Shown: positions 1-53,646, counted from the stretch's first letter. The stretch: DNA of 53,646 nt from Phascolarctobacterium sp. (GCA_017623055.1 JAGAPX010000008.1:1-53646); one strand, 5' to 3'. Program-made: numbers and translations. Notes: generated from the letters alone by a model not told the origin.

Positions 1-83
1 AATATCGTTAAGACCACATCTGAGCTGTACTTTCTACATTATTGTATAAAGCACTAAGCGAATATGTGGGCAACGATATTTTT
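1..83. other. Long imperfect hairpin of unknown function
   Basis: Bases 1-9 (AATATCGTT) are exactly complementary to 72-80 (AACGATATT), and 14-19 (CCACAT) to 64-69 (ATGTGG). Inside, GTACTTT and AAAGCAC form a further 7-bp stem (one wobble) capped by TAC/GTA. The whole 80 nt folds as one rod with asymmetric internal loops. On the plus strand the last stem is followed by a short T run. It could be a small RNA, a leader, or the end of an element beginning outside the window. I could not match it to a known riboswitch. Confidence 0.4.
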
Positions 84-161
84 AGCTAAAATGTTGCGTT
101 AGGAGTCATTGTTGAACGGAAGCAGTTATGCGTGTTGAAATCGCCTATACCAATTTAAAAA
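84..161. other. Short gene-free stretch
   Basis: No reading frame with a ribosome binding site is visible. Frames on both strands are short or antisense to the neighbouring gene. Confidence 0.5.
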
Positions 162-194
162 CAAAAAAGGAATGCCTCTTTCGAAACATTCCTC
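162..194 (-). terminator. Rho-independent terminator of the aminotransferase-like/membrane protein pair
   Basis: On the minus strand, GGAATG and CATTCC (187-192 and 169-174) form a stem, followed by a T run (162-168). It lies just after the stop codon at 202-204. Confidence 0.75.
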
Positions 195-201
195 TTAAAA
201 T

Positions 202-705
202 CTATAACTTCTTTTTCAAAACCTCTACCATCTTATTGGCACACAAGATGCCAGCAATTCCAGTCACCAACTGCGGTACACTCATAGCAAACAATATCCC
301 CTTTTGCATAGCAACGCTCTCAATCCCAAGCAAAGTAATGACGATGTACGCACCAGTGCACATACTCACCGCTTTAACCGTTGGTGGTAAAAGATAAGCA
401 AGCATTCCCGAACGGAAGTGTCCTACACAAAAGGCAAAGAGCAAATTCCCCAATGCTACTACCGGAATAAGTAAAGGTAAGAGCAGCTGCCCCTGTACAT
501 AAGCAAAGATAGGTAACAGCACAGAAAGTATCGCCGCCGAAGTAAAGCCATTGAGCATTACGCACAGCACCAGCATCATATTTACCAAAGTGCCTATTAT
601 AAAGGTAGTTAAAAGTGGTGGCAAGGGTAACACCAATCTGCTCGCCTGCAAAATTACTGCAACAGCAACCAGCAGCGCACCCAAAACCAATTCTTTCGTT
701 GTCAT
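202..705 (-). CDS. Small integral membrane protein, ECF-transporter S-component-like
   Basis: This 167-residue, almost wholly hydrophobic protein has about five to six predicted membrane spans and a short basic C-terminus (VLKKKL). Size and layout (N-terminal MTTKELVLGALLVAVAVIL, then long hydrophobic segments) resemble the S components of energy-coupling factor vitamin transporters, which capture substrate and dock onto a shared ATPase module. No substrate motif is recognisable and no EcfA/EcfT gene is nearby. Its ATG follows the stop of the upstream aminotransferase-like gene by one base, so the two are almost certainly translated as a pair, and a terminator follows at once. The S-component assignment is family resemblance by eye. 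It could be another small carrier. Confidence 0.5.
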   Translation of the reverse strand: MTTKELVLGALLVAVAVILQASRLVLPLPPLLTTFIIGTLVNMMLVLCVMLNGFTSAAILSVLLPIFAYVQGQLLLPLLIPVVALGNLLFAFCVGHFRSGMLAYLLPPTVKAVSMCTGAYIVITLLGIESVAMQKGILFAMSVPQLVTGIAGILCANKMVEVLKKKL

Positions 706-706
706 T

Positions 707-1573
707 TTATCTTACAGGACATTCCTTCGCTACGAAAGCTTTGTAAGCTTCTTGGAGCTTCTTGGTGATTTCGCCCGGTTGTTTGTCGCCGATGAAGCTA
801 CGGTCAATTTTAGTAACAGGCATAAATTCACAGCGAGGACCGCACAGGAAAGCTTCGTCTGCTTTCAGAGCGAACTCTTTATCAAAAGCACGTTCCACAA
901 CTTGCAGACCAAGGTCAACAGCCAAGCGCTCTTTCAACAAACGACGGGTGATGTTTTTGTGGATGTGTTTATCTTCCGGATGAGTCCAGAGAATACCATC
1001 TTTATAAATTACAAAGCTGGATTCAGTGCTTTCGGTAATTTTGCCGTCACGCACAAAGAGCGCATCAAAAGCATTACCAACAAATGCTTTTTGACGAGCC
1101 ATTGCCTCCGGCATTCTGTTCAAGGTGTTGATGTCACAACGCTCCCAGCGCACGTCTTCTTCGGTAATTACGTTTACGCCTTTAGTGCGTTTCGCTTCCA
1201 AGGTGTCGCGGTCAACGGGAACAGCGAACATGCTCAAAGTAGGAACGCATTGTTCCGGGAAAGCAAGGTTGTACATACCAGCACCACGAGTAATTTGGGT
1301 ATAGATGTTGCATTCGCTCAAACCGGTTGCTTGAATCAAAGCTTCGTGGAACTCAACGAATTCTTCAATCATATATACAGCAGGAATTTTTGCTTGGATA
1401 ACAGATTCAAACAGATTGTTCATATGGGGCAGCAGTGCGAAAGCACGACCATTATAAACAGGTACAATTTCAAAAACGCCGTCACCAAAATTGTGACCAC
1501 GGTCGTTTACTTCAATAAATGCTTCATGCTCCAGCATAATTTCGCCGTTAATCAAAACTAAATTTTCGTTCAT
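707..1573 (-). CDS. Class-IV (D-amino-acid aminotransferase-fold) protein lacking the PLP lysine
   Basis: The 288-residue chain aligns end to end with D-alanine aminotransferases: an N-terminal DRGHNFGDGVFE block, TRG near residue 96, CDI-x-TLN near 147, and VRDGKITES-like segments. In that family the Schiff-base lysine lies in CDIKSLN. Here the codon is AAC, giving CDINTLN, an asparagine. The phosphate-binding arginine of the H-x-x-R-L motif is also missing (HMNNL), and the substrate-clamp Arg/His after TRG are replaced by non-polar residues. The fold is probably kept, but ordinary PLP transamination is unlikely. ATG with GGAGGG ten bases upstream; overlapping context with the downstream membrane protein suggests a shared, unknown role. 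Standard annotation would probably call it D-amino acid aminotransferase. Confidence 0.8.
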   Translation of the reverse strand: MNENLVLINGEIMLEHEAFIEVNDRGHNFGDGVFEIVPVYNGRAFALLPHMNNLFESVIQAKIPAVYMIEEFVEFHEALIQATGLSECNIYTQITRGAGMYNLAFPEQCVPTLSMFAVPVDRDTLEAKRTKGVNVITEEDVRWERCDINTLNRMPEAMARQKAFVGNAFDALFVRDGKITESTESSFVIYKDGILWTHPEDKHIHKNITRRLLKERLAVDLGLQVVERAFDKEFALKADEAFLCGPRCEFMPVTKIDRSFIGDKQPGEITKKLQEAYKAFVAKECPVR

Positions 1574-1732
1574 GGGATACCCTCCGTTATATTTTTAAAA
1601 GTTTTTACATTTAACGTATATGTTGCATAGCAAACTGCCTGTATAATAATTACAGACTATAATATTATATCGCATTTTTTGAAATTTGTCTGCATTACTT
1701 TCTATAACAATTATTCAAAACAGGAGGAGTCT
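1574..1732. promoter_or_regulatory. Divergent AT-rich promoter region
   Basis: This region separates two divergent genes. TATAAT boxes are seen on the plus strand at 1642-1647 and 1658-1663. The first lies inside an inverted repeat, CTGTA-n7-TACAG (1638-1654), that could be an operator. No convincing -35 box with correct spacing was found. Confidence 0.35.
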
Positions 1733-4036
1733 ATGGCGCATTTACCTACTATTATAATTGACCTGACGATGATTCTTTTGGTCGCAGGTGTTACGACAAT
1801 ACTCTTTAAAAAATTAAACCAGCCCCTCGTTTTGGGCTACATCATTGCCGGCTTCATAACTGGTCCAAATTTTGCCTTCTTTCCCACAGTTTCAGACTCT
1901 GCCAATATTCAAGTCTGGTCTGAAATCGGCGTTATCTTTTTATTATTTGCACTCGGTCTGGAATTTAGTTTTTATAAACTTAAAAGTGTAGGCAACACCG
2001 CCTTCATCGCTACTGCCGTAGAAATTGGCGGTATGCTGGGCATGGGTTACTTGTGCGGTACAGCTTTAGGTTGGAGCCATATGGACAGCATCTTCTTAGG
2101 TGGTATGCTGGCAATGAGCTCTACCACCATTATCATCAAAGCCTTTGAAGATTTAAAACTGAAAGGCAAACGCTTCACAGAAATGGTCTTTGGCATTTTG
2201 ATTGTAGAAGATATCGCAGGCATCATTATGATGGTAATGCTTTCCACTTTGGCAGCAGCAGGTATTTCCACAATGGAACTTGCCATGGGCGTAGGTCGCT
2301 TGGCATTTTTCTTAACTCTGTGGTTCGTAATGGGTATGTACCTCATCCCCACCTTCTTTAAAAAAGCAAAAGACTTGATGAACGACGAAACCTTAATCGT
2401 CGCTTCCATCGGTTTGTGTCTGGGAATGGTAGTCCTTGCAACTCATATGGGCTTCTCTGCTGCCCTTGGCGCTTTCATCATGGGTTCTCTTATTGCGGAG
2501 GCTCCCAACGCAGAACACATTGAGCATCTCGTAAAACCGGTTAAGGATTTATTTGGCGCGGTGTTCTTCGTATCCGTAGGTATGCTAGTTGACCCGTCCC
2601 TGCTTTTACAATACTGGTTCCCCATTCTCGTGCTCGTACTTGTTACCATCGTCGGTAAACTTATCTTCTCCACAGGCGGTGTGTTGGCGGCGGGGCAAAA
2701 CCTCAACATTTCCATGCACTGCGGTTTCAGCTTGGCACAAATCGGCGAATTTTCCTTTATTATCGCTTCCTTGGGTATGAGTCTTGGAGTTATCAGTGAC
2801 TTCCTCTACCCCATCATCGTTGCCGTTTCTGTAGTAACAACTTTTACTACCCCTTTCTTCATTATGACAGCGGATCCTGCCTATAAGTTTATGCAAAAAA
2901 TATTGCCTGTTAAGCTTTTAGAATGGCTCGACCGCTACACTGATGAGGACGACGAGGCCAACGATAGCGATTGGAGCGCTCTTCTGCAATCTTATTTTAC
3001 CCGCATGTTCATTTATTTGACCTTGCTCTTTGCCATCGCTCTTGGTGCGAAGCATTATCTGCTCCCCTATTTGCAAAACGATTTGGCTTTGCCCTACAGC
3101 AATTTACTCGGCGGCGCACTTACTCTTTTAGTGATGTCCCCCATTCTCAGGGCCATCTTAACCAGTCGCACCAGTAATGAAGAGCTGTTCTCCATCCTCT
3201 GGTTCAAAAAACGCGCCAACCATTTACCCCTTCTGATTTTAATCTTCATTAAAGTAGTTGTCGCTGCCTGCTTCTTAATGTACGTGTTCCACAGCTTGAT
3301 GGAACTGCCCTACATCGTTTCCATCTTAGCTGTAGCAGGTGCTGCTTACTTTATCTATTCTTCCGACTGGCTACTGAGCGAATATTTGCGTATTGAGTCC
3401 CGCTTCTTAGTAAACTTAAACGAAAAGCATATGCGCAAACACAGGGATCAGCTTTACAACGAAGAAGGTTGTTCCGAAATTTGGTTCGACGAGGACGTAC
3501 AGCTTGCTCACTACAAATTGCCAGCCAACTGTAAATTTATCGGTCAAACTCTTCTGCAGACCAAGTTCCGCTCCAACTACGGTTGTAATATTTTACAAAT
3601 TACAACGCCCCAAGCAGTAATCGATATGCCCGGCGCTGATTATATTTTAGAAGCAGCCTCTACCCTTTTAATCATCGGTACTCGTGAACAATTTAAAATG
3701 TTCAACGCCGCTGTTGCCAGCAAACAAATTGACTTGGAGCCTCTCGATGAACCTATCAGCCTTCGTCAGTTTATGCTGCAAAGCCACGAAGAAAAACCTG
3801 AACTGCAATTTCTTTCCTTGGCAATCACTGTAGACGAACATTCCAAATTACTGGGTAAGTCCATCAAGGACGCCAACATCCGTGAAAATTGGAGTGCTCT
3901 CGTACTTGGCTTAGAGCGTGGTGCCTACACCATTACTAATCCCAACATTTCCCTTACCTTCGAAAAAGGAGATTTACTGTGGGTACTGGGCAAACAAAAA
4001 ATGCTCAATGCTCTAATTAGAGAAGAAGTTTTATAA
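1733..4036 (+). CDS. CPA2-family cation:proton antiporter with two C-terminal TrkA-C domains
   Basis: This is a monovalent cation:proton antiporter of the KefB/sodium-hydrogen exchanger type. About twelve membrane segments fill residues 1-400 (LGYIIAGFITGPN and GFSAALGAFIMGSLIAE are typical blocks), then an acidic linker (DEDDEANDSD), four more hydrophobic segments, and two regulatory TrkA-C-like domains at roughly 600-680 and 695-765. No Rossmann GxGxxG nucleotide-binding RCK domain is present. I place the start at the ATG at 1733 because CAGGAGGAG lies just upstream, giving 767 residues. The same frame opens at 1679, but without a ribosome binding site. Monocistronic; it ends in a strong terminator. 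The ion (K+ or Na+) cannot be told from sequence. Confidence 0.88.
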   Translation: MAHLPTIIIDLTMILLVAGVTTILFKKLNQPLVLGYIIAGFITGPNFAFFPTVSDSANIQVWSEIGVIFLLFALGLEFSFYKLKSVGNTAFIATAVEIGGMLGMGYLCGTALGWSHMDSIFLGGMLAMSSTTIIIKAFEDLKLKGKRFTEMVFGILIVEDIAGIIMMVMLSTLAAAGISTMELAMGVGRLAFFLTLWFVMGMYLIPTFFKKAKDLMNDETLIVASIGLCLGMVVLATHMGFSAALGAFIMGSLIAEAPNAEHIEHLVKPVKDLFGAVFFVSVGMLVDPSLLLQYWFPILVLVLVTIVGKLIFSTGGVLAAGQNLNISMHCGFSLAQIGEFSFIIASLGMSLGVISDFLYPIIVAVSVVTTFTTPFFIMTADPAYKFMQKILPVKLLEWLDRYTDEDDEANDSDWSALLQSYFTRMFIYLTLLFAIALGAKHYLLPYLQNDLALPYSNLLGGALTLLVMSPILRAILTSRTSNEELFSILWFKKRANHLPLLILIFIKVVVAACFLMYVFHSLMELPYIVSILAVAGAAYFIYSSDWLLSEYLRIESRFLVNLNEKHMRKHRDQLYNEEGCSEIWFDEDVQLAHYKLPANCKFIGQTLLQTKFRSNYGCNILQITTPQAVIDMPGADYILEAASTLLIIGTREQFKMFNAAVASKQIDLEPLDEPISLRQFMLQSHEEKPELQFLSLAITVDEHSKLLGKSIKDANIRENWSALVLGLERGAYTITNPNISLTFEKGDLLWVLGKQKMLNALIREEVL

Positions 4037-4051
4037 TTTAAGATTTTACGT

Positions 4052-4088
4052 AAAAAGAGGAAGTCTCAATATGAGACTTCCTCTTTTG
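4052..4088. terminator. Bidirectional terminator between the antiporter and polC
   Basis: A 12-bp perfect stem (GAGGAAGTCTCA/TGAGACTTCCTC) with a 3-nt loop is flanked by A and T runs, so it serves both convergent genes. Confidence 0.9.
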
Positions 4089-4105
4089 TATTAACTGTAT
4101 TCTTT

Positions 4106-7100
4106 TTAGAACAAATCTATTTGGTTGCTTTCCGGCAAATCATTAAGCACACCCATTTCTGCCATGCGCTCGACAACTGCCTTGCCAATACCAGCACGTA
4201 AACGCAAATCTTCACGAGAGATAAACGGATTTTGCGGATCACGTACAGCAGCAATTGCTAAGGCAGCACTATTACCTACGCCACTAAGAGACGCCAAGGG
4301 AGGGAGCAAACCTTTCTTGGTAATTGTAAATTTTGTAGGATGTGATTTATACAAATCAATCTTTTCAAATTCATAACCACGCTCAATCATTTCGTTGGCA
4401 AGCTCTAAATAGGTAGCAGCATCTTTATCGGTGTTGCTTGCTTTATAGCCCTGCTGGTACACACTCTTAATAAAGTTCTTAATGTAGTGCAAGCCTTTAG
4501 ATACGTGGGTATAGTCAAAATCTGTAGCACGCACCGTAAAATAGGAAGCATAAAAATGCTTAGGATAATGCACCTTGCAATAAGCGATGCGATAAGCCAT
4601 CAGTACATATGCAACAGCGTGAGCCTTAGGAAAAAGGTACTGCACTCTTTCGCAAGACTTAATGTACCAATCGGGAATCTTCACCGCTTCCATAGCTTCC
4701 TTCATTTTAGGCTCTAAACCATTTTTAGCAGCCTTACCCTTACGCACGTATTCCATAGTTTTAAACGCAAGGCTCGGTTCCACGCCCTTAGAAATCAAAT
4801 GGGTCATGATGTCGTCACGGGTAGAAATGGTTTCCGCAACAGGCTTACCCTCTTTAATTAAATCCTGCGCGTTGTTGAGCCATACGTCCGTACCGTGGGA
4901 ATAACCGGATACACGCACAATCTCACTAAATTTTTTAGGCTGTACGTCTTTAATCATTTGGCGAACGAAGGCAGTGCCACATTCAGGAATACCAAAAGTA
5001 CCAACATCACTACCAATTTGTTCAGGTGTTACACCTAACGAAGTAGTATCTTGGAAAATCCGCAGGGTTTCTTCATCGCCTACTGGAATTTGTTTCGGGT
5101 CGAAGTTAGGGTCAGTATCCTCACGCAAATATTTTTCCAACATCTTCAGTACCATCGGGTCGTCGTGACCAAGAATATCAAGCTTAACCAAACGGTCGTT
5201 AATGCTGTGATAATCGTAGTGAGTAGTGACGGTCTCGCCAGTGCTATCATCTGCGGGACGATTGATAGGAGTAATGTAATGAATATCCATATTGCGAGGC
5301 ACAACCATAATACCACCGGGATGTTGTCCTGTAGTACGCTTCACCCCTGCAATACCTTCTACTAAAGAAGCTACGTGAGCAGAGTGAGGAATGATGTTCT
5401 TGCCTTCAAAATATTTTCTTATGTAACCAATGGCAGTCTTGTTTGCTACGGTAGAGATTGTTCCTGCGCGACACACGTTATCACGACCAAAAAGCTCTTC
5501 CGTATATTTGTGAGCAACGGATTGGTCGGACATAGCAAGAGCATCATCAGGGTCAATGCCACCGGAGAAGTTCAAGTCAATATCAGGAACCTTGTCACCG
5601 TGGAAGCCTAAGAATACGGCAAAGGGTATGTCGTGTCCGTCACGAATCATATCCGTTCCACAATGGGGACAAGCTTTTGGCGGAAGGTCAAAGCCAGAAT
5701 CCACTTCGTTGTTCAAGAAGAACTCGCTGTGTTTACACTTGGGACAACGATAGTGAGGCTTCAACGCATTAACTTCAGTAATGTCAAGCATAGTCGCAAC
5801 AACGGAACTGCCAACACTACCACGAGAGCCAACAAGGTAACCACGGTCAAGGGAATGCTTAACCAATTTATGAGCAATGAAGTACAAAACGGAGAAGCCA
5901 TTACCAATGATGGAATCAAGCTCCATTTTCAAACGATCCTCTACCAATTGGGGTAAAGGATTGCCGTACCATTCGTGTGCTTTGGCGTAGGTCATATTAC
6001 GAACAGCATCTTCCGCACCGGGAATGTAAGGAGAGTACAGCTGGTCAGTATCAGGCACAGGCTTAATACGCTCTACCATATCCGCAACCTTGTTAGTGTT
6101 AGTAACACACACCTCGTAAGCAACTTCTTCGCCCAAGTAAGCAAACTCTTCCAACATTTCTTCTGTCGTGCGGTAGTAAAGAGGCGGCTGATATTCTACC
6201 TCGCCCTCTTTATGCCAAGGAGCTTGCAAGATAGCGCGATACTTTTCATCTTCAGGATTTAAGAAATGGACGTCGCCGGTAGCAACAGTAAGCTTACCCA
6301 TCCGTTTGCCCAATTCATAAATGCGCCTGTTATATTCTTCAATTTGTTTTACGGTACAAATATTCTTATGCACCAAGAACATATTATTACCCGTAGGTTG
6401 GATTTCTAGATAATCGTAGAAAGAAGCAATTTCTTCAAGTGTTTCTTCGCTGGCACCCGCCATCATAGCGCGGTACAGTTCACCCGCTTCGCAGGCAGAA
6501 CCTAAAATTAAACCATCTCTATGCTGCTCAAGAACTTTGCGGGGCAACAAAGGACGTCCGCTTAAATAACGCAGGTGGCTGATGGAAACAAGCTTGTACA
6601 GATTGCGCAAGCCTGTTTCATTCTTAGCCAAGATGATGATATGGTTACTCTTTATCTTATTACGAGAGGTTTTTTTCTTAGTTTCTACAGCTTCTTGATC
6701 AAGCTCGTCCTTAATTTCGGCACGGTCGCTGATAAGATAACCTTCCATACCAAAGATAAGTTTCAAATCGCTACCTTGTGCTGCATCGTAACAGAAGGGA
6801 AAGGCTTGCACAACACCATGGTCTGTAATCGCCAAAGCTTTATGTCCCCATTTGATAGCTTTCTTTACCAAATCCTTCATAGGGGTCAAGCCGTCCATCT
6901 TACTCATCTTGGTATGACAATGGAGCTCAACGCGTTTAACTTCTGCGTTATCCTTGCGTTCAGGAACATCTATCTTCATAATGCCAAAAGGCGTTAAGGT
7001 CATTTCGTCATTATTAAAACGATCGGGCGCAACATTGCCTTGAATACGCAAACGCATTCCCGGCTTTAACACACTGGTAAGCTGTTTACATTCAGCCTTG

Positions 7101-7831
7101 GCATCGTTACCATCTTTAGCACTAAAACGCATCTTGATAAACAAGCCACCTGTACCGTCACACAAGTTAAAGCTTAAAGAAATGTCCTTGGTACGCATTT
7201 CTCTTTCATTAAATGCGATAAGATTGCTGTCTTTATCAAGGGTTTTAACAAATTCACCCTCAACAATTACTTTGTTTTCTTCCTCTATGATACTGTCAAT
7301 GGGGCGCACTTTGCCCTTCTTGATAGGTTTTCCCCACAGAAGTCCATCGTCTTTCTTTTCTCCGTACAGCCTATTATACGCTTGCTCATAAGCCTGCTCG
7401 TAAACGTTCACTTCTTCTACAACGCAAGGCGGTTCTGGCGGATTAGTCGCACCAATTTCTACCTCAGGCGGTTCTTCCGGCAAAGGAATATCGTCGTAGC
7501 TATGCATATCGTCAGAATTAGTGAACTCTGCTTCTAGTGCTTCTTCCTTTGGCATACCTTCGAAGGCACCTTTGCCATCGTCACTAACAAAAACTACCTT
7601 TTGTAAAGAAAAAGCGACAGCCAATTTTTCGGCCGCCGCTTGCATTAAGCCATCAGTAAGGTGGGCGGCACATTCATAATGTACCTCCCAAGAGCAGGCC
7701 GATTCATCAATGCAGATTTGCTTAACGTTAAGCATACGCAGCTGCATAAGTTCGGCTGGAGAAAAAGACAATCCGGACAAGAAAGCGAAAAATTTATCTT
7801 TGTCGGGCAAGATGCAATATTTTGCTTGCAT
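4106..7831 (-). CDS. polC: PolC-type DNA polymerase III alpha subunit without the exonuclease insert
   Basis: This is the replicative DNA polymerase of the Gram-positive type. Seen in order: a divergent N-terminal region (1-180), an OB-fold (about 185-290), a PHP domain starting at VELHCHT (about 301) with TDHG near 337, a polymerase palm with GSRGSVGSS and the catalytic PDIDLNFSG, a zinc-binding CPKC...CPHCG segment between them, a TGQHPGG fingers block, and C-terminal helix-hairpin-helix motifs ending DLF, a clamp-binding-like tail. At 1241 residues it is about 200 shorter than Bacillus PolC. The DEDD 3'-5' exonuclease that normally interrupts the PHP domain is absent: FGMEGYLI runs through about 30 charged residues straight to HIIILAKNETGL. 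Last gene of the pyrH-to-polC minus-strand cluster. Confidence 0.96.
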   Translation of the reverse strand: MQAKYCILPDKDKFFAFLSGLSFSPAELMQLRMLNVKQICIDESACSWEVHYECAAHLTDGLMQAAAEKLAVAFSLQKVVFVSDDGKGAFEGMPKEEALEAEFTNSDDMHSYDDIPLPEEPPEVEIGATNPPEPPCVVEEVNVYEQAYEQAYNRLYGEKKDDGLLWGKPIKKGKVRPIDSIIEEENKVIVEGEFVKTLDKDSNLIAFNEREMRTKDISLSFNLCDGTGGLFIKMRFSAKDGNDAKAECKQLTSVLKPGMRLRIQGNVAPDRFNNDEMTLTPFGIMKIDVPERKDNAEVKRVELHCHTKMSKMDGLTPMKDLVKKAIKWGHKALAITDHGVVQAFPFCYDAAQGSDLKLIFGMEGYLISDRAEIKDELDQEAVETKKKTSRNKIKSNHIIILAKNETGLRNLYKLVSISHLRYLSGRPLLPRKVLEQHRDGLILGSACEAGELYRAMMAGASEETLEEIASFYDYLEIQPTGNNMFLVHKNICTVKQIEEYNRRIYELGKRMGKLTVATGDVHFLNPEDEKYRAILQAPWHKEGEVEYQPPLYYRTTEEMLEEFAYLGEEVAYEVCVTNTNKVADMVERIKPVPDTDQLYSPYIPGAEDAVRNMTYAKAHEWYGNPLPQLVEDRLKMELDSIIGNGFSVLYFIAHKLVKHSLDRGYLVGSRGSVGSSVVATMLDITEVNALKPHYRCPKCKHSEFFLNNEVDSGFDLPPKACPHCGTDMIRDGHDIPFAVFLGFHGDKVPDIDLNFSGGIDPDDALAMSDQSVAHKYTEELFGRDNVCRAGTISTVANKTAIGYIRKYFEGKNIIPHSAHVASLVEGIAGVKRTTGQHPGGIMVVPRNMDIHYITPINRPADDSTGETVTTHYDYHSINDRLVKLDILGHDDPMVLKMLEKYLREDTDPNFDPKQIPVGDEETLRIFQDTTSLGVTPEQIGSDVGTFGIPECGTAFVRQMIKDVQPKKFSEIVRVSGYSHGTDVWLNNAQDLIKEGKPVAETISTRDDIMTHLISKGVEPSLAFKTMEYVRKGKAAKNGLEPKMKEAMEAVKIPDWYIKSCERVQYLFPKAHAVAYVLMAYRIAYCKVHYPKHFYASYFTVRATDFDYTHVSKGLHYIKNFIKSVYQQGYKASNTDKDAATYLELANEMIERGYEFEKIDLYKSHPTKFTITKKGLLPPLASLSGVGNSAALAIAAVRDPQNPFISREDLRLRAGIGKAVVERMAEMGVLNDLPESNQIDLF

Positions 7832-7859
7832 GTGCGTGTCCTTTCCTTATGACTAATAA

Positions 7860-8591
7860 TTATTTTGCATTGTCCAAGGCAATTACGCCATCAATATTCT
7901 GAATGCCGCTGGCAACTTCAGAAAGGTCAATGCTTTTATCCATTTTTAAATACAATTCCAAAATGATATTGTCATTTTGATTATCAGACTTCACGTTCAA
8001 AGTTTTAACCTTGATACCACATTCTGCCAAGTAACCGGTAACTTCCGTAATAACACCAGGAATATTATGAGTAACTACGCGAATAAAGCGACGTTCATTG
8101 CGATTACCAACAAAACGTTTTTCCCAATGGTGGAAGGTAACCAAGGTAACCATAGTCAAAATGGTGGCAGCAGTACTCAAAAGGTACATACCGCTACCAA
8201 CTGCCAAGCCAATTGCAGAAACAATCCACAAGCTGGCTGCAGTGGTCAAGCCTTTAATGGTCAAGCCTTCGTGCAAGATTGTGCCTGCACCCAAGAAACC
8301 GATGCCACTTACAACCTGCGCTGCAATACGTGCAGTATCACGACGGGTACCAATATCATTTTCAGCTATTGTTGTTACGGGTGCAATATCATCAAAACCA
8401 TAAATGGAAACCAGCATAAATAACGCAGAACCTACGCACACAAGAATGTGAGTTCTAAAGCCCGCAGGTCTGTCGCCACTGCCACGTTCCATACCAACGA
8501 TACCGCCCAAGATTGCAGCAACAATCAAGCGCAGTACCATGGTCAGCTCCAATTGAGACACCCATGGGTATACCCAAGAAATATCAAACAT
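7860..8591 (-). CDS. mgtC: MgtC/SapB-family membrane protein
   Basis: The 243 residues have four or five membrane segments in the first 145, including the family signature GMERGSGDRPAGFRTHILV, and a soluble C-terminal domain of about 85 residues with ACT-like character (RFIRVVTHNIPGVITEV). MgtC proteins are linked to growth at low Mg2+ and to modulation of membrane ATPases; the direct activity is unsettled. RBS AGGGG lies upstream of the ATG. It sits 28 bp ahead of polC and 51 bp after proS with no terminator between, so it is likely cotranscribed. Confidence 0.9.
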   Translation of the reverse strand: MFDISWVYPWVSQLELTMVLRLIVAAILGGIVGMERGSGDRPAGFRTHILVCVGSALFMLVSIYGFDDIAPVTTIAENDIGTRRDTARIAAQVVSGIGFLGAGTILHEGLTIKGLTTAASLWIVSAIGLAVGSGMYLLSTAATILTMVTLVTFHHWEKRFVGNRNERRFIRVVTHNIPGVITEVTGYLAECGIKVKTLNVKSDNQNDNIILELYLKMDKSIDLSEVASGIQNIDGVIALDNAK

Positions 8592-8642
8592 TTATAAAAC
8601 CCCTATTTCTCAAGTTTTATATAAGAGCTTGGAAATTTTTTC

Positions 8643-10352
8643 TTATAATTTTGCCAGCATTTCTTTGATGCTTGCTACATAATCGCCTTCAACGGGAAGC
8701 ATTGTAACTTCGCCAGTTCTGCGTGCTTTAACTTCAATGTTGCCTTCTGCCAAAGTTTTGGGACCAACAACTACGCGCAAGGGATAACCAATAAGGTCAG
8801 CGTCTTTAAATTTAACACCGGGGCGTTCGTTGCGGTCGTCAATAACTGCTTCAACGCCAGCTTTTTTCAAAGTTTCGTAGATTTCTTCTGCTTTTGCAGT
8901 GGAAGCTTCGTCTTTGGTGTTTACAGGAACAACCAACACTTCGTAAGGAGCAATGGCAACAGGCCAAATCATGCCGTCTTTGTCATTGTTTTGTTCAATG
9001 CAAGCAGCCATGGTACGGCTTACGCCGATGCCGTAGCAGCCCATAACCATAGGATTTTCCTTGCCATTTTCGTCCAAGAAAGTGCAGTTCATAGCAGCGC
9101 TGTATTTGGTGAACAGTTTAAATACTTGACCAACTTCGATGCCACGAGCTTTTGCAACTTTACCACCGCAGTGGGGGCAGGGGTCGCCTTCTTGAATCAA
9201 GCGGATATCAGCAACAAAGGTCGGAGTGAAGTCGCGACCGGGGTTTACGTTAACAAGATGGTAGCCTTCTTTATTAGCGCCACAGCAGAAATTATGCATT
9301 TGCATTACGCTGTGGTCAACAACTACCATAACTTTTTCAGGATCAATACCTACAGGACCCATGTAGCCGCCGCAAGTGCCAGCTTCTACCAGCATGCTTT
9401 CATCAGCCATTTCTACTTCCAGCACGCCACAGGTATTGATCACTTTAACTTCGTTTACTTCGTGGTCACCACGAACGAAGCAAAGAATCAAGCCTTTTTC
9501 AGATTTGTAAGCTACTGCTTTTGCAGATTTTTCTACAGGCAAATTGAGGAATGCGCATACGTCAGCAATGGTTTTGCAGTTAGGAGTTTCTACTTCTGCT
9601 TTTTCCAGCATAGCTTCGTCAGCAGCTTCGATTACGTGCATTTCTGCTTTTTCTACGTTTGCTGCATAGTCACATTGGGTGCAGTAAACGATTTCTGCTT
9701 CACCACTTTCAGCGATTACCATAAATTCATGGCTACCGCTGCCACCGATAGCACCGCTATCAGCTTCTACAGGACGGAAGGTCAAACCGCAACGGTTGAA
9801 TACGTTAGTGTAAGCATCATACATAGCTTTGTAGGATACGTCCAAGCCAGCTTCGTCACGATCAAAGGAATAAGCGTCTTTCATGATGAAGTCACGGCTA
9901 CGCATCAAACCGAAGCGAGGACGACGTTCATCACGGAATTTATCTTGAATTTGGTAAACGTTCATAGGAAGTTGACGGTAGGAACGCACGTCACCTTTAA
10001 TCAAGGTGGTTACCATTTCTTCGTGGGTAGGTCCAAGGCAGTATTCACGGTTATGACGGTCTTTCAGACGAATCATTTCTGCACCGTAAGCGCCCCAACG
10101 ACCACTTTCTTGCCAAATTTCAGCAGGTTGCATGATGGGCATCATAATTTCTTGTGCACCAGCAGCATCCATTTCTTCACGAACGATGTTTTCAATTTTT
10201 TTCAATACGCGCCAAGCCAAAGGCAGGTAGCTGTACATACCGTTGGTGGATTTACGCATGAAACCAGCGCGCAATAATAATTGGTGGCTAACTACTTCTG
10301 CTTCAGCAGGAACCTCACGCAGGGTGGGTGCAAACATTTTAGAAACTCTCAT
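8643..10352 (-). CDS. proS: Prolyl-tRNA synthetase, bacterial type
   Basis: This class II aminoacyl-tRNA synthetase charges tRNA-Pro. Motif 2/3 regions ([30 protein letters not shown]) are present. The YbaK-like editing insertion typical of bacterial ProRS covers about residues 225-400 ([15 protein letters not shown]), and a C-terminal anticodon-binding domain follows ([10 protein letters not shown] onward). The 569-residue length is normal. Its ATG overlaps the stop of ispG by four bases (ATGA), so translation is coupled. Two tRNA-Pro genes, TGG and CGG, are in this same window. Confidence 0.97.
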
Positions 10353-11425
10353 TTATGTGATACCTTCCTCTCAAGTAAAATTTTATCAATTTCAGCAAAC
10401 AACTCATCAATAATATCAGCTTCTGCTACTTTTTTCAAGACTTCCCCTTTACGGAAAATCAAGCCTTCGTTTATACCGCCAGCAATGCCAACGTCAGCTT
10501 CTCTTGCTTCACCGGGGCCATTTACCACACAGCCCATAACAGCTACGGTAATCGGCTCTGTGATTTCTGCCAAGCGACGCTCAACCTCAAGGGCAAGCTT
10601 TTCCAAATTGATTTGGGTACGACCGCAGGTAGGACAGGAAATTAAGGTTGGACCATACTCACGCAAGCCCAAGGATTTCAAAATTTCAAAGCCAACCTTT
10701 ACCTCACGCACCGGGTCACCGGTCAAGGATACGCGAATGGTATCGCCAATACCTTCTGCCAGCAAAGTGCCAATGCCAACTGCGGATTTAATAATGCCAC
10801 TGTTCACAGTACCAGCTTCCGTAATACCTACGTGCAAGGGGTAATCGCACTGACTCGCCATTAAGCGGTATGCCGCCAAGGTCAAGGGTACGTCGTGTGC
10901 CTTTAAGGAAATCTTAATATTTTTGTAGTCCATCTCTTCCAAGATACGGATGTGGCGCCAAGCAGCTTCCACCAGCGCTTCCGGAGTGGGATGACCATAT
11001 TTTTCCAGCAAGTCCTTAGGTAAGGAACCTGCATTAACACCAATACGAATGGGAATGTTACGTTTTTTAGCAGCTTCTACTACAGCAGCTACCCTATCGT
11101 TACCGCCGATGTTACCCGGGTTCAGGCGCAAGCCGTCAACTCCGGCTTCGATAGCAGCAAGGGCAAGCTTATAGTCAAAGTGAATATCTGCGATTACAGG
11201 AATAGGACTTTCTTTAACGATGGTTTTAAGTCCTTCCGCAGCAGCCATGTCGGGAACGGCGCAGCGAACAATGTCACAGCCTGCTTCTGCAAGTCTATTG
11301 ATTTGCTCTAAGGTTGCCACAGGGTCGCTTGTCTTGGTATTGGTCATGGACTGCACTGCGATTGGCGCACCGCCGCCCACCTTTACTTTACCAACTTCCA
11401 GTTGACGAGTTAATCTGCGTTCCAT
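10349..11425 (-). CDS. ispG: 4-hydroxy-3-methylbut-2-enyl diphosphate synthase
   Basis: This is the penultimate enzyme of the MEP isoprenoid pathway, a [4Fe-4S] reductive dehydratase that turns MEcPP into HMBPP. The TIM-barrel part contains VQSMTNT and GLRLNPGN. The C-terminal iron-sulfur domain has CPTCGRTQ and [10 protein letters not shown], supplying three cluster cysteines. The 358-residue length fits the short bacterial form. It lies 13 bp downstream of rseP and overlaps proS. It needs an external ferredoxin or flavodoxin; a ferredoxin gene lies about 4 kb upstream in the same gene string. Confidence 0.97.
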
Positions 11426-11438
11426 TATCAGTCACCTC

Positions 11439-12455
11439 TCAACGAGTTATATCTTTAAATGTAGAAAAAATTGTGATTGCTAATATTATAGCAATGCCAA
11501 TGGTCTGAATATTGTGCATCGCCTTTGCTCCCAAAGGTTTGCCACGCAAGCCTTCGTAAAGGAGCAGGATAAAATGACCGCCATCAAGTGCGGGCAATGG
11601 TAACAGGTTAATTACACCCAAGTTAATGCTCAAGAAGGCAACAAAGTTCAGTAAGGGAAGCAAGCCTTCCGCCGCAACCTCGCCTGCCATTTGGGCAACG
11701 CCAATGGGACCACTCACTTCCGCAGAAGCCTTACCTGTAATAATTCTTTGCAAACCTTCCACCATCAAGCCAATTACCTTTTGAGTAGAGGTAAAGCCCA
11801 ATTTAATGGAATCCACCACACCCAAACGCTCCTTGGTAAATTTAGGAGAAATACCAATCAAGGGACGTCCCAATTCTTCATTATACTCGGGGAACATTTT
11901 GTATGTATGCACGGCGCCGTCACGTTCCGCAGTAAGAGTAACCTCTTTAGTACCGTTTTCGCATAAGGTTACTACTACATCGTCCCAAGTGTGCATGGGT
12001 GCGCCGTTAATAGTCAAAATTTTATCGCCAACCTCTAAGCCTGCATTGTAAGCAGCCTTGTTTTCTACAACAATGCCTAAGATTGGTTTATCGATGGGCT
12101 TTTCAATACCGTCAATCATAAAAATGCCGGAAAACAAAATTACAGGCAGAATAAAGTTCATCAAAGAGCCTGCCAAAATTACCAGCATTCTTGCCGGAAT
12201 GGATTTAGCCTTGAAGCCATTAGGATCCCATGGGTCTTCCGGATCCATTCCCGCAATTTTGTTATAACCGCCCAAGGGAATTACCCTCAAGCTATATAAT
12301 GTATCGCCATCTTTTTGTTGGTAAATGTTAGGACCAAAGCCAATGGCAAATTCTTCTACCTTCATTCCGGTCATCTTCGCCGTAATGAAGTGCCCCAGCT
12401 CGTGAACCGTAACAAGCACGCCAAACACAAAGATAGCAGCTAAAATTGTCAGCAA
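11439..12455 (-). CDS. rseP: Site-2 intramembrane metalloprotease
   Basis: An M50 zinc protease that cleaves membrane substrates such as anti-sigma factors. The zinc motif VHELGHF is in the first membrane segment, a PDZ domain lies near 105-190 (LGIVVENKAAYNAGLEVGDKI), and the second metal motif ALDGGH is near the C-terminus. The frame opens at a TTG at 12479, but the codons Arg-Arg just before the TTG at 12455 are AGGAGG, a perfect ribosome binding site seven bases upstream. I therefore start at TTG 12455 (338 residues). The site overlaps the stop of dxr, so the genes are tightly coupled. Confidence 0.94.
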   Translation of the reverse strand: MLTILAAIFVFGVLVTVHELGHFITAKMTGMKVEEFAIGFGPNIYQQKDGDTLYSLRVIPLGGYNKIAGMDPEDPWDPNGFKAKSIPARMLVILAGSLMNFILPVILFSGIFMIDGIEKPIDKPILGIVVENKAAYNAGLEVGDKILTINGAPMHTWDDVVVTLCENGTKEVTLTAERDGAVHTYKMFPEYNEELGRPLIGISPKFTKERLGVVDSIKLGFTSTQKVIGLMVEGLQRIITGKASAEVSGPIGVAQMAGEVAAEGLLPLLNFVAFLSINLGVINLLPLPALDGGHFILLLYEGLRGKPLGAKAMHNIQTIGIAIILAITIFSTFKDITR

Positions 12456-12465
12456 TTTTTGCCTC

Positions 12466-13617
12466 CTATAAATTTGCAATTATAGATTGCGCAGCAGCAC
12501 GCGCTTCTGCATCTGCACGTTCAATGTCTTCAATGCAGGGAGCAGCAATATTCTTGTGCAAGCTAGCAACCTTTTCAGTAATGTAGGGAATATCTAAATA
12601 TTTAATCTTATCGTCTAAGAATGCGTACACCGCTTCTTCGTTGGCAGCGTTAAATACGCAAGGCAAGGTTCCCCCTGCTTTACCGCAGTCAATGGCAATA
12701 CGCAAGGAAGGGAAAGCTTCCATGTCAGGCGCTTCAAAGGTTAAGGTACCAGCCTTGATTAAATCCAGCTGGTCAAACGCCTTATGATAACGGCAGGGAT
12801 AGCTTAACGCATATTGAATGGGCAGACGCATATCAGGCTCGCCAAGTTGAGCGATTACGCTACCATCACAGAACTCTACTAAAGAATGAATAATGCTTTG
12901 AGGATGCACTACCACGTCAATTTTTTCGTAGGGCATATTAAAAAGCCAATGAGCTTCGATAACTTCCAAGCCCTTATTAGCCAAGGTGGAAGAATCTACA
13001 GTAATCTTCTTGCCCATACTCCAATTGGGGTGGTTCAAGCACTGAGCGAGGGTAACGCTTTCCAGCTCGCTACGCTTCTTGCCACGGAAAGGTCCACCGC
13101 TTGCAGTAATGAGAAGGCGTTTTACTTCGTCCTCTTTACCGCCTTGCAACGCTTGGAAAATTGCGCTATGCTCGCTATCCACAGGGGTAAGGCTTACGTT
13201 ATTTTTAGCAACAGCTTCCATAACCAAGCTACCTGCTGCCACCAAGGTTTCTTTATTGGCAAGAGCAATATTCTTACCGCAGTTAATAGCAGCCATGGTA
13301 GGACGCAAGCCAGCATAACCAACCATAGAAGCAAGGACTGTATCTACCTCGCTGTAAGTTGCCGCAGCCAAAAGACCTTCTTCGCCGGCAAGGATTTCAG
13401 TTTTGCCGTGATAACGTGCTTTAAGACGGGCAGCTGCTTCCTTATCGGAAAGTACTGCAAAATCTGGCTCAAAGGCACGGATTTGTTCTTCTATAACTGT
13501 GTCGCTGGTATGTGCAGCCAACACACGAATTTTCATTTTGTCGGGATTAGCAGCAGCAACCTCCAAGGTTTGCTTGCCAATGGAGCCTGTGCTACCAAGT
13601 AAAGAGATATTCTTCAT
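12466..13617 (-). CDS. dxr: 1-deoxy-D-xylulose 5-phosphate reductoisomerase
   Basis: First committed enzyme of the MEP pathway, converting DXP to MEP with NADPH. The NADPH motif LGSTGSIGKQTLE is at residues 7-19. Substrate and metal residues lie in VDSEHSAIFQ (about 148) and ASGGPFRG, with NHPNWSMGKKITVDSSTL following. The 383-residue length is normal. It sits between cdsA (10 bp) and rseP, the arrangement found across many bacteria. Confidence 0.97.
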   Translation of the reverse strand: MKNISLLGSTGSIGKQTLEVAAANPDKMKIRVLAAHTSDTVIEEQIRAFEPDFAVLSDKEAAARLKARYHGKTEILAGEEGLLAAATYSEVDTVLASMVGYAGLRPTMAAINCGKNIALANKETLVAAGSLVMEAVAKNNVSLTPVDSEHSAIFQALQGGKEDEVKRLLITASGGPFRGKKRSELESVTLAQCLNHPNWSMGKKITVDSSTLANKGLEVIEAHWLFNMPYEKIDVVVHPQSIIHSLVEFCDGSVIAQLGEPDMRLPIQYALSYPCRYHKAFDQLDLIKAGTLTFEAPDMEAFPSLRIAIDCGKAGGTLPCVFNAANEEAVYAFLDDKIKYLDIPYITEKVASLHKNIAAPCIEDIERADAEARAAAQSIIANL

Positions 13618-13627
13618 TTATATCACC

Positions 13628-14491
13628 TTAGAACAAAGTAAAAATCAGGAACAGATAATAGGTAACGGGTGCGGTAAAGAGCAGGCTATCGAAACGGTCA
13701 AGCACACCACCGTGACCAGGGAACAATTTGCCGGAATCCTTCACGTCAAAGGAACGTTTCAAAATGGATTCTACCAAGTCGCCTACAGGAGCGAAGAAGG
13801 CAATTGCCAAACCCAGCACTACACCTTGCCACAGAGGAATACCCATACAAACAATGCTAATTGCCAAAACTACGAGGAAGCAGCCAACGAAACCGCCCAC
13901 TGCACCTTCAAAGGTTTTCTTAGGGCTAACACTGCAGAAAGGAGTCTTGCCAAAGAAATAACCTACAAAATATGCGAAAATATCGCTTGCCCAAGTACCG
14001 ATGAGCACCATCCACAGAGCAAGCTCGCCAAAGTGGAACACTCTAAATCCTAAATCAATGTGAGGGCTAAGGTACAGGGAGCGCAGTAAAATTACGTGAG
14101 CAAAAAGCACACCGCAGTAAATCAAGCCCCACATGGAAAGAGCAGTATTGCTTGCCCAATCCTTGTCGCCACATTGGCAATGACGCACCAAGCCTTCGAT
14201 AGCGTTAAAGATAAAGAACAGGGCTGTAAACATAGCCATAAACGCCATAACGAAAAGCTCTTCAATTTCTGCGTGGTAGGCAAAGGCTGCGAAGCCACTA
14301 ACCAAAAGGCTTCCCAAGCCGGAGGTAAGGTAGTACACATTCTTACCCTTTGCCGCAGCAATTTGATGATATTCGTACCAGCCAATGGCACTTAAAATAA
14401 AAACTGCTAAAGAAAATACCCAACCACCGGTTGTGATGATGCCAATGGCAGCAACTGCGCCAATAGCACCTGTGATAATACGTGTTAACAT
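13628..14491 (-). CDS. cdsA: Phosphatidate cytidylyltransferase
   Basis: This membrane enzyme makes CDP-diacylglycerol from phosphatidate and CTP for phospholipid synthesis. About eight hydrophobic segments are seen. The C-terminal family signature is complete: S-ILKRSFDVKDSGKLFPGHGG-VLDR with the downstream Asp. The 287-residue length is typical. It lies 14 bp after uppS and 10 bp before dxr. Confidence 0.96.
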   Translation of the reverse strand: MLTRIITGAIGAVAAIGIITTGGWVFSLAVFILSAIGWYEYHQIAAAKGKNVYYLTSGLGSLLVSGFAAFAYHAEIEELFVMAFMAMFTALFFIFNAIEGLVRHCQCGDKDWASNTALSMWGLIYCGVLFAHVILLRSLYLSPHIDLGFRVFHFGELALWMVLIGTWASDIFAYFVGYFFGKTPFCSVSPKKTFEGAVGGFVGCFLVVLAISIVCMGIPLWQGVVLGLAIAFFAPVGDLVESILKRSFDVKDSGKLFPGHGGVLDRFDSLLFTAPVTYYLFLIFTLF

Positions 14492-14505
14492 CTTTTTACA
14501 CCTGC

Positions 14506-15291
14506 TTATTTATTTACTAAGCCTCCAAAACGACGCTCACGACCTTGGTAAGCAGCAATGGCTTGCAGTAAATGCTCCGGTGAAAAATCAGGCCAGAACA
14601 CTTCCGTAGTCCAAATTTCCGCATAAGCAATTTGCCACAGCAAAAAGTTACTAATGCGTAAATCCCCACCCGGTCTAATGAGCAAGTCCGGTGCGGGCAG
14701 ACCCTTAGTATATAAATGACTTTCAAAAATATTATTAGTTATATCTGCTACGTTAAGCTTGCCAGCCTCAACCTCTGCCGCAATTTCCTTGACAGCATTT
14801 AAGATTTCCGCTTGACCGCCGTAGTTTATTGCCAAATTCAAAACAATACCGGTATTGTTCTTGGTAGCTTCAATGGCGTTATCCATTTTTTGCTTAACAA
14901 TTTCCGGCAACCCTTCACGAGAACCCAAGAAACGTACTTGCACATTGTTCTCGTTAAATTCTTCAATCTCACTGGTCAAATAACGGGACAGCAGCTCCAT
15001 AATGAAATTTACTTCGGTTACGGGTCGCTTCCAGTTTTCAGTAGAAAAAGCATAGGCGCTGATAACCTTTACGCCCAGCTTGTCCGCTGCTCTCACAATG
15101 GTCTTTAAGGTTTCTGCACCGGCTTGATGACCAAAGGTGCGCACCTTACCCTGAGCCTTTGCCCAACGTCCATTGCCGTCCATAATAATTGCAATATGTT
15201 TAGGGATATTGTTTAAATCTATATCTGTTAAATCCCAAGCAATCTCTGCTTTGGGTGTAGTCTTTTTGGTTTGAAACAAGCCTTTAAACAT
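14506..15291 (-). CDS. uppS: Undecaprenyl diphosphate synthase
   Basis: A cis-prenyltransferase that makes the C55 lipid carrier for cell-wall synthesis. The catalytic IIMDGNGRWAK is at about residues 33-43, followed by GHQAG; SAYAFSTENWKRP and the C-terminal RPGGDLRISNFLLWQ-AYAE are the other conserved blocks. I use the ATG at 15291 (261 residues), which has AAAGG ten bases upstream. A TTG two codons earlier would leave only four bases. It heads the uppS-to-polC run. Confidence 0.96.
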   Translation of the reverse strand: MFKGLFQTKKTTPKAEIAWDLTDIDLNNIPKHIAIIMDGNGRWAKAQGKVRTFGHQAGAETLKTIVRAADKLGVKVISAYAFSTENWKRPVTEVNFIMELLSRYLTSEIEEFNENNVQVRFLGSREGLPEIVKQKMDNAIEATKNNTGIVLNLAINYGGQAEILNAVKEIAAEVEAGKLNVADITNNIFESHLYTKGLPAPDLLIRPGGDLRISNFLLWQIAYAEIWTTEVFWPDFSPEHLLQAIAAYQGRERRFGGLVNK

Positions 15292-15334
15292 AAGCAACCA
15301 GCCTTTCGCTAGAAATCATAAAAAATAAGAAATA

Positions 15335-15360
15335 GGCAAGCCCCCTTAGTGGAGGCCGCC
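15335..15360 (-). terminator. Probable terminator or attenuator after the ferredoxin gene
   Basis: On the minus strand, GCCTCC-ACTAA-GGGGGC forms a stem (15340-15356), followed by an AT-rich tract with a six-T run. It would separate pyrH-frr-fdx from uppS onward, at least in part. Confidence 0.5.
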
Positions 15361-15390
15361 TTTTAAGAAATTGGTATTCATTCGATGATA

Positions 15391-15555
15391 TTATTCGATT
15401 GCACCAACGGGACAAGCTGCTGCGCAAGCGCCGCATTCTACGCATTCTTCACCGATTTCATATTTACCGTCAACTTCGTTGATAGCACCAACGGGACAGG
15501 TAGCTGCACAAGTACCGCAACCTACGCAAGCTTCTTTATCAATTTTCAATGCCAT
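15391..15555 (-). CDS. 2[4Fe-4S] ferredoxin
   Basis: A 54-residue clostridial-type ferredoxin. Two CxxCxxCxxxCP cluster motifs are seen: [12 protein letters not shown] (10-21) and [12 protein letters not shown] (38-49), each followed by VGAI, giving the expected pseudo-twofold repeat. The start is the ATG at 15555, with AGGAGG about ten bases upstream. It is a low-potential electron carrier. Placed between frr and the isoprenoid cluster, it may serve IspG, which needs reduced ferredoxin, but it could equally serve the hydrogenase encoded 1.7 kb away. The cognate partner is inference. Confidence 0.97.
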
Positions 15556-15578
15556 GACCTTTGCACCTCCTCTCCACT

Positions 15579-15782
15579 TTATCTATACACGATGGTAAGA
15601 ACTAATTTATCATCAGGCAAAACTTGTTGCCTAACTACATATTTACGCACCTCTTTGCCCTCATAGTCAGCTTCACTTTCACGGGGAGGCAGCAGCACTT
15701 TAATTTCGTACTCTACCCCAGCCTCATTCAAGCGCTTCAACGCTTCTTCCAAAGGCAGTGCCAAAACGTTAGGAACCTGCAT
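15579..15782 (-). CDS. Single-PASTA-domain microprotein
   Basis: A 67-residue protein consisting of little more than one PASTA-like domain: [20 protein letters not shown] (3-22) matches the vPdv-G-s-eeA-k-L--aG pattern, and [19 protein letters not shown] (48-66) matches the closing strand pattern. PASTA domains normally sit outside the cell on Ser/Thr kinases or penicillin-binding proteins. This one has no signal peptide or membrane segment. Its ATG overlaps the frr stop (TGATG), so it is translationally coupled to ribosome recycling factor. Function unknown. Confidence 0.75.
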
Positions 15783-16345
15783 CAGATTTCCATAACTTCT
15801 TTTTCTTTATTTGCAGCTACGCCGTCAATTTCTTTAATGATTTTGTCGGTAAGCTTTTGTACATCGTCAACGCCCTTTTTGGATTCGTCTTCGGTGATTT
15901 CTTTAGCTTTTTCAGCTTTTTTGATTGCATCGTTAGCGTCACGACGCAGGTTACGAACTACTACGCGGAATTCTTCTGCTTTTTTGTGAACCACTTTAAC
16001 CAATTCTTTACGACGGTCTTCGGTCAATTGGGGCAGGTTCAAGCGAATGCAAACGCCGTCGCTATTGGGGTTCAAACCCAAGTCAGATTTCATGATAGCT
16101 TTTTCAATAGCTTTAATCATGTTTCTTTCCCAAGGTTGGATAACAATCATACGAGGTTCCGGAACGGATACGCTTGCTACTTGGGTAACAGGAGTGGGTG
16201 CGCCATAGTAATCAACCATTACTTTTTCCAGCAAGGAAGGAGTTGCACGACCAGCACGCAGGCTTGCCAAGTCAACGCGCAATGCATCTACGGATTTATG
16301 CATTTTGCCTTCAGCATTAGTGATAATTTCTTTTACAGTTGCCAT
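15782..16345 (-). CDS. frr: Ribosome recycling factor
   Basis: It splits post-termination ribosomes together with EF-G. The 187 residues cover the usual RRF length. Conserved blocks: LRAGRATPSLLEKVMVDYYGAPTP (about 27-50), IQPWERNMIKAIEKAI, and LTEDRRKELVK. It lies 3 bp after pyrH, the standard order. Its stop overlaps the start of the PASTA microprotein. Confidence 0.97.
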   Translation of the reverse strand: MATVKEIITNAEGKMHKSVDALRVDLASLRAGRATPSLLEKVMVDYYGAPTPVTQVASVSVPEPRMIVIQPWERNMIKAIEKAIMKSDLGLNPNSDGVCIRLNLPQLTEDRRKELVKVVHKKAEEFRVVVRNLRRDANDAIKKAEKAKEITEDESKKGVDDVQKLTDKIIKEIDGVAANKEKEVMEI

Positions 16346-16348
16346 AAA

Positions 16349-17101
<753 letters not shown>

Positions 17102-17185
17102 TCATCCTATTTTAAGTTCTACATACTTCTAAAATTTCCTCTTTTTATTTTAGCACGATAATAAATTATTGAGAAAACTTTTCGT

Positions 17186-17227
17186 AAAAAAACAGGTACG
17201 AGTTTTTCAAACTCATACCTGTTTTTT
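17186..17227. terminator. Terminator downstream of the hydrogenase gene
   Basis: A 14-bp stem with one mismatch (ACAGGTACGAGTTT/AAACTCATACCTGT) with A and T runs on either side. It acts on the minus strand to end hydrogenase transcription before pyrH. Confidence 0.9.
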
Positions 17228-17269
17228 GCTACTTCACTAAAAACTTGTTAGAAGTGCCAGCTAAATCTT

Positions 17270-18790
17270 TTAAACTTCTTCAAAAAAGGATGCCGGTCTC
17301 TTACACAACGGGCACACATATTTTTCAGGCAGTGCTTCGCCTTCGTAGATGTAACCGCAAACTTTGCAACGGAATTGTTTTGTTGCAGGTTTTTCTTCTG
17401 CTTGCGGAGCAACATAGCCTTCACCGAGGTCTGCACTTCTATCGAAATACATAGTGTGCAACATTTGTTCCGCCAGTTCACACAAAGGCTCGCCGTAGAA
17501 TTCTTCATACAACTTTTTGATTTGCGGGTTTTCATGGCTCAAACGCAATTGCATAGCATCGTCACGTTTATACAAACCTTCAATACGTTTTTCACGGAGT
17601 GCATCGCCTTTGTATTCTTTATCCTTAGGTTGACCACCGCCACCAATGCAGCCACCGGGGCAAGTCATAACTTCTACAAAGTGATAATCTGCTTCACCAG
17701 CTTTAATCTTTTCAATAAGCTTACGAGCATTAGCAGTACCATAAACAACTGCTACTTTTACTTGCAAACCTTCAATATCCACAACAGCATCACGAATGCC
17801 ATCCATGCCACGTACAGGAGTCAAATCGTAAAGACTTGCAGGGACTTCTTTCTTAGTAATAAAAGCGTAAGCAGTACGCACTGCAGCCTCCATTACACCA
17901 CCAGTATTACCAAAAATTACGCCTGCACCACTTGCTTCGCCCATAAAGTCATCAAATTCTTCTTCCGGCAAATTAGCAAAGTCAATGTTTTCGTCTTTCG
18001 CAAGCATTGCCAGTTCGCGAGTGGTAATAACGTAATCCATATCGCGCATGCCTTCAATACCCAAGTATTTAGAAGCAGCGTTCATTTCGTCTCTGCGAAT
18101 TTCAAATTTTTTCGCAGTACAAGGAGTAAGTGCTACGTTAACAATCTTGGTAGGATCAATACCCATTTTTTTAGCGAAATAAGTTTTAATGGTAGGTCCT
18201 TGCATGCCGATGGGACTTTTAGCACTGGAAACATTTTCTTTCATTTCAGGATAGTAAGTTTCCATAAATTTCACCCATGCAGGACAGCAACTAGTAAATT
18301 GAGGCAACGGCTTGTTACCTTTCACGATACGTTCAATAAGCTCACTTGCTTCTTCCATAATTGTTAAGTCTGCAGAGAAGTTAGTATCCAAAACATAATC
18401 TACGCCCAACTTACGAAGCAGTGCTACCATTTTACCTTGTACAAAGCTACCGTCAGGCATACCAAATTCTTCACCTAAAGCAATACGTACGGAAGGAGAA
18501 GTACTTACGATAACAATTTTTTCCGGGTTGCGAATTTCTTCTGCAACTTGGTAAACTTCAAATTTTTCGGTGATGGAATCTACCGGGCAAACGTTAGCAC
18601 ATTGACCGCAGTGAATGCAAATAGGATTATCGTCAGTTTTTTCCAAGTCATAAGTTCCACACACACCAATATCATTGGTGCAAACAGTTTTGCAAGCACC
18701 ACATTTTATACATTTAAATTCTAAACGTTGGATGGACGGATTATTCGGAGAAATAGCTACACGGATATCAGTAAATTGATGGTTAGACAT
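17270..18790 (-). CDS. [FeFe]-hydrogenase with C-terminal rubredoxin domain
   Basis: Two [4Fe-4S] sites at the N-terminus use Cys27/30/33 with C37/C44 and CIHCGQCANVC (58-68). The H-cluster motifs are complete: TSCCPAW (about 167), TPCTAKKFE (about 225), and MTCPGGCIGGGGQP (about 395). The Ala in TSCCPAW resembles group-B enzymes rather than classic group-A TSCCPGW. A rubredoxin domain is fused at 473-506 (FRCKVCGYIYEG...YVCPLCKRP). The enzyme is soluble, with no signal. It probably evolves H2 from reduced ferredoxin or senses redox state; the rubredoxin may be a further electron port. Maturases HydEFG are not in the window. RBS AAGGGGGA; a weak promoter TTGCTG-18-TATAAT lies upstream. Confidence 0.95.
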   Translation of the reverse strand: MSNHQFTDIRVAISPNNPSIQRLEFKCIKCGACKTVCTNDIGVCGTYDLEKTDDNPICIHCGQCANVCPVDSITEKFEVYQVAEEIRNPEKIVIVSTSPSVRIALGEEFGMPDGSFVQGKMVALLRKLGVDYVLDTNFSADLTIMEEASELIERIVKGNKPLPQFTSCCPAWVKFMETYYPEMKENVSSAKSPIGMQGPTIKTYFAKKMGIDPTKIVNVALTPCTAKKFEIRRDEMNAASKYLGIEGMRDMDYVITTRELAMLAKDENIDFANLPEEEFDDFMGEASGAGVIFGNTGGVMEAAVRTAYAFITKKEVPASLYDLTPVRGMDGIRDAVVDIEGLQVKVAVVYGTANARKLIEKIKAGEADYHFVEVMTCPGGCIGGGGQPKDKEYKGDALREKRIEGLYKRDDAMQLRLSHENPQIKKLYEEFYGEPLCELAEQMLHTMYFDRSADLGEGYVAPQAEEKPATKQFRCKVCGYIYEGEALPEKYVCPLCKRPASFFEEV

Positions 18791-18867
18791 AAAGAAATCC
18801 CCCTTCTTGATTTATACAATAATTATAAATTAAGGAGAGGGAATTCAGCAAGATTTTTTATTAAAAA

Positions 18868-19569
18868 CTATTCTTGTTTATGTGAGCGATATTTTTTATA
18901 GCACAAAAAGATAAGCACCACTACAATCACCAAGATTGCTAGTCGCTCGCTGTGCTCCTTGTAATTTACAAGGTCATGCCCTATCACGACCTCAAGGGCT
19001 GTGGAAGGAAACTTACCTATTAAATTAGCAATGATGTAGTCGCGCACGCTAATGCTGCTCACCGCACCTATCGCCGTCAAAATTCCTGACGGAAAGTATG
19101 GAAGCGCCCTAGCAAAAGCCATCCACTCCAGCCCGTGCTTACCGCTTGCCTCGTCAATATGCTTCAAGCTGTTGCTTTTGGCAATAAGCTTTTCCGCAGT
19201 ACTGCGAAAGAAGAAGCGCATTAAAAGGAAGCTAACTACAACGCCAACGGTCTCTGCTATCCAAGAGATTAAGATTCCCAAGGGCAAGCCAAAGATTAAA
19301 CCATTTGCCGTAGAAAGAAAGATGGATGGAAAAATGCTTCCTGCGTTAATGAGCACGTCCAGCACGAAGCTGACTACCATCGCCCAGGGTCCGAAGGAAC
19401 GCAAGTATTCCACCAAGCCTTCTACATTACCGCTAATGGCAAGCTTAAAGGTATTGGTAAAGAAATCGTGGGCAAAAATATGAATCAGCCCAAACAGCGC
19501 TACTAAAAGCACTGCCACCACTATTTTTGAAATTGTATCTGGGTTATGAAGCCAATCCTTCTTTTCCAC
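18868..19569 (-). CDS. TVP38/TMEM64-family (VTT-domain) membrane protein
   Basis: The 233 residues have about five to six membrane segments and the VTT-domain core: FPSIFLSTANGLIFG, a middle SWIAETVGVVVSFLL segment, and FARALPYFPSGILTAIGAVSSIS with the conserved R-P-FP. Related DedA/VTT proteins are thought to scramble or flip membrane lipids. The start is a GTG with AGAGG eight bases upstream. It follows recG by 12 bp with no terminator, so the two are cotranscribed, though a functional link is not evident. Confidence 0.88.
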   Translation of the reverse strand: MEKKDWLHNPDTISKIVVAVLLVALFGLIHIFAHDFFTNTFKLAISGNVEGLVEYLRSFGPWAMVVSFVLDVLINAGSIFPSIFLSTANGLIFGLPLGILISWIAETVGVVVSFLLMRFFFRSTAEKLIAKSNSLKHIDEASGKHGLEWMAFARALPYFPSGILTAIGAVSSISVRDYIIANLIGKFPSTALEVVIGHDLVNYKEHSERLAILVIVVVLIFLCYKKYRSHKQE

Positions 19570-19581
19570 GTTAGGAACCTC

Positions 19582-21639
19582 TTATACGTTAAAAATCATT
19601 TGGAAGCGGTCATCAAGCTGTAGTTTTACAAACTCCAGCATTTCTTGCCACTCCGCTTCATTTTTTATTAAGCTCTGTGCCATATTGCGAGCCTGCACGA
19701 TAACTTCCGTATCTCGAAGTATATCAGCAATGCGCAAATCAGGCAACCCGTGCTGACGCATACCAAAAAGTTGCCCCGCCCCGCGCTGCTCCAAATCTTT
19801 CTCCGCTAAATAGAAACCGTCGTCACTATCTCGCAAAACCTGTAGGCGCGCCAAAGTTTCCGGGCTATCTGACGGGGTTAAGAGCACGCAGTAAGATTGC
19901 TCACTGCCACGCCCTACACGCCCCCGCAGTTGGTGAAGCTGCGCCAAGCCAAAACGCTCAGCGTTCTCTACCACCATCAAAGTCGCATTTGGTACGTTCA
20001 CCCCTACTTCGATAACGGTTGTGCTTACCAGCACCTTGATTTCACTACGGGAGAAGCCTTCCATGATGGCGTCTTTCTCCGCTCCTTTGAGCCTGCCGTG
20101 AAGCAAAGCGCAGGGAATATTTTTAAAATGACTTTGCATTAGCTCGTCATACACATTTTCAGCACTGCGTGCGTTAAGCACCTCGCTATTTTCGATTAAG
20201 GGGCACACTATGTAAGCCTGCCTACCAGCCTCAACCTGGCGCACCACTCCTGCGTAAACCTCATTACGTTTTTCTTCCGTGTAGCACAAAGTTTGCACAG
20301 GTTTACGTCCCGGCGGTCTACCCTTCATTAAAGAAACATCTAAATCTCCGTACACCGTAAGCGCCAAAGTACGGGGAATGGGTGTCGCCGTCATAATCAA
20401 AACATCAGGCGCATAGTCCGATTTATTAGCAAGTTTAGCACGCTGCTCAACACCAAAACGATGCTGTTCATCAGTAACCACAAGGGAAAGCTTGGCAAAG
20501 CGCACATCCTCTTGCAAAAGTGCGTGAGTTCCGACAAGCACATCTATTATGCCCAGCTCTAATTCTTCCAATAAATTGCGACGCTCTTTGGCACGCATGC
20601 CACCTGTCAAAAGGGCAACACGAACTCCAAAGGGAGCCAAGTATTCTGATAAGGTTTCGTAATGCTGCACCGCCAAAATTTCCGTAGGCGCCATAATGCA
20701 GCTTTGATAGCCGTTTTCTGCAGCTTTAGCCAAAGCCAACGCACTGATAACAGTTTTACCGCTACCAACATCACCCTGCAAAATGCGATGCATGGGCTTC
20801 ACATCCTGCATATCCAAGGAAATATCTAACCACGCCTGCTTTTGGGCAGGTGTCAGCTCAAAGGGCAAAGCCTTGATAATCTCACGAAGCTTTTCCCCGT
20901 CAACACCATGCTTCAAGCCTTGGCGTGCCTCTTGATTTTTACTACGGTAGTACAGTAAACCACATTGCAGTAAAAACAACTCTTCAAATATAAAACGCTT
21001 ACGTGCTTCTGATAACGCCTGCCAGCTTTGCGGAAAGTGAATGTTCTTGAGCGCACTTACTCTGTCAGGCAAATTACACTTCTTTATAATACTTGCTGGC
21101 AAGCTTTCGGGAAGCTCCTGCTCCGCCTTGGCAAGAGCAGTCTTAATCCACGCCTGTAAATTTTTTTGAGTAAGATTGCCTGCTAAATGATAGTTGGGCA
21201 AAATCCCCAAGGCTTGCTCAAAATCATTTTCTATGACGATGCAAGTAGCCTCTGACACCATCTTGGCAGCACGCCCGCCTTTAATGCGCCCTGTAATGAG
21301 CAGGGTAGTATCAGGCTTGTACTTTCTCGCCATAAAGCGTTGCCCCATAAAAAAGTATACGTTGGCATAACCAGTTTCGTCACGTACCGTTACTACAGTA
21401 TAACGCCTACGACCATTAAAGCCATCTTTCACTTGGTACACCGTCGCTTTAAAAAGCTGTTTACTTCCGTCAGTAGCAAGCTCCCCAATATTTTTCACCT
21501 TGGAAAAATCTGTGTAGCTGTCTTGACGAGGGTAATGCTCCAGCAAATCGCCAACAGTATAAATATTTAAGGCAGCTAAATCTGCCGCTTTTTTATTGCC
21601 TATACCTCTTATTGAGGTGACTGGTTCTTTCCACCACAT
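19582..21639 (-). CDS. recG: ATP-dependent DNA helicase RecG
   Basis: It remodels stalled replication forks and Holliday junctions. The N-terminal wedge/OB region covers about 1-160. Walker A GDVGSGKT is near 293, the DEAH-box variant is DEQH (VVTDEQHRFG), TATPIPRTL is motif III, and QLRGRVGRG is motif VI. The 685-residue length is normal. The ATG lies within 30 bp of the divergent rpmB promoter and has only a weak ribosome binding site. Confidence 0.97.
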   Translation of the reverse strand: MWWKEPVTSIRGIGNKKAADLAALNIYTVGDLLEHYPRQDSYTDFSKVKNIGELATDGSKQLFKATVYQVKDGFNGRRRYTVVTVRDETGYANVYFFMGQRFMARKYKPDTTLLITGRIKGGRAAKMVSEATCIVIENDFEQALGILPNYHLAGNLTQKNLQAWIKTALAKAEQELPESLPASIIKKCNLPDRVSALKNIHFPQSWQALSEARKRFIFEELFLLQCGLLYYRSKNQEARQGLKHGVDGEKLREIIKALPFELTPAQKQAWLDISLDMQDVKPMHRILQGDVGSGKTVISALALAKAAENGYQSCIMAPTEILAVQHYETLSEYLAPFGVRVALLTGGMRAKERRNLLEELELGIIDVLVGTHALLQEDVRFAKLSLVVTDEQHRFGVEQRAKLANKSDYAPDVLIMTATPIPRTLALTVYGDLDVSLMKGRPPGRKPVQTLCYTEEKRNEVYAGVVRQVEAGRQAYIVCPLIENSEVLNARSAENVYDELMQSHFKNIPCALLHGRLKGAEKDAIMEGFSRSEIKVLVSTTVIEVGVNVPNATLMVVENAERFGLAQLHQLRGRVGRGSEQSYCVLLTPSDSPETLARLQVLRDSDDGFYLAEKDLEQRGAGQLFGMRQHGLPDLRIADILRDTEVIVQARNMAQSLIKNEAEWQEMLEFVKLQLDDRFQMIFNV

Positions 21640-21667
21640 AATTTTGTTACCAACCCTTAAAATTAAC

Positions 21668-21696
21668 TTGCTTTTCCTAATTGTTTGTGGTATGAT
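21668..21696 (+). promoter_or_regulatory. Promoter of rpmB
   Basis: TTGCTT and TATGAT separated by 17 bp, about 58 bp before the rpmB start codon. Confidence 0.8.
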
Positions 21697-21753
21697 ACTT
21701 TTGTTAAATTTGATGCAATGAACCTTTTAATAAATTCAAGGAGGTGGGAAATC

Positions 21754-21945
21754 ATGGCATCTATCTGCGAAGTTTGCGGTAAAGGCACAATGTCTGGCAA
21801 CAATGTCAGCCACTCCAACAGACACACCAAACGCGCTTGGAAACCGAACATCCAACAAGTAAGAGCAGTTGTAGACGGTCAAACCAAACGTGTAAACGTT
21901 TGCACCCGTTGCTTGCGTTCCGGTAAAGTTAACCGCGCTATCTAA
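21754..21945 (+). CDS. rpmB: Ribosomal protein bL28
   Basis: A 63-residue large-subunit protein, zinc-binding form: CEVCGKG near the N-terminus and [10 protein letters not shown] near the C-terminus supply four cysteines. [13 protein letters not shown] is the family signature. The start is ATG 21754 behind AAGGAGGTG; the frame runs open further upstream but without coding features. It stands alone, with its own promoter and terminator, opposite recG. Confidence 0.97.
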
Positions 21946-21965
21946 TCCGTCGGATTTAAAAAGAA

Positions 21966-21998
21966 GCCAAATACCTTTCGGTATTTGGTTTCTTTTTT
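21966..21998 (+). terminator. Terminator of rpmB
   Basis: A 9-bp stem CCAAATACC/GGTATTTGG with TTTC loop, followed by TTTCTTTTTT. Confidence 0.93.
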
Positions 21999-22006
21999 AT
22001 TTTACC

Positions 22007-22408
22007 TTATAACATTTTAGAACCACATTCAGGACAGAATTTTGCAGAGACACTAACTTTTTCACCGCATTGACGGCAAATCACATAGTTTCTCATTTCA
22101 CGAAGTTTTCTTTCAAAAATGCTGTAGAAAAGTTCTACCTCTTCTGTTTCTTTTTTCCAAGAATAAATTTGTAATCTTGCTTTGGTAGCGTCCATGATTA
22201 CGTGTACGGTATCTTCATCAATCTCTTTAACCGCAACTTGCATGAACTTGTCTTTACCGTGGAACTTGATAATGTTAAGTTCTTCATCAACATCATCAAT
22301 GGTGTCGCCAGTTTCTTGAACACTCAACTTAACAATTTTCCAGCACAAATCTCTATCAACATCATAGATACGGTCATCAAAGCAACCGCCAGCACCTTCT
22401 ATTCTCAT
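22007..22408 (-). CDS. Zinc-ribbon protein of unknown function
   Basis: A 133-residue protein. The first 95 residues show no family I recognise. The C-terminus is a zinc ribbon, CRQCGEKVSVSAKFCPECG, of the stand-alone zinc-ribbon type. The start is ATG 22408, eight bases after GGAGG; that GGAGG lies inside an upstream in-frame ATG codon run, which makes the longer form unlikely. No signal peptide; probably cytoplasmic. Confidence 0.7.
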   Translation of the reverse strand: MRIEGAGGCFDDRIYDVDRDLCWKIVKLSVQETGDTIDDVDEELNIIKFHGKDKFMQVAVKEIDEDTVHVIMDATKARLQIYSWKKETEEVELFYSIFERKLREMRNYVICRQCGEKVSVSAKFCPECGSKML

Positions 22409-22571
22409 AAACAGAACCTCCATAAAATTACTGCTACAATTATACCATAAAAACTTTCCCTAAGCATTAAAGCACAAGAGAAAAGTGTGTAAAAAATTTT
22501 ATCTTTGTAGTGTGCATACGTTTCCCCAATTTATGCTATACTTAAGAGAACAGTATATGAGGAGTAAGACT

Positions 22572-22820
22572 ATGGAAAGAAGATTTACCTACAATAAGAA
22601 AAAAGCAACCGAAACCAATAAACTGAAATTTTACGTGAATATGCGCATCGTACACGTTGATTTTGGTACTGGCACAGTCGTTGCAGTATATGATAACGAT
22701 ATTAGAGTGCGCTTCGACAGCAGTGAACGTGGTTCCAAAAGAATTTTGAAGAACACCAAGAAAATTATGACTGTGGAAGAAGCTTATAAAAAGATGCACT
22801 TGCGTAAAACCACTGTTTAA
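22572..22820 (+). CDS. Small KOW/Tudor-like domain protein
   Basis: An 82-residue basic protein. MRIVHVDFGTGTVVAVYDND-IRVRFD (about 28-55) resembles the small SH3-like barrel at the C-terminus of UvrD/PcrA helicases and the DUF3553 family (H-x-FG-GTV). The ends are lysine- and arginine-rich, suggesting nucleic-acid or polymerase contact. The start is ATG 22572 with GAGGAG seven bases upstream. The next gene is 42 bp downstream on the same strand. Function unknown. Confidence 0.7.
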   Translation: MERRFTYNKKKATETNKLKFYVNMRIVHVDFGTGTVVAVYDNDIRVRFDSSERGSKRILKNTKKIMTVEEAYKKMHLRKTTV

Positions 22821-22862
22821 GCCTTTGAACAATAAAACTTTTTACGTTACAGGAGAACGAAG

Positions 22863-23585
22863 ATGTTTTTTGAACACGAAGTACAACCACTTTCAGATAC
22901 TTGGGGCGTTAACGGCAAGATTACCATCAACGCTATCCTCAATCATTTTGACAATGTTGCCATGCAACACGCTGCCTTGACCGGTGACGATGTTTTAGAG
23001 CGTAGCAGAAACGCGGTAAACTGGGTAATGACTGGTTGGGACATTCGCCTTTTGAAGTTGCCTGCCAATAATGAAAAGTTCTGCATTAAGACTTGGGTTA
23101 ACAGTAACATTGGCACACTTAGCAGCACCCGTGAATTTTTACTGATGGATACTGATGGAAACCCTTGCGTAAAAGCGCAAACCTATATCTCAATCCTTGA
23201 CCTGGTTAGAAACAGACCAGTGCGCTTTAGCGATACAGATTTGGCAAGATACAAACCTGAACCTGATACAGTTATCGAAGCCCCCATCAAAAAAATTGCT
23301 GCTCCCAAAGAGTTTATTGCAGAAAAAACTCTTATCATTCGTAGAAACGATATTGATTTTAACGAGCACGTACACAACACAACCTACCTTGCCCTCGCTA
23401 TGGAAGTACTGCCCGAAGATTTATATGCAGAGCAAAATTTCCAAGCGATCCGCATAAATTTCAAAAAAGCTTTGCTTTTGGACGATGCTGCTACAATTAA
23501 GCTTGCTTCCACAGAAAACGGTTATGTTGTTGCTATTTACAAAGAAGCTGACCAACTCTGCTGCTTAGTAGAATTTGTGCTGTAA
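22863..23585 (+). CDS. Acyl-ACP thioesterase
   Basis: It releases free fatty acids from acyl carrier protein. Two hotdog domains in tandem are seen, the first with NAVNWVMTGWDIRLL and the second starting near 155, carrying the D-x-N-x-H-V motif as DFNEHVHNTTYLALAMEVLP (about 167-186) with the catalytic Asn and His. The 240-residue length matches bacterial FatA-like enzymes. ATG behind AGGAGAACGAAG. A short space follows, then the tRNA promoter. Confidence 0.88.
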   Translation: MFFEHEVQPLSDTWGVNGKITINAILNHFDNVAMQHAALTGDDVLERSRNAVNWVMTGWDIRLLKLPANNEKFCIKTWVNSNIGTLSSTREFLLMDTDGNPCVKAQTYISILDLVRNRPVRFSDTDLARYKPEPDTVIEAPIKKIAAPKEFIAEKTLIIRRNDIDFNEHVHNTTYLALAMEVLPEDLYAEQNFQAIRINFKKALLLDDAATIKLASTENGYVVAIYKEADQLCCLVEFVL

Positions 23586-23598
23586 CAACATTTAAATC

Positions 23599-23627
23599 TT
23601 GACTTTTGCTAGGCAAACAGTTATAAT
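23599..23627 (+). promoter_or_regulatory. Promoter of the tRNA-Pro/Gly/Arg cluster
   Basis: TTGACT and TATAAT separated by exactly 17 bp, ending 12 bp before the first tRNA. A near-consensus sigma-70-type promoter. Confidence 0.9.
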
Positions 23628-23639
23628 ATCCTTTGTATT

Positions 23640-23716
23640 CGGGGCGTGGCTCAGTTTGGTAGAGCACCTGCCTTGGGAGCAGGGGGTCGCAGGTTCGAAT
23701 CCTGCCGCTCCGACCA
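23640..23716 (+). tRNA. tRNA-Pro (anticodon TGG)
   Basis: 77 nt with acceptor stem CGGGGCG/CGCTCCG, anticodon loop CTTGGGA, T-loop GTTCGAATC, and encoded CCA end. Confidence 0.97.
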
Positions 23717-23743
23717 ACAGAATATTGTAGAAACGCTGTGATT

Positions 23744-23817
23744 GCGGGTGTAGTTTAGTGGTAAAACCTCAGCCTTCCAAGCTGATGTTGTGGGTTCGAT
23801 TCCCATCGCCCGCTCCA
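23744..23817 (+). tRNA. tRNA-Gly (anticodon TCC)
   Basis: 74 nt with acceptor stem GCGGGTG pairing with CGCCCGC, anticodon loop CTTCCAA, T-loop GTTCGATTC, and encoded CCA. Confidence 0.97.
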
Positions 23818-23827
23818 TAATAGACAT

Positions 23828-23904
<77 letters not shown>

Positions 23905-23906
23905 AA

Positions 23907-23940
23907 AGAAAAGACTCTGGAACTTTCCAGAGTCTTTTTT
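23907..23940. terminator. Bidirectional terminator, tRNA cluster / His-rich gene
   Basis: A 10-bp perfect stem GACTCTGGAA/TTCCAGAGTC with a 2-nt loop, an A-rich left side and T6 right side. The identical stem recurs at 24397-24418. Confidence 0.92.
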
Positions 23941-23948
23941 GTCGTCAT

Positions 23949-24290
23949 TTAGTTGTTATTCGCAATTACAGCACCCAAAATTGCACCTAAGATGATGCCA
24001 CCAACAACCTTGCCATCATTATTTCTTTTATGATGCCTAGGTGGCGGTGGAGCAGGACGATGCACGACAACCTTATGTTTATGATGAGGTGCTTTGTGTA
24101 CTGCAGGATGTTTAGCGTGTTCTTTACGATGTACCTTAGGGCGGTTGTGCTCTACGCGCTGTTCGTGACGCGGCGGTGGAGCTTCGTGTCTTGGAGCAGC
24201 AGCTGCAATATCTGCAAAAGGTAAGCTAAAAAACACAGTAGCTAAAGCTATAGCAATAGTTTTCTTCAACACATTCAATCTGTTAGTCAT
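23949..24290 (-). CDS. Exported His/Pro-rich protein with C-terminal glycine zipper
   Basis: A 113-residue protein. A Sec signal peptide (KK, then IAIALATVFFSLPFADIAAAA) ends near residue 32. The middle is low complexity: about 15 histidines with many Pro, Arg and Lys (HKAPHHKHKVVVHRPAPPPP). The last 20 residues form a glycine-zipper helix, VVGGIILGAILGAVIA. Such tails insert into or associate with membranes; the His region could bind metal or be a basic cell-surface linker. RBS GAAGGGA before the ATG. Flanked by two identical terminator stems. No specific function is recognisable. Confidence 0.75.
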   Translation of the reverse strand: MTNRLNVLKKTIAIALATVFFSLPFADIAAAAPRHEAPPPRHEQRVEHNRPKVHRKEHAKHPAVHKAPHHKHKVVVHRPAPPPPRHHKRNNDGKVVGGIILGAILGAVIANNN

Positions 24291-24390
24291 ATCGTTCCCT
24301 TCTTTCCATTGGCAAGTTTTGTTTCTACCGTTAGTATAAAGTGGAATTATGACTTTACTATGACATTAAAAAAAATTTTTGCACGATACA

Positions 24391-24424
24391 CAAAAAGACT
24401 CTGGAATTTTCCAGAGTCTTTTTT
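24391..24424. terminator. Terminator between citC and the His-rich gene
   Basis: The same 10-bp stem as at 23913-23934 (GACTCTGGAA/TTCCAGAGTC), with AAAAA on the left and T6 on the right. It ends citC transcription on the minus strand. Confidence 0.9.
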
Positions 24425-24433
24425 ATATACAGC

Positions 24434-25483
24434 TTAGCGAATGCCACCTTTAATGGTTTCCATCAGCTCGATACGTTTAACAATTTCGTTGCCCTTTTCA
24501 CTTTGCAGGTAAACCAAGGTGCTTTTCGGAACCATGCTTGCCACTGCTTCCCAGTTACCTTCAAGCACAGCCTTGCGTACTTTGGAAGCACTGATAACTT
24601 CGCCATTGATTTCTTTTCTGGGAATGATATACAGTTCGATACCGTTTTCCGGCAAAATTTCGCTCATAGCTTGGTTGTAAGCCATAGTAGTTTTATCGTT
24701 AGGTTCTTCACCAACGTAACGAGCAGTGATATTCAGTTCAGGAGCAATGCGTTGTGCAAAAATCATTGCGTCCAAACGAGTTTGTGCTGCCAGCTCGTCA
24801 GTACCTTTAATGAAGTAAGTGGGGAAAGTTGCGTTGGAAACAATGTAGTCACCACCGCTGATGACAACAACGTTGCGCAAATCAGCAACACCTTGTTTCA
24901 TCAGGGCAAAGCGGTCAGAGAAGGGAATTGCAGAACGGTCTTCTTGTACTGCGAAAATAACTACTTCGTCACTGTTACGAGCAGCTTCTTCAATTACAGC
25001 ACGGTGCCCCAAAGTAAAGGGGTTACAGTTCATAATAATTGCAGAACGTTTTTTACCATTGCCTGCGCCCAAGATGCGACCTACACGTTCCAAATATTCG
25101 TCCAAAGTATTAGTACCAGATTCCAAAAGTGCAGCAAAAGGTTTAGCAACAGCTACTTTTTTAAAGCCAACGTGCTTGAAAACCTCTACATTTTCCGGTT
25201 TAGTATAAACTTGGTTACCGGTTACGCCACGACGATAGGATTCAATTTGCAGATTACGAATAATACGACGGGTCAAACCTCTGCCTTGATAAGAAAGCTT
25301 AATTGCGATATCACGCATTACACGTCCGCCCAAGGAACCAGTACCGATAAGTTCATCATCGTCATAAAGACCCATGGTATAGTCAATGTTACCGGTAAAA
25401 GTCAGTTGGAAAGTTTCCAAAAACTCAATAACCTTTCTTTTTTCCTCAGGATTAGTCAAATAAATCTCGCGTTCAGTAATCAT
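24434..25483 (-). CDS. citC: [Citrate (pro-3S)-lyase] ligase
   Basis: It acetylates the prosthetic group of the citrate lyase acyl carrier protein CitD using acetate and ATP. The N-terminal 130 residues form a GNAT-like domain (LSYQGRGLTRRII). The C-terminal nucleotidyltransferase half begins SAIIMNCNPFTLGHRAVIEEAA, containing the nucleotide-binding H-x-GH motif, and ends with ISASKVRKAV. The 349-residue length is normal. RBS GGAAGGAG. No citD, citE, citF or citG is nearby, so its partners must be elsewhere. It is a single-gene unit bounded by a terminator. Confidence 0.92.
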   Translation of the reverse strand: MITEREIYLTNPEEKRKVIEFLETFQLTFTGNIDYTMGLYDDDELIGTGSLGGRVMRDIAIKLSYQGRGLTRRIIRNLQIESYRRGVTGNQVYTKPENVEVFKHVGFKKVAVAKPFAALLESGTNTLDEYLERVGRILGAGNGKKRSAIIMNCNPFTLGHRAVIEEAARNSDEVVIFAVQEDRSAIPFSDRFALMKQGVADLRNVVVISGGDYIVSNATFPTYFIKGTDELAAQTRLDAMIFAQRIAPELNITARYVGEEPNDKTTMAYNQAMSEILPENGIELYIIPRKEINGEVISASKVRKAVLEGNWEAVASMVPKSTLVYLQSEKGNEIVKRIELMETIKGGIR

Positions 25484-25671
25484 AGCTTACTCCTTCCTAA
25501 TAGCAAATCTGCATTTTAAAAACTTCAGCCTTTGCCATAGTCTTTCATTTTATTGCTAGCTAATGTGAAATTGTTACTCCAATTGTACCATAAACTTAAA
25601 TATTTTACAGTTTAAAGTAATTATTTTATCTTCCATAGTACACTAAATGTTTTATTGCTTGATTAAATACA
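25484..25671. other. Gene-free region upstream of citC
   Basis: AT-rich spacer holding the citC 5' leader. TACAAT is seen on the minus strand, with only a weak -35 (CTGTAA) 17 bp away. A partly symmetric TTTCA...TGAAA element lies near 25545-25572. I see no recognisable riboswitch. Confidence 0.3.
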
Positions 25672-25718
25672 AAAACCAGTAGCAGAAAGCATCATACTTT
25701 CTACTACTGGTCTATTTT
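25672..25718 (-). terminator. Terminator of the metK-nhaC operon
   Basis: A 15-bp stem with one mismatch (ACCAGTAGCAGAAAG/CTTTCTACTACTGGT), then a T-rich tail on the minus strand. Confidence 0.88.
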
Positions 25719-25722
25719 TAAA

Positions 25723-27027
25723 TCATTCGCCCTCTTTGCTCATCAAGATGTATGCTACAACGCACACGAGCATTAACACGGGATAGTACAGGTAAGGCAT
25801 AATTACCAAAGGAGTAAGACCTGTAAGCGCTGCTGCGGAAAGCAGTTGAGCGCCGTAAGGAATCAAGCCTTGACCAACGGAAGAGAAGATATCCAAAAGG
25901 GAAGCACTGCGTTTAGCAGAAATGTTAAAAGTTTTAGCAATTTGTTTTGCCAAAGGAGCTGCCAATACGATTGCGATAGTGTTATTAGCAGTTGCAAAGT
26001 CCATCATCAAAACGAGAGCGCCAATACCAAATTGACCGCCTTTGTAGCCACCTACTCTGCCTTGAACGCTATCCAAAATCCATTTGAAGCCACCGTTCAT
26101 TCTTACTAACGCACTAATGCACGCTGCCAAGATTGCGATAATGGAGATTTCGTACATACCGGACAAGCCTTTACCAGTCAAGCCAAGAATGTTGCCAGCG
26201 TTAAAGCTATTGGTGTACAAACCAACAAGTACGGAAACAATGGTACCGCCACCCAACAGAGTAAATACGTTTACGCCAAAGAGTGCACCTACCAAAATCA
26301 GCATATAGGGTACAATTTGAATAACGTTGTATTTTAAATCAGTGTTTGCAACATAAGCGTTACCGCTGGAAATTGCATAGAAGATACCCACAGTTACAAG
26401 AGCCGCAGGCAAAACAATTTTGAAGTTAGCTTTGAACTTATCGCTCATTTCGCAGCCTTGAGTACGCACTGCCGCAATGGTAGTATCACTAATCATAGAA
26501 AGGTTATCACCAAACATTGCACCACACACTACTGCGCCAATGCACATTGCAGGGTTATAACCGGTTTTTGCACTGATGTCTACAGCGATGGGAGCCAGTG
26601 CTGCGATGGTACCGCAAGAGGTACCCATAGCCAAAGAGATGAAGCAGCCCATCAGGAACAAGCCAGTTACGGCAAAGTCCACCGGAATAATGGAAAGTGC
26701 GAAGTTTACGGTGCTGGTTACGCCGCCAGCAGCAGTTACTACTGCGCTGAACACGCCTGCCATCAAATAGATGATGCACATAGTGATGATGTTTACGTCA
26801 CCTGCACCACTTGCTGCTACAACAAGTTTTTCTTCAAAGGTAAACTTTTTATTTTGCAAAAGTGCCACGAACAGCGCAATTAAGAACGCCATAGTGGTAG
26901 GCATCAAATAAAAGTCACCGGTAATGATACCGCTACCTACAAACAGTACGATGAATACGAAAATAGGCAGCAGCGCCATAAAATTTTTATCTTCTTGATA
27001 ATCCAACAAATCCTTTAAATCTTTCAT
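25723..27027 (-). CDS. NhaC-family transporter, candidate methionine carrier (MetT-like)
   Basis: A 434-residue membrane protein with about ten to eleven spans. NhaC-family blocks are seen: MGTSCGTIAALAPIAVDIS and GAMFGDNLSMISDTTIAA, the latter containing the typical GDN-S--SDT. NhaC proteins are annotated Na+/H+ antiporters. However, this gene follows metK by 28 bp with no terminator, and the pair is headed by a SAM-I riboswitch and closed by one terminator. Published comparative genomics placed NhaC-superfamily MetT among S-box-regulated methionine transporter candidates. Methionine uptake is therefore my preferred, context-based reading. RBS AGGGGA. Confidence 0.85.
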   Translation of the reverse strand: MKDLKDLLDYQEDKNFMALLPIFVFIVLFVGSGIITGDFYLMPTTMAFLIALFVALLQNKKFTFEEKLVVAASGAGDVNIITMCIIYLMAGVFSAVVTAAGGVTSTVNFALSIIPVDFAVTGLFLMGCFISLAMGTSCGTIAALAPIAVDISAKTGYNPAMCIGAVVCGAMFGDNLSMISDTTIAAVRTQGCEMSDKFKANFKIVLPAALVTVGIFYAISSGNAYVANTDLKYNVIQIVPYMLILVGALFGVNVFTLLGGGTIVSVLVGLYTNSFNAGNILGLTGKGLSGMYEISIIAILAACISALVRMNGGFKWILDSVQGRVGGYKGGQFGIGALVLMMDFATANNTIAIVLAAPLAKQIAKTFNISAKRSASLLDIFSSVGQGLIPYGAQLLSAAALTGLTPLVIMPYLYYPVLMLVCVVAYILMSKEGE

Positions 27028-27055
27028 TCTTTCCCCTATCCCTCAATTCAAAAGC

Positions 27056-28234
27056 TTACAGACCAGCTTGTTCCCTCAAAGCTGCTGCTTTATCGGTGTG
27101 TTCCCACGGCAGGTCTACGTCAGTTCTGCCGAAGTGACCGTAAGCTGCAGTTTGTTTGTAAATCGGACGCAACAGGTCTAATTCTCTGATGATACCACTG
27201 GGGCTCAAGGAGAAGTTCTTTTTAACCAGTTCTGCAATTTTTTCTTCATCAATTTTAGCAGTACCAAAGGTTTCTACCAAAACGGAAACCGGTTGAGCTA
27301 CGCCAATAGCATAAGCCAATTGGATTTCGCATTTATCAGCGAGGCCTGCAGCAACTACGTTTTTAGCAACATAACGAGCTGCGTAAGCTGCACTGCGATC
27401 AACTTTGGAGGGGTCTTTACCGGAGAAAGCACCGCCGCCATGACGAGCCATACCACCATAGGTATCTACGATAATTTTACGACCGGTCAAGCCAGCGTCA
27501 CCTTGAGGACCACCAATTACAAAACGACCAGTAGGATTGATGTAGTATTTAGTATTTTCGTCCAGCATTTCTGCAGGAACAACAGCGTTGATTACATGTT
27601 CAATGATGTCCTTGCGGATTTGGTCGTTTTCAACTTCCGGAGCGTGTTGGGAAGAGATAACGATAGCATCAATGCGAACGGGTTTGCCATCAACGTATTC
27701 AACGGTTACTTGAGTTTTGCCGTCAGGACGCAGATAAGGCAGTACGCCAGTTTTGCGAACTTGGGTCAAGCGCAGGGACAATTTATTTGCCAAGTAAGCA
27801 GGCATGGGCATTAAGGTTTCGGTTTCGTTAGTTGCGTAACCAAACATCATACCTTGGTCGCCAGCGCCGGTTTCTTCTTCAGAAGCGTTGCCTTCTTTTG
27901 CTTCCAAAGCTTTGTCTACGCCCATTGCGATGTCGGGAGATTGTTCGTCAATGGAAATCAGCACACCACAGGTGTTACCGTCAAAGCCATATTTAGCACG
28001 GTCATAACCAATTTCAATAACAGCATTACGAGCAATGCTAGCAATGTCAACATAGCAAGTAGTGGAGATTTCACCTACAACGTGGATTTGTCCAGTGGTT
28101 ACAACGGTTTCACAAGCAACACGACCTTTAGGGTCTTTTGCCAAAATAGCATCTAATACGGAATCGGAAATTTGGTCAGCGATTTTATCGGGATGACCTT
28201 CAGTTACGGATTCGGATGTAAATAATTTACGCAT
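27056..28234 (-). CDS. metK: S-adenosylmethionine synthetase
   Basis: It makes SAM from methionine and [20 protein letters not shown] (residues 8-24), [12 protein letters not shown] and [15 protein letters not shown] are the substrate- and metal-binding signatures. The 392-residue length is normal. RBS AAAGGAG seven bases from ATG. Controlled by the SAM-I riboswitch immediately upstream, so expression should fall when SAM is plentiful. Confidence 0.98.
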
Positions 28235-28307
28235 TTCGTTACTCCTTTTTTACATTCAATATACAGTGCTTGCCAAAGAATTGTTAGAAGTGCTTATAAC
28301 AATTCGC

Positions 28308-28344
28308 CTAAAAATAAGAATGGCGTTCTCTAACGAGAACGCCA
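28308..28344 (-). terminator. Expression-platform terminator of the metK SAM riboswitch
   Basis: On the minus strand, GGCGTTCTC-GTTA-GAGAACGCC makes a strong stem followed by ATTCTTATTTTT. Confidence 0.9.
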
Positions 28345-28367
28345 CAAATTAACATCTAATGAAGCAT

Positions 28368-28472
28368 TCTCATCTTACGTTACACGCAGGATTTAGCACC
28401 TTTTTGCAGACATCACTCTGCAAGGGTTGCTGCGGTTTCACAGGGCCATTCCCTCCACCGCTCTTGATGAGT
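28368..28472 (-). promoter_or_regulatory. SAM-I (S-box) riboswitch
   Basis: Read on the minus strand, the aptamer starts CTCATCAAGAGCGGTGGAGG and includes GGCCCTGTGAAACC, GCAGCAACC and GGTGCTAAATCC, and closes with GATGAG, pairing with the opening CTCATC as P1. All are hallmark S-box elements. A terminator follows 24 nt later, giving an off-switch at high SAM for metK and the NhaC-family gene. Confidence 0.97.
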
Positions 28473-28494
28473 AGTTTTAAAATTAACGTACCTA

Positions 28495-28523
28495 ATTATA
28501 AGGTATATTTTTTAACTTTGCAA
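28495..28523 (-). promoter_or_regulatory. Promoter of the SAM riboswitch-metK operon
   Basis: TTGCAA and TATAAT separated by 17 bp; transcription would start about 15 nt before the aptamer. Confidence 0.85.
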
Positions 28524-28567
28524 GAGATATGTAAATTATTTTACATACTTTCTACAAAATTTTTATC

Positions 28568-29773
28568 TTATTTTTTTGCCTTTAGTTCCATAACTGCGTC
28601 AAGAAGCAGGTTAGCAACTTCGGTCTTAGCCATTTGTTCCAAGGAGCGTACTTCACCGCTGGGATACAGGAATTTTACGATATTAGTATCGGTATTGAAG
28701 CCTGCGCCAGCTGCGGTTACGTCGTTAGCAACAATCATGTCTAAATTTTTCTTCACGATTTTTTCGCGAGCATTATCAAGAAGATTTTGGGTTTCTGCAG
28801 CGAAGCCTACCAAAACTTGGTGAGCCTTGCGTGCACCCAACTCTTTCAAGATATCCGGGTTTTTATCCATAACGACAGTCAGTGCGTCGTCAGTTTTCTT
28901 CTTAATTTTTTGGTCAGCTACGTCGCGGGGACGATAGTCAGCTACAGCAGCAGCCTTGATTACTACGTCCATCTTGTCGTAAGCTTCCATAACAGCTTCC
29001 AACATTTCGTTGGTGGTTTCAACCTTCACGCCTTTTACGTTAGCAGGAATAGCTAGCGCAGAAGGACCAGTTACGAGAAGCACTTCTGCCCCACGTTGAG
29101 CAGCAGCTTGAGCAATGGCATAGCCCATTTTTCCGGAGGAACGATTACCTACGAAGCGGACAGGGTCAATGGGTTCACGAGTACCTGCTGCGGTAACGAG
29201 AACTTTCAAGCCAACCATATCGCCATCTTTTTTCGCAAAGAAATCGTCAATAAACTCTACGATTTGCTGAGGTTCAGGCAAACGACCGGGACCACTTACG
29301 CCACAAGCCAAGTAGCCAACAGCAGGAGGCATTACGGTTACGCCGTGTGCTTCCAGCTTAGCGATGTTTTCCTGAGTAATCGGATTTTGGTACATACCGG
29401 TATTCATGGCAGGACATACTATGACGGGAGCTTGCGCCGCCAACAAAGTAGTGGAAAGCAAGTCATCTGCAATGCCATTAGCCATTTTAGCCAGAATATT
29501 TGCAGTTGCCGGAGCTACGACGAAAGCGTCTGCCCAGTTGGCAAGAGAAATATGTTCTACATTAAATTCTTGGTTGGAATCCCACATGGAAACAGCAACT
29601 TTATTACCGCTGATTTCCTTAAAGGTTAAGGGAGTTACAAATTGTTGAGCGTGCTCTGTCATAATAACACGCACTTCTGCCCCTTGCTTACGCAAACGAC
29701 TAACCAAATCTACAGCTTTATAAACGGCGATGCCGCCGGTAACACCTAATGCGATTTTTTTACCATTCAGCAC
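28568..29773 (-). CDS. coaBC: Bifunctional phosphopantothenoylcysteine decarboxylase/synthetase
   Basis: Two consecutive steps of coenzyme A synthesis. The N-terminal flavoprotein decarboxylase (about 1-180) shows GVTGGIAVYKAVDL and PAMNTGMYQNP. The C-terminal CTP-dependent synthetase shows VTAAGTREPIDPVRF-GNRSSGKMG and the KIKK motif. The start is a GTG with AGGAGG eight bases upstream. Last gene of the yicC-remA-gmk-rpoZ-coaBC run, 18 bp after rpoZ. Confidence 0.97.
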   Translation of the reverse strand: MLNGKKIALGVTGGIAVYKAVDLVSRLRKQGAEVRVIMTEHAQQFVTPLTFKEISGNKVAVSMWDSNQEFNVEHISLANWADAFVVAPATANILAKMANGIADDLLSTTLLAAQAPVIVCPAMNTGMYQNPITQENIAKLEAHGVTVMPPAVGYLACGVSGPGRLPEPQQIVEFIDDFFAKKDGDMVGLKVLVTAAGTREPIDPVRFVGNRSSGKMGYAIAQAAAQRGAEVLLVTGPSALAIPANVKGVKVETTNEMLEAVMEAYDKMDVVIKAAAVADYRPRDVADQKIKKKTDDALTVVMDKNPDILKELGARKAHQVLVGFAAETQNLLDNAREKIVKKNLDMIVANDVTAAGAGFNTDTNIVKFLYPSGEVRSLEQMAKTEVANLLLDAVMELKAKK

Positions 29774-29791
29774 GATGGCTTCCTCCTAAAC

Positions 29792-29986
29792 TTATACGTT
29801 TTTAGTACGTTCGTAAGTAATGGTATCTACAGAAATTTCTTTCAGAGCGCTGCTTACTTCTTTTTCTGCAGCGTTAACGCCAGGAACAGTGAGTTCGCGA
29901 GCGCGTTTCGCAGCCAAAATAACCAAGGTGTATTTGCTGTCCACCTTTTCTGCCAAATAATCGATGGAAGGATCTACCATAGACAT
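29792..29986 (-). CDS. rpoZ: RNA polymerase omega subunit
   Basis: A 64-residue small subunit that aids assembly of RNA polymerase. The family core is PSIDYLAEKV-KYTLVILAAKRARE, followed by ALKEI. RBS AAGGAGTG. Six bp after gmk, a conserved arrangement in many bacteria. Confidence 0.96.
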   Translation of the reverse strand: MSMVDPSIDYLAEKVDSKYTLVILAAKRARELTVPGVNAAEKEVSSALKEISVDTITYERTKNV

Positions 29987-29992
29987 TTTATA

Positions 29993-30655
29993 TCACTCCT
30001 TATCTTTGCTAGGTTTGCATTTTTCTAAATCTAATTTAAGTTTGCAAATTTCATCAATGATGAAATAGGTTCTTGCCACACGATAGCGTTCTGCCTCCAT
30101 TACGGTCAAAACCTTTTGGGTAGCTTTTTCCGCAATATCGTTGACAATGATGTAGTCATATTTAGAGGCGTAGGTCAGTTCGTCGGCAGCAGATGCCATG
30201 CGACGTTTGATAACTTCCTCGCTATCAGTTCCACGTTTGTAAATGCGAGCACACAACTCATCCAAGGAAGGCGGTGTAATAAACACAAACACCCCATCAG
30301 GGAAATGCTCTTTTACTTGCAACGCACCTTGGATATCAATTTCTAAAAGAACGTCCTTGCCGGAATTCAACTGTTCCATTACGAATTGGCGCGGAGTACC
30401 GTAATAATTACCATACACTTCTGCGTATTCAAGGAACTCGTCGTTGGCAATCATTTCTTTTACTTCATCAACGGTCTTAAAGAAGTAGTTCACTCCGTCC
30501 ACTTCACCAACGCGGGGTTGACGAGTGGTAACGGATACGGAATAACCCAAGTCAGGCAATTGCTCACGGAGCATTCCGCAAATGGTTCCCTTGCCTGCAC
30601 CGGAAGGGCCGGATACTACAAGCAATACGCCTTGAGGTTTAACTTCGTTTCCCAT
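29993..30655 (-). CDS. gmk: Guanylate kinase
   Basis: It phosphorylates GMP to GDP. The P-loop GPSGAGKGT is near residue 15. TTRQPRVGEVDGVNYFF and YGNYYGTPR are GMP-binding segments. I start at ATG 30655 (220 residues), nine bases after AGGTGG; an in-frame TTG one codon earlier is less likely. Thirteen bp after remA. Confidence 0.96.
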   Translation of the reverse strand: MGNEVKPQGVLLVVSGPSGAGKGTICGMLREQLPDLGYSVSVTTRQPRVGEVDGVNYFFKTVDEVKEMIANDEFLEYAEVYGNYYGTPRQFVMEQLNSGKDVLLEIDIQGALQVKEHFPDGVFVFITPPSLDELCARIYKRGTDSEEVIKRRMASAADELTYASKYDYIIVNDIAEKATQKVLTVMEAERYRVARTYFIIDEICKLKLDLEKCKPSKDKE

Positions 30656-30668
30656 CAATAGCCACCAC

Positions 30669-30929
30669 CTATTCTTCGTCTTCGTCGTCAGTTTGAATCA
30701 AACGATTGGCAACAGTTTCCGGTTGTACCGCAGAAAGAATGATGTGACCGCTATCGGTTACAACAACTGCGCGAGTACGACGACCATAGGTTGCGTCGAT
30801 GAGCATGCCCTTGTCACGCGCTTCTTGGATAATGCGCTTGATGGGTGCAGATTCAGGACTGATGATAGAGATGATGCGGTTAGCAGCAACAATGTTACCA
30901 AAACCGATATTGATTAATTTAATATCCAT
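30669..30929 (-). CDS. remA: RemA/DUF370-family regulator
   Basis: An 86-residue protein with [28 protein letters not shown] and [14 protein letters not shown], the hallmark of the RemA family. In Bacillus, RemA is a DNA-binding activator of matrix and osmoprotection genes. The C-terminal tail is acidic (DDEDEE). Located between yicC and gmk, as in most Firmicutes. Confidence 0.95.
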
Positions 30930-30943
30930 AAAAGCCTCCCGTG

Positions 30944-31843
30944 TTATTCAATGTTTTGAATTTGCTCACGAATTTTCTCAATTTCAGCTTTAATTTCTAC
31001 TACGATTTGTGCCAAAGTGTAATCGTTGGCTTTAGAAGCAATGGTGTTTGCTTCGCGGTTGAACTCTTGAATTAAGAAGTCCAGTTTACGACCAACGGGT
31101 TGGTCAGAATTGATGATGTTCTTGAATTGTTTAATGTGGCTCTTGAGACGCACAATTTCTTCGGTGATGCTTGCGCGGTCTGCGAAGATTGCTACTTCTT
31201 GGAGCAAGCGTTCCGGTTCCACTGTGATGTTGTGGTCAGCTAAAAGATTGTTCAAGCGGTCAGTAAGTTTCGCTTGATATTCTTCTACAACCATGGGGGA
31301 ACGTTCTTCGATTTTGGTAAGCTTTTCAGCAATCAAATCTGCACGATAGATGAAGTCGCCGTAAATGTTACCGCCTTCGGTTTCACGCATGGTTACCAAA
31401 TTATCCAGAGCTTCTTTAACAGCTTGCTCCACTTTGGGCCAAACGGTTTCTACATCGAAGAAGCCTTCTTTAACGTTGATAACGTCTTGACAACGGGAAA
31501 GGTACATTACTTCTTGTGCGCTGTTGATGTTCAGCTCTTCAAGTCCGATAGCAGCACCAACTTCTTGCAGAGCCTTATGGTATGCAACAGCCAGGTTTTT
31601 ATCAACTTTCAAGGTGCAGTTTTCACTGGAAGTGTAGTCTGCGTTGATGAACACGTCGATGCGACCACGGTTTACAGTTTTCAAAATGGTTTTACGGATT
31701 TTATCCTCCAAGGGATTTAAGAAACGGGGCAAGCGGATTGCTATCTCATTATAACGATGGTTCACGGTTTTCATTTCTACGGTGACGGAAAAGTTTTCGT
31801 CCTCGTATTGACCGCGACCAAAACCGGTCATGCTTTTTAACAC
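30944..31843 (-). CDS. yicC: YicC/YloC-family endoribonuclease-like protein
   Basis: The start block [10 protein letters not shown] and C-terminal [23 protein letters not shown] are diagnostic of the family, members of which have RNase activity or promote RNA turnover. The 299-residue length is normal. The start is GTG 31843 with AGGAGG five bases upstream, fitting the usual M-I/L-KSMTG beginning. First gene of a five-gene operon, with a structured 5' leader (inverted repeat 31892-31921). Confidence 0.95.
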
Positions 31844-31856
31844 GATTTCCTCCTAA

Positions 31857-31935
31857 CTGGCGGCTTTCGCCACACAACGAACTATTTTCAAAAGATAAGC
31901 GCTTCTTTACCAGCTTATCTTAGCAAATAATTATA
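31857..31935 (-). promoter_or_regulatory. yicC operon promoter and hairpin leader
   Basis: On the minus strand an extended -10 (TGATATAAT, TATAAT at 31930-31935) precedes a predicted start near 31923. The transcript then begins with AAGATAAGC-n12-GCTTATCTT (31892-31921), a perfect 9-bp stem, and a second small GGCG/CGCC hairpin lies near the ribosome binding site. Confidence 0.6.
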
Positions 31936-31967
31936 TCACACTTTTTTCGTTTTTTCAGCGTTTTTCT

Positions 31968-31996
31968 TTGTTTTTCTTGAGCTTTTTCGTTATAAT
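31968..31996 (+). promoter_or_regulatory. Promoter of rqcH
   Basis: TTGTTT and TATAAT separated by 17 bp, about 30 bp before the start codon. It faces away from the yicC promoter. Confidence 0.75.
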
Positions 31997-32027
31997 GAAT
32001 TTATAGTTTACATTTAGAGGAACACTT

Positions 32028-33761
32028 ATGAACTTAGAAGGTCTTACACTCAAACTCGTAACCGACAATTTAATAGAACAACTTGAAGGCGGAAAGATAT
32101 ATAAAATTTTCATGCCCACTCCAAATAGCTTGCTGCTGATGGTGCGTCGTGATCGCGACACTCTCGCCTTGCTGGCAGATATGGGCGGTGGTAGCCCTGC
32201 CCTCTACTTTCCAACAAAGCTTCCTGAAAATCCAGAAGTTCCCCCTACTTTGTGCATGCTCTTACGCAAGCACTTGGAAGAAGGTCGCATTGCGAAAATC
32301 TCCCAAAGCGGACTTGACCGCGTTATCACCATGGAGATCGACCTTTTGGGAGCAAGCAGTAAGATTATTACCAAGAAGCTGATTTTTGAATTAACCGGTA
32401 AAAACAGCAACATCATCTTCGTACAGGACGATGTTATCCTAGACAGCTTAAAACACGTTAACGCTGCCCAAAGTAGTTACCGTATCATTTTGCCTGGCAA
32501 GCCTTACATCGCCCCGCCCCCACAGGCAGGCTTAAACTTGCTCACTACTCCCGCCCAAGAAATTGCTGAAGCAGCGGGCAAGCTTCCTTCCGCAAACATT
32601 TCTAAAGCTCTCATTAACGTGACTACCGGTATTGGTAAGTTCACTGCCAACGAGCTTTTAACCGCCGCAGACATTTTGCCAAACAAAGTTGGCTTGGAGT
32701 ACCACGACATTCCTCGTTTGACAACGGCTATTGAAAATTTGCAGGAACGTATGGAACAGGACAAGCCTGTTTACGCACTGGTCAGCCGTACCAACCAAGT
32801 TAAGACCATTTTGCCAATGCTCCCTCAAAATTTGGAGCAAGGCATGCAAGTGAAAGAGTTTGCCAACATCAACGAAGCGATCTGCTTTGCCATGAGCTTA
32901 AAGCCTATCCAGCTTCCTCAACACGAGCAGATGCAAAAAATTGTTGCCGGAGAAATTAGCAAGCTTACGAAAAAACTGGACGCTTTGGAAAACGACTTGT
33001 TCACTGCCAGCGACGCAGAAGCTCAACGTATGCTTGCGGATACCATTATGGCAAACATCTACCAAATAAAGAAAGGTCAGCAAAGCGCCGACCTTATCAA
33101 TATTTACGACGGAGAGCCTGTAACCGTAGCACTCTCCCCTATCTTGAGTCCCACTGAAAATTCCCAAGCTTATTACAAACGCTACAACAAATATAAGCGT
33201 GCTCAAACGGAAGTGCAGTTACAGTTGGAAGCAACTCAAGAAATGCTTGCCTATCTTGCCAGCATCGAAGCTTCCCTCTTAACCGCTACTACCAAGAGCG
33301 AAATTGAAGAAGTCACCCAAGAGCTGACTGCCATAGGCGTTATCAAAGAGGTTGGCAAAAAGAAAAACAAAGCTGGCTGGACAAAATCCCAGCCCTTGCA
33401 CATCAAGCTGAATCCTGACACAGACTTACATATTGGTAAGAATAATAAGCAAAATGATTACGTTACCTTCACCATTGGCGGTCCTAATGACTTGTGGTTC
33501 CACACCAAGGATATCCCCGGAAGCCACGTAATTTTAAAGACCACCTTGCCACAAGCAACGGAGCGTGACATTGACATTGCTTGCCAGCTGGCAGGTTACT
33601 TTAGCAAAGCACGCAACGGCAGTAACATTCCCGTAGATTGCACCAAGCGTCGCTATGTTAAGAAGCCAAGTGGAAGCAAGCCGGGCTTCGTAATTTTTAC
33701 TAATCAGAACACGTATTATACAACTCCTGATGAAAATTTAATAAACGAACTAATAAAATAA
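32028..33761 (+). CDS. rqcH: RqcH/NFACT ribosome quality-control protein
   Basis: It binds obstructed 50S subunits and recruits tRNA-Ala to add C-terminal alanine tails; older annotation is fibronectin-binding protein. The NFACT-N domain starts MNLEGLTLKLVTDNL; a helical coiled-coil middle (about 300-440) is followed by the NFACT-R domain, with LHIGKNNKQNDYVTF and DLWFHTKDIPGSHV (about 475-505). The 577-residue length is normal. Divergent from the yicC operon. Confidence 0.95.
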   Translation: MNLEGLTLKLVTDNLIEQLEGGKIYKIFMPTPNSLLLMVRRDRDTLALLADMGGGSPALYFPTKLPENPEVPPTLCMLLRKHLEEGRIAKISQSGLDRVITMEIDLLGASSKIITKKLIFELTGKNSNIIFVQDDVILDSLKHVNAAQSSYRIILPGKPYIAPPPQAGLNLLTTPAQEIAEAAGKLPSANISKALINVTTGIGKFTANELLTAADILPNKVGLEYHDIPRLTTAIENLQERMEQDKPVYALVSRTNQVKTILPMLPQNLEQGMQVKEFANINEAICFAMSLKPIQLPQHEQMQKIVAGEISKLTKKLDALENDLFTASDAEAQRMLADTIMANIYQIKKGQQSADLINIYDGEPVTVALSPILSPTENSQAYYKRYNKYKRAQTEVQLQLEATQEMLAYLASIEASLLTATTKSEIEEVTQELTAIGVIKEVGKKKNKAGWTKSQPLHIKLNPDTDLHIGKNNKQNDYVTFTIGGPNDLWFHTKDIPGSHVILKTTLPQATERDIDIACQLAGYFSKARNGSNIPVDCTKRRYVKKPSGSKPGFVIFTNQNTYYTTPDENLINELIK

Positions 33762-33808
33762 GAAAACACCTCTCCTACTTTCCTTTAAGTAAGAGAGGTG
33801 TAGTTTTT
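33762..33808. terminator. Bidirectional terminator, rqcH / brnQ
   Basis: Stem ACACCTCTCctACTT/AAGTaagAGAGGTGT with A-rich left and T6 right flanks, between convergent genes. Confidence 0.88.
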
Positions 33809-35127
33809 TATTTACTTACAGATTTCCAAATGAAACCTACTACAATGCCAAGCAAGCAGGGTGTAATCCAACCAAAGCCTATATCATACAAAGGCACATA
33901 AGCACTAAGCAAGTCGCCTACGAAACCAATGTTAGTATCACTAGCACGCAAACCGTCGAAGATTGCGAAAATAGTAGTAAAGAACATACAGGGACGATAG
34001 ATTTTGGGGTCGCGATGGAAAATTGAATTGCCCAAATTGAGCAGTACGACAACGATGGTAATGGGATACAAAATGCACAGTACGGGAATGGCGAACTGAA
34101 TCAGCTTGCTCAAGCCCACGTTAGAAACCACAAAGCTAAAAATGCAGATGATGGCAACATAACGGTCGTATTGCATTTTTTCCTTGAACACTACATTGAA
34201 GTAGCCGGAAACAGAACTGGTAACACCAATACTGGTGGTGAGGCAGGCGAAGAAAATAATAAGCGCCAAAATTACCTTACCGTACCAATCAAAATAATGA
34301 CTGGTAATATTACTCAGTAATTGTCCACCATTTTGCATCAAGCCCATCAAGCCTACACTGGAAGCACCCATATAAGCCAAAGAGCCGTAAATCACTGCCA
34401 AGAAAATCGCAGCAATGATACCGGAATAAATGCACAGCTTGGTCAAAAGCTTTTGGTTCAAAATACCCTTTGCTTCGATAGCGTTAATGGTTGCCGCACC
34501 AAAGAGCATGGAAGCCAAAAGGTCCATAGTATTGTAGCCCTCTTGGAAGCCCTTAAAGAAAGGAATGCTTGCATAATCGCCAACAGCACCTTGCACTGCA
34601 CCCATAGGTTTGAAAATTACAAAGGTAATCAAAATACCCAAGCAGGTAAGTAGCATGGGGGTAAGAATTTTACCAATGTTATCAATAATTTTGGACGGGT
34701 TTACCGCCAAGAAATAAGTTACGCTAAAAAACAGGAAGGAATAAACCATCAAGGCATTGCTTTCCCAACCAGCAGGGATAAACGCCAAGATACCTGTATC
34801 AAAGGAAACTGCCGCTGTTCTAGGAATTGCAAAGAAGGGGCCAATGGTCAAAGACGTAATGATGATAAGCGCCTTTGCGTACATTTTGGAAACAGGGTTA
34901 ACCATAGTCTCCGGATTATCACTACGGGTAAGCGCCATAGCGATAACACCGGTCAAGGGCAAGCCTACGCCACTAATGCAAAAGCCTAAAATAGCAACAA
35001 GCATATTATCGCCAGATTGCTGACCTAAGATGGGCGGAAAAATAAAATTACCAGCACCGAAGAAAAAGGAGAACAACATCAAGGCGATAGGTAAAATTAA
35101 AGTTAAAGATGCTTTATTATCTGTCAT
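33808..35127 (-). CDS. brnQ: Branched-chain amino acid:cation symporter (first copy)
   Basis: An LIVCS-family carrier for Leu, Ile and Val with about twelve membrane segments. LMLFSFFFGAGNFIFPPILGQ near the N-terminus and LTIGPFFAIPRTAAVSFDTG are diagnostic. I use the ATG at 35127 (439 residues), one base after the tyrS stop, rather than the TTG at 35139 inside tyrS. Neither has a clear ribosome binding site, so translation is probably by coupling to tyrS. A second, closely similar copy lies at 37768. Confidence 0.93.
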   Translation of the reverse strand: MTDNKASLTLILPIALMLFSFFFGAGNFIFPPILGQQSGDNMLVAILGFCISGVGLPLTGVIAMALTRSDNPETMVNPVSKMYAKALIIITSLTIGPFFAIPRTAAVSFDTGILAFIPAGWESNALMVYSFLFFSVTYFLAVNPSKIIDNIGKILTPMLLTCLGILITFVIFKPMGAVQGAVGDYASIPFFKGFQEGYNTMDLLASMLFGAATINAIEAKGILNQKLLTKLCIYSGIIAAIFLAVIYGSLAYMGASSVGLMGLMQNGGQLLSNITSHYFDWYGKVILALIIFFACLTTSIGVTSSVSGYFNVVFKEKMQYDRYVAIICIFSFVVSNVGLSKLIQFAIPVLCILYPITIVVVLLNLGNSIFHRDPKIYRPCMFFTTIFAIFDGLRASDTNIGFVGDLLSAYVPLYDIGFGWITPCLLGIVVGFIWKSVSK

Positions 35128-35128
35128 C

Positions 35129-36349
35129 TTATTTAACAACTAAACGGAAATATTTTTTCTTACCTTTACGAACCAAAAGGCTGCCTTCTGCGTCAAACAT
35201 TTCTGCAGCGAGGAAAGCTTCAGGGTCGGTTACAGCAGCGTCTTGCAGGTACAAGCCACCTTGTGCGATCATTTGACGAGCTTCGCGTTTGCTGGAGAAC
35301 ACTTTGTTAGCAGTCAAAACGTCGATGATTTTAGCAGTTTTGTCAGCTTCGGTGATTTCGATAGTGGGAACATTTTCCATGTTGCCGCCACCACCAAAGA
35401 GAGCTTCTGCTGCTTGTTGTGCTTTAATAGCTTCTTCTTCACCGTGAACAAGTTTGGTAACTTCATAAGCAAGAACTTTTTTAGCAGTGTTGATTTCTGC
35501 GTCTTTAAGTGCGCCAAGACGACGAACTTCGTCCATGGGCAGGAAGGTCAAGAGGCTCAAGCAGTTTTCAACGTCGCTGTCGCCAACGTTACGCCAGTAT
35601 TGGTAGAAGTCGTAGGGAGAAGTTTTTTCCGGGTCAAGCCACAAAGCGCCTTTTTCGGTTTTACCCATTTTACGACCGTCGCTGGTGGTGAGAAGCTTGC
35701 AGGTCATGCAGAAAGCAGGTTTTTGTTCTTTACGACGGATAAGTTCAACGCCAGCCAACATGTTGGACCATTGGTCGTCACCGCCCAATTCCATTACGCA
35801 GTTGTGATGTTTGAACAGATGCCAGAAATCGTAGCCTTGCATAATCATATAGTTAAATTCAAAGAAGGTCATACCTTTTTCCAAACGTTTCTTGAAGCAT
35901 TCAGCAGTAAGCATACGGTTTACGGAGAAGTGTACGCCAACTTCACGGAGCAGTTGGATATAGTTCAAATCCATCAGCCAATCAGCATTATTTACCATAA
36001 TTGCTTTGTCATCGGTGAAGTCAATGAAACGGCTCATTTGTTTTTTGAAGCAAGCGATATTGTGCGCAATAAATTCCGGAGTAAGCATTTTGCGCATATC
36101 GTCTTTACCACTGGGGTCGCCAACCATACCGGTGCCGCCACCAAGCAGGCAGATAGGACGGTGACCAGCTTTTTGCATGTGGCTCATCAACATCAAAGCG
36201 ATGAAGTGACCAACATGCAGACTGTCAGCGGTGGGATCAAAACCAATATAGAAAGTAACTTTCTCTTTTTCTAAAAGTTCTTTAATTTCTTCTTCGTGGG
36301 ACAATTGTTTAATAAAACCACGTTCTTGTAACACGTCAAATACAGACAT
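35129..36349 (-). CDS. tyrS: Tyrosyl-tRNA synthetase
   Basis: A class I synthetase charging tRNA-Tyr. The HIGH-type motif is in [16 protein letters not shown] (about 36-51). [10 protein letters not shown] and [15 protein letters not shown] (KMSKS loop) follow. The C-terminal S4 RNA-binding domain spans roughly 340-406. RBS GAGGAGG. No T-box is present in its 5' leader, unlike many Firmicute tyrS genes. The brnQ gene follows at once. Confidence 0.97.
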
Positions 36350-36418
36350 CTTGCAACCTCCTCAATATCTTAAAGCTCCTGTCAACGACAAGAAGCCCAT
36401 TAAACTATAGACCATATC

Positions 36419-36447
36419 ATTATACAATATAGTTAGGGTTTAGGCAA
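36419..36447 (-). promoter_or_regulatory. Promoter of tyrS-brnQ
   Basis: TTGCCT and TATAAT separated by 17 bp on the minus strand, about 70 bp before the tyrS ATG. Confidence 0.8.
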
Positions 36448-36460
36448 ACCATTTAGGCAA

Positions 36461-36490
36461 CAAAAAAAGGACTACTTTCGTAGTCCTTAA
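36461..36490 (-). terminator. Terminator of tRNA-Pro(CGG)
   Basis: GGACTAC-GAAA-GTAGTCC stem followed by T7 on the minus strand. Confidence 0.92.
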
Positions 36491-36497
36491 TTTTCAA

Positions 36498-36574
36498 TGG
36501 TCGGGGATGCGAGATTCGAACTCACGGCCTCTTGTACCCGAAACAAGCGCGCTACCAAACTGCGCCAATCCCCG
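36498..36574 (-). tRNA. tRNA-Pro (anticodon CGG)
   Basis: 77 nt with acceptor stem CGGGGAT/ATCCCCG, anticodon stem CTTGT/ACAAG, loop TTCGGGT, and encoded CCA. A single-gene unit with its own promoter and terminator. Confidence 0.97.
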
Positions 36575-36608
36575 TAGTTACTAACACTTAACCGTAGCAA
36601 CATAAAGT

Positions 36609-36637
36609 ATTTTACTTGATGTTCAGCTAAATGTCAA
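36609..36637 (-). promoter_or_regulatory. Promoter of tRNA-Pro(CGG)
   Basis: Consensus TTGACA and TAAAAT separated by 17 bp, 35 bp before the tRNA. Confidence 0.88.
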
Positions 36638-36655
36638 TACCTTTTTTCTAAATTT

Positions 36656-36997
36656 TTAGCCTTGAGTTACAACGCGGATGTTATCAACTTCAAAAGCCTT
36701 TGCGATTGCAGGAAGCAGTTCACGTTCAATGTTGGTGCGGTGCAATTCACTGTTAGCAACAATCAAAATACGCGGAGCTGCGTAGTTGATGTTGTGAATT
36801 CTGCTTACAAGGCGTTTAAAGGTTTCTTCGCCAACCATTTCTTTCAAAATTTGCAGGCGAGCAAATACTTCCGGTTTTTCTTTTTCCATACGCAGTTCCA
36901 ACGGAGAGAACGGAATGGTTACAACGCGGGGGTTTTGATTAACGACAAAATTTTCCTCGCCTTCGCCAGGAACTACTAAGTCTTCTCTAATTGCCAT
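36656..36997 (-). CDS. Small protein with a DnaA domain-I-like C-terminus
   Basis: A 113-residue soluble protein. Residues about 45-110 (ILKEMVGEETFKRLVSRIHNI...RILIVANSELHRTNIERELLPAIAKAF) follow the pattern of the DnaA N-terminal domain: a first helix ending in F-x-x-x-x, a short strand giving I-L-I-V-A-N, then two helices. No AAA+ or DNA-binding part follows. The start is ATG 36997 behind GGAGGTC; an upstream in-frame extension is untranslated leader. It has its own strong promoter. Domain call is by eye; function unknown, perhaps modulation of replication initiation. Confidence 0.6.
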   Translation of the reverse strand: MAIREDLVVPGEGEENFVVNQNPRVVTIPFSPLELRMEKEKPEVFARLQILKEMVGEETFKRLVSRIHNINYAAPRILIVANSELHRTNIERELLPAIAKAFEVDNIRVVTQG

Positions 36998-37067
36998 GAG
37001 TTTGACCTCCATAAAATTTATTTTGAAATCCTTACGAGCATACCGTAAGAGGTTAAAGTTCTTTATA

Positions 37068-37096
37068 ATTATATGATAGGAATACTTTTCCGTCAA
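37068..37096 (-). promoter_or_regulatory. Promoter of the DnaA-domain-I-like gene
   Basis: TTGACG and TATAAT separated by 17 bp. A leader hairpin CTTACG-n7-CGTAAG (37031-37049) lies just downstream. Confidence 0.82.
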
Positions 37097-37160
37097 GAAG
37101 CAGGAAATTTCAAAAACAGGAAGAATACAATAGTATGAATTTAATAGGAGGGGTTTAGAT

Positions 37161-37604
37161 ATGTCCTTTTATGATGACTTTAAAAAATTTGCCATGCGTG
37201 GTAATGTTGTTGACTTAGCAGTCGGCGTTATCATCGGCGGCGCTTTCGGTAAAATTGTTTCTTCCTTAGTTTCCAATGTTGTTATGCCTCCTCTTGGTAT
37301 GCTCATAGGCAAGGTTGATTTTACCAATCTTTTCATTAGCTTGAACGGTCAAGACTACGCTACTTTGGAAGCTGCTAAAAAAGCTGGCGCACCTGTAATC
37401 GCTTACGGTTCTTTCCTTAATGCTGTACTTGATTTCGTAATTTTGGCATTCGTAGTATTCTGCATGATTCGCCAAATCAATAAACTTATGCCGGAAAAAC
37501 CGCCTGCTCCGGATCCGCGCAAATGCCCGTACTGCAAATCTGCCATTGCTGACGACGCTACCCGTTGCCCGCACTGCACTTCCCAACTTGAAGAAGCAAA
37601 ATAA
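37161..37604 (+). CDS. mscL: Large-conductance mechanosensitive channel with C-terminal zinc ribbon
   Basis: It releases solutes on hypo-osmotic shock. The N-terminal helix and TM1 are seen in [20 protein letters not shown] (residues 7-26), and TM2 in [19 protein letters not shown]. The family helix ends near 112 (KLMPEKP). Then comes a zinc ribbon, [18 protein letters not shown] (about 122-139), which standard E. coli MscL lacks. RBS AGGAGGGG. Monocistronic with its own terminator. Confidence 0.95.
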
Positions 37605-37610
37605 AATGCT

Positions 37611-37641
37611 CCAAGCCCTGCAAAAGCAGGGCTTTTCTTTT
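37611..37641 (+). terminator. Terminator of mscL
   Basis: A 9-bp stem AAGCCCTGC/GCAGGGCTT with AAAA loop, then TTCTTTT. Confidence 0.93.
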
Positions 37642-37665
37642 GTTAATGCCTTTTAAAAATTTTCT

Positions 37666-37735
37666 GTAAATGCTATAATTAACGTGCAAGAATTTTACAA
37701 GCTTCCTCCATGTGCGGAGAGGCTTTTTATTTTGT
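37666..37735 (+). promoter_or_regulatory. Extended -10 promoter and leader hairpin before the second brnQ
   Basis: TGCTATAAT (37669-37677) is an extended -10. A few bases after the predicted start, AAGC-TTC-CTCC...GGAG-AG-GCTT folds with a small internal loop (37698-37725) and is followed by TTTTTATTTTG, resembling an attenuator. The brnQ ATG lies 40 bp beyond. Confidence 0.45.
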
Positions 37736-37767
37736 TATCTTCATTAAATATATAAGGAGCTAAAATT

Positions 37768-39096
37768 ATGGAACAATCTAAACTTTCCCTCTCCACAATA
37801 ATTCCAATTGGCTTAATGCTATTTTCCTTCTTCTTTGGCGCAGGCAACTTAATCTTCCCGCCAGTGCTTGGACAACAGGCAGGCGATAATCTTTTATCTG
37901 CAACCTTAGGCTTCTGCTTTAGTGGCGTTGGCTTTCCCCTCTTGGGTATCTTGGCAATGGCAATTAACCGCTTCGACAATCCTGATATGATGGCGGAACC
38001 AGTCTCCCCCATGTACGGAAGAATTATTACCATTCTTTGCGCTTTGACCATTGGTCCTTTCTTCGCAATTCCTCGTACTGCAGCAGTTTCCTATGACACT
38101 GGTATCATGGCACTGCTCCCCGCAGGCATGCACGATATTGGCCTTGCATTTTACAGCGCCTTCTTCTTCGCGCTGACTTATTACTTTGCAATTAATCCTT
38201 CAGCAATCATCGACCGCATCGGCAAAGTTATGGCTCCCATGCTTTTGATTTGCCTTGCTGCCCTCGTAGGCTGTGCAATCTTAAATCCTATGGGTGATGC
38301 CCAAGCTGCTCAAGGTGCTTATGTTGACGTGCCCTTCTTCAAGGGCTTCTTGGAAGGCTACAACACCATGGACTTGCTCTGCTCCATGCTCTTTGGTGCA
38401 GCAACCATTAGCGCCATTGAACTTACTGGTGTTAAAGGGCAAAAGCAGCTGACTACTATGTGCATTTACGCAGGTATCATCGCTGCCATTTGCTTGGCTG
38501 CGGTGTATGGTTCCCTTGCTTACGCAGGTGCAACCAGCATTTCCGTAACAGGTATGGTTGCTAGCGGTGGTCAGCTCTTAAATAAAATTACCGTTCATTA
38601 TTTTGGTAACTTTGGTAAAATTGTACTGGCTTTGATTATTTTCTTCGCCTGCATCACTACCAGCATTGGTCTTTCCACTGCTATTCCTGATTATTTCTCC
38701 AAACTTACCAATGGCAAAATTTCCTATGAACGTTTTGTACTGGCAATCTGCCTGTTCAGCTTCGCAGTTTCCAACGTTGGCTTGGGTAACATTATTACCT
38801 TCTCCATCCCCGTACTGTGCATGCTCTACCCCATTACCATTGCGCTGGTTATCTTAAATGTTGGCAAAAACATTTTCAAACGTGACAAGTACATTTTCCG
38901 CGCTTGCCTTATTTTGACAACTATCTTTGCAATTTTTGACGGCTTGCGTGCTGCTGGCATTGATACTGGTGCGGCAAACGCATTCCTGTCTTCCATCATT
39001 CCCCTGTACGATATCGGCTTCGGCTGGATTACCCCTTGCTTCGGCGGCATCCTGCTGGGCTTTATTTGGAAAGCACTCGCTAAAAAGGAGGCATAA
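37768..39096 (+). CDS. brnQ: Branched-chain amino acid:cation symporter (second copy)
   Basis: A 442-residue LIVCS-family carrier with about twelve spans. It is very similar throughout to the 33808 copy (LMLFSFFFGAGNLIFPPVLGQ, LTIGPFFAIPRTAAVSYDTG, FFACITTSIGLSTA, PLYDIGFGWITPC). RBS AAGGAGC. The downstream mrp gene starts 3 bp after the stop. Divergent orientation and a different leader from the first copy suggest separate regulation. Confidence 0.95.
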   Translation: MEQSKLSLSTIIPIGLMLFSFFFGAGNLIFPPVLGQQAGDNLLSATLGFCFSGVGFPLLGILAMAINRFDNPDMMAEPVSPMYGRIITILCALTIGPFFAIPRTAAVSYDTGIMALLPAGMHDIGLAFYSAFFFALTYYFAINPSAIIDRIGKVMAPMLLICLAALVGCAILNPMGDAQAAQGAYVDVPFFKGFLEGYNTMDLLCSMLFGAATISAIELTGVKGQKQLTTMCIYAGIIAAICLAAVYGSLAYAGATSISVTGMVASGGQLLNKITVHYFGNFGKIVLALIIFFACITTSIGLSTAIPDYFSKLTNGKISYERFVLAICLFSFAVSNVGLGNIITFSIPVLCMLYPITIALVILNVGKNIFKRDKYIFRACLILTTIFAIFDGLRAAGIDTGAANAFLSSIIPLYDIGFGWITPCFGGILLGFIWKALAKKEA

Positions 39097-39099
39097 TAA

Positions 39100-39954
39100 A
39101 TGTCTGAAGAAAAACAATGCTCTAACACTTCCTGTGGTCGCTCTAGCTGTGAAGGCTGTGAACACGCAGGCAAGCATGAACCTATAGATTTTACTGCTCA
39201 TTTGAACCCTGCTAGCAACGTAAAAAAAGTTATCGGTATTGTAAGCGGTAAGGGCGGTGTGGGCAAGTCCCTCGTAACTTCCCTGATGGCTGCTTCCATA
39301 AAACGTCGTGGTCACCGTACCGCAATTCTCGACGCAGACGTAACCGGTCCTTCCATTCCCAAAGCTTTTGGTTTAGGCGGACAAAAGGCTGGTGGCAACG
39401 ACCTTGGTATCGTGCCCTTGACCAGTGCTAGCGGAATTGAAATTATCAGCGCCAACATGTTCTTGCCCAACGAATCTGACCCTGTTGTGTGGCGTGGACC
39501 TATGATTGCCAATATGGTTAAACAATTTTGGACAGACGTTATCTGGACTGACATTGACTTTATGTTTGTAGATATGCCTCCCGGAACTGGCGACGTTCCC
39601 TTGACTGTGTTCCAAAGCTTGCCCGTTGATGGTATCATCATCGTAACCTCTCCTCAAGAACTGGTTTCCATGATTGTTGCCAAAGCGGTGAAGATGGCGC
39701 AGATGATGAACGTACCAATCCTTGGCTTAGTAGAAAACTACTCCTACTTCCACTGCCCCGACAACGGCAAAGACTACAAAATTTTTGGTGAAAGCCACTT
39801 AGAAGAAACTGCTGCTGCCTACGGCTTAAAGGTTTTGGCTCAACTTCCCATTGACCCTGCCATCGCTAAGGCTTGCGATAACGGTAAGGCAGAAGAAATT
39901 GTGCTTCCCGAAATTGACAAGTGCAGTGCAGAAATCGAAAACATCTTAAAATAA
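39100..39954 (+). CDS. mrp: Mrp/NBP35-type P-loop ATPase for iron-sulfur cluster carriage
   Basis: The N-terminal 22 residues hold four cysteines (CSNTSCGRSSCEGC), an NBP35-like cluster arm. The deviant Walker A is SGKGGVGKS (about 49-57), switch I DADVTGPSIP and the DMPPGTGDVPLT block follow. In the usual bridging-cluster CxxC near the C-terminus, the second Cys is replaced (HCPDNGK). Cytoplasmic; likely scaffold or carrier for [4Fe-4S] clusters. RBS AAGGAGG. Follows brnQ with a 3-bp gap. Confidence 0.93.
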   Translation: MSEEKQCSNTSCGRSSCEGCEHAGKHEPIDFTAHLNPASNVKKVIGIVSGKGGVGKSLVTSLMAASIKRRGHRTAILDADVTGPSIPKAFGLGGQKAGGNDLGIVPLTSASGIEIISANMFLPNESDPVVWRGPMIANMVKQFWTDVIWTDIDFMFVDMPPGTGDVPLTVFQSLPVDGIIIVTSPQELVSMIVAKAVKMAQMMNVPILGLVENYSYFHCPDNGKDYKIFGESHLEETAAAYGLKVLAQLPIDPAIAKACDNGKAEEIVLPEIDKCSAEIENILK

Positions 39955-39956
39955 AA

Positions 39957-39996
39957 ACAAGACCTCGTTCCAAATTTGGAATGAGGTCTTTTAATT
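39957..39996. terminator. Bidirectional terminator, mrp / DUF1232 gene
   Basis: A 13-bp stem with one mismatch (AAGACCTCGTTCC/GGAATGAGGTCTT) with A-rich left and T-rich right flanks. Confidence 0.9.
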
Positions 39997-40002
39997 TTGG
40001 TC

Positions 40003-40422
40003 TTAGTCTAAAGCGGAAATGGTTTCGTCGCTGAAAATTTTGGACAGCATCAGCTTGGACTTCTTTTTTACGTCTTCATCAACGTAGCCTTGTACCTTTA
40101 CCAACGCAAAGGCAATTGCCACCAAGTCATCAGAGTAACCGAGGACAGGTGTCAAATCCGGCAAAAAATCTAAGGGTGCGATAAGGTAGCCAAGAGCACC
40201 CATCACAATAGCCTTCGTTCCGGAGGGAACGTCGTCTCTTTGCAGCACGTACCACAGCTGTAAAGCCTTATACAAAATTTCTGCACCGATAACCTTGCCG
40301 TACTTGGCAATTTTATCCTTTAAACCTTTTTCGCTATATTCTTTTTCGTATTCAACGAGAGCGCGGTCATTAATTTGCGCTTCGTCAAATTGTTCTACGT
40401 CGTATTTTGGTTTTTTAGTCAT
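40003..40422 (-). CDS. YkvA/DUF1232-family protein
   Basis: A 139-residue protein whose core GALGYLIAPLDFLPDLTPVLGYSDDLVAI (about 84-112) is the DUF1232 signature; this part is hydrophobic and probably membrane-associated. A charged N-terminus precedes it. RBS AGGAGGG. Family function is not established. It stands between mrp (convergent) and yajQ (42 bp upstream). Confidence 0.88.
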   Translation of the reverse strand: MTKKPKYDVEQFDEAQINDRALVEYEKEYSEKGLKDKIAKYGKVIGAEILYKALQLWYVLQRDDVPSGTKAIVMGALGYLIAPLDFLPDLTPVLGYSDDLVAIAFALVKVQGYVDEDVKKKSKLMLSKIFSDETISALD

Positions 40423-40464
40423 AATCCACCCTCCTACACAGTAAGACAGTGCTTATAGCAAATT

Positions 40465-40956
40465 TTAACGCATGTTGATGAATTGCAAGTCTACCCCAAA
40501 ATCCCCAGCTTTCAAAGTTTGAATAACCGCTTGCAGGTCATCCTTCTTAGCACCGGAAACACGAACTTGGTCGTCTTGGATTTGAGCATTTACTTTCAAT
40601 TTAGTTGCTTTGATTGCTGCAACAATCTTTTTGCCGTTTTCTTTGGAAATGCCTTGTTGAATTTCGCATTGTTGACGAACGGTGTTTTTAGCAGCGGGTT
40701 CAACTTTACCGGGAACAAGTGCACGCAGAGGCACGCCACGTTTAGCCATTTTTTGGCGGAGCATATCGATGATTGCACCCAATTTGTATTCGTCTTCAGC
40801 AGAAATTTTTACTTCTTTTTCGCCAAGTTCAATGCTAGCGTTGGAGCCACGGAAGTCGTAGCGTTGGTCGATTTCTTTTTTAACTTGGTTAACGCAGTTA
40901 TCCATTTCTTGCATATCTACTTGGGAAACTACGTCAAAGGAACTATCTTTGGCCAT
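40465..40956 (-). CDS. yajQ: YajQ-family nucleotide-binding protein
   Basis: A 163-residue protein. SSFDVVSQVDMQEMDNCVNQV (4-24), KEIDQRYDFRGSNASIEL and QIQDDQVRVSGAKKDDLQ are family blocks. Family members are reported to bind cyclic di-GMP or RNA. Two ferredoxin-like folds are expected. RBS TGGAGG. Confidence 0.95.
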   Translation of the reverse strand: MAKDSSFDVVSQVDMQEMDNCVNQVKKEIDQRYDFRGSNASIELGEKEVKISAEDEYKLGAIIDMLRQKMAKRGVPLRALVPGKVEPAAKNTVRQQCEIQQGISKENGKKIVAAIKATKLKVNAQIQDDQVRVSGAKKDDLQAVIQTLKAGDFGVDLQFINMR

Positions 40957-41005
40957 TTATATATACCTCCAGAATTTTAATTATCCTAGTTATTTTACCA
41001 CAAAC

Positions 41006-41422
41006 TCATACGTTTTTGGAAGAGTGTTCGTCAGGCATAGGTACGCCCTTATTTTTAGTCATATATTCGTGCTCTTCGGCAATCTCTTTTAAAAGCTCCA
41101 AGCCACTCCAAGTAGCATTGTGCTGGGTAAGCATAGCTTTAAGCTCAATGCGTTGAAGCTTGCTCTTACGAATTGCAACAAGCAGTTTGTCGAGGGTAGG
41201 TCTATCAAAGCCACAGAGGAAAATCATTTCTTCCGTTGCTTCGTCACCAGTATACTTTTCTTCAACGGGAGCAATGCCTTTAATGCCAGCAAGGTAGCCT
41301 ACGGGTTGCAGCATATCCTCACGAGCAACTGCTTTCACCTGCGCCTTGCAAAGAAGCGCCACCATCTTTAACATCTGCAAACGCTCCGGAGTAAAATTAT
41401 AAGCTAATATTGAACGTAACAT
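41006..41422 (-). CDS. DUF3783-family protein
   Basis: A 138-residue soluble protein. MIFLCGFDRPTLDKLLVAIRKSKLQRIELKAMLT (about 70-103) fits the DUF3783 core, in which a GF-x-x-x-x-L-D-L block is followed by a conserved strand. The start is ATG 41422 behind GGAGG; an in-frame extension upstream has no such site. Function unknown. Confidence 0.75.
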   Translation of the reverse strand: MLRSILAYNFTPERLQMLKMVALLCKAQVKAVAREDMLQPVGYLAGIKGIAPVEEKYTGDEATEEMIFLCGFDRPTLDKLLVAIRKSKLQRIELKAMLTQHNATWSGLELLKEIAEEHEYMTKNKGVPMPDEHSSKNV

Positions 41423-41496
41423 TAGTACCTCCAAATTTTTATTGAGAATATTATAGCACAATAAAATGACAAATTTTTGAAATTTGAACTTTACCA

Positions 41497-41537
41497 GCAA
41501 AAAATCCTGCTACGCTTATACGTAACAGGATTTTCTT
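41497..41537. terminator. Terminator of the CaCA antiporter gene
   Basis: Stem AAAATCCTGcTACG/CGTAaCAGGATTTT with flanking A and T runs, immediately after the stop at 41546 on the minus strand. Confidence 0.88.
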
Positions 41538-41545
41538 AACACATT

Positions 41546-42475
41546 TTACAAAATATACCACAGGTACCCGCAGTAGGAAAGAAGCATCGCAACGCCTCCC
41601 CAACGCTCCAAGGCTTTGGTAGGAAGCACGAAGAACAAGAGCATAAAGCTGGAAGCCAAGGCAATCCACATATCAAACTCGAAGGCTTTTGCAAAAGCAA
41701 CAGGGGTAATGAGCGCGGAAAAGCCTACAACGAAAAGTATGTTGAAGATGTTACTGCCCACGATATTACCAATGGCAATATCCGCATTACCCTTACGCGC
41801 CGCAGTTACAGAGGTAAAAAGCTCCGGCAAAGAAGTGCCCAACGCTACAATTGTCAAGCCAATGAAGCGCTCACTAAGACCTGCGAACTGCGCAAGCTGT
41901 GTTGCAGCACCAACAGTTACGTTACTGCCAACCATAATCAGCGCCATACCTGCAGCAGACCACAAAAGTGCTTGTCCCAAGGGATAGCCTGCAATTTCTT
42001 CGGTTTCTTCGGTAGGGTCTGCCTGTCTAGTAACAATGTACAAGTACAGCAAGTAAGCAATGAACACCGCCGCCAAAAGCGCGCCGTCCATTAAGGTAAT
42101 TACGCCATCAAGACCTTGCACGTATAAAAGCGCGGTAACTGTAATCATAAAAGGTATCTCAATTTTAATAGTAGATTTTGCTACCTTTAACCTTGTAATA
42201 ACAGCAGAGATACCCAAAATAATAAGTACATTCATAATATTACTGCCAACTACATTGCCAATAGTGATATCCGCACTACCCTTGAGTGCTGCCGCCAAGC
42301 TTACTGCCGCCTCCGGAGCACTGGTGCCCATGGCAACAATGGTCAAGCCAATAACAAGCTGGGGAATGCCAAAGCGAGTAGCAATACTCGCCGCACCCTC
42401 TACAAACCAATCTGCTCCCTTACCTAACATAAAGAAGCCTGCTACTAATAAACCAAACTGCAAAATAATGTCCAT
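41546..42475 (-). CDS. CaCA-family cation antiporter, predicted Mn2+ exporter
   Basis: A 309-residue membrane protein with about ten spans and the two inverted alpha-repeats of the calcium/cation exchanger family: AMGTSAPEAAVSLAAALKG with GNVVGSNIMNV, and ALGTSLPELFTSVTAARKG with GNIVGSNIFNI, giving the ion-binding Glu/Asn pairs. It resembles E. coli YrbG. Generic annotation is Na+/Ca2+ antiporter. The 5' leader is a yybP-ykoY-type riboswitch with its own promoter and terminator; this class senses Mn2+ and typically controls Mn2+ exporters. I therefore infer that Mn2+ is the physiological substrate, or one of them. Confidence 0.92.
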   Translation of the reverse strand: MDIILQFGLLVAGFFMLGKGADWFVEGAASIATRFGIPQLVIGLTIVAMGTSAPEAAVSLAAALKGSADITIGNVVGSNIMNVLIILGISAVITRLKVAKSTIKIEIPFMITVTALLYVQGLDGVITLMDGALLAAVFIAYLLYLYIVTRQADPTEETEEIAGYPLGQALLWSAAGMALIMVGSNVTVGAATQLAQFAGLSERFIGLTIVALGTSLPELFTSVTAARKGNADIAIGNIVGSNIFNILFVVGFSALITPVAFAKAFEFDMWIALASSFMLLFFVLPTKALERWGGVAMLLSYCGYLWYIL

Positions 42476-42502
42476 ACCAAATCTTCCCTCCAGATAAAAA
42501 TA

Positions 42503-42553
42503 AAAAACGAGACCATGCTATAAAGTCATAAACAACTTTACAACAAAGTCTCG
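42503..42553 (-). terminator. Expression-platform terminator of the yybP-ykoY riboswitch
   Basis: CGAGAC (42548-42553) pairs with GTCTCG (42509-42514), then T6. Its 5' arm is the GCGAGAC strand of the aptamer, so aptamer closure and termination compete: ligand should switch the gene on. Confidence 0.8.
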
Positions 42554-42637
42554 CTACTTACTTACAAAGCCGGATTCTCACGAATCGTACTGACGACTAG
42601 GTAAACACAACTAAGTTATGCCAGCTACTCCCTTTAT
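42544..42637 (-). promoter_or_regulatory. yybP-ykoY (manganese) riboswitch aptamer
   Basis: Minus strand, 5' to 3': AAAGGGAGTAG, a first arm closing at GTTTACC, AGTCGTCA, ATTCGTGAGAATCC, GGCTTTGTAAG, then GCGAGACTTTG. The L1 (GGAGTAG) and L3 (GTCGTCA with GCGAGAC) strands correspond to the conserved Mn2+-site loops of the yybP-ykoY class, in the right order and spacing. P1 is UAAAG/CUUUG. The predicted transcription start falls at the aptamer 5' end. Confidence 0.88.
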
Positions 42638-42643
42638 GCTACG

Positions 42644-42672
42644 AGTGTACTCCAAATAAAACTAATTGTCAA
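42644..42672 (-). promoter_or_regulatory. Promoter of the riboswitch-CaCA unit
   Basis: Consensus TTGACA and TACACT separated by 17 bp. The -35 box overlaps the trpA stop codon, so this unit is initiated independently of trpBA. Confidence 0.88.
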
Positions 42673-43442
42673 GAGTTCATCGCTGCATTCATCTTTTTAA
42701 CGTAGTCAGCAATGTTGGGTGCACCTTCCGCGCCATGCTTTTCAATAATTTCTGCAATGCGGCAATCAACAACGATACCGTCAGCAATTTTGCCAACAGC
42801 TTTACCTTCGCTGTACTTACGCACACGGTAGCCAACCGCAACGGGAACATCAGTTACCTTGCGCACTGCTTCTACCATTTCAGCAACCTTTTGTTCTACA
42901 ACGTCGTCAGCAAGGACGCCATAGTAGGATACTGCGTAAACGTAGCCCTTAGCTTCTTTAGCAATCATGGCAATTCTATCACGAGAGTTAGGAGTGATAA
43001 TTGCAATCAAAGCAATGTTGCGAGGTTCGCAGTAAGGCAAGAGTTCTTCTTTTTCTTCATAGGGAACGTCAGGAACCAGAATGCCACTTACACCGCAAGC
43101 TTCGCATTGTTCAAAGAACTTTTCGCAACCGTAGGTGTAAATAGGATTAGCGTAGGTTACCAGCACCACGGGAATATGAGTATCTTGGCGCAGTTCCTTA
43201 AGCATAGTGAAGATTTTATCAGTGGTAGTGCCTGCTGCCAGCGCACGAGCCGCAGAGCGTTGCATTTCTTCACCTTCGGCAACAGGGTCAGAGAACGGAA
43301 TACCCAATTCGATAATACCTGCGCCTGCTTCTTCCATGGCAAGAATCAATTCTTTAGTTGCTTCCAAGCTAGGGTCACCTGCGGTGATGGAAGGAATCAA
43401 AACTTTTTTATTATTAGCAAAAGCTTTAGCAATCTTATTCAT
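42669..43442 (-). CDS. trpA: Tryptophan synthase alpha chain
   Basis: It cleaves indole-3-glycerol phosphate to indole. The catalytic Glu lies in [16 protein letters not shown] (about 43-58), which also holds the catalytic Asp. [13 protein letters not shown] follows. The start is ATG 43442 (257 residues), overlapping the trpB stop by eight bases (ATGAATAA); the longer frame into trpB lacks a ribosome binding site. No terminator-like stem is seen right after the stop. Confidence 0.96.
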
Positions 43443-44619
43443 GTAAGTCAACCCCCATATAACGAGCGATGGCAGCAACGTCTTTGTCGCCACGACCGGA
43501 AATATTTATAACAATGATTTGGTCTTTATTCATAGTAGGCGCCAGTTTCATAGCGTAAGCTACAGCGTGAGCACTTTCGATTGCGGGGATAACGCCTTCG
43601 ATTTTAGAAAGGTAATGGAACGCTTCCACTGCTTCGTCATCAGTTGCAGGCACGTATTGAGCACGACCAATGTCGTGGAGATAAGCATGTTCAGGACCAA
43701 TGCCAGGATAGTCAAGACCAGCGGAGATAGAATATACGGGAGCGATTTGTCCGTATTTATCTTGCAGGAAGTAAGACTTCATACCGTGGAAGATACCCAA
43801 GGTACCGTTAGCAATGGTAGCTGCGTTATCAGGATGGTTTACGCCGCGACCAGCAGCTTCAACACCAATGAGACGAACATTTTCTTCTTTAATAAAATCA
43901 TAGAAAGCACCAATCGCATTGGAGCCACCGCCAACACAAGCAATTACTGCGTCAGGAAGCTTGCCTTCTTTTGCCATAATTTGCTCGCGAATTTCTTCGC
44001 TGATAATCTTTTGGAAGTCACGCACGATTTCCGGATAGGGATGGGGACCCATTACGCTACCCAAAATATAGAAGGTATCTTCGCAACGTTCAGTCCATTC
44101 GCGCATTGCTTCGTTTACAGCGTCTTTCAAGGTCATGGTGCCACTTTCAACAGCAACAACCTTGGCACCAAGAAGTTCCATTCTAAACACGTTAAGGGCT
44201 TGGCGTTCAGTATCTTCCTTACCCATGTAAACTACGCATTCCATACCCATAAGAGCAGCAGCAGTTGCAGTTGCTACACCATGTTGACCAGCACCGGTTT
44301 CTGCGATAACGCGGGTCTTGCCCATTTTCTTAGCCAAAAGAGCTTGACCAAGTACGTTGTTAATTTTGTGAGCGCCAGTATGGTTCAAATCCTCACGTTT
44401 CAAATAAATCTTAGCACCGCCCAAATCCTTAGTCATACGTTCAGCGTAGTACAGCAAGGAAGGTCTGTTAGCGTAGTCACGATACAAAGCTTTCAGCTCT
44501 TCCTTAAATTGGGGGTCGTTTTTGTAGTGCTCGTATGCTTCTTGCAGTTCCAGCACTGCGTTCATCAAAGTTTCGGGGATGTATTGTCCACCGTGAATAC
44601 CATATCTACCTTTGGTCAT
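43435..44619 (-). CDS. trpB: Tryptophan synthase beta chain
   Basis: PLP enzyme joining indole and serine. The PLP lysine is in [14 protein letters not shown] (about 75-88), and the phosphate loop is [10 protein letters not shown] (about 228). [14 protein letters not shown] at the N-terminus is the TrpB1 beginning. The 394-residue length is normal. Placed behind a tryptophan T-box and followed by trpA; trpEGDCF are not in the window. Confidence 0.97.
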
Positions 44620-44676
44620 TTTTCTTTCGCTCCTTACATCAGCTAAATTTTTGCTGTTGGTGTGGTGCTTGCATAT

Positions 44677-44709
44677 AAAAAGCCTGCCCCTGATTGCTCA
44701 AGGACAGGC
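44677..44709 (-). terminator. Terminator of the trpBA T-box leader
   Basis: GCCTGTCCTTGA...TCAGGGGCAGGC stem, then TTTTT, on the minus strand, just downstream of the T-box sequence. Confidence 0.88.
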
Positions 44710-44961
44710 GAAAATTACATTTACCTGCGGTACCACCTTGTTTCACTGCAATGCAGTGCTCTTTCGCAGAGTGCCAACACACCCCTCGTCCTTAACGCAG
44801 ACGTTACGTTAGCGGATACTCTCGTAAAAACGATTTCCCCGTACCCTCAACGGTCCATTTATCGAACTGCATCTCTATCCGGCTCCCAGCACCCCGAACT
44901 CTCTGTAAGCGCATCTTTCGACTTGATCTCCGTCTCAACGGTTTGTGGTTATTATTAAACT
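44710..44961 (-). promoter_or_regulatory. T-box riboswitch, tryptophan specifier (TGG)
   Basis: Minus strand: Stem I features AGAGAG and GGTGCTGGGAGCC (distal loop region), then the specifier segment ATAAA-TGG-ACC-GTTGAG (TGG at 44855-44857), then the conserved T-box AAGGTGGTACCGCAGG (44726-44740) followed by the terminator. Uncharged tRNA-Trp should pair with both sites and allow readthrough into trpBA. Confidence 0.95.
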
Positions 44962-44967
44962 GCTAAT

Positions 44968-44996
44968 AGTGTACCACCGTCAATCTTTTGCGTCAA
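44968..44996 (-). promoter_or_regulatory. Promoter of the trpBA T-box unit
   Basis: TTGACG and TACACT separated by 17 bp, ending just before the leader. Confidence 0.82.
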
Positions 44997-45058
44997 CATA
45001 TTTTTTCATTGGCGTTGGTATTCTAAAAATAAAGGTCTTTTCTGTAAACCAGTTTACA

Positions 45059-46015
45059 TTATTTTTCAGCAAACACTTCCGGATATGCATTTCGCGCCAG
45101 CTCTTCTGCTGCCTTGAAGGTATATTGGGAGGTGCTTACCAAATAATTGTCCCTAACTTTTACAACCTTGTTATTTTTAATGGCGTTAACGCTGGCGTAC
45201 ACAGGGTTCTTTAAAATTCTTTGGCGGAACTCTTCCGGGTCACCTTGATTGCTATATTCCCAAGAGGGAGTAATAATCATATCCGGGTTCAACTCCAACA
45301 TCTTCTCTTCAGAAAGGGCGCCATTATGAGGAACGTCAATACCCTCCAAAGCATTTAGGGTTGCGCTGTAATAACACAGGTCGCTAAAGGTTCCCTTCAT
45401 TCCCAAGGGTCCCATAAATGACAAGCCTAAAACCTTCAAGCGTTTATCTTCCGGAACTTTGGCAACAACCTTTTCACGGATAGCGTTCAAATCTGCTTGC
45501 AGCTTGGCAACCATTGCCTTACCTGCATCTTCATCACCTACTGCCTTGCCGGTATCAATGATAAATTTGAAGATTTCGTCCATATTATCAGGAGTAGTGC
45601 ACACGTACACCCTAATCCCTGCCGCACGCAAAGCTTTTATCATTGCCATGGCGTAGTCAGGAATAATGACAAGGTCCGGTTGCAGGGCAACAATCCATTC
45701 TATATTAGAACCTTGCACTCTCTCCTTAACAAGCTTCACCTTCTCCCCTGCACTGCAAATGCTGGGGTCATCAGCAAAATAAGTAAGGGCGGCAATGCGT
45801 TTGCTATCTATTAAGTCTAAAAGGATTTCGTCAACGGAAACGTTCATGCTGATAATGCGCTTGGGCTTTTCGTAAAAAGAAAGCTTCTGCCCCGTAGCAT
45901 CAGTTACGCTATAGAGAATTTCACCACTAACCTTTTGCTCCGGTTTAATGCCACCACAGCCACTTACGCACAGCATTACTAAAAGCAAGCATAAAGCAAA
46001 TATTTTCTTTATCAT
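45059..46015 (-). CDS. Lipoprotein substrate-binding protein, cobalamin/siderophore (BtuF/FecB) type
   Basis: A lipoprotein signal, KKIFALCLLLVMLCVSGC with the lipobox VSGC, is followed by a mature periplasmic-binding-type fold: PKRIISMNVSVDEILLDL, ALQPDLVIIPDYA, and LNPDMIITPSWE, the pattern of helical-backbone metal-complex receptors. I start at ATG 46015 (318 residues), six bases after AGGTG. A GTG at 46024 that overlaps the upstream stop is the alternative. No permease or ATPase gene is adjacent; those usually follow. The ligand (cobalamin, heme, siderophore) is not determined. Confidence 0.85.
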   Translation of the reverse strand: MIKKIFALCLLLVMLCVSGCGGIKPEQKVSGEILYSVTDATGQKLSFYEKPKRIISMNVSVDEILLDLIDSKRIAALTYFADDPSICSAGEKVKLVKERVQGSNIEWIVALQPDLVIIPDYAMAMIKALRAAGIRVYVCTTPDNMDEIFKFIIDTGKAVGDEDAGKAMVAKLQADLNAIREKVVAKVPEDKRLKVLGLSFMGPLGMKGTFSDLCYYSATLNALEGIDVPHNGALSEEKMLELNPDMIITPSWEYSNQGDPEEFRQRILKNPVYASVNAIKNNKVVKVRDNYLVSTSQYTFKAAEELARNAYPEVFAEK

Positions 46016-46020
46016 CTTGC

Positions 46021-46977
46021 TCACCTGCTATTTGCTAACTGAATGGTCAGCTTCTTGCGTAAATCATCCATATTTTCGTAGCTAAATTCGTGCACCACGT
46101 ATTCAGGCTTAACGAACTCTAAAATTTGACGGGCAGCTGCTGTTTCAAAAGGCTTGTGCTGGTCAATGGAAGCAATGTGCTTCCAAGTCAGAGCGTTGTC
46201 AACTTGCGCAGGTGCACATCTATTAAAGGTGCGTTGGTACTGACCGGAAAGGGAACAGCTTAAATGCACGCCCTTAATCAGCTCCGCACAAGGTCCAAGC
46301 TTATCTACAACTCGACACACGTAATCGGCAGCTTCTGCTTCATTTTTCAAGCGAGGGTTCGTATTCATAAGGTGTCCGGTATCTAACATTATGCCCACGT
46401 TTTTGCGTTCAATGCGGTCAAAAAAGAACTTCACATTGCGGGGGTCAGTAAGGCGTAAGCCAGGCCACCATAAATTTTCAAAAAGAACGGTTACATTTTC
46501 AGGGATTTCGTCAGCAATGCTGTTGAACACGTCTGCAGAGGCAATCAATACCTCACGGTCGCTGTAATTAAACTCCCAAGTAAAGACTTCTTCGTTGTTA
46601 GCTTCAGCTACGTGCCAAACCATATATTCAGGAGCTTCCGTCAAGGCAGCACCAATATTTCTTCTAATTACAGAAAGCCACTCGTCACGACTAAGGGCAT
46701 CACGAAAATACTGATTGCGTTCCAAAACATTACGGAACTGCTGCTTCAGACGCTTTGCCTTTTTCAGCCAGAAGTCCATCCAATAGGGCCAATAATTTAG
46801 ATGTACGCCTGTTGTCAAATCCTTATAAGATTTTCCCGGGCGCTCCATTGTATAAATAAATTGCTCAATGCCGTCCAGCTGGAACTCTTTCGTAAAATCA
46901 CGCAGAGTCGTTCCCTTGGTAAGCATATCGTTTTCGTACCAATCAATTGTGCAATAATTAAATAAATGCTTTGTCAT
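46021..46977 (-). CDS. Xylose-isomerase-like TIM-barrel protein
   Basis: A 318-residue soluble protein of the AP-endonuclease-2/sugar-isomerase superfamily. Probable metal ligands lie in VLFENLWWPG (Glu), IMLDTGHLM (Asp, His), KGVHLS (His) and near the C-terminus VVHEFSYEN (His/Glu). Substrate unknown. A possible extended -10 (TGTTATAAT) lies upstream. It is followed at once by the lipoprotein gene, so the two are one operon; a shared metal- or cofactor-related job is plausible but unproved. Confidence 0.75.
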   Translation of the reverse strand: MTKHLFNYCTIDWYENDMLTKGTTLRDFTKEFQLDGIEQFIYTMERPGKSYKDLTTGVHLNYWPYWMDFWLKKAKRLKQQFRNVLERNQYFRDALSRDEWLSVIRRNIGAALTEAPEYMVWHVAEANNEEVFTWEFNYSDREVLIASADVFNSIADEIPENVTVLFENLWWPGLRLTDPRNVKFFFDRIERKNVGIMLDTGHLMNTNPRLKNEAEAADYVCRVVDKLGPCAELIKGVHLSCSLSGQYQRTFNRCAPAQVDNALTWKHIASIDQHKPFETAAARQILEFVKPEYVVHEFSYENMDDLRKKLTIQLANSR

Positions 46978-47084
46978 TGAACCTTCTCCTACGGATTATT
47001 TATTAAAGTTAATTATAACATAATTCTTTTCACAAGCGTAGTCCAAAATCGGAATTAGTTCTATTAAGAATGAATGCGAGCATA

Positions 47085-47124
47085 CAAAAACCCGTCCTTC
47101 CTTACGGAAAGACGGGTTTTAAAA
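47085..47124. terminator. Terminator of sepF
   Basis: A 15-bp stem with one mismatch (AAAACCCGTCCTTCC/GGAAAGACGGGTTTT) directly after the sepF stop. Confidence 0.9.
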
Positions 47125-47133
47125 TCTTAACTA

Positions 47134-47499
47134 TTAGCCCAGCCAAGAACGAACACCACTGCGTTTGGGAGCAGCTTCTTTGTTAACGTCCACTTGTTCA
47201 GGAGCATACATCAGCAAATCATCAGTTACTTTGGAAACAGAAGCACCAATAATATAGCTTACACCATTGAGGTAGTCAAAGATACGGTTTTTCAAAGCAG
47301 CATCAACGGCGTCAAAGCTAACCATGATAGCGCAACCGCTCATCAAGGCATCAGCATATTCACGCACGTCGCTGAAAGAAACCGGAGTGCGCACCAAAAT
47401 ATTCAGATGACCAGATTTTACCAGACGAGGAGCTTCATAGCTTCTTTCTTCTACTTCTTCTGCCATAAAAAATTTCATAGCTGTATTTTTTAAGCCCAT
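47134..47499 (-). CDS. sepF: Cell division protein SepF
   Basis: An FtsZ-anchoring division protein. A short amphipathic N-terminus (GLKNTAMKFFMAEE) is followed by the SepF core, LNILVRTPVSFSDVREYADALMSGCAIMVSFDAVDAALKNRIFDYLNGVSYIIGASV in shorthand, from about 32 to 90, which includes the G-x-x dimer patch. The start is ATG 47499 (121 residues), eight bases after GGAGG. Here it stands alone, away from the ylm/ftsZ cluster. Confidence 0.93.
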   Translation of the reverse strand: MGLKNTAMKFFMAEEVEERSYEAPRLVKSGHLNILVRTPVSFSDVREYADALMSGCAIMVSFDAVDAALKNRIFDYLNGVSYIIGASVSKVTDDLLMYAPEQVDVNKEAAPKRSGVRSWLG

Positions 47500-47615
47500 A
47501 ACCTTTGCCTCCAAATCCTTCCAAAGTGAACTTAATTTCAAAAATTAATAGTTAAATAGGTATATTCTTCACTATTTCGAAAAAATCCTGCTACTAGTGA
47601 AAAAATATTTGCAAA

Positions 47616-49436
47616 TTATTGGTTTTTCATACGACCGCGGATACGACCACGTTCGATACGGTCAAGAACTTTTTTACGCATACGAATGCTTTTCGGAGTT
47701 ACTTCTACCAATTCGTCGTCGTTAATGTGTTCCAAAGCTTGTTCCAAGGAGAAAGTTTTGGGCGGAATCAGGCGAATTGCGTCGTCACTGCCGGAAGCAC
47801 GCATATTGCTGACATGTTTCTTTTTGCAGGGGTTAACGTCCATATCGTCTTCACGGCTGTTTTCACCGATGATTTGACCTTCATAAACGTTTTCTGCAGG
47901 GATGATAAACATGGTACCACGTTCTTGAGCGTTGCCGATACCGTAGGAAGTGGTTTCGCCATTTTCAAAAGCAACCAAGCTACCACGGGTACGACCGGGG
48001 ATATCGCCTTTATATTCTTCGTAGCCAGCGAATACGTGGTTCATGATACCGTTACCTTTAGTATCGGTAAGGAATTGGTTACGGAAACCAATCAAGCCAC
48101 GAGCAGGAACTTTAAATTCCATACGCAGGTAGCCAGCCATTTCGTGCATGTTGGTCAGCTCTGCTTTACGGAGGCCCAAGCCTTCCATTACAGCGCCCAT
48201 GTAATCTTGGGGAACGTCAATGGTCAGTGCTTCCATAGGTTCAAGCAAGGTGCCGGTTTCATCATAGTGCATGATTACTTTCGGTTTGCCAACTTGCAGT
48301 TCGTAGCCTTCACGACGCATAGTTTCAATCAAAATAGACAAGTGTAGTTCGCCACGACCGGAAACTTTGAATGCGTCAGGGCTTTCAGTTTCTTCCACGC
48401 GCATGGAAACGTTGGTTTCGATTTCTTTAAACAAGCGGTCACGCAAATGACGGCTGGTTACATAATCGCCTTCTTTGCCAGCAAAGGGGCTGTTGTTTAC
48501 AGAGAAAATCATGGACAAGGTAGGTTCGTCAATTTTGAGACCCTTCAACGGTTCCGGATTTTCGTAGTCAGCAATGGTTTCGCCAATGTTAGCGTCGGCC
48601 AAGCCAATCAAAGCAACGATATCGCCTGCGCCAACTTCGTCAGCTTCTACACGTTTCAAACCTTGATAGGTGTAGAGACGACCAATTTTTGCTTTACGGC
48701 TACCGTTTTCGTCGCACAGGGTAATGTTTTCGCCGTTGTGAATGGTACCGCGAACAACGCGACCTACAACGATACGACCAACATAGGAATCCCAGTCCAA
48801 AGTGTTAACCAGCATTTGAAGCGGAGCTTCTACGTCAACGTCGGGAGCAGGAATGTTTTCCATAATTACTTTGAAGAGAGGTTCAAGGTTGTCGCTTTCT
48901 TCTTCCATAGAAAGTTTAGCGATACCGTTACGAGCAGAAGCGAGAACTACGGGGAATTCCAGTTGGTCTTCGTCAGCATCCAGCTCGATGAAAAGGTCAA
49001 GTACTTCGTCGATAACTTCGTTTACACGTTGGTCAGGACGGTCAATTTTATTGATTACAACGATAGGTTTCAGATGTTGTTCCAATGCTTTACGCAATAC
49101 ATATTTTGTTTGGGGCATAGGACCTTCGTAGGAGTCTACTAAAAGCAGTACGCCGTCAACCATGGTCAATACGCGTTCAACTTCGCCACCAAAGTCAGCA
49201 TGGCCCGGAGTATCAAGAATGTTGATTTTGGTATCGCCGTGCATAACGGAGGTGTTCTTAGACAAAATGGTAATGCCACGTTCACGTTCCAAATCGTTGG
49301 AGTCCATTACACGGTCTTCAACGTGTTCATTGCTACGGAAGATGCCGCTTTGTTTTAACATAGCGTCTACCAGAGTGGTTTTGCCGTGGTCAACGTGAGC
49401 GATAATCGCGATATTGCGCAAATCATTTCTAATCAT
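47616..49436 (-). CDS. typA: Translational GTPase TypA/BipA
   Basis: A ribosome-associated GTPase of stress and assembly. G1 AHVDHGKTT (13-21), the switch RERGITI, G3 [11 protein letters not shown], and G4 NKIDRPDQR are all present. EF-G-like domains III and V follow, and the C-terminal domain holds [15 protein letters not shown]. The 606-residue length is normal. RBS GAGGAG. Monocistronic. Confidence 0.97.
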
Positions 49437-49491
49437 TAACTATTTCTCCTCTTTAAAAAATTACAATGCCTTACGGCACACTATCAGCAAA

Positions 49492-49526
49492 TATAAAGAA
49501 GGCTGCTTGTCAAGAGCAGCCTTCGT
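49492..49526 (-). terminator. Terminator of the lyase-TRAP operon
   Basis: On the minus strand, a 10-bp stem GAAGGCTGCT/AGCAGCCTTC with a 7-nt loop, followed by TTTATATTTG. Confidence 0.8.
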
Positions 49527-49583
49527 AAAACTACTAAATAATTATATGCCTTTTAAAAACATGTGTCAATAATTTACCGCTAT

Positions 49584-50861
49584 TTATTTAACAACGGTAG
49601 GCAGCCAAGTTGCCAGTTCCGGGAACAGGCAGAGGATAAAGATGAGCACGAACATTGCCAAGCCAAAGGGAATAACACCTTTAACAATGTCAGTCATCTT
49701 GCTGTCCGGACTAATACCTTGCAACACGAAAAGGTTCATACCAACAGGCGGAGTAATGAGCGCCAATTCCAAGTTCAAGAGCATTACTACGTTGAACCAG
49801 ATGGGGTCGAAGCCAAGGCTCACAATCAGCGGGAACAAAATGGGCAATGTAATGAAGATAATGGAAACGGATTCCAAAATGCAACCCAAGAAGAGCAAGA
49901 GGCAGTTGATTGCAATGAATACTACCCAACGGCTGGTTTCCAAGCCTGCTACATAATTGGTCAATGCTTGCGGAGCATCCAAGATAGTCAGTACGAAACC
50001 GAAAAGGCTTGCACCAATCATGATGGCGAAAATCATACAAGTAGTTTTAATAGTATCGTTCAAAATCCCGGGCATATCCTTGAAGCTAAGAGTACGATAT
50101 ACGCAGAAGGTAATGAACAAGCTATATACAGTACCGATACCAGCTGCTTCAGTGGGAGTAAAGATACCGGTGTAGATGCCGCCTACTACGATGATGGGCA
50201 GGAACAAGCCCCAAATAGATTTTTTCAGAGCGCTGATGCGTTCATCCCAAGTAGCTGCTGCTTCGCGTTGTAAATTACGGGAACGGTAAACTACGATGGC
50301 AGTGAACATCAAGGTCATGATTACACCGGGAACAACGCCGGACATAAAGAGCTTACCAATGGATTCATCAGTAATTGCGCCGTAAAGAATCATGGGAATA
50401 GAAGGCGGAATCAAAATACCAAGGGTACCGCCTGCCGCTACTGCACCTAAAACTAACGGTCTATCGTAGCCACGAGCAAGCATTTCCGGAATAGCGATAG
50501 CACCGATGGTAACAGCGCAAGCTACGGAAGAACCAGTAATAGCTGCGAATACTGCGCAAGCCATAACGGTTGCAATGCCCAAGCCACCTGGCAAATGACG
50601 GAGCCATTTATTTGCCAGTTCGAAAAGATCGTTACCAACCTTACCGGTCAAAAGGATTTGGCTCATCAAAATATACATGGGAACAGCGGTCAATACAAAA
50701 TCATCAAGAGATTTGTAACCGATAATGGGAAGCTGCGCCAACGCACCGTCGCCACCCATAAAGAGAATCATACCGGCAACGCCACCCAAGCCTAAAGAAA
50801 AAGCAACGGGCAAACCAGAAGCCAAGAGGATTAAGAGTAAGAGAGTAAAGCCTACAATCAT
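49584..50861 (-). CDS. dctM: TRAP transporter large permease DctM
   Basis: The main membrane subunit of a tripartite ATP-independent periplasmic transporter. The 425 residues have about twelve spans. GLPVAFSLGLGGVAGMILFMGG and GGTLGILIPPSIPMILYG are DctM signatures, with a repeat near 355 (LITPPVGMNLFVLQG). The ATG overlaps the dctQ stop (ATGA) and has AAGGAGG upstream. Uptake of the captured acid is driven by an ion gradient. Confidence 0.97.
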   Translation of the reverse strand: MIVGFTLLLLILLASGLPVAFSLGLGGVAGMILFMGGDGALAQLPIIGYKSLDDFVLTAVPMYILMSQILLTGKVGNDLFELANKWLRHLPGGLGIATVMACAVFAAITGSSVACAVTIGAIAIPEMLARGYDRPLVLGAVAAGGTLGILIPPSIPMILYGAITDESIGKLFMSGVVPGVIMTLMFTAIVVYRSRNLQREAAATWDERISALKKSIWGLFLPIIVVGGIYTGIFTPTEAAGIGTVYSLFITFCVYRTLSFKDMPGILNDTIKTTCMIFAIMIGASLFGFVLTILDAPQALTNYVAGLETSRWVVFIAINCLLLFLGCILESVSIIFITLPILFPLIVSLGFDPIWFNVVMLLNLELALITPPVGMNLFVLQGISPDSKMTDIVKGVIPFGLAMFVLIFILCLFPELATWLPTVVK

Positions 50862-51385
50862 TTTGCTACCTCCTTCTCGAAATCATCTTTTTGGATTTTG
50901 TTAATATCAATCAACAAGGTTTTAATAATTTGCAGTAACAACACTGCCATACCGATAGGCATGGAGATTTGAGGAATCCACAGCGGAGTACCCAAGGTAG
51001 ACGGAGCGCAGTTATTGAACTCCAAGGAACGCATAGTCATTTCCCAAGCTTCTACTGCAAAGACGAAGCTGTAGAAAATACCTGCGATACAAGTTAAAAC
51101 TTCAATGTAGCAACGGGTCTTAGGAGAAAAATTACTTACAACCAATTCTACGTGAATATGCTTTTTGCCAGCATAAGTTACGCCCATACCCAAAAAGCCT
51201 GCTACAACAACACAATAGGTGGAAATTTCCATTACCCATTCAGTAGGAGCATTGAACACACCACGGCAGATTACTTCATATACAATCATAAAGCCTGTGA
51301 AGAGCACCAAGGTTCCTGCGATAACACCGCATAATTTTGTTATAGCGTTGACAAATTTTTCATAAGATTTAATGAAACTTTCCAC
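50858..51385 (-). CDS. dctQ: TRAP transporter small permease DctQ
   Basis: A 175-residue protein with four membrane spans. The DctQ block PTEWVMEISTYCVVVAGFLGMGVTYAGKKHIHVE, in part, lies at about 46-78. The start is GTG 51385, with only a weak ribosome binding site (GAGTG). It follows dctP across a spacer containing a strong stem-loop. Confidence 0.95.
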   Translation of the reverse strand: MESFIKSYEKFVNAITKLCGVIAGTLVLFTGFMIVYEVICRGVFNAPTEWVMEISTYCVVVAGFLGMGVTYAGKKHIHVELVVSNFSPKTRCYIEVLTCIAGIFYSFVFAVEAWEMTMRSLEFNNCAPSTLGTPLWIPQISMPIGMAVLLLQIIKTLLIDINKIQKDDFEKEVAK

Positions 51386-51394
51386 GATAACACA

Positions 51395-51430
51395 CTCATT
51401 TCTTAAATGAGCCGCCGGTTAAGGCGGCTC
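51395..51430 (-). other. Stem-loop between dctP and dctQ
   Basis: GAGCCGCC/GGCGGCTC with a 6-nt loop (51409-51430), next to a second palindrome CTCATTT/AAATGAG. No T run follows, so it looks like an mRNA-stabilising element at the dctP 3' end rather than a terminator. Confidence 0.65.
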
Positions 51431-51442
51431 TGGAAAAACTAA

Positions 51443-52450
51443 TTATTTTACGCAGATATCAATCAATTCTTGACCGAACTTGCCGTTTTCTTTAATGAAG
51501 AGATCCCAAACCGGTTTGGTAGCATCGCGCCAAGCTTGGAGTTCGTTTTCAGGAACTTCGTAAACTTCCATGCCTTTAGCTTTCAAGTCTGCCAATGCTT
51601 TCAGGTCTTCTGCTTTTGCGTTAGCACGAATCATGTCGCGAACTTCGAGAGCAGCTGCGTCGAGAGCTTTCTTTTGGTCAGCATTCAGTTTGCTGTAGGA
51701 TTTTTCGTTGATAGCAACGATGAATTCCGGGGAAGCATGGTTAGTAACGGTCAAATATTTATGAACTTCATACATTTTGCGGTCACGCATTGCGGTGGTA
51801 CCGGAGGTTTGGCCATCGATGGTACCACGTTGGATGCCCATGTAAACTTCGCTGGAGCCCATGGTTACGGAAGAAGCGCCCATAGCTTTGATGGTTTCAG
51901 CAGAGTATTTGCTGTAGCCACGGATTTTCAAGCCGTCAAAGTCAGCAGGAGTTTTAACCAATTTTTTGTTATTAGCATATTGAACGAAGCCATAGTCAGC
52001 CCAAATCAACGGACGAACGCCTTTTTTCAAAAGTTCAGCACCAAGTTTTTCACCCAAACCGCTGTCGATTGCTTTGTCAACTTTTTCATAGCTGGGGAAA
52101 ATAAAGGGAACGTCAAAAATATCCATTGCAGGAACGATAGTTGCCCAACGACCTACGGTGTTCAAGCCCATGTCGATACCACCGGAGATGATTGCGTCGT
52201 TCATATTTTTATCGTTGTACAATTGGCCAGCGGGATAAATCTGAATGGTAACAGAGCCTTTAGATTTTTCGTTAGCTTTTGCTTTCAAAGTATCCATTGC
52301 TTTTACCAGAGGATGGCTGGAAGGAAGAGCAGTTGCCATTTTCAAGGTAACTTTTTGGTCTGCCTTTTTATCTCCACCACCGCAACCTGCTACGGTCAAT
52401 GCCATTGCTGCTGCCAATGCTGCTACTGCGAATTTTTTAGTCCATTTCAT
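51443..52450 (-). CDS. dctP: TRAP transporter solute-binding protein DctP
   Basis: A lipoprotein signal, KKFAVAALAAAMALTVAGC, ends in a lipobox; it is then a DctP fold. The substrate-carboxylate arginine is in KIRGYSKYSAETIKAMGA (about 155-172) and IQRGTIDGQTSGT follows. The start is ATG 52450 (335 residues) behind AAAGGA. Family substrates are organic acids, including dicarboxylates and 2-oxo acids. The lyase encoded upstream and the leucine T-box are the only clues to substrate here. Confidence 0.95.
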   Translation of the reverse strand: MKWTKKFAVAALAAAMALTVAGCGGGDKKADQKVTLKMATALPSSHPLVKAMDTLKAKANEKSKGSVTIQIYPAGQLYNDKNMNDAIISGGIDMGLNTVGRWATIVPAMDIFDVPFIFPSYEKVDKAIDSGLGEKLGAELLKKGVRPLIWADYGFVQYANNKKLVKTPADFDGLKIRGYSKYSAETIKAMGASSVTMGSSEVYMGIQRGTIDGQTSGTTAMRDRKMYEVHKYLTVTNHASPEFIVAINEKSYSKLNADQKKALDAAALEVRDMIRANAKAEDLKALADLKAKGMEVYEVPENELQAWRDATKPVWDLFIKENGKFGQELIDICVK

Positions 52451-52507
52451 AATAAAACATCCTTTCCTTTCCTTTAAAGCCTTAGCTTTTCTTAACATTT
52501 AATATTT

Positions 52508-53371
52508 TTATTTATACTTTTTATCCAGCTCGTTATAGTCATTCAAGCCGATAAAATTATTAAACTGAGTAAAGTCTAGCATCTTATCCCTAGCTCCTAA
52601 GGTTGTGCCTTCGTCTCGCAAAGCTCTTAGCACTTCTGTAAATGCTTTGGTCACAGTGTAAACGGAGGTGCAAGGATAAAACACTACGTCATAACCGATA
52701 TTTTCCAAACCCTTAGCGTTAAGGTAAGGTGTTTTGCCACCTTCAATCATATTCGCCAAGAGGATTGTGTCTGGGAATTGCTTGCGGATTTCTTCCAGCT
52801 CCCATTCGTTTTGAGGAGCCTCCACGAAGAGCGCCTCTGCCCCACTTGCTAGGTACAGCTTGCCACGCTCGATAGCAGCGTCCAGTCCTAGGACAGCTCT
52901 TGAATCTGTGCGGGCAATGATGATGGTATCTTCATCTGTCTTTGCATCAACGGCAGCTCGCAATTTCTTAGCGTGCTCTTCTGCGTCGATAACCTGCTTG
53001 CCAGCCATATGACCGCAACGCTTGGGCCAAACCTGGTCTTCAAAAAGGATTGCGTCCGCTCCGGCAGCTTCATATTCACGAACGGTGCGCATTACGCTTA
53101 AAGCATTTCCGTAGCCTGTATCGCCATCTGCAAAAAGAGGAACATTTGCCGCACGCTTAATGCCTCGCAAGGCTTCTGCCATCTCCGTCATGGATAGGTA
53201 GCCAACGTCAGGCTCGCCCAATCTTGAAGCAGCCACACCGTAACCACCCATTACCAAACCTTCAAAGCCAACTGACAGGGCAATCTTGGCTGTTAAAGCA
53301 TCGTACACGCCCGGTAGCATCAAGATTTCCTTTTGCTTTAGCCTTTGGCGCAACGCCTTTCTCGTGTTCAT
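52508..53371 (-). CDS. Isocitrate lyase/PEP mutase-superfamily lyase
   Basis: A 287-residue Mg2+-dependent enzyme. The metal and oxyanion loop FADGDTGYGN is near residue 82, FEDQVWPKRCGHMAGK near 112-127 carries the catalytic KRCGH motif of methylisocitrate lyase-like lyases, and IIARTDS follows. It is closest by eye to methylisocitrate or 2,3-dimethylmalate lyases, which split a substituted malate or citrate-type acid to pyruvate or succinate plus another acid. RBS AAGGAG. It is the first gene after a leucine T-box and cotranscribed with the TRAP system. The exact substrate is unknown. Confidence 0.88.
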   Translation of the reverse strand: MNTRKALRQRLKQKEILMLPGVYDALTAKIALSVGFEGLVMGGYGVAASRLGEPDVGYLSMTEMAEALRGIKRAANVPLFADGDTGYGNALSVMRTVREYEAAGADAILFEDQVWPKRCGHMAGKQVIDAEEHAKKLRAAVDAKTDEDTIIIARTDSRAVLGLDAAIERGKLYLASGAEALFVEAPQNEWELEEIRKQFPDTILLANMIEGGKTPYLNAKGLENIGYDVVFYPCTSVYTVTKAFTEVLRALRDEGTTLGARDKMLDFTQFNNFIGLNDYNELDKKYK

Positions 53372-53391
53372 CTAAACATCTCCTTCAAATA

Positions 53392-53424
53392 TAAAAGCCC
53401 CTACCAGCATTGCTGATAGGGGCG
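53392..53424 (-). terminator. Terminator of the leucine T-box leader
   Basis: GCCCCTATCAGC-n3-GCTGGTAGGGGC stem (53397-53423), followed by TTTTATA on the minus strand. Confidence 0.85.
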
Positions 53425-53630
53425 TGGATACGCGGTACCACCCTAATATTATACTCAAAACCTTAACGCAGCCTCACGCTTTTCCCTACTCTCTTTCAGG
53501 AAAAGGGCTCGCGGGTGAGAGAAGATAAAACCAACCTTTCAGCTTGCACCAACCGCTGAATCTCTAAGACGTGCTTTTATTTCATTCCCGTTCATCGCTT
53601 CTACAATGTTACATTTTTGTTTCAAAAATT
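53425..53630 (-). promoter_or_regulatory. T-box riboswitch, leucine specifier (CTC)
   Basis: Minus strand: Stem I begins GAAGCGATGAACGGGAATGA and includes the distal AGAGATTCAGCGGTTGGTGCAAGC. The specifier segment is TCT-CTC-ACC-CGCGAG (CTC at 53517-53519), the same frame of signals (triplet-ACC-N3-GAG) as the Trp leader in this window. GCGTTAAGG follows, then the T-box AGGGTGGTACCGCG (53431-53445) and terminator. A TATACT box at 53637-53642 is a likely -10; the -35 would be outside the window. Confidence 0.92.
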
Positions 53631-53646
53631 AAACATAGTATAACAA

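Follow-up and report, generated by a model that had tools for sequence, protein, structure and literature searches.

Leucine T-boxes such as that of the B. subtilis ilv-leu operon (RF00230) combine a Stem I, a CUC specifier, a UGGU bulge, an antiterminator and a terminator, and they control leucine supply; the genes they govern encode biosynthetic enzymes for amino acids, a synthetase or an amino acid permease. In TBDB, 74% of Leu specifiers are CUC, more than any other codon (PMC7778990). The transporters listed as T-box-controlled in PMC2494555 belong to the ABC, APC, LIVCS, MFS, NSS, NHAC and DAACS families, TRAP not being among them, and their usual cargo is the cognate amino acid. TRAP transporters of the DctP type (SiaP, DctP, 4p47 and others) consist of DctP, DctQ and DctM, with a Lys-x-Arg in the binding protein. 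The petal death protein and the 2,3-dimethylmalate, methylisocitrate and isocitrate lyases belong to one fold family and share an Asp metal site.

The locus described here shares features with each of these systems. The window, i.e., the whole stretch of DNA that was analysed (53,646 nucleotides), corresponds to contig C39; the genome, 1.72 Mb in size and 98% complete, is a Phascolarctobacterium-like Acidaminococcaceae MAG whose nearest named relatives among the matches listed are Phascolarctobacterium MAGs of the Acidaminococcaceae. Its leader has the parts of a Leu T-box and would likewise control leucine supply, whereas what it governs is a TRAP transporter together with an ICL/PEPM lyase. 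Charged-tRNA control is common to the operon and the T-box-controlled transporters of PMC2494555, whereas the TRAP type does not appear in that list. No description of a T-box–TRAP–lyase module was found in the open-access literature, where isopropylmalate with TRAP and the petal death protein were also looked for. The features are as follows.

53638-53643, minus strand: likely -10 element, TATACT, by sequence; the -35 lies beyond the window end
53397-53604, minus strand: T-box leader (Stem I, antiterminator, terminator), by Rfam RF00230 and covariation in 25 leaders
53517-53519, minus strand: specifier triplet CUC (Leu), calibrated on the 10 other T-boxes of the genome; tRNA-Leu(GAG) encoded
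53431-53444, minus strand: T-box motif AGGGUGGUACCGCG, by sequence; invariant across 25 aligned leaders
53397-53423, minus strand: intrinsic terminator of the leader, 12-pair stem and T run, with compensatory changes
52508-53371, minus strand: lyase of the isocitrate lyase/PEP mutase superfamily, 287 aa (PF13714, E 1.6e-42)
51443-52450, minus strand: dctP, TRAP substrate-binding lipoprotein of the subfamily with motif DG-Q-[T/S/I]-S-G (PF03480, E 2.7e-77)
50858-51385, minus strand: dctQ, TRAP small permease (PF04290)
49584-50861, minus strand: dctM, TRAP large permease (PF06808, E 3.4e-106; TIGR00786 above cut-off)
49498-49524, minus strand: terminator closing the operon before typA, 10-pair stem and T run

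Pfam and NCBIfam confirm the lyase, DctP, DctQ and DctM, and the TRAP transporter is complete. The typA gene has its own consensus promoter (49569-49541).

The leader and its specifier

The sequence-only reading had described a complete T-box leader before the lyase and dctPQM, and the covariance model bears this out: RF00230 matches at full length at 53604-53415 (minus strand; model positions 1-219), with 97 bits against a gathering threshold of 93 and E 3.7e-20. Folded as a single sequence, the leader is unremarkable (z -1.15), so the case for structure is made by the covariance-model score and by covariation across relatives, where compensatory changes are seen in 21 of 35 consensus pairs among 25 aligned leaders. 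The relatives' aligned leaders also carry TTGACA about 17 nt 5′ of the -10 element, the right distance for a -35 element.

The specifier had been read as CTC followed by ACC-N3-GAG, which fits as ACC, CGC, GAG; directly 3′ of CTC (53519-53517) stands an A, then CCCG, which pairs with CGGG at the base of Stem I. As a rule for reading specifiers, the triplet was taken to end one spacer base short of the strand that forms the Stem I base helix. The host genome has eleven full T-boxes, this leader included, and in all ten others the rule returns the codon expected for the leader's own gene (leuC CUC, valS GUA, pheS UUC, ileS AUC, ilvB AUC, glyQ GGC, trpD UGG, trpB UGG, thrS ACC and serC UCC). The same rule gives CUC for the lyase-dctPQM leader, and tRNA-Leu(GAG) is encoded in the host genome (locus L237). 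The UGGU of the T-box complements the ACCA of a tRNA with discriminator A, whereas the glyQ and thrS T-boxes of the same genome carry UGGA. The claimed leucine specificity is upheld by the calibrated rule, the encoded tRNA and the conservation of Leu specifiers described below. By sequence criteria, i.e., a full RF00230 match, a Leu specifier with its cognate tRNA and an alternative terminator, the leader is a Leu-specific transcriptional T-box. Uncharged tRNA-Leu(GAG) would pair with the CUC specifier and the UGGU bulge, upon which the antiterminator would form and lyase-dctPQM would be transcribed.

Two further leaders lie in the window. A second T-box with specifier UGG (Trp) stands before trpB (44697-44947, minus strand), a closely similar leader being found before trpD on contig C23, and a SAM riboswitch (RF00162, 85.6 bits; 28367-28473, minus strand) lies 5′ of an apparent metK, which is an ordinary arrangement.

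Conservation of the operon in Negativicutes

Lyase orthologues were sought in the host family and class and their neighbourhoods compared; many of the compared genomes are drafts, on which the absence calls rest. The same order of leader, lyase and dctPQM, suggested earlier as something to look for in related genomes, recurs as T-box-lyase-dctP-dctQ-dctM in 21 genomes, this one counted, from five Negativicutes families (f1, f24, f25, f27 and f32); all leaders read CUC, and in a few of the genomes the locus is cut by a contig end. At L188/L091 (Sporomusaceae SM1-B11.1, family f30), a single CUC T-box heads leuA-leuC-leuD-leuB-lyase-dctP-dctQ-dctM, with a leuA that scores above the leuA_bact cut-off. 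In G032, a genome of the Acidaminococcaceae, the gene next after the lyase is an ilvD that scores above its equivalog cut-off. Outside a Dialister-like genus, the specifier is Leu in 41 of 41 leaders before lyase-dctPQM, leu-lyase-dctPQM or dctPQM, this one counted. Across the class, DctP occurs in 38 of the 40 genomes with a lyase orthologue versus 35 of 340 others.

Going by family-level names, this would be a common catabolic operon, for C4-dicarboxylates or of the methylisocitrate type, with a T-box gained by chance. However, a Leu or Val specifier is kept in 48 leaders while their helices vary, the lyase and transporter are fused to a leu operon, and the lyase falls below all equivalog cut-offs, so that this explanation is already disfavoured and, to us, highly improbable.

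The transporter also occurs under leucine control by itself. DctP orthologues (E up to 1e-75), sought across Negativicutes, are found in 73 of 380 genomes. In 19 genomes a Leu T-box (16 CUC, 3 CUG) stands directly before a dctPQM that does not adjoin the lyase, and some of these genomes, Acidaminococcaceae among them, have no lyase at all; the transporter would therefore serve leucine supply even without the lyase. No T-box was seen at twelve Selenomonadaceae-like DctP loci and at a few loci cut by contig ends. The leucine-salvage idea of the sequence-only reading thus survives in part. Its view that lyase and TRAP take part in supplying a branched-chain precursor is supported by the conserved Leu specifiers, the leuACDB fusion, the ilvD adjacency, the joint presence with leuCDB in genomes lacking leuA and the switch to Val (below), whereas its order of import followed by lyase action when leucine is short is not general, because of the 19 genomes with the TRAP operon under a Leu T-box and no adjoining lyase.

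These 19 genomes, some lacking the lyase, would also suit a transporter of leucine or branched-chain amino acids themselves, with the lyase as a loosely linked passenger, and cognate amino acids are the usual cargo of transporters under T-box control (PMC2494555). However, a leucine importer should not vanish along with leuCDB and the lyase, as happens in the Dialister-like family, and the strong class-wide co-occurrence of lyase and DctP and the likeness of DctP to organic-acid binding proteins also argue against amino acid cargo, which we consider quite unlikely.

Several variants of the arrangement were noted. At L056 (genome G011), lyase-dctPQM-typA is kept and the T-box is gone, a short leader with a terminator-like hairpin remaining. 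Tandem T-boxes, in which one Stem I is followed by two successive antiterminator/terminator units with no second Stem I between them, occur 5′ of the lyase in L190, L192 and L095 and 5′ of leuC in L244-L246.

The lyase and the TRAP transporter

The lyase matches PF13714 and PF00463 and keeps the metal-site Asp and the KRCGH loop, making it a member of the ICL/PEPM superfamily; residues D84, C119 and R154 are invariant. In NCBIfam it scores under the cut-offs of all equivalog models for isocitrate lyase, methylisocitrate lyase and PEP mutase, reaching 288.9 bits against 354.4 for prpB (methylisocitrate lyase, TIGR02317) and 65.6 against 275.9 for isocitrate lyase (TIGR01346). Here "isocitrate lyase" and "C4-dicarboxylate" name families and nothing more. 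The lyase has a Phe where isocitrate lyase has Trp and methylisocitrate lyase has Phe, a hint that the product may be a 2-oxo acid and not glyoxylate.

The best solved relative is the petal death protein (1zlp), with which the lyase shares ANMIEGGKTP; the loop is KKCGH in the petal death protein versus KRCGH in the lyase. In the tree, however, 1zlp does not fall within the group of bacterial and archaeal lyases, and membership in the petal death protein group is unsupported. In the same tree, the lyase groups with none of PrpB, the petal death protein and the fungal dimethylmalate lyase. The lyases of the Leu-controlled group make up a single clade (support 0.88); its sister (support 0.97) comprises Succiniclasticum and Dialister lyases, including the Val-controlled ones.

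On the transporter side, the complete DctP, DctQ and DctM set and the Lys-x-Arg of the binding protein are common to the operon and the described DctP-type systems, and DctP resembles organic-acid binding proteins. The motif Q-[T/S/I]-S-G occurs in 41 of 42 DctP orthologue matches, the remaining one reading LTSG, whereas the five solved DctP relatives compared carry an ENP motif (QENP or AENP) where the orthologues read [T/S/I]-S-G. A DctP structure predicted from nine sequences (pLDDT 67.5) was too poor for a fold search.

Dialister-like genomes and the branched-chain node

A further variant comes from the Dialister-like family f32, which, like the Selenomonadaceae-like f20, was assigned from named relatives and gene content. 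In genus g91 and Dialister sp. UBA7295, the lyase is a solitary gene and dctPQM is found elsewhere, and 7 of 7 leaders read GUC (Val), with the leuCDB of the family under CUC specifiers. A specifier other than Leu in homologous leaders had been named beforehand as evidence against leucine control; it was found only in this Dialister-like genus, where it is Val, likewise made from 2-oxoisovalerate, the precursor common to Leu and Val, and it is Leu elsewhere. Of the 12 f32 genomes, 7 have leuC, the lyase and DctP together and the other 5 have none of the three (leuC versus lyase, Fisher p 0.0013, uncorrected for ancestry and drawn from draft genomes). All seven lyase-bearing f32 genomes lack leuA, the only match left being a pyruvate carboxylase-sized one of about 1150 aa, and ilvD is absent in 6 of 6 tested; the leuC-leuD-leuB operon is intact in 7 of 7. 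An exception in the other direction is G330 (75% complete), in which a leuA-like gene is present and leuC is absent. The retention of leuCD points to an entry at 2-isopropylmalate. In one locus (L084, 8315-9076), an azlC-like branched-chain exporter gene lies directly 3′ of leuCDB, under that genome's Leu T-box.

The host genome of the window also has leuA (PRK03739, 748.7 bits), leuCDB and ilvD. A plain replacement of LeuA in this host was thus rejected, and the operon is auxiliary in most host genomes, this one too, because these genes are present there.

We favour, with somewhat better than even confidence, the explanation that the Leu T-box operon provides leucine (and valine) synthesis with a branched-chain precursor, which enters at the 2-oxoisovalerate/2-isopropylmalate node. 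DctPQM would import a branched carboxylic acid of this node, 2-isopropylmalate or 2-oxoisovalerate, and the lyase would interconvert 2-isopropylmalate with 2-oxoisovalerate and acetate, tying the external precursor to LeuCDB. Since the arrangement is conserved across the class and tied to leucine synthesis, its probable role is to channel a branched-chain precursor towards leucine. The lyase is placed at this step because the step is missing where leuCDB survives without leuA, and because it touches both amino acids whose tRNAs control the lyase. We infer the TRAP substrate, the lyase reaction and its direction from gene content and context, and the solved lyase relatives act on several different acids, a point against this explanation.

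Two versions of the preferred explanation can be distinguished, each of which misfits one fact. First, the TRAP transporter may import 2-isopropylmalate or a close alkylmalate, which LeuCDB would convert to leucine and the lyase would cleave to 2-oxoisovalerate and acetate for valine. This would be a natural extension of the malate-type TRAP family, and it explains leuCDB without leuA and without ilvD, the Val control of lyase and TRAP beside the Leu control of leuCDB in Dialister-like genomes, and the lyase adjoining ilvD, another source of 2-oxoisovalerate. However, the lyase would divert substrate from leucine in Leu-controlled lineages, where cleavage is wasteful under Leu starvation; we regard this version as possible, if rather unlikely. 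Second, the TRAP transporter may import 2-oxoisovalerate, the lyase being an acetate-dependent, CoA-free isopropylmalate synthase that replaces or assists LeuA. TRAP proteins can bind 2-oxo acids, and a synthase would be consistent with the absence of leuA where the lyase and leuCDB are kept, with a lyase inside a leu operon or adjoining ilvD, and with leucine being the amino acid that governs lyase and TRAP in most lineages. However, synthesis from 2-oxoisovalerate and acetate suits a Val-controlled lyase poorly, since using up 2-oxoisovalerate under Val control makes little sense, and condensation from free acetate is uphill unless pulled by LeuCDB; the synthase is in our judgement doubtful. 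Overall, 2-isopropylmalate would fit the Val-controlled lineage better and 2-oxoisovalerate the Leu-controlled lineages. A third route, from isovalerate and glyoxylate to 3-isopropylmalate, is disfavoured because leuC and leuD would be needless there, whereas both are kept with leuB where leuA is gone.

For the Dialister-like Negativicutes, we tentatively propose, at a little under even confidence, that leucine is made without LeuA and IlvD: the lyase would connect 2-oxoisovalerate, acetate and 2-isopropylmalate, and the TRAP importer would supply the missing acid, under Leu or Val T-boxes. Such a LeuA-independent, CoA-free entry would be auxiliary in Phascolarctobacterium and its relatives. 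If the precursor-supply explanation is true, a TRAP subfamily and a branch of ICL/PEPM lyases gain a function, and T-boxes govern precursor import besides amino acid import. It would also explain leucine synthesis in gut bacteria with leuCDB and without leuA, possibly through cross-feeding on neighbours' branched acids. The candidate ligands left are few, and the question is hence decidable by simple binding and enzyme assays.

Related lyases were also seen in other settings. In Synergistaceae (L104, L136), dctPQM lies beside two such lyases in independent neighbourhoods, with leuABCD divergent nearby in L104, and a Pseudomonadota locus (L153) reads leuC-leuD-leuB-lyase-dctP; these loci suggest that the lyase–TRAP association reaches beyond Negativicutes. 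Sporomusa-like loci (L194-L199) carry lyases of about 50% identity some 6 kb 3′ of leuCD-like genes, possibly in a dimethylmaleate or nicotinate-type pathway. Viral contigs yielded one related lyase only, and Thaumarchaeota commonly have a 46-50% identical lyase (L099, L106, L122 and other archaeal loci).
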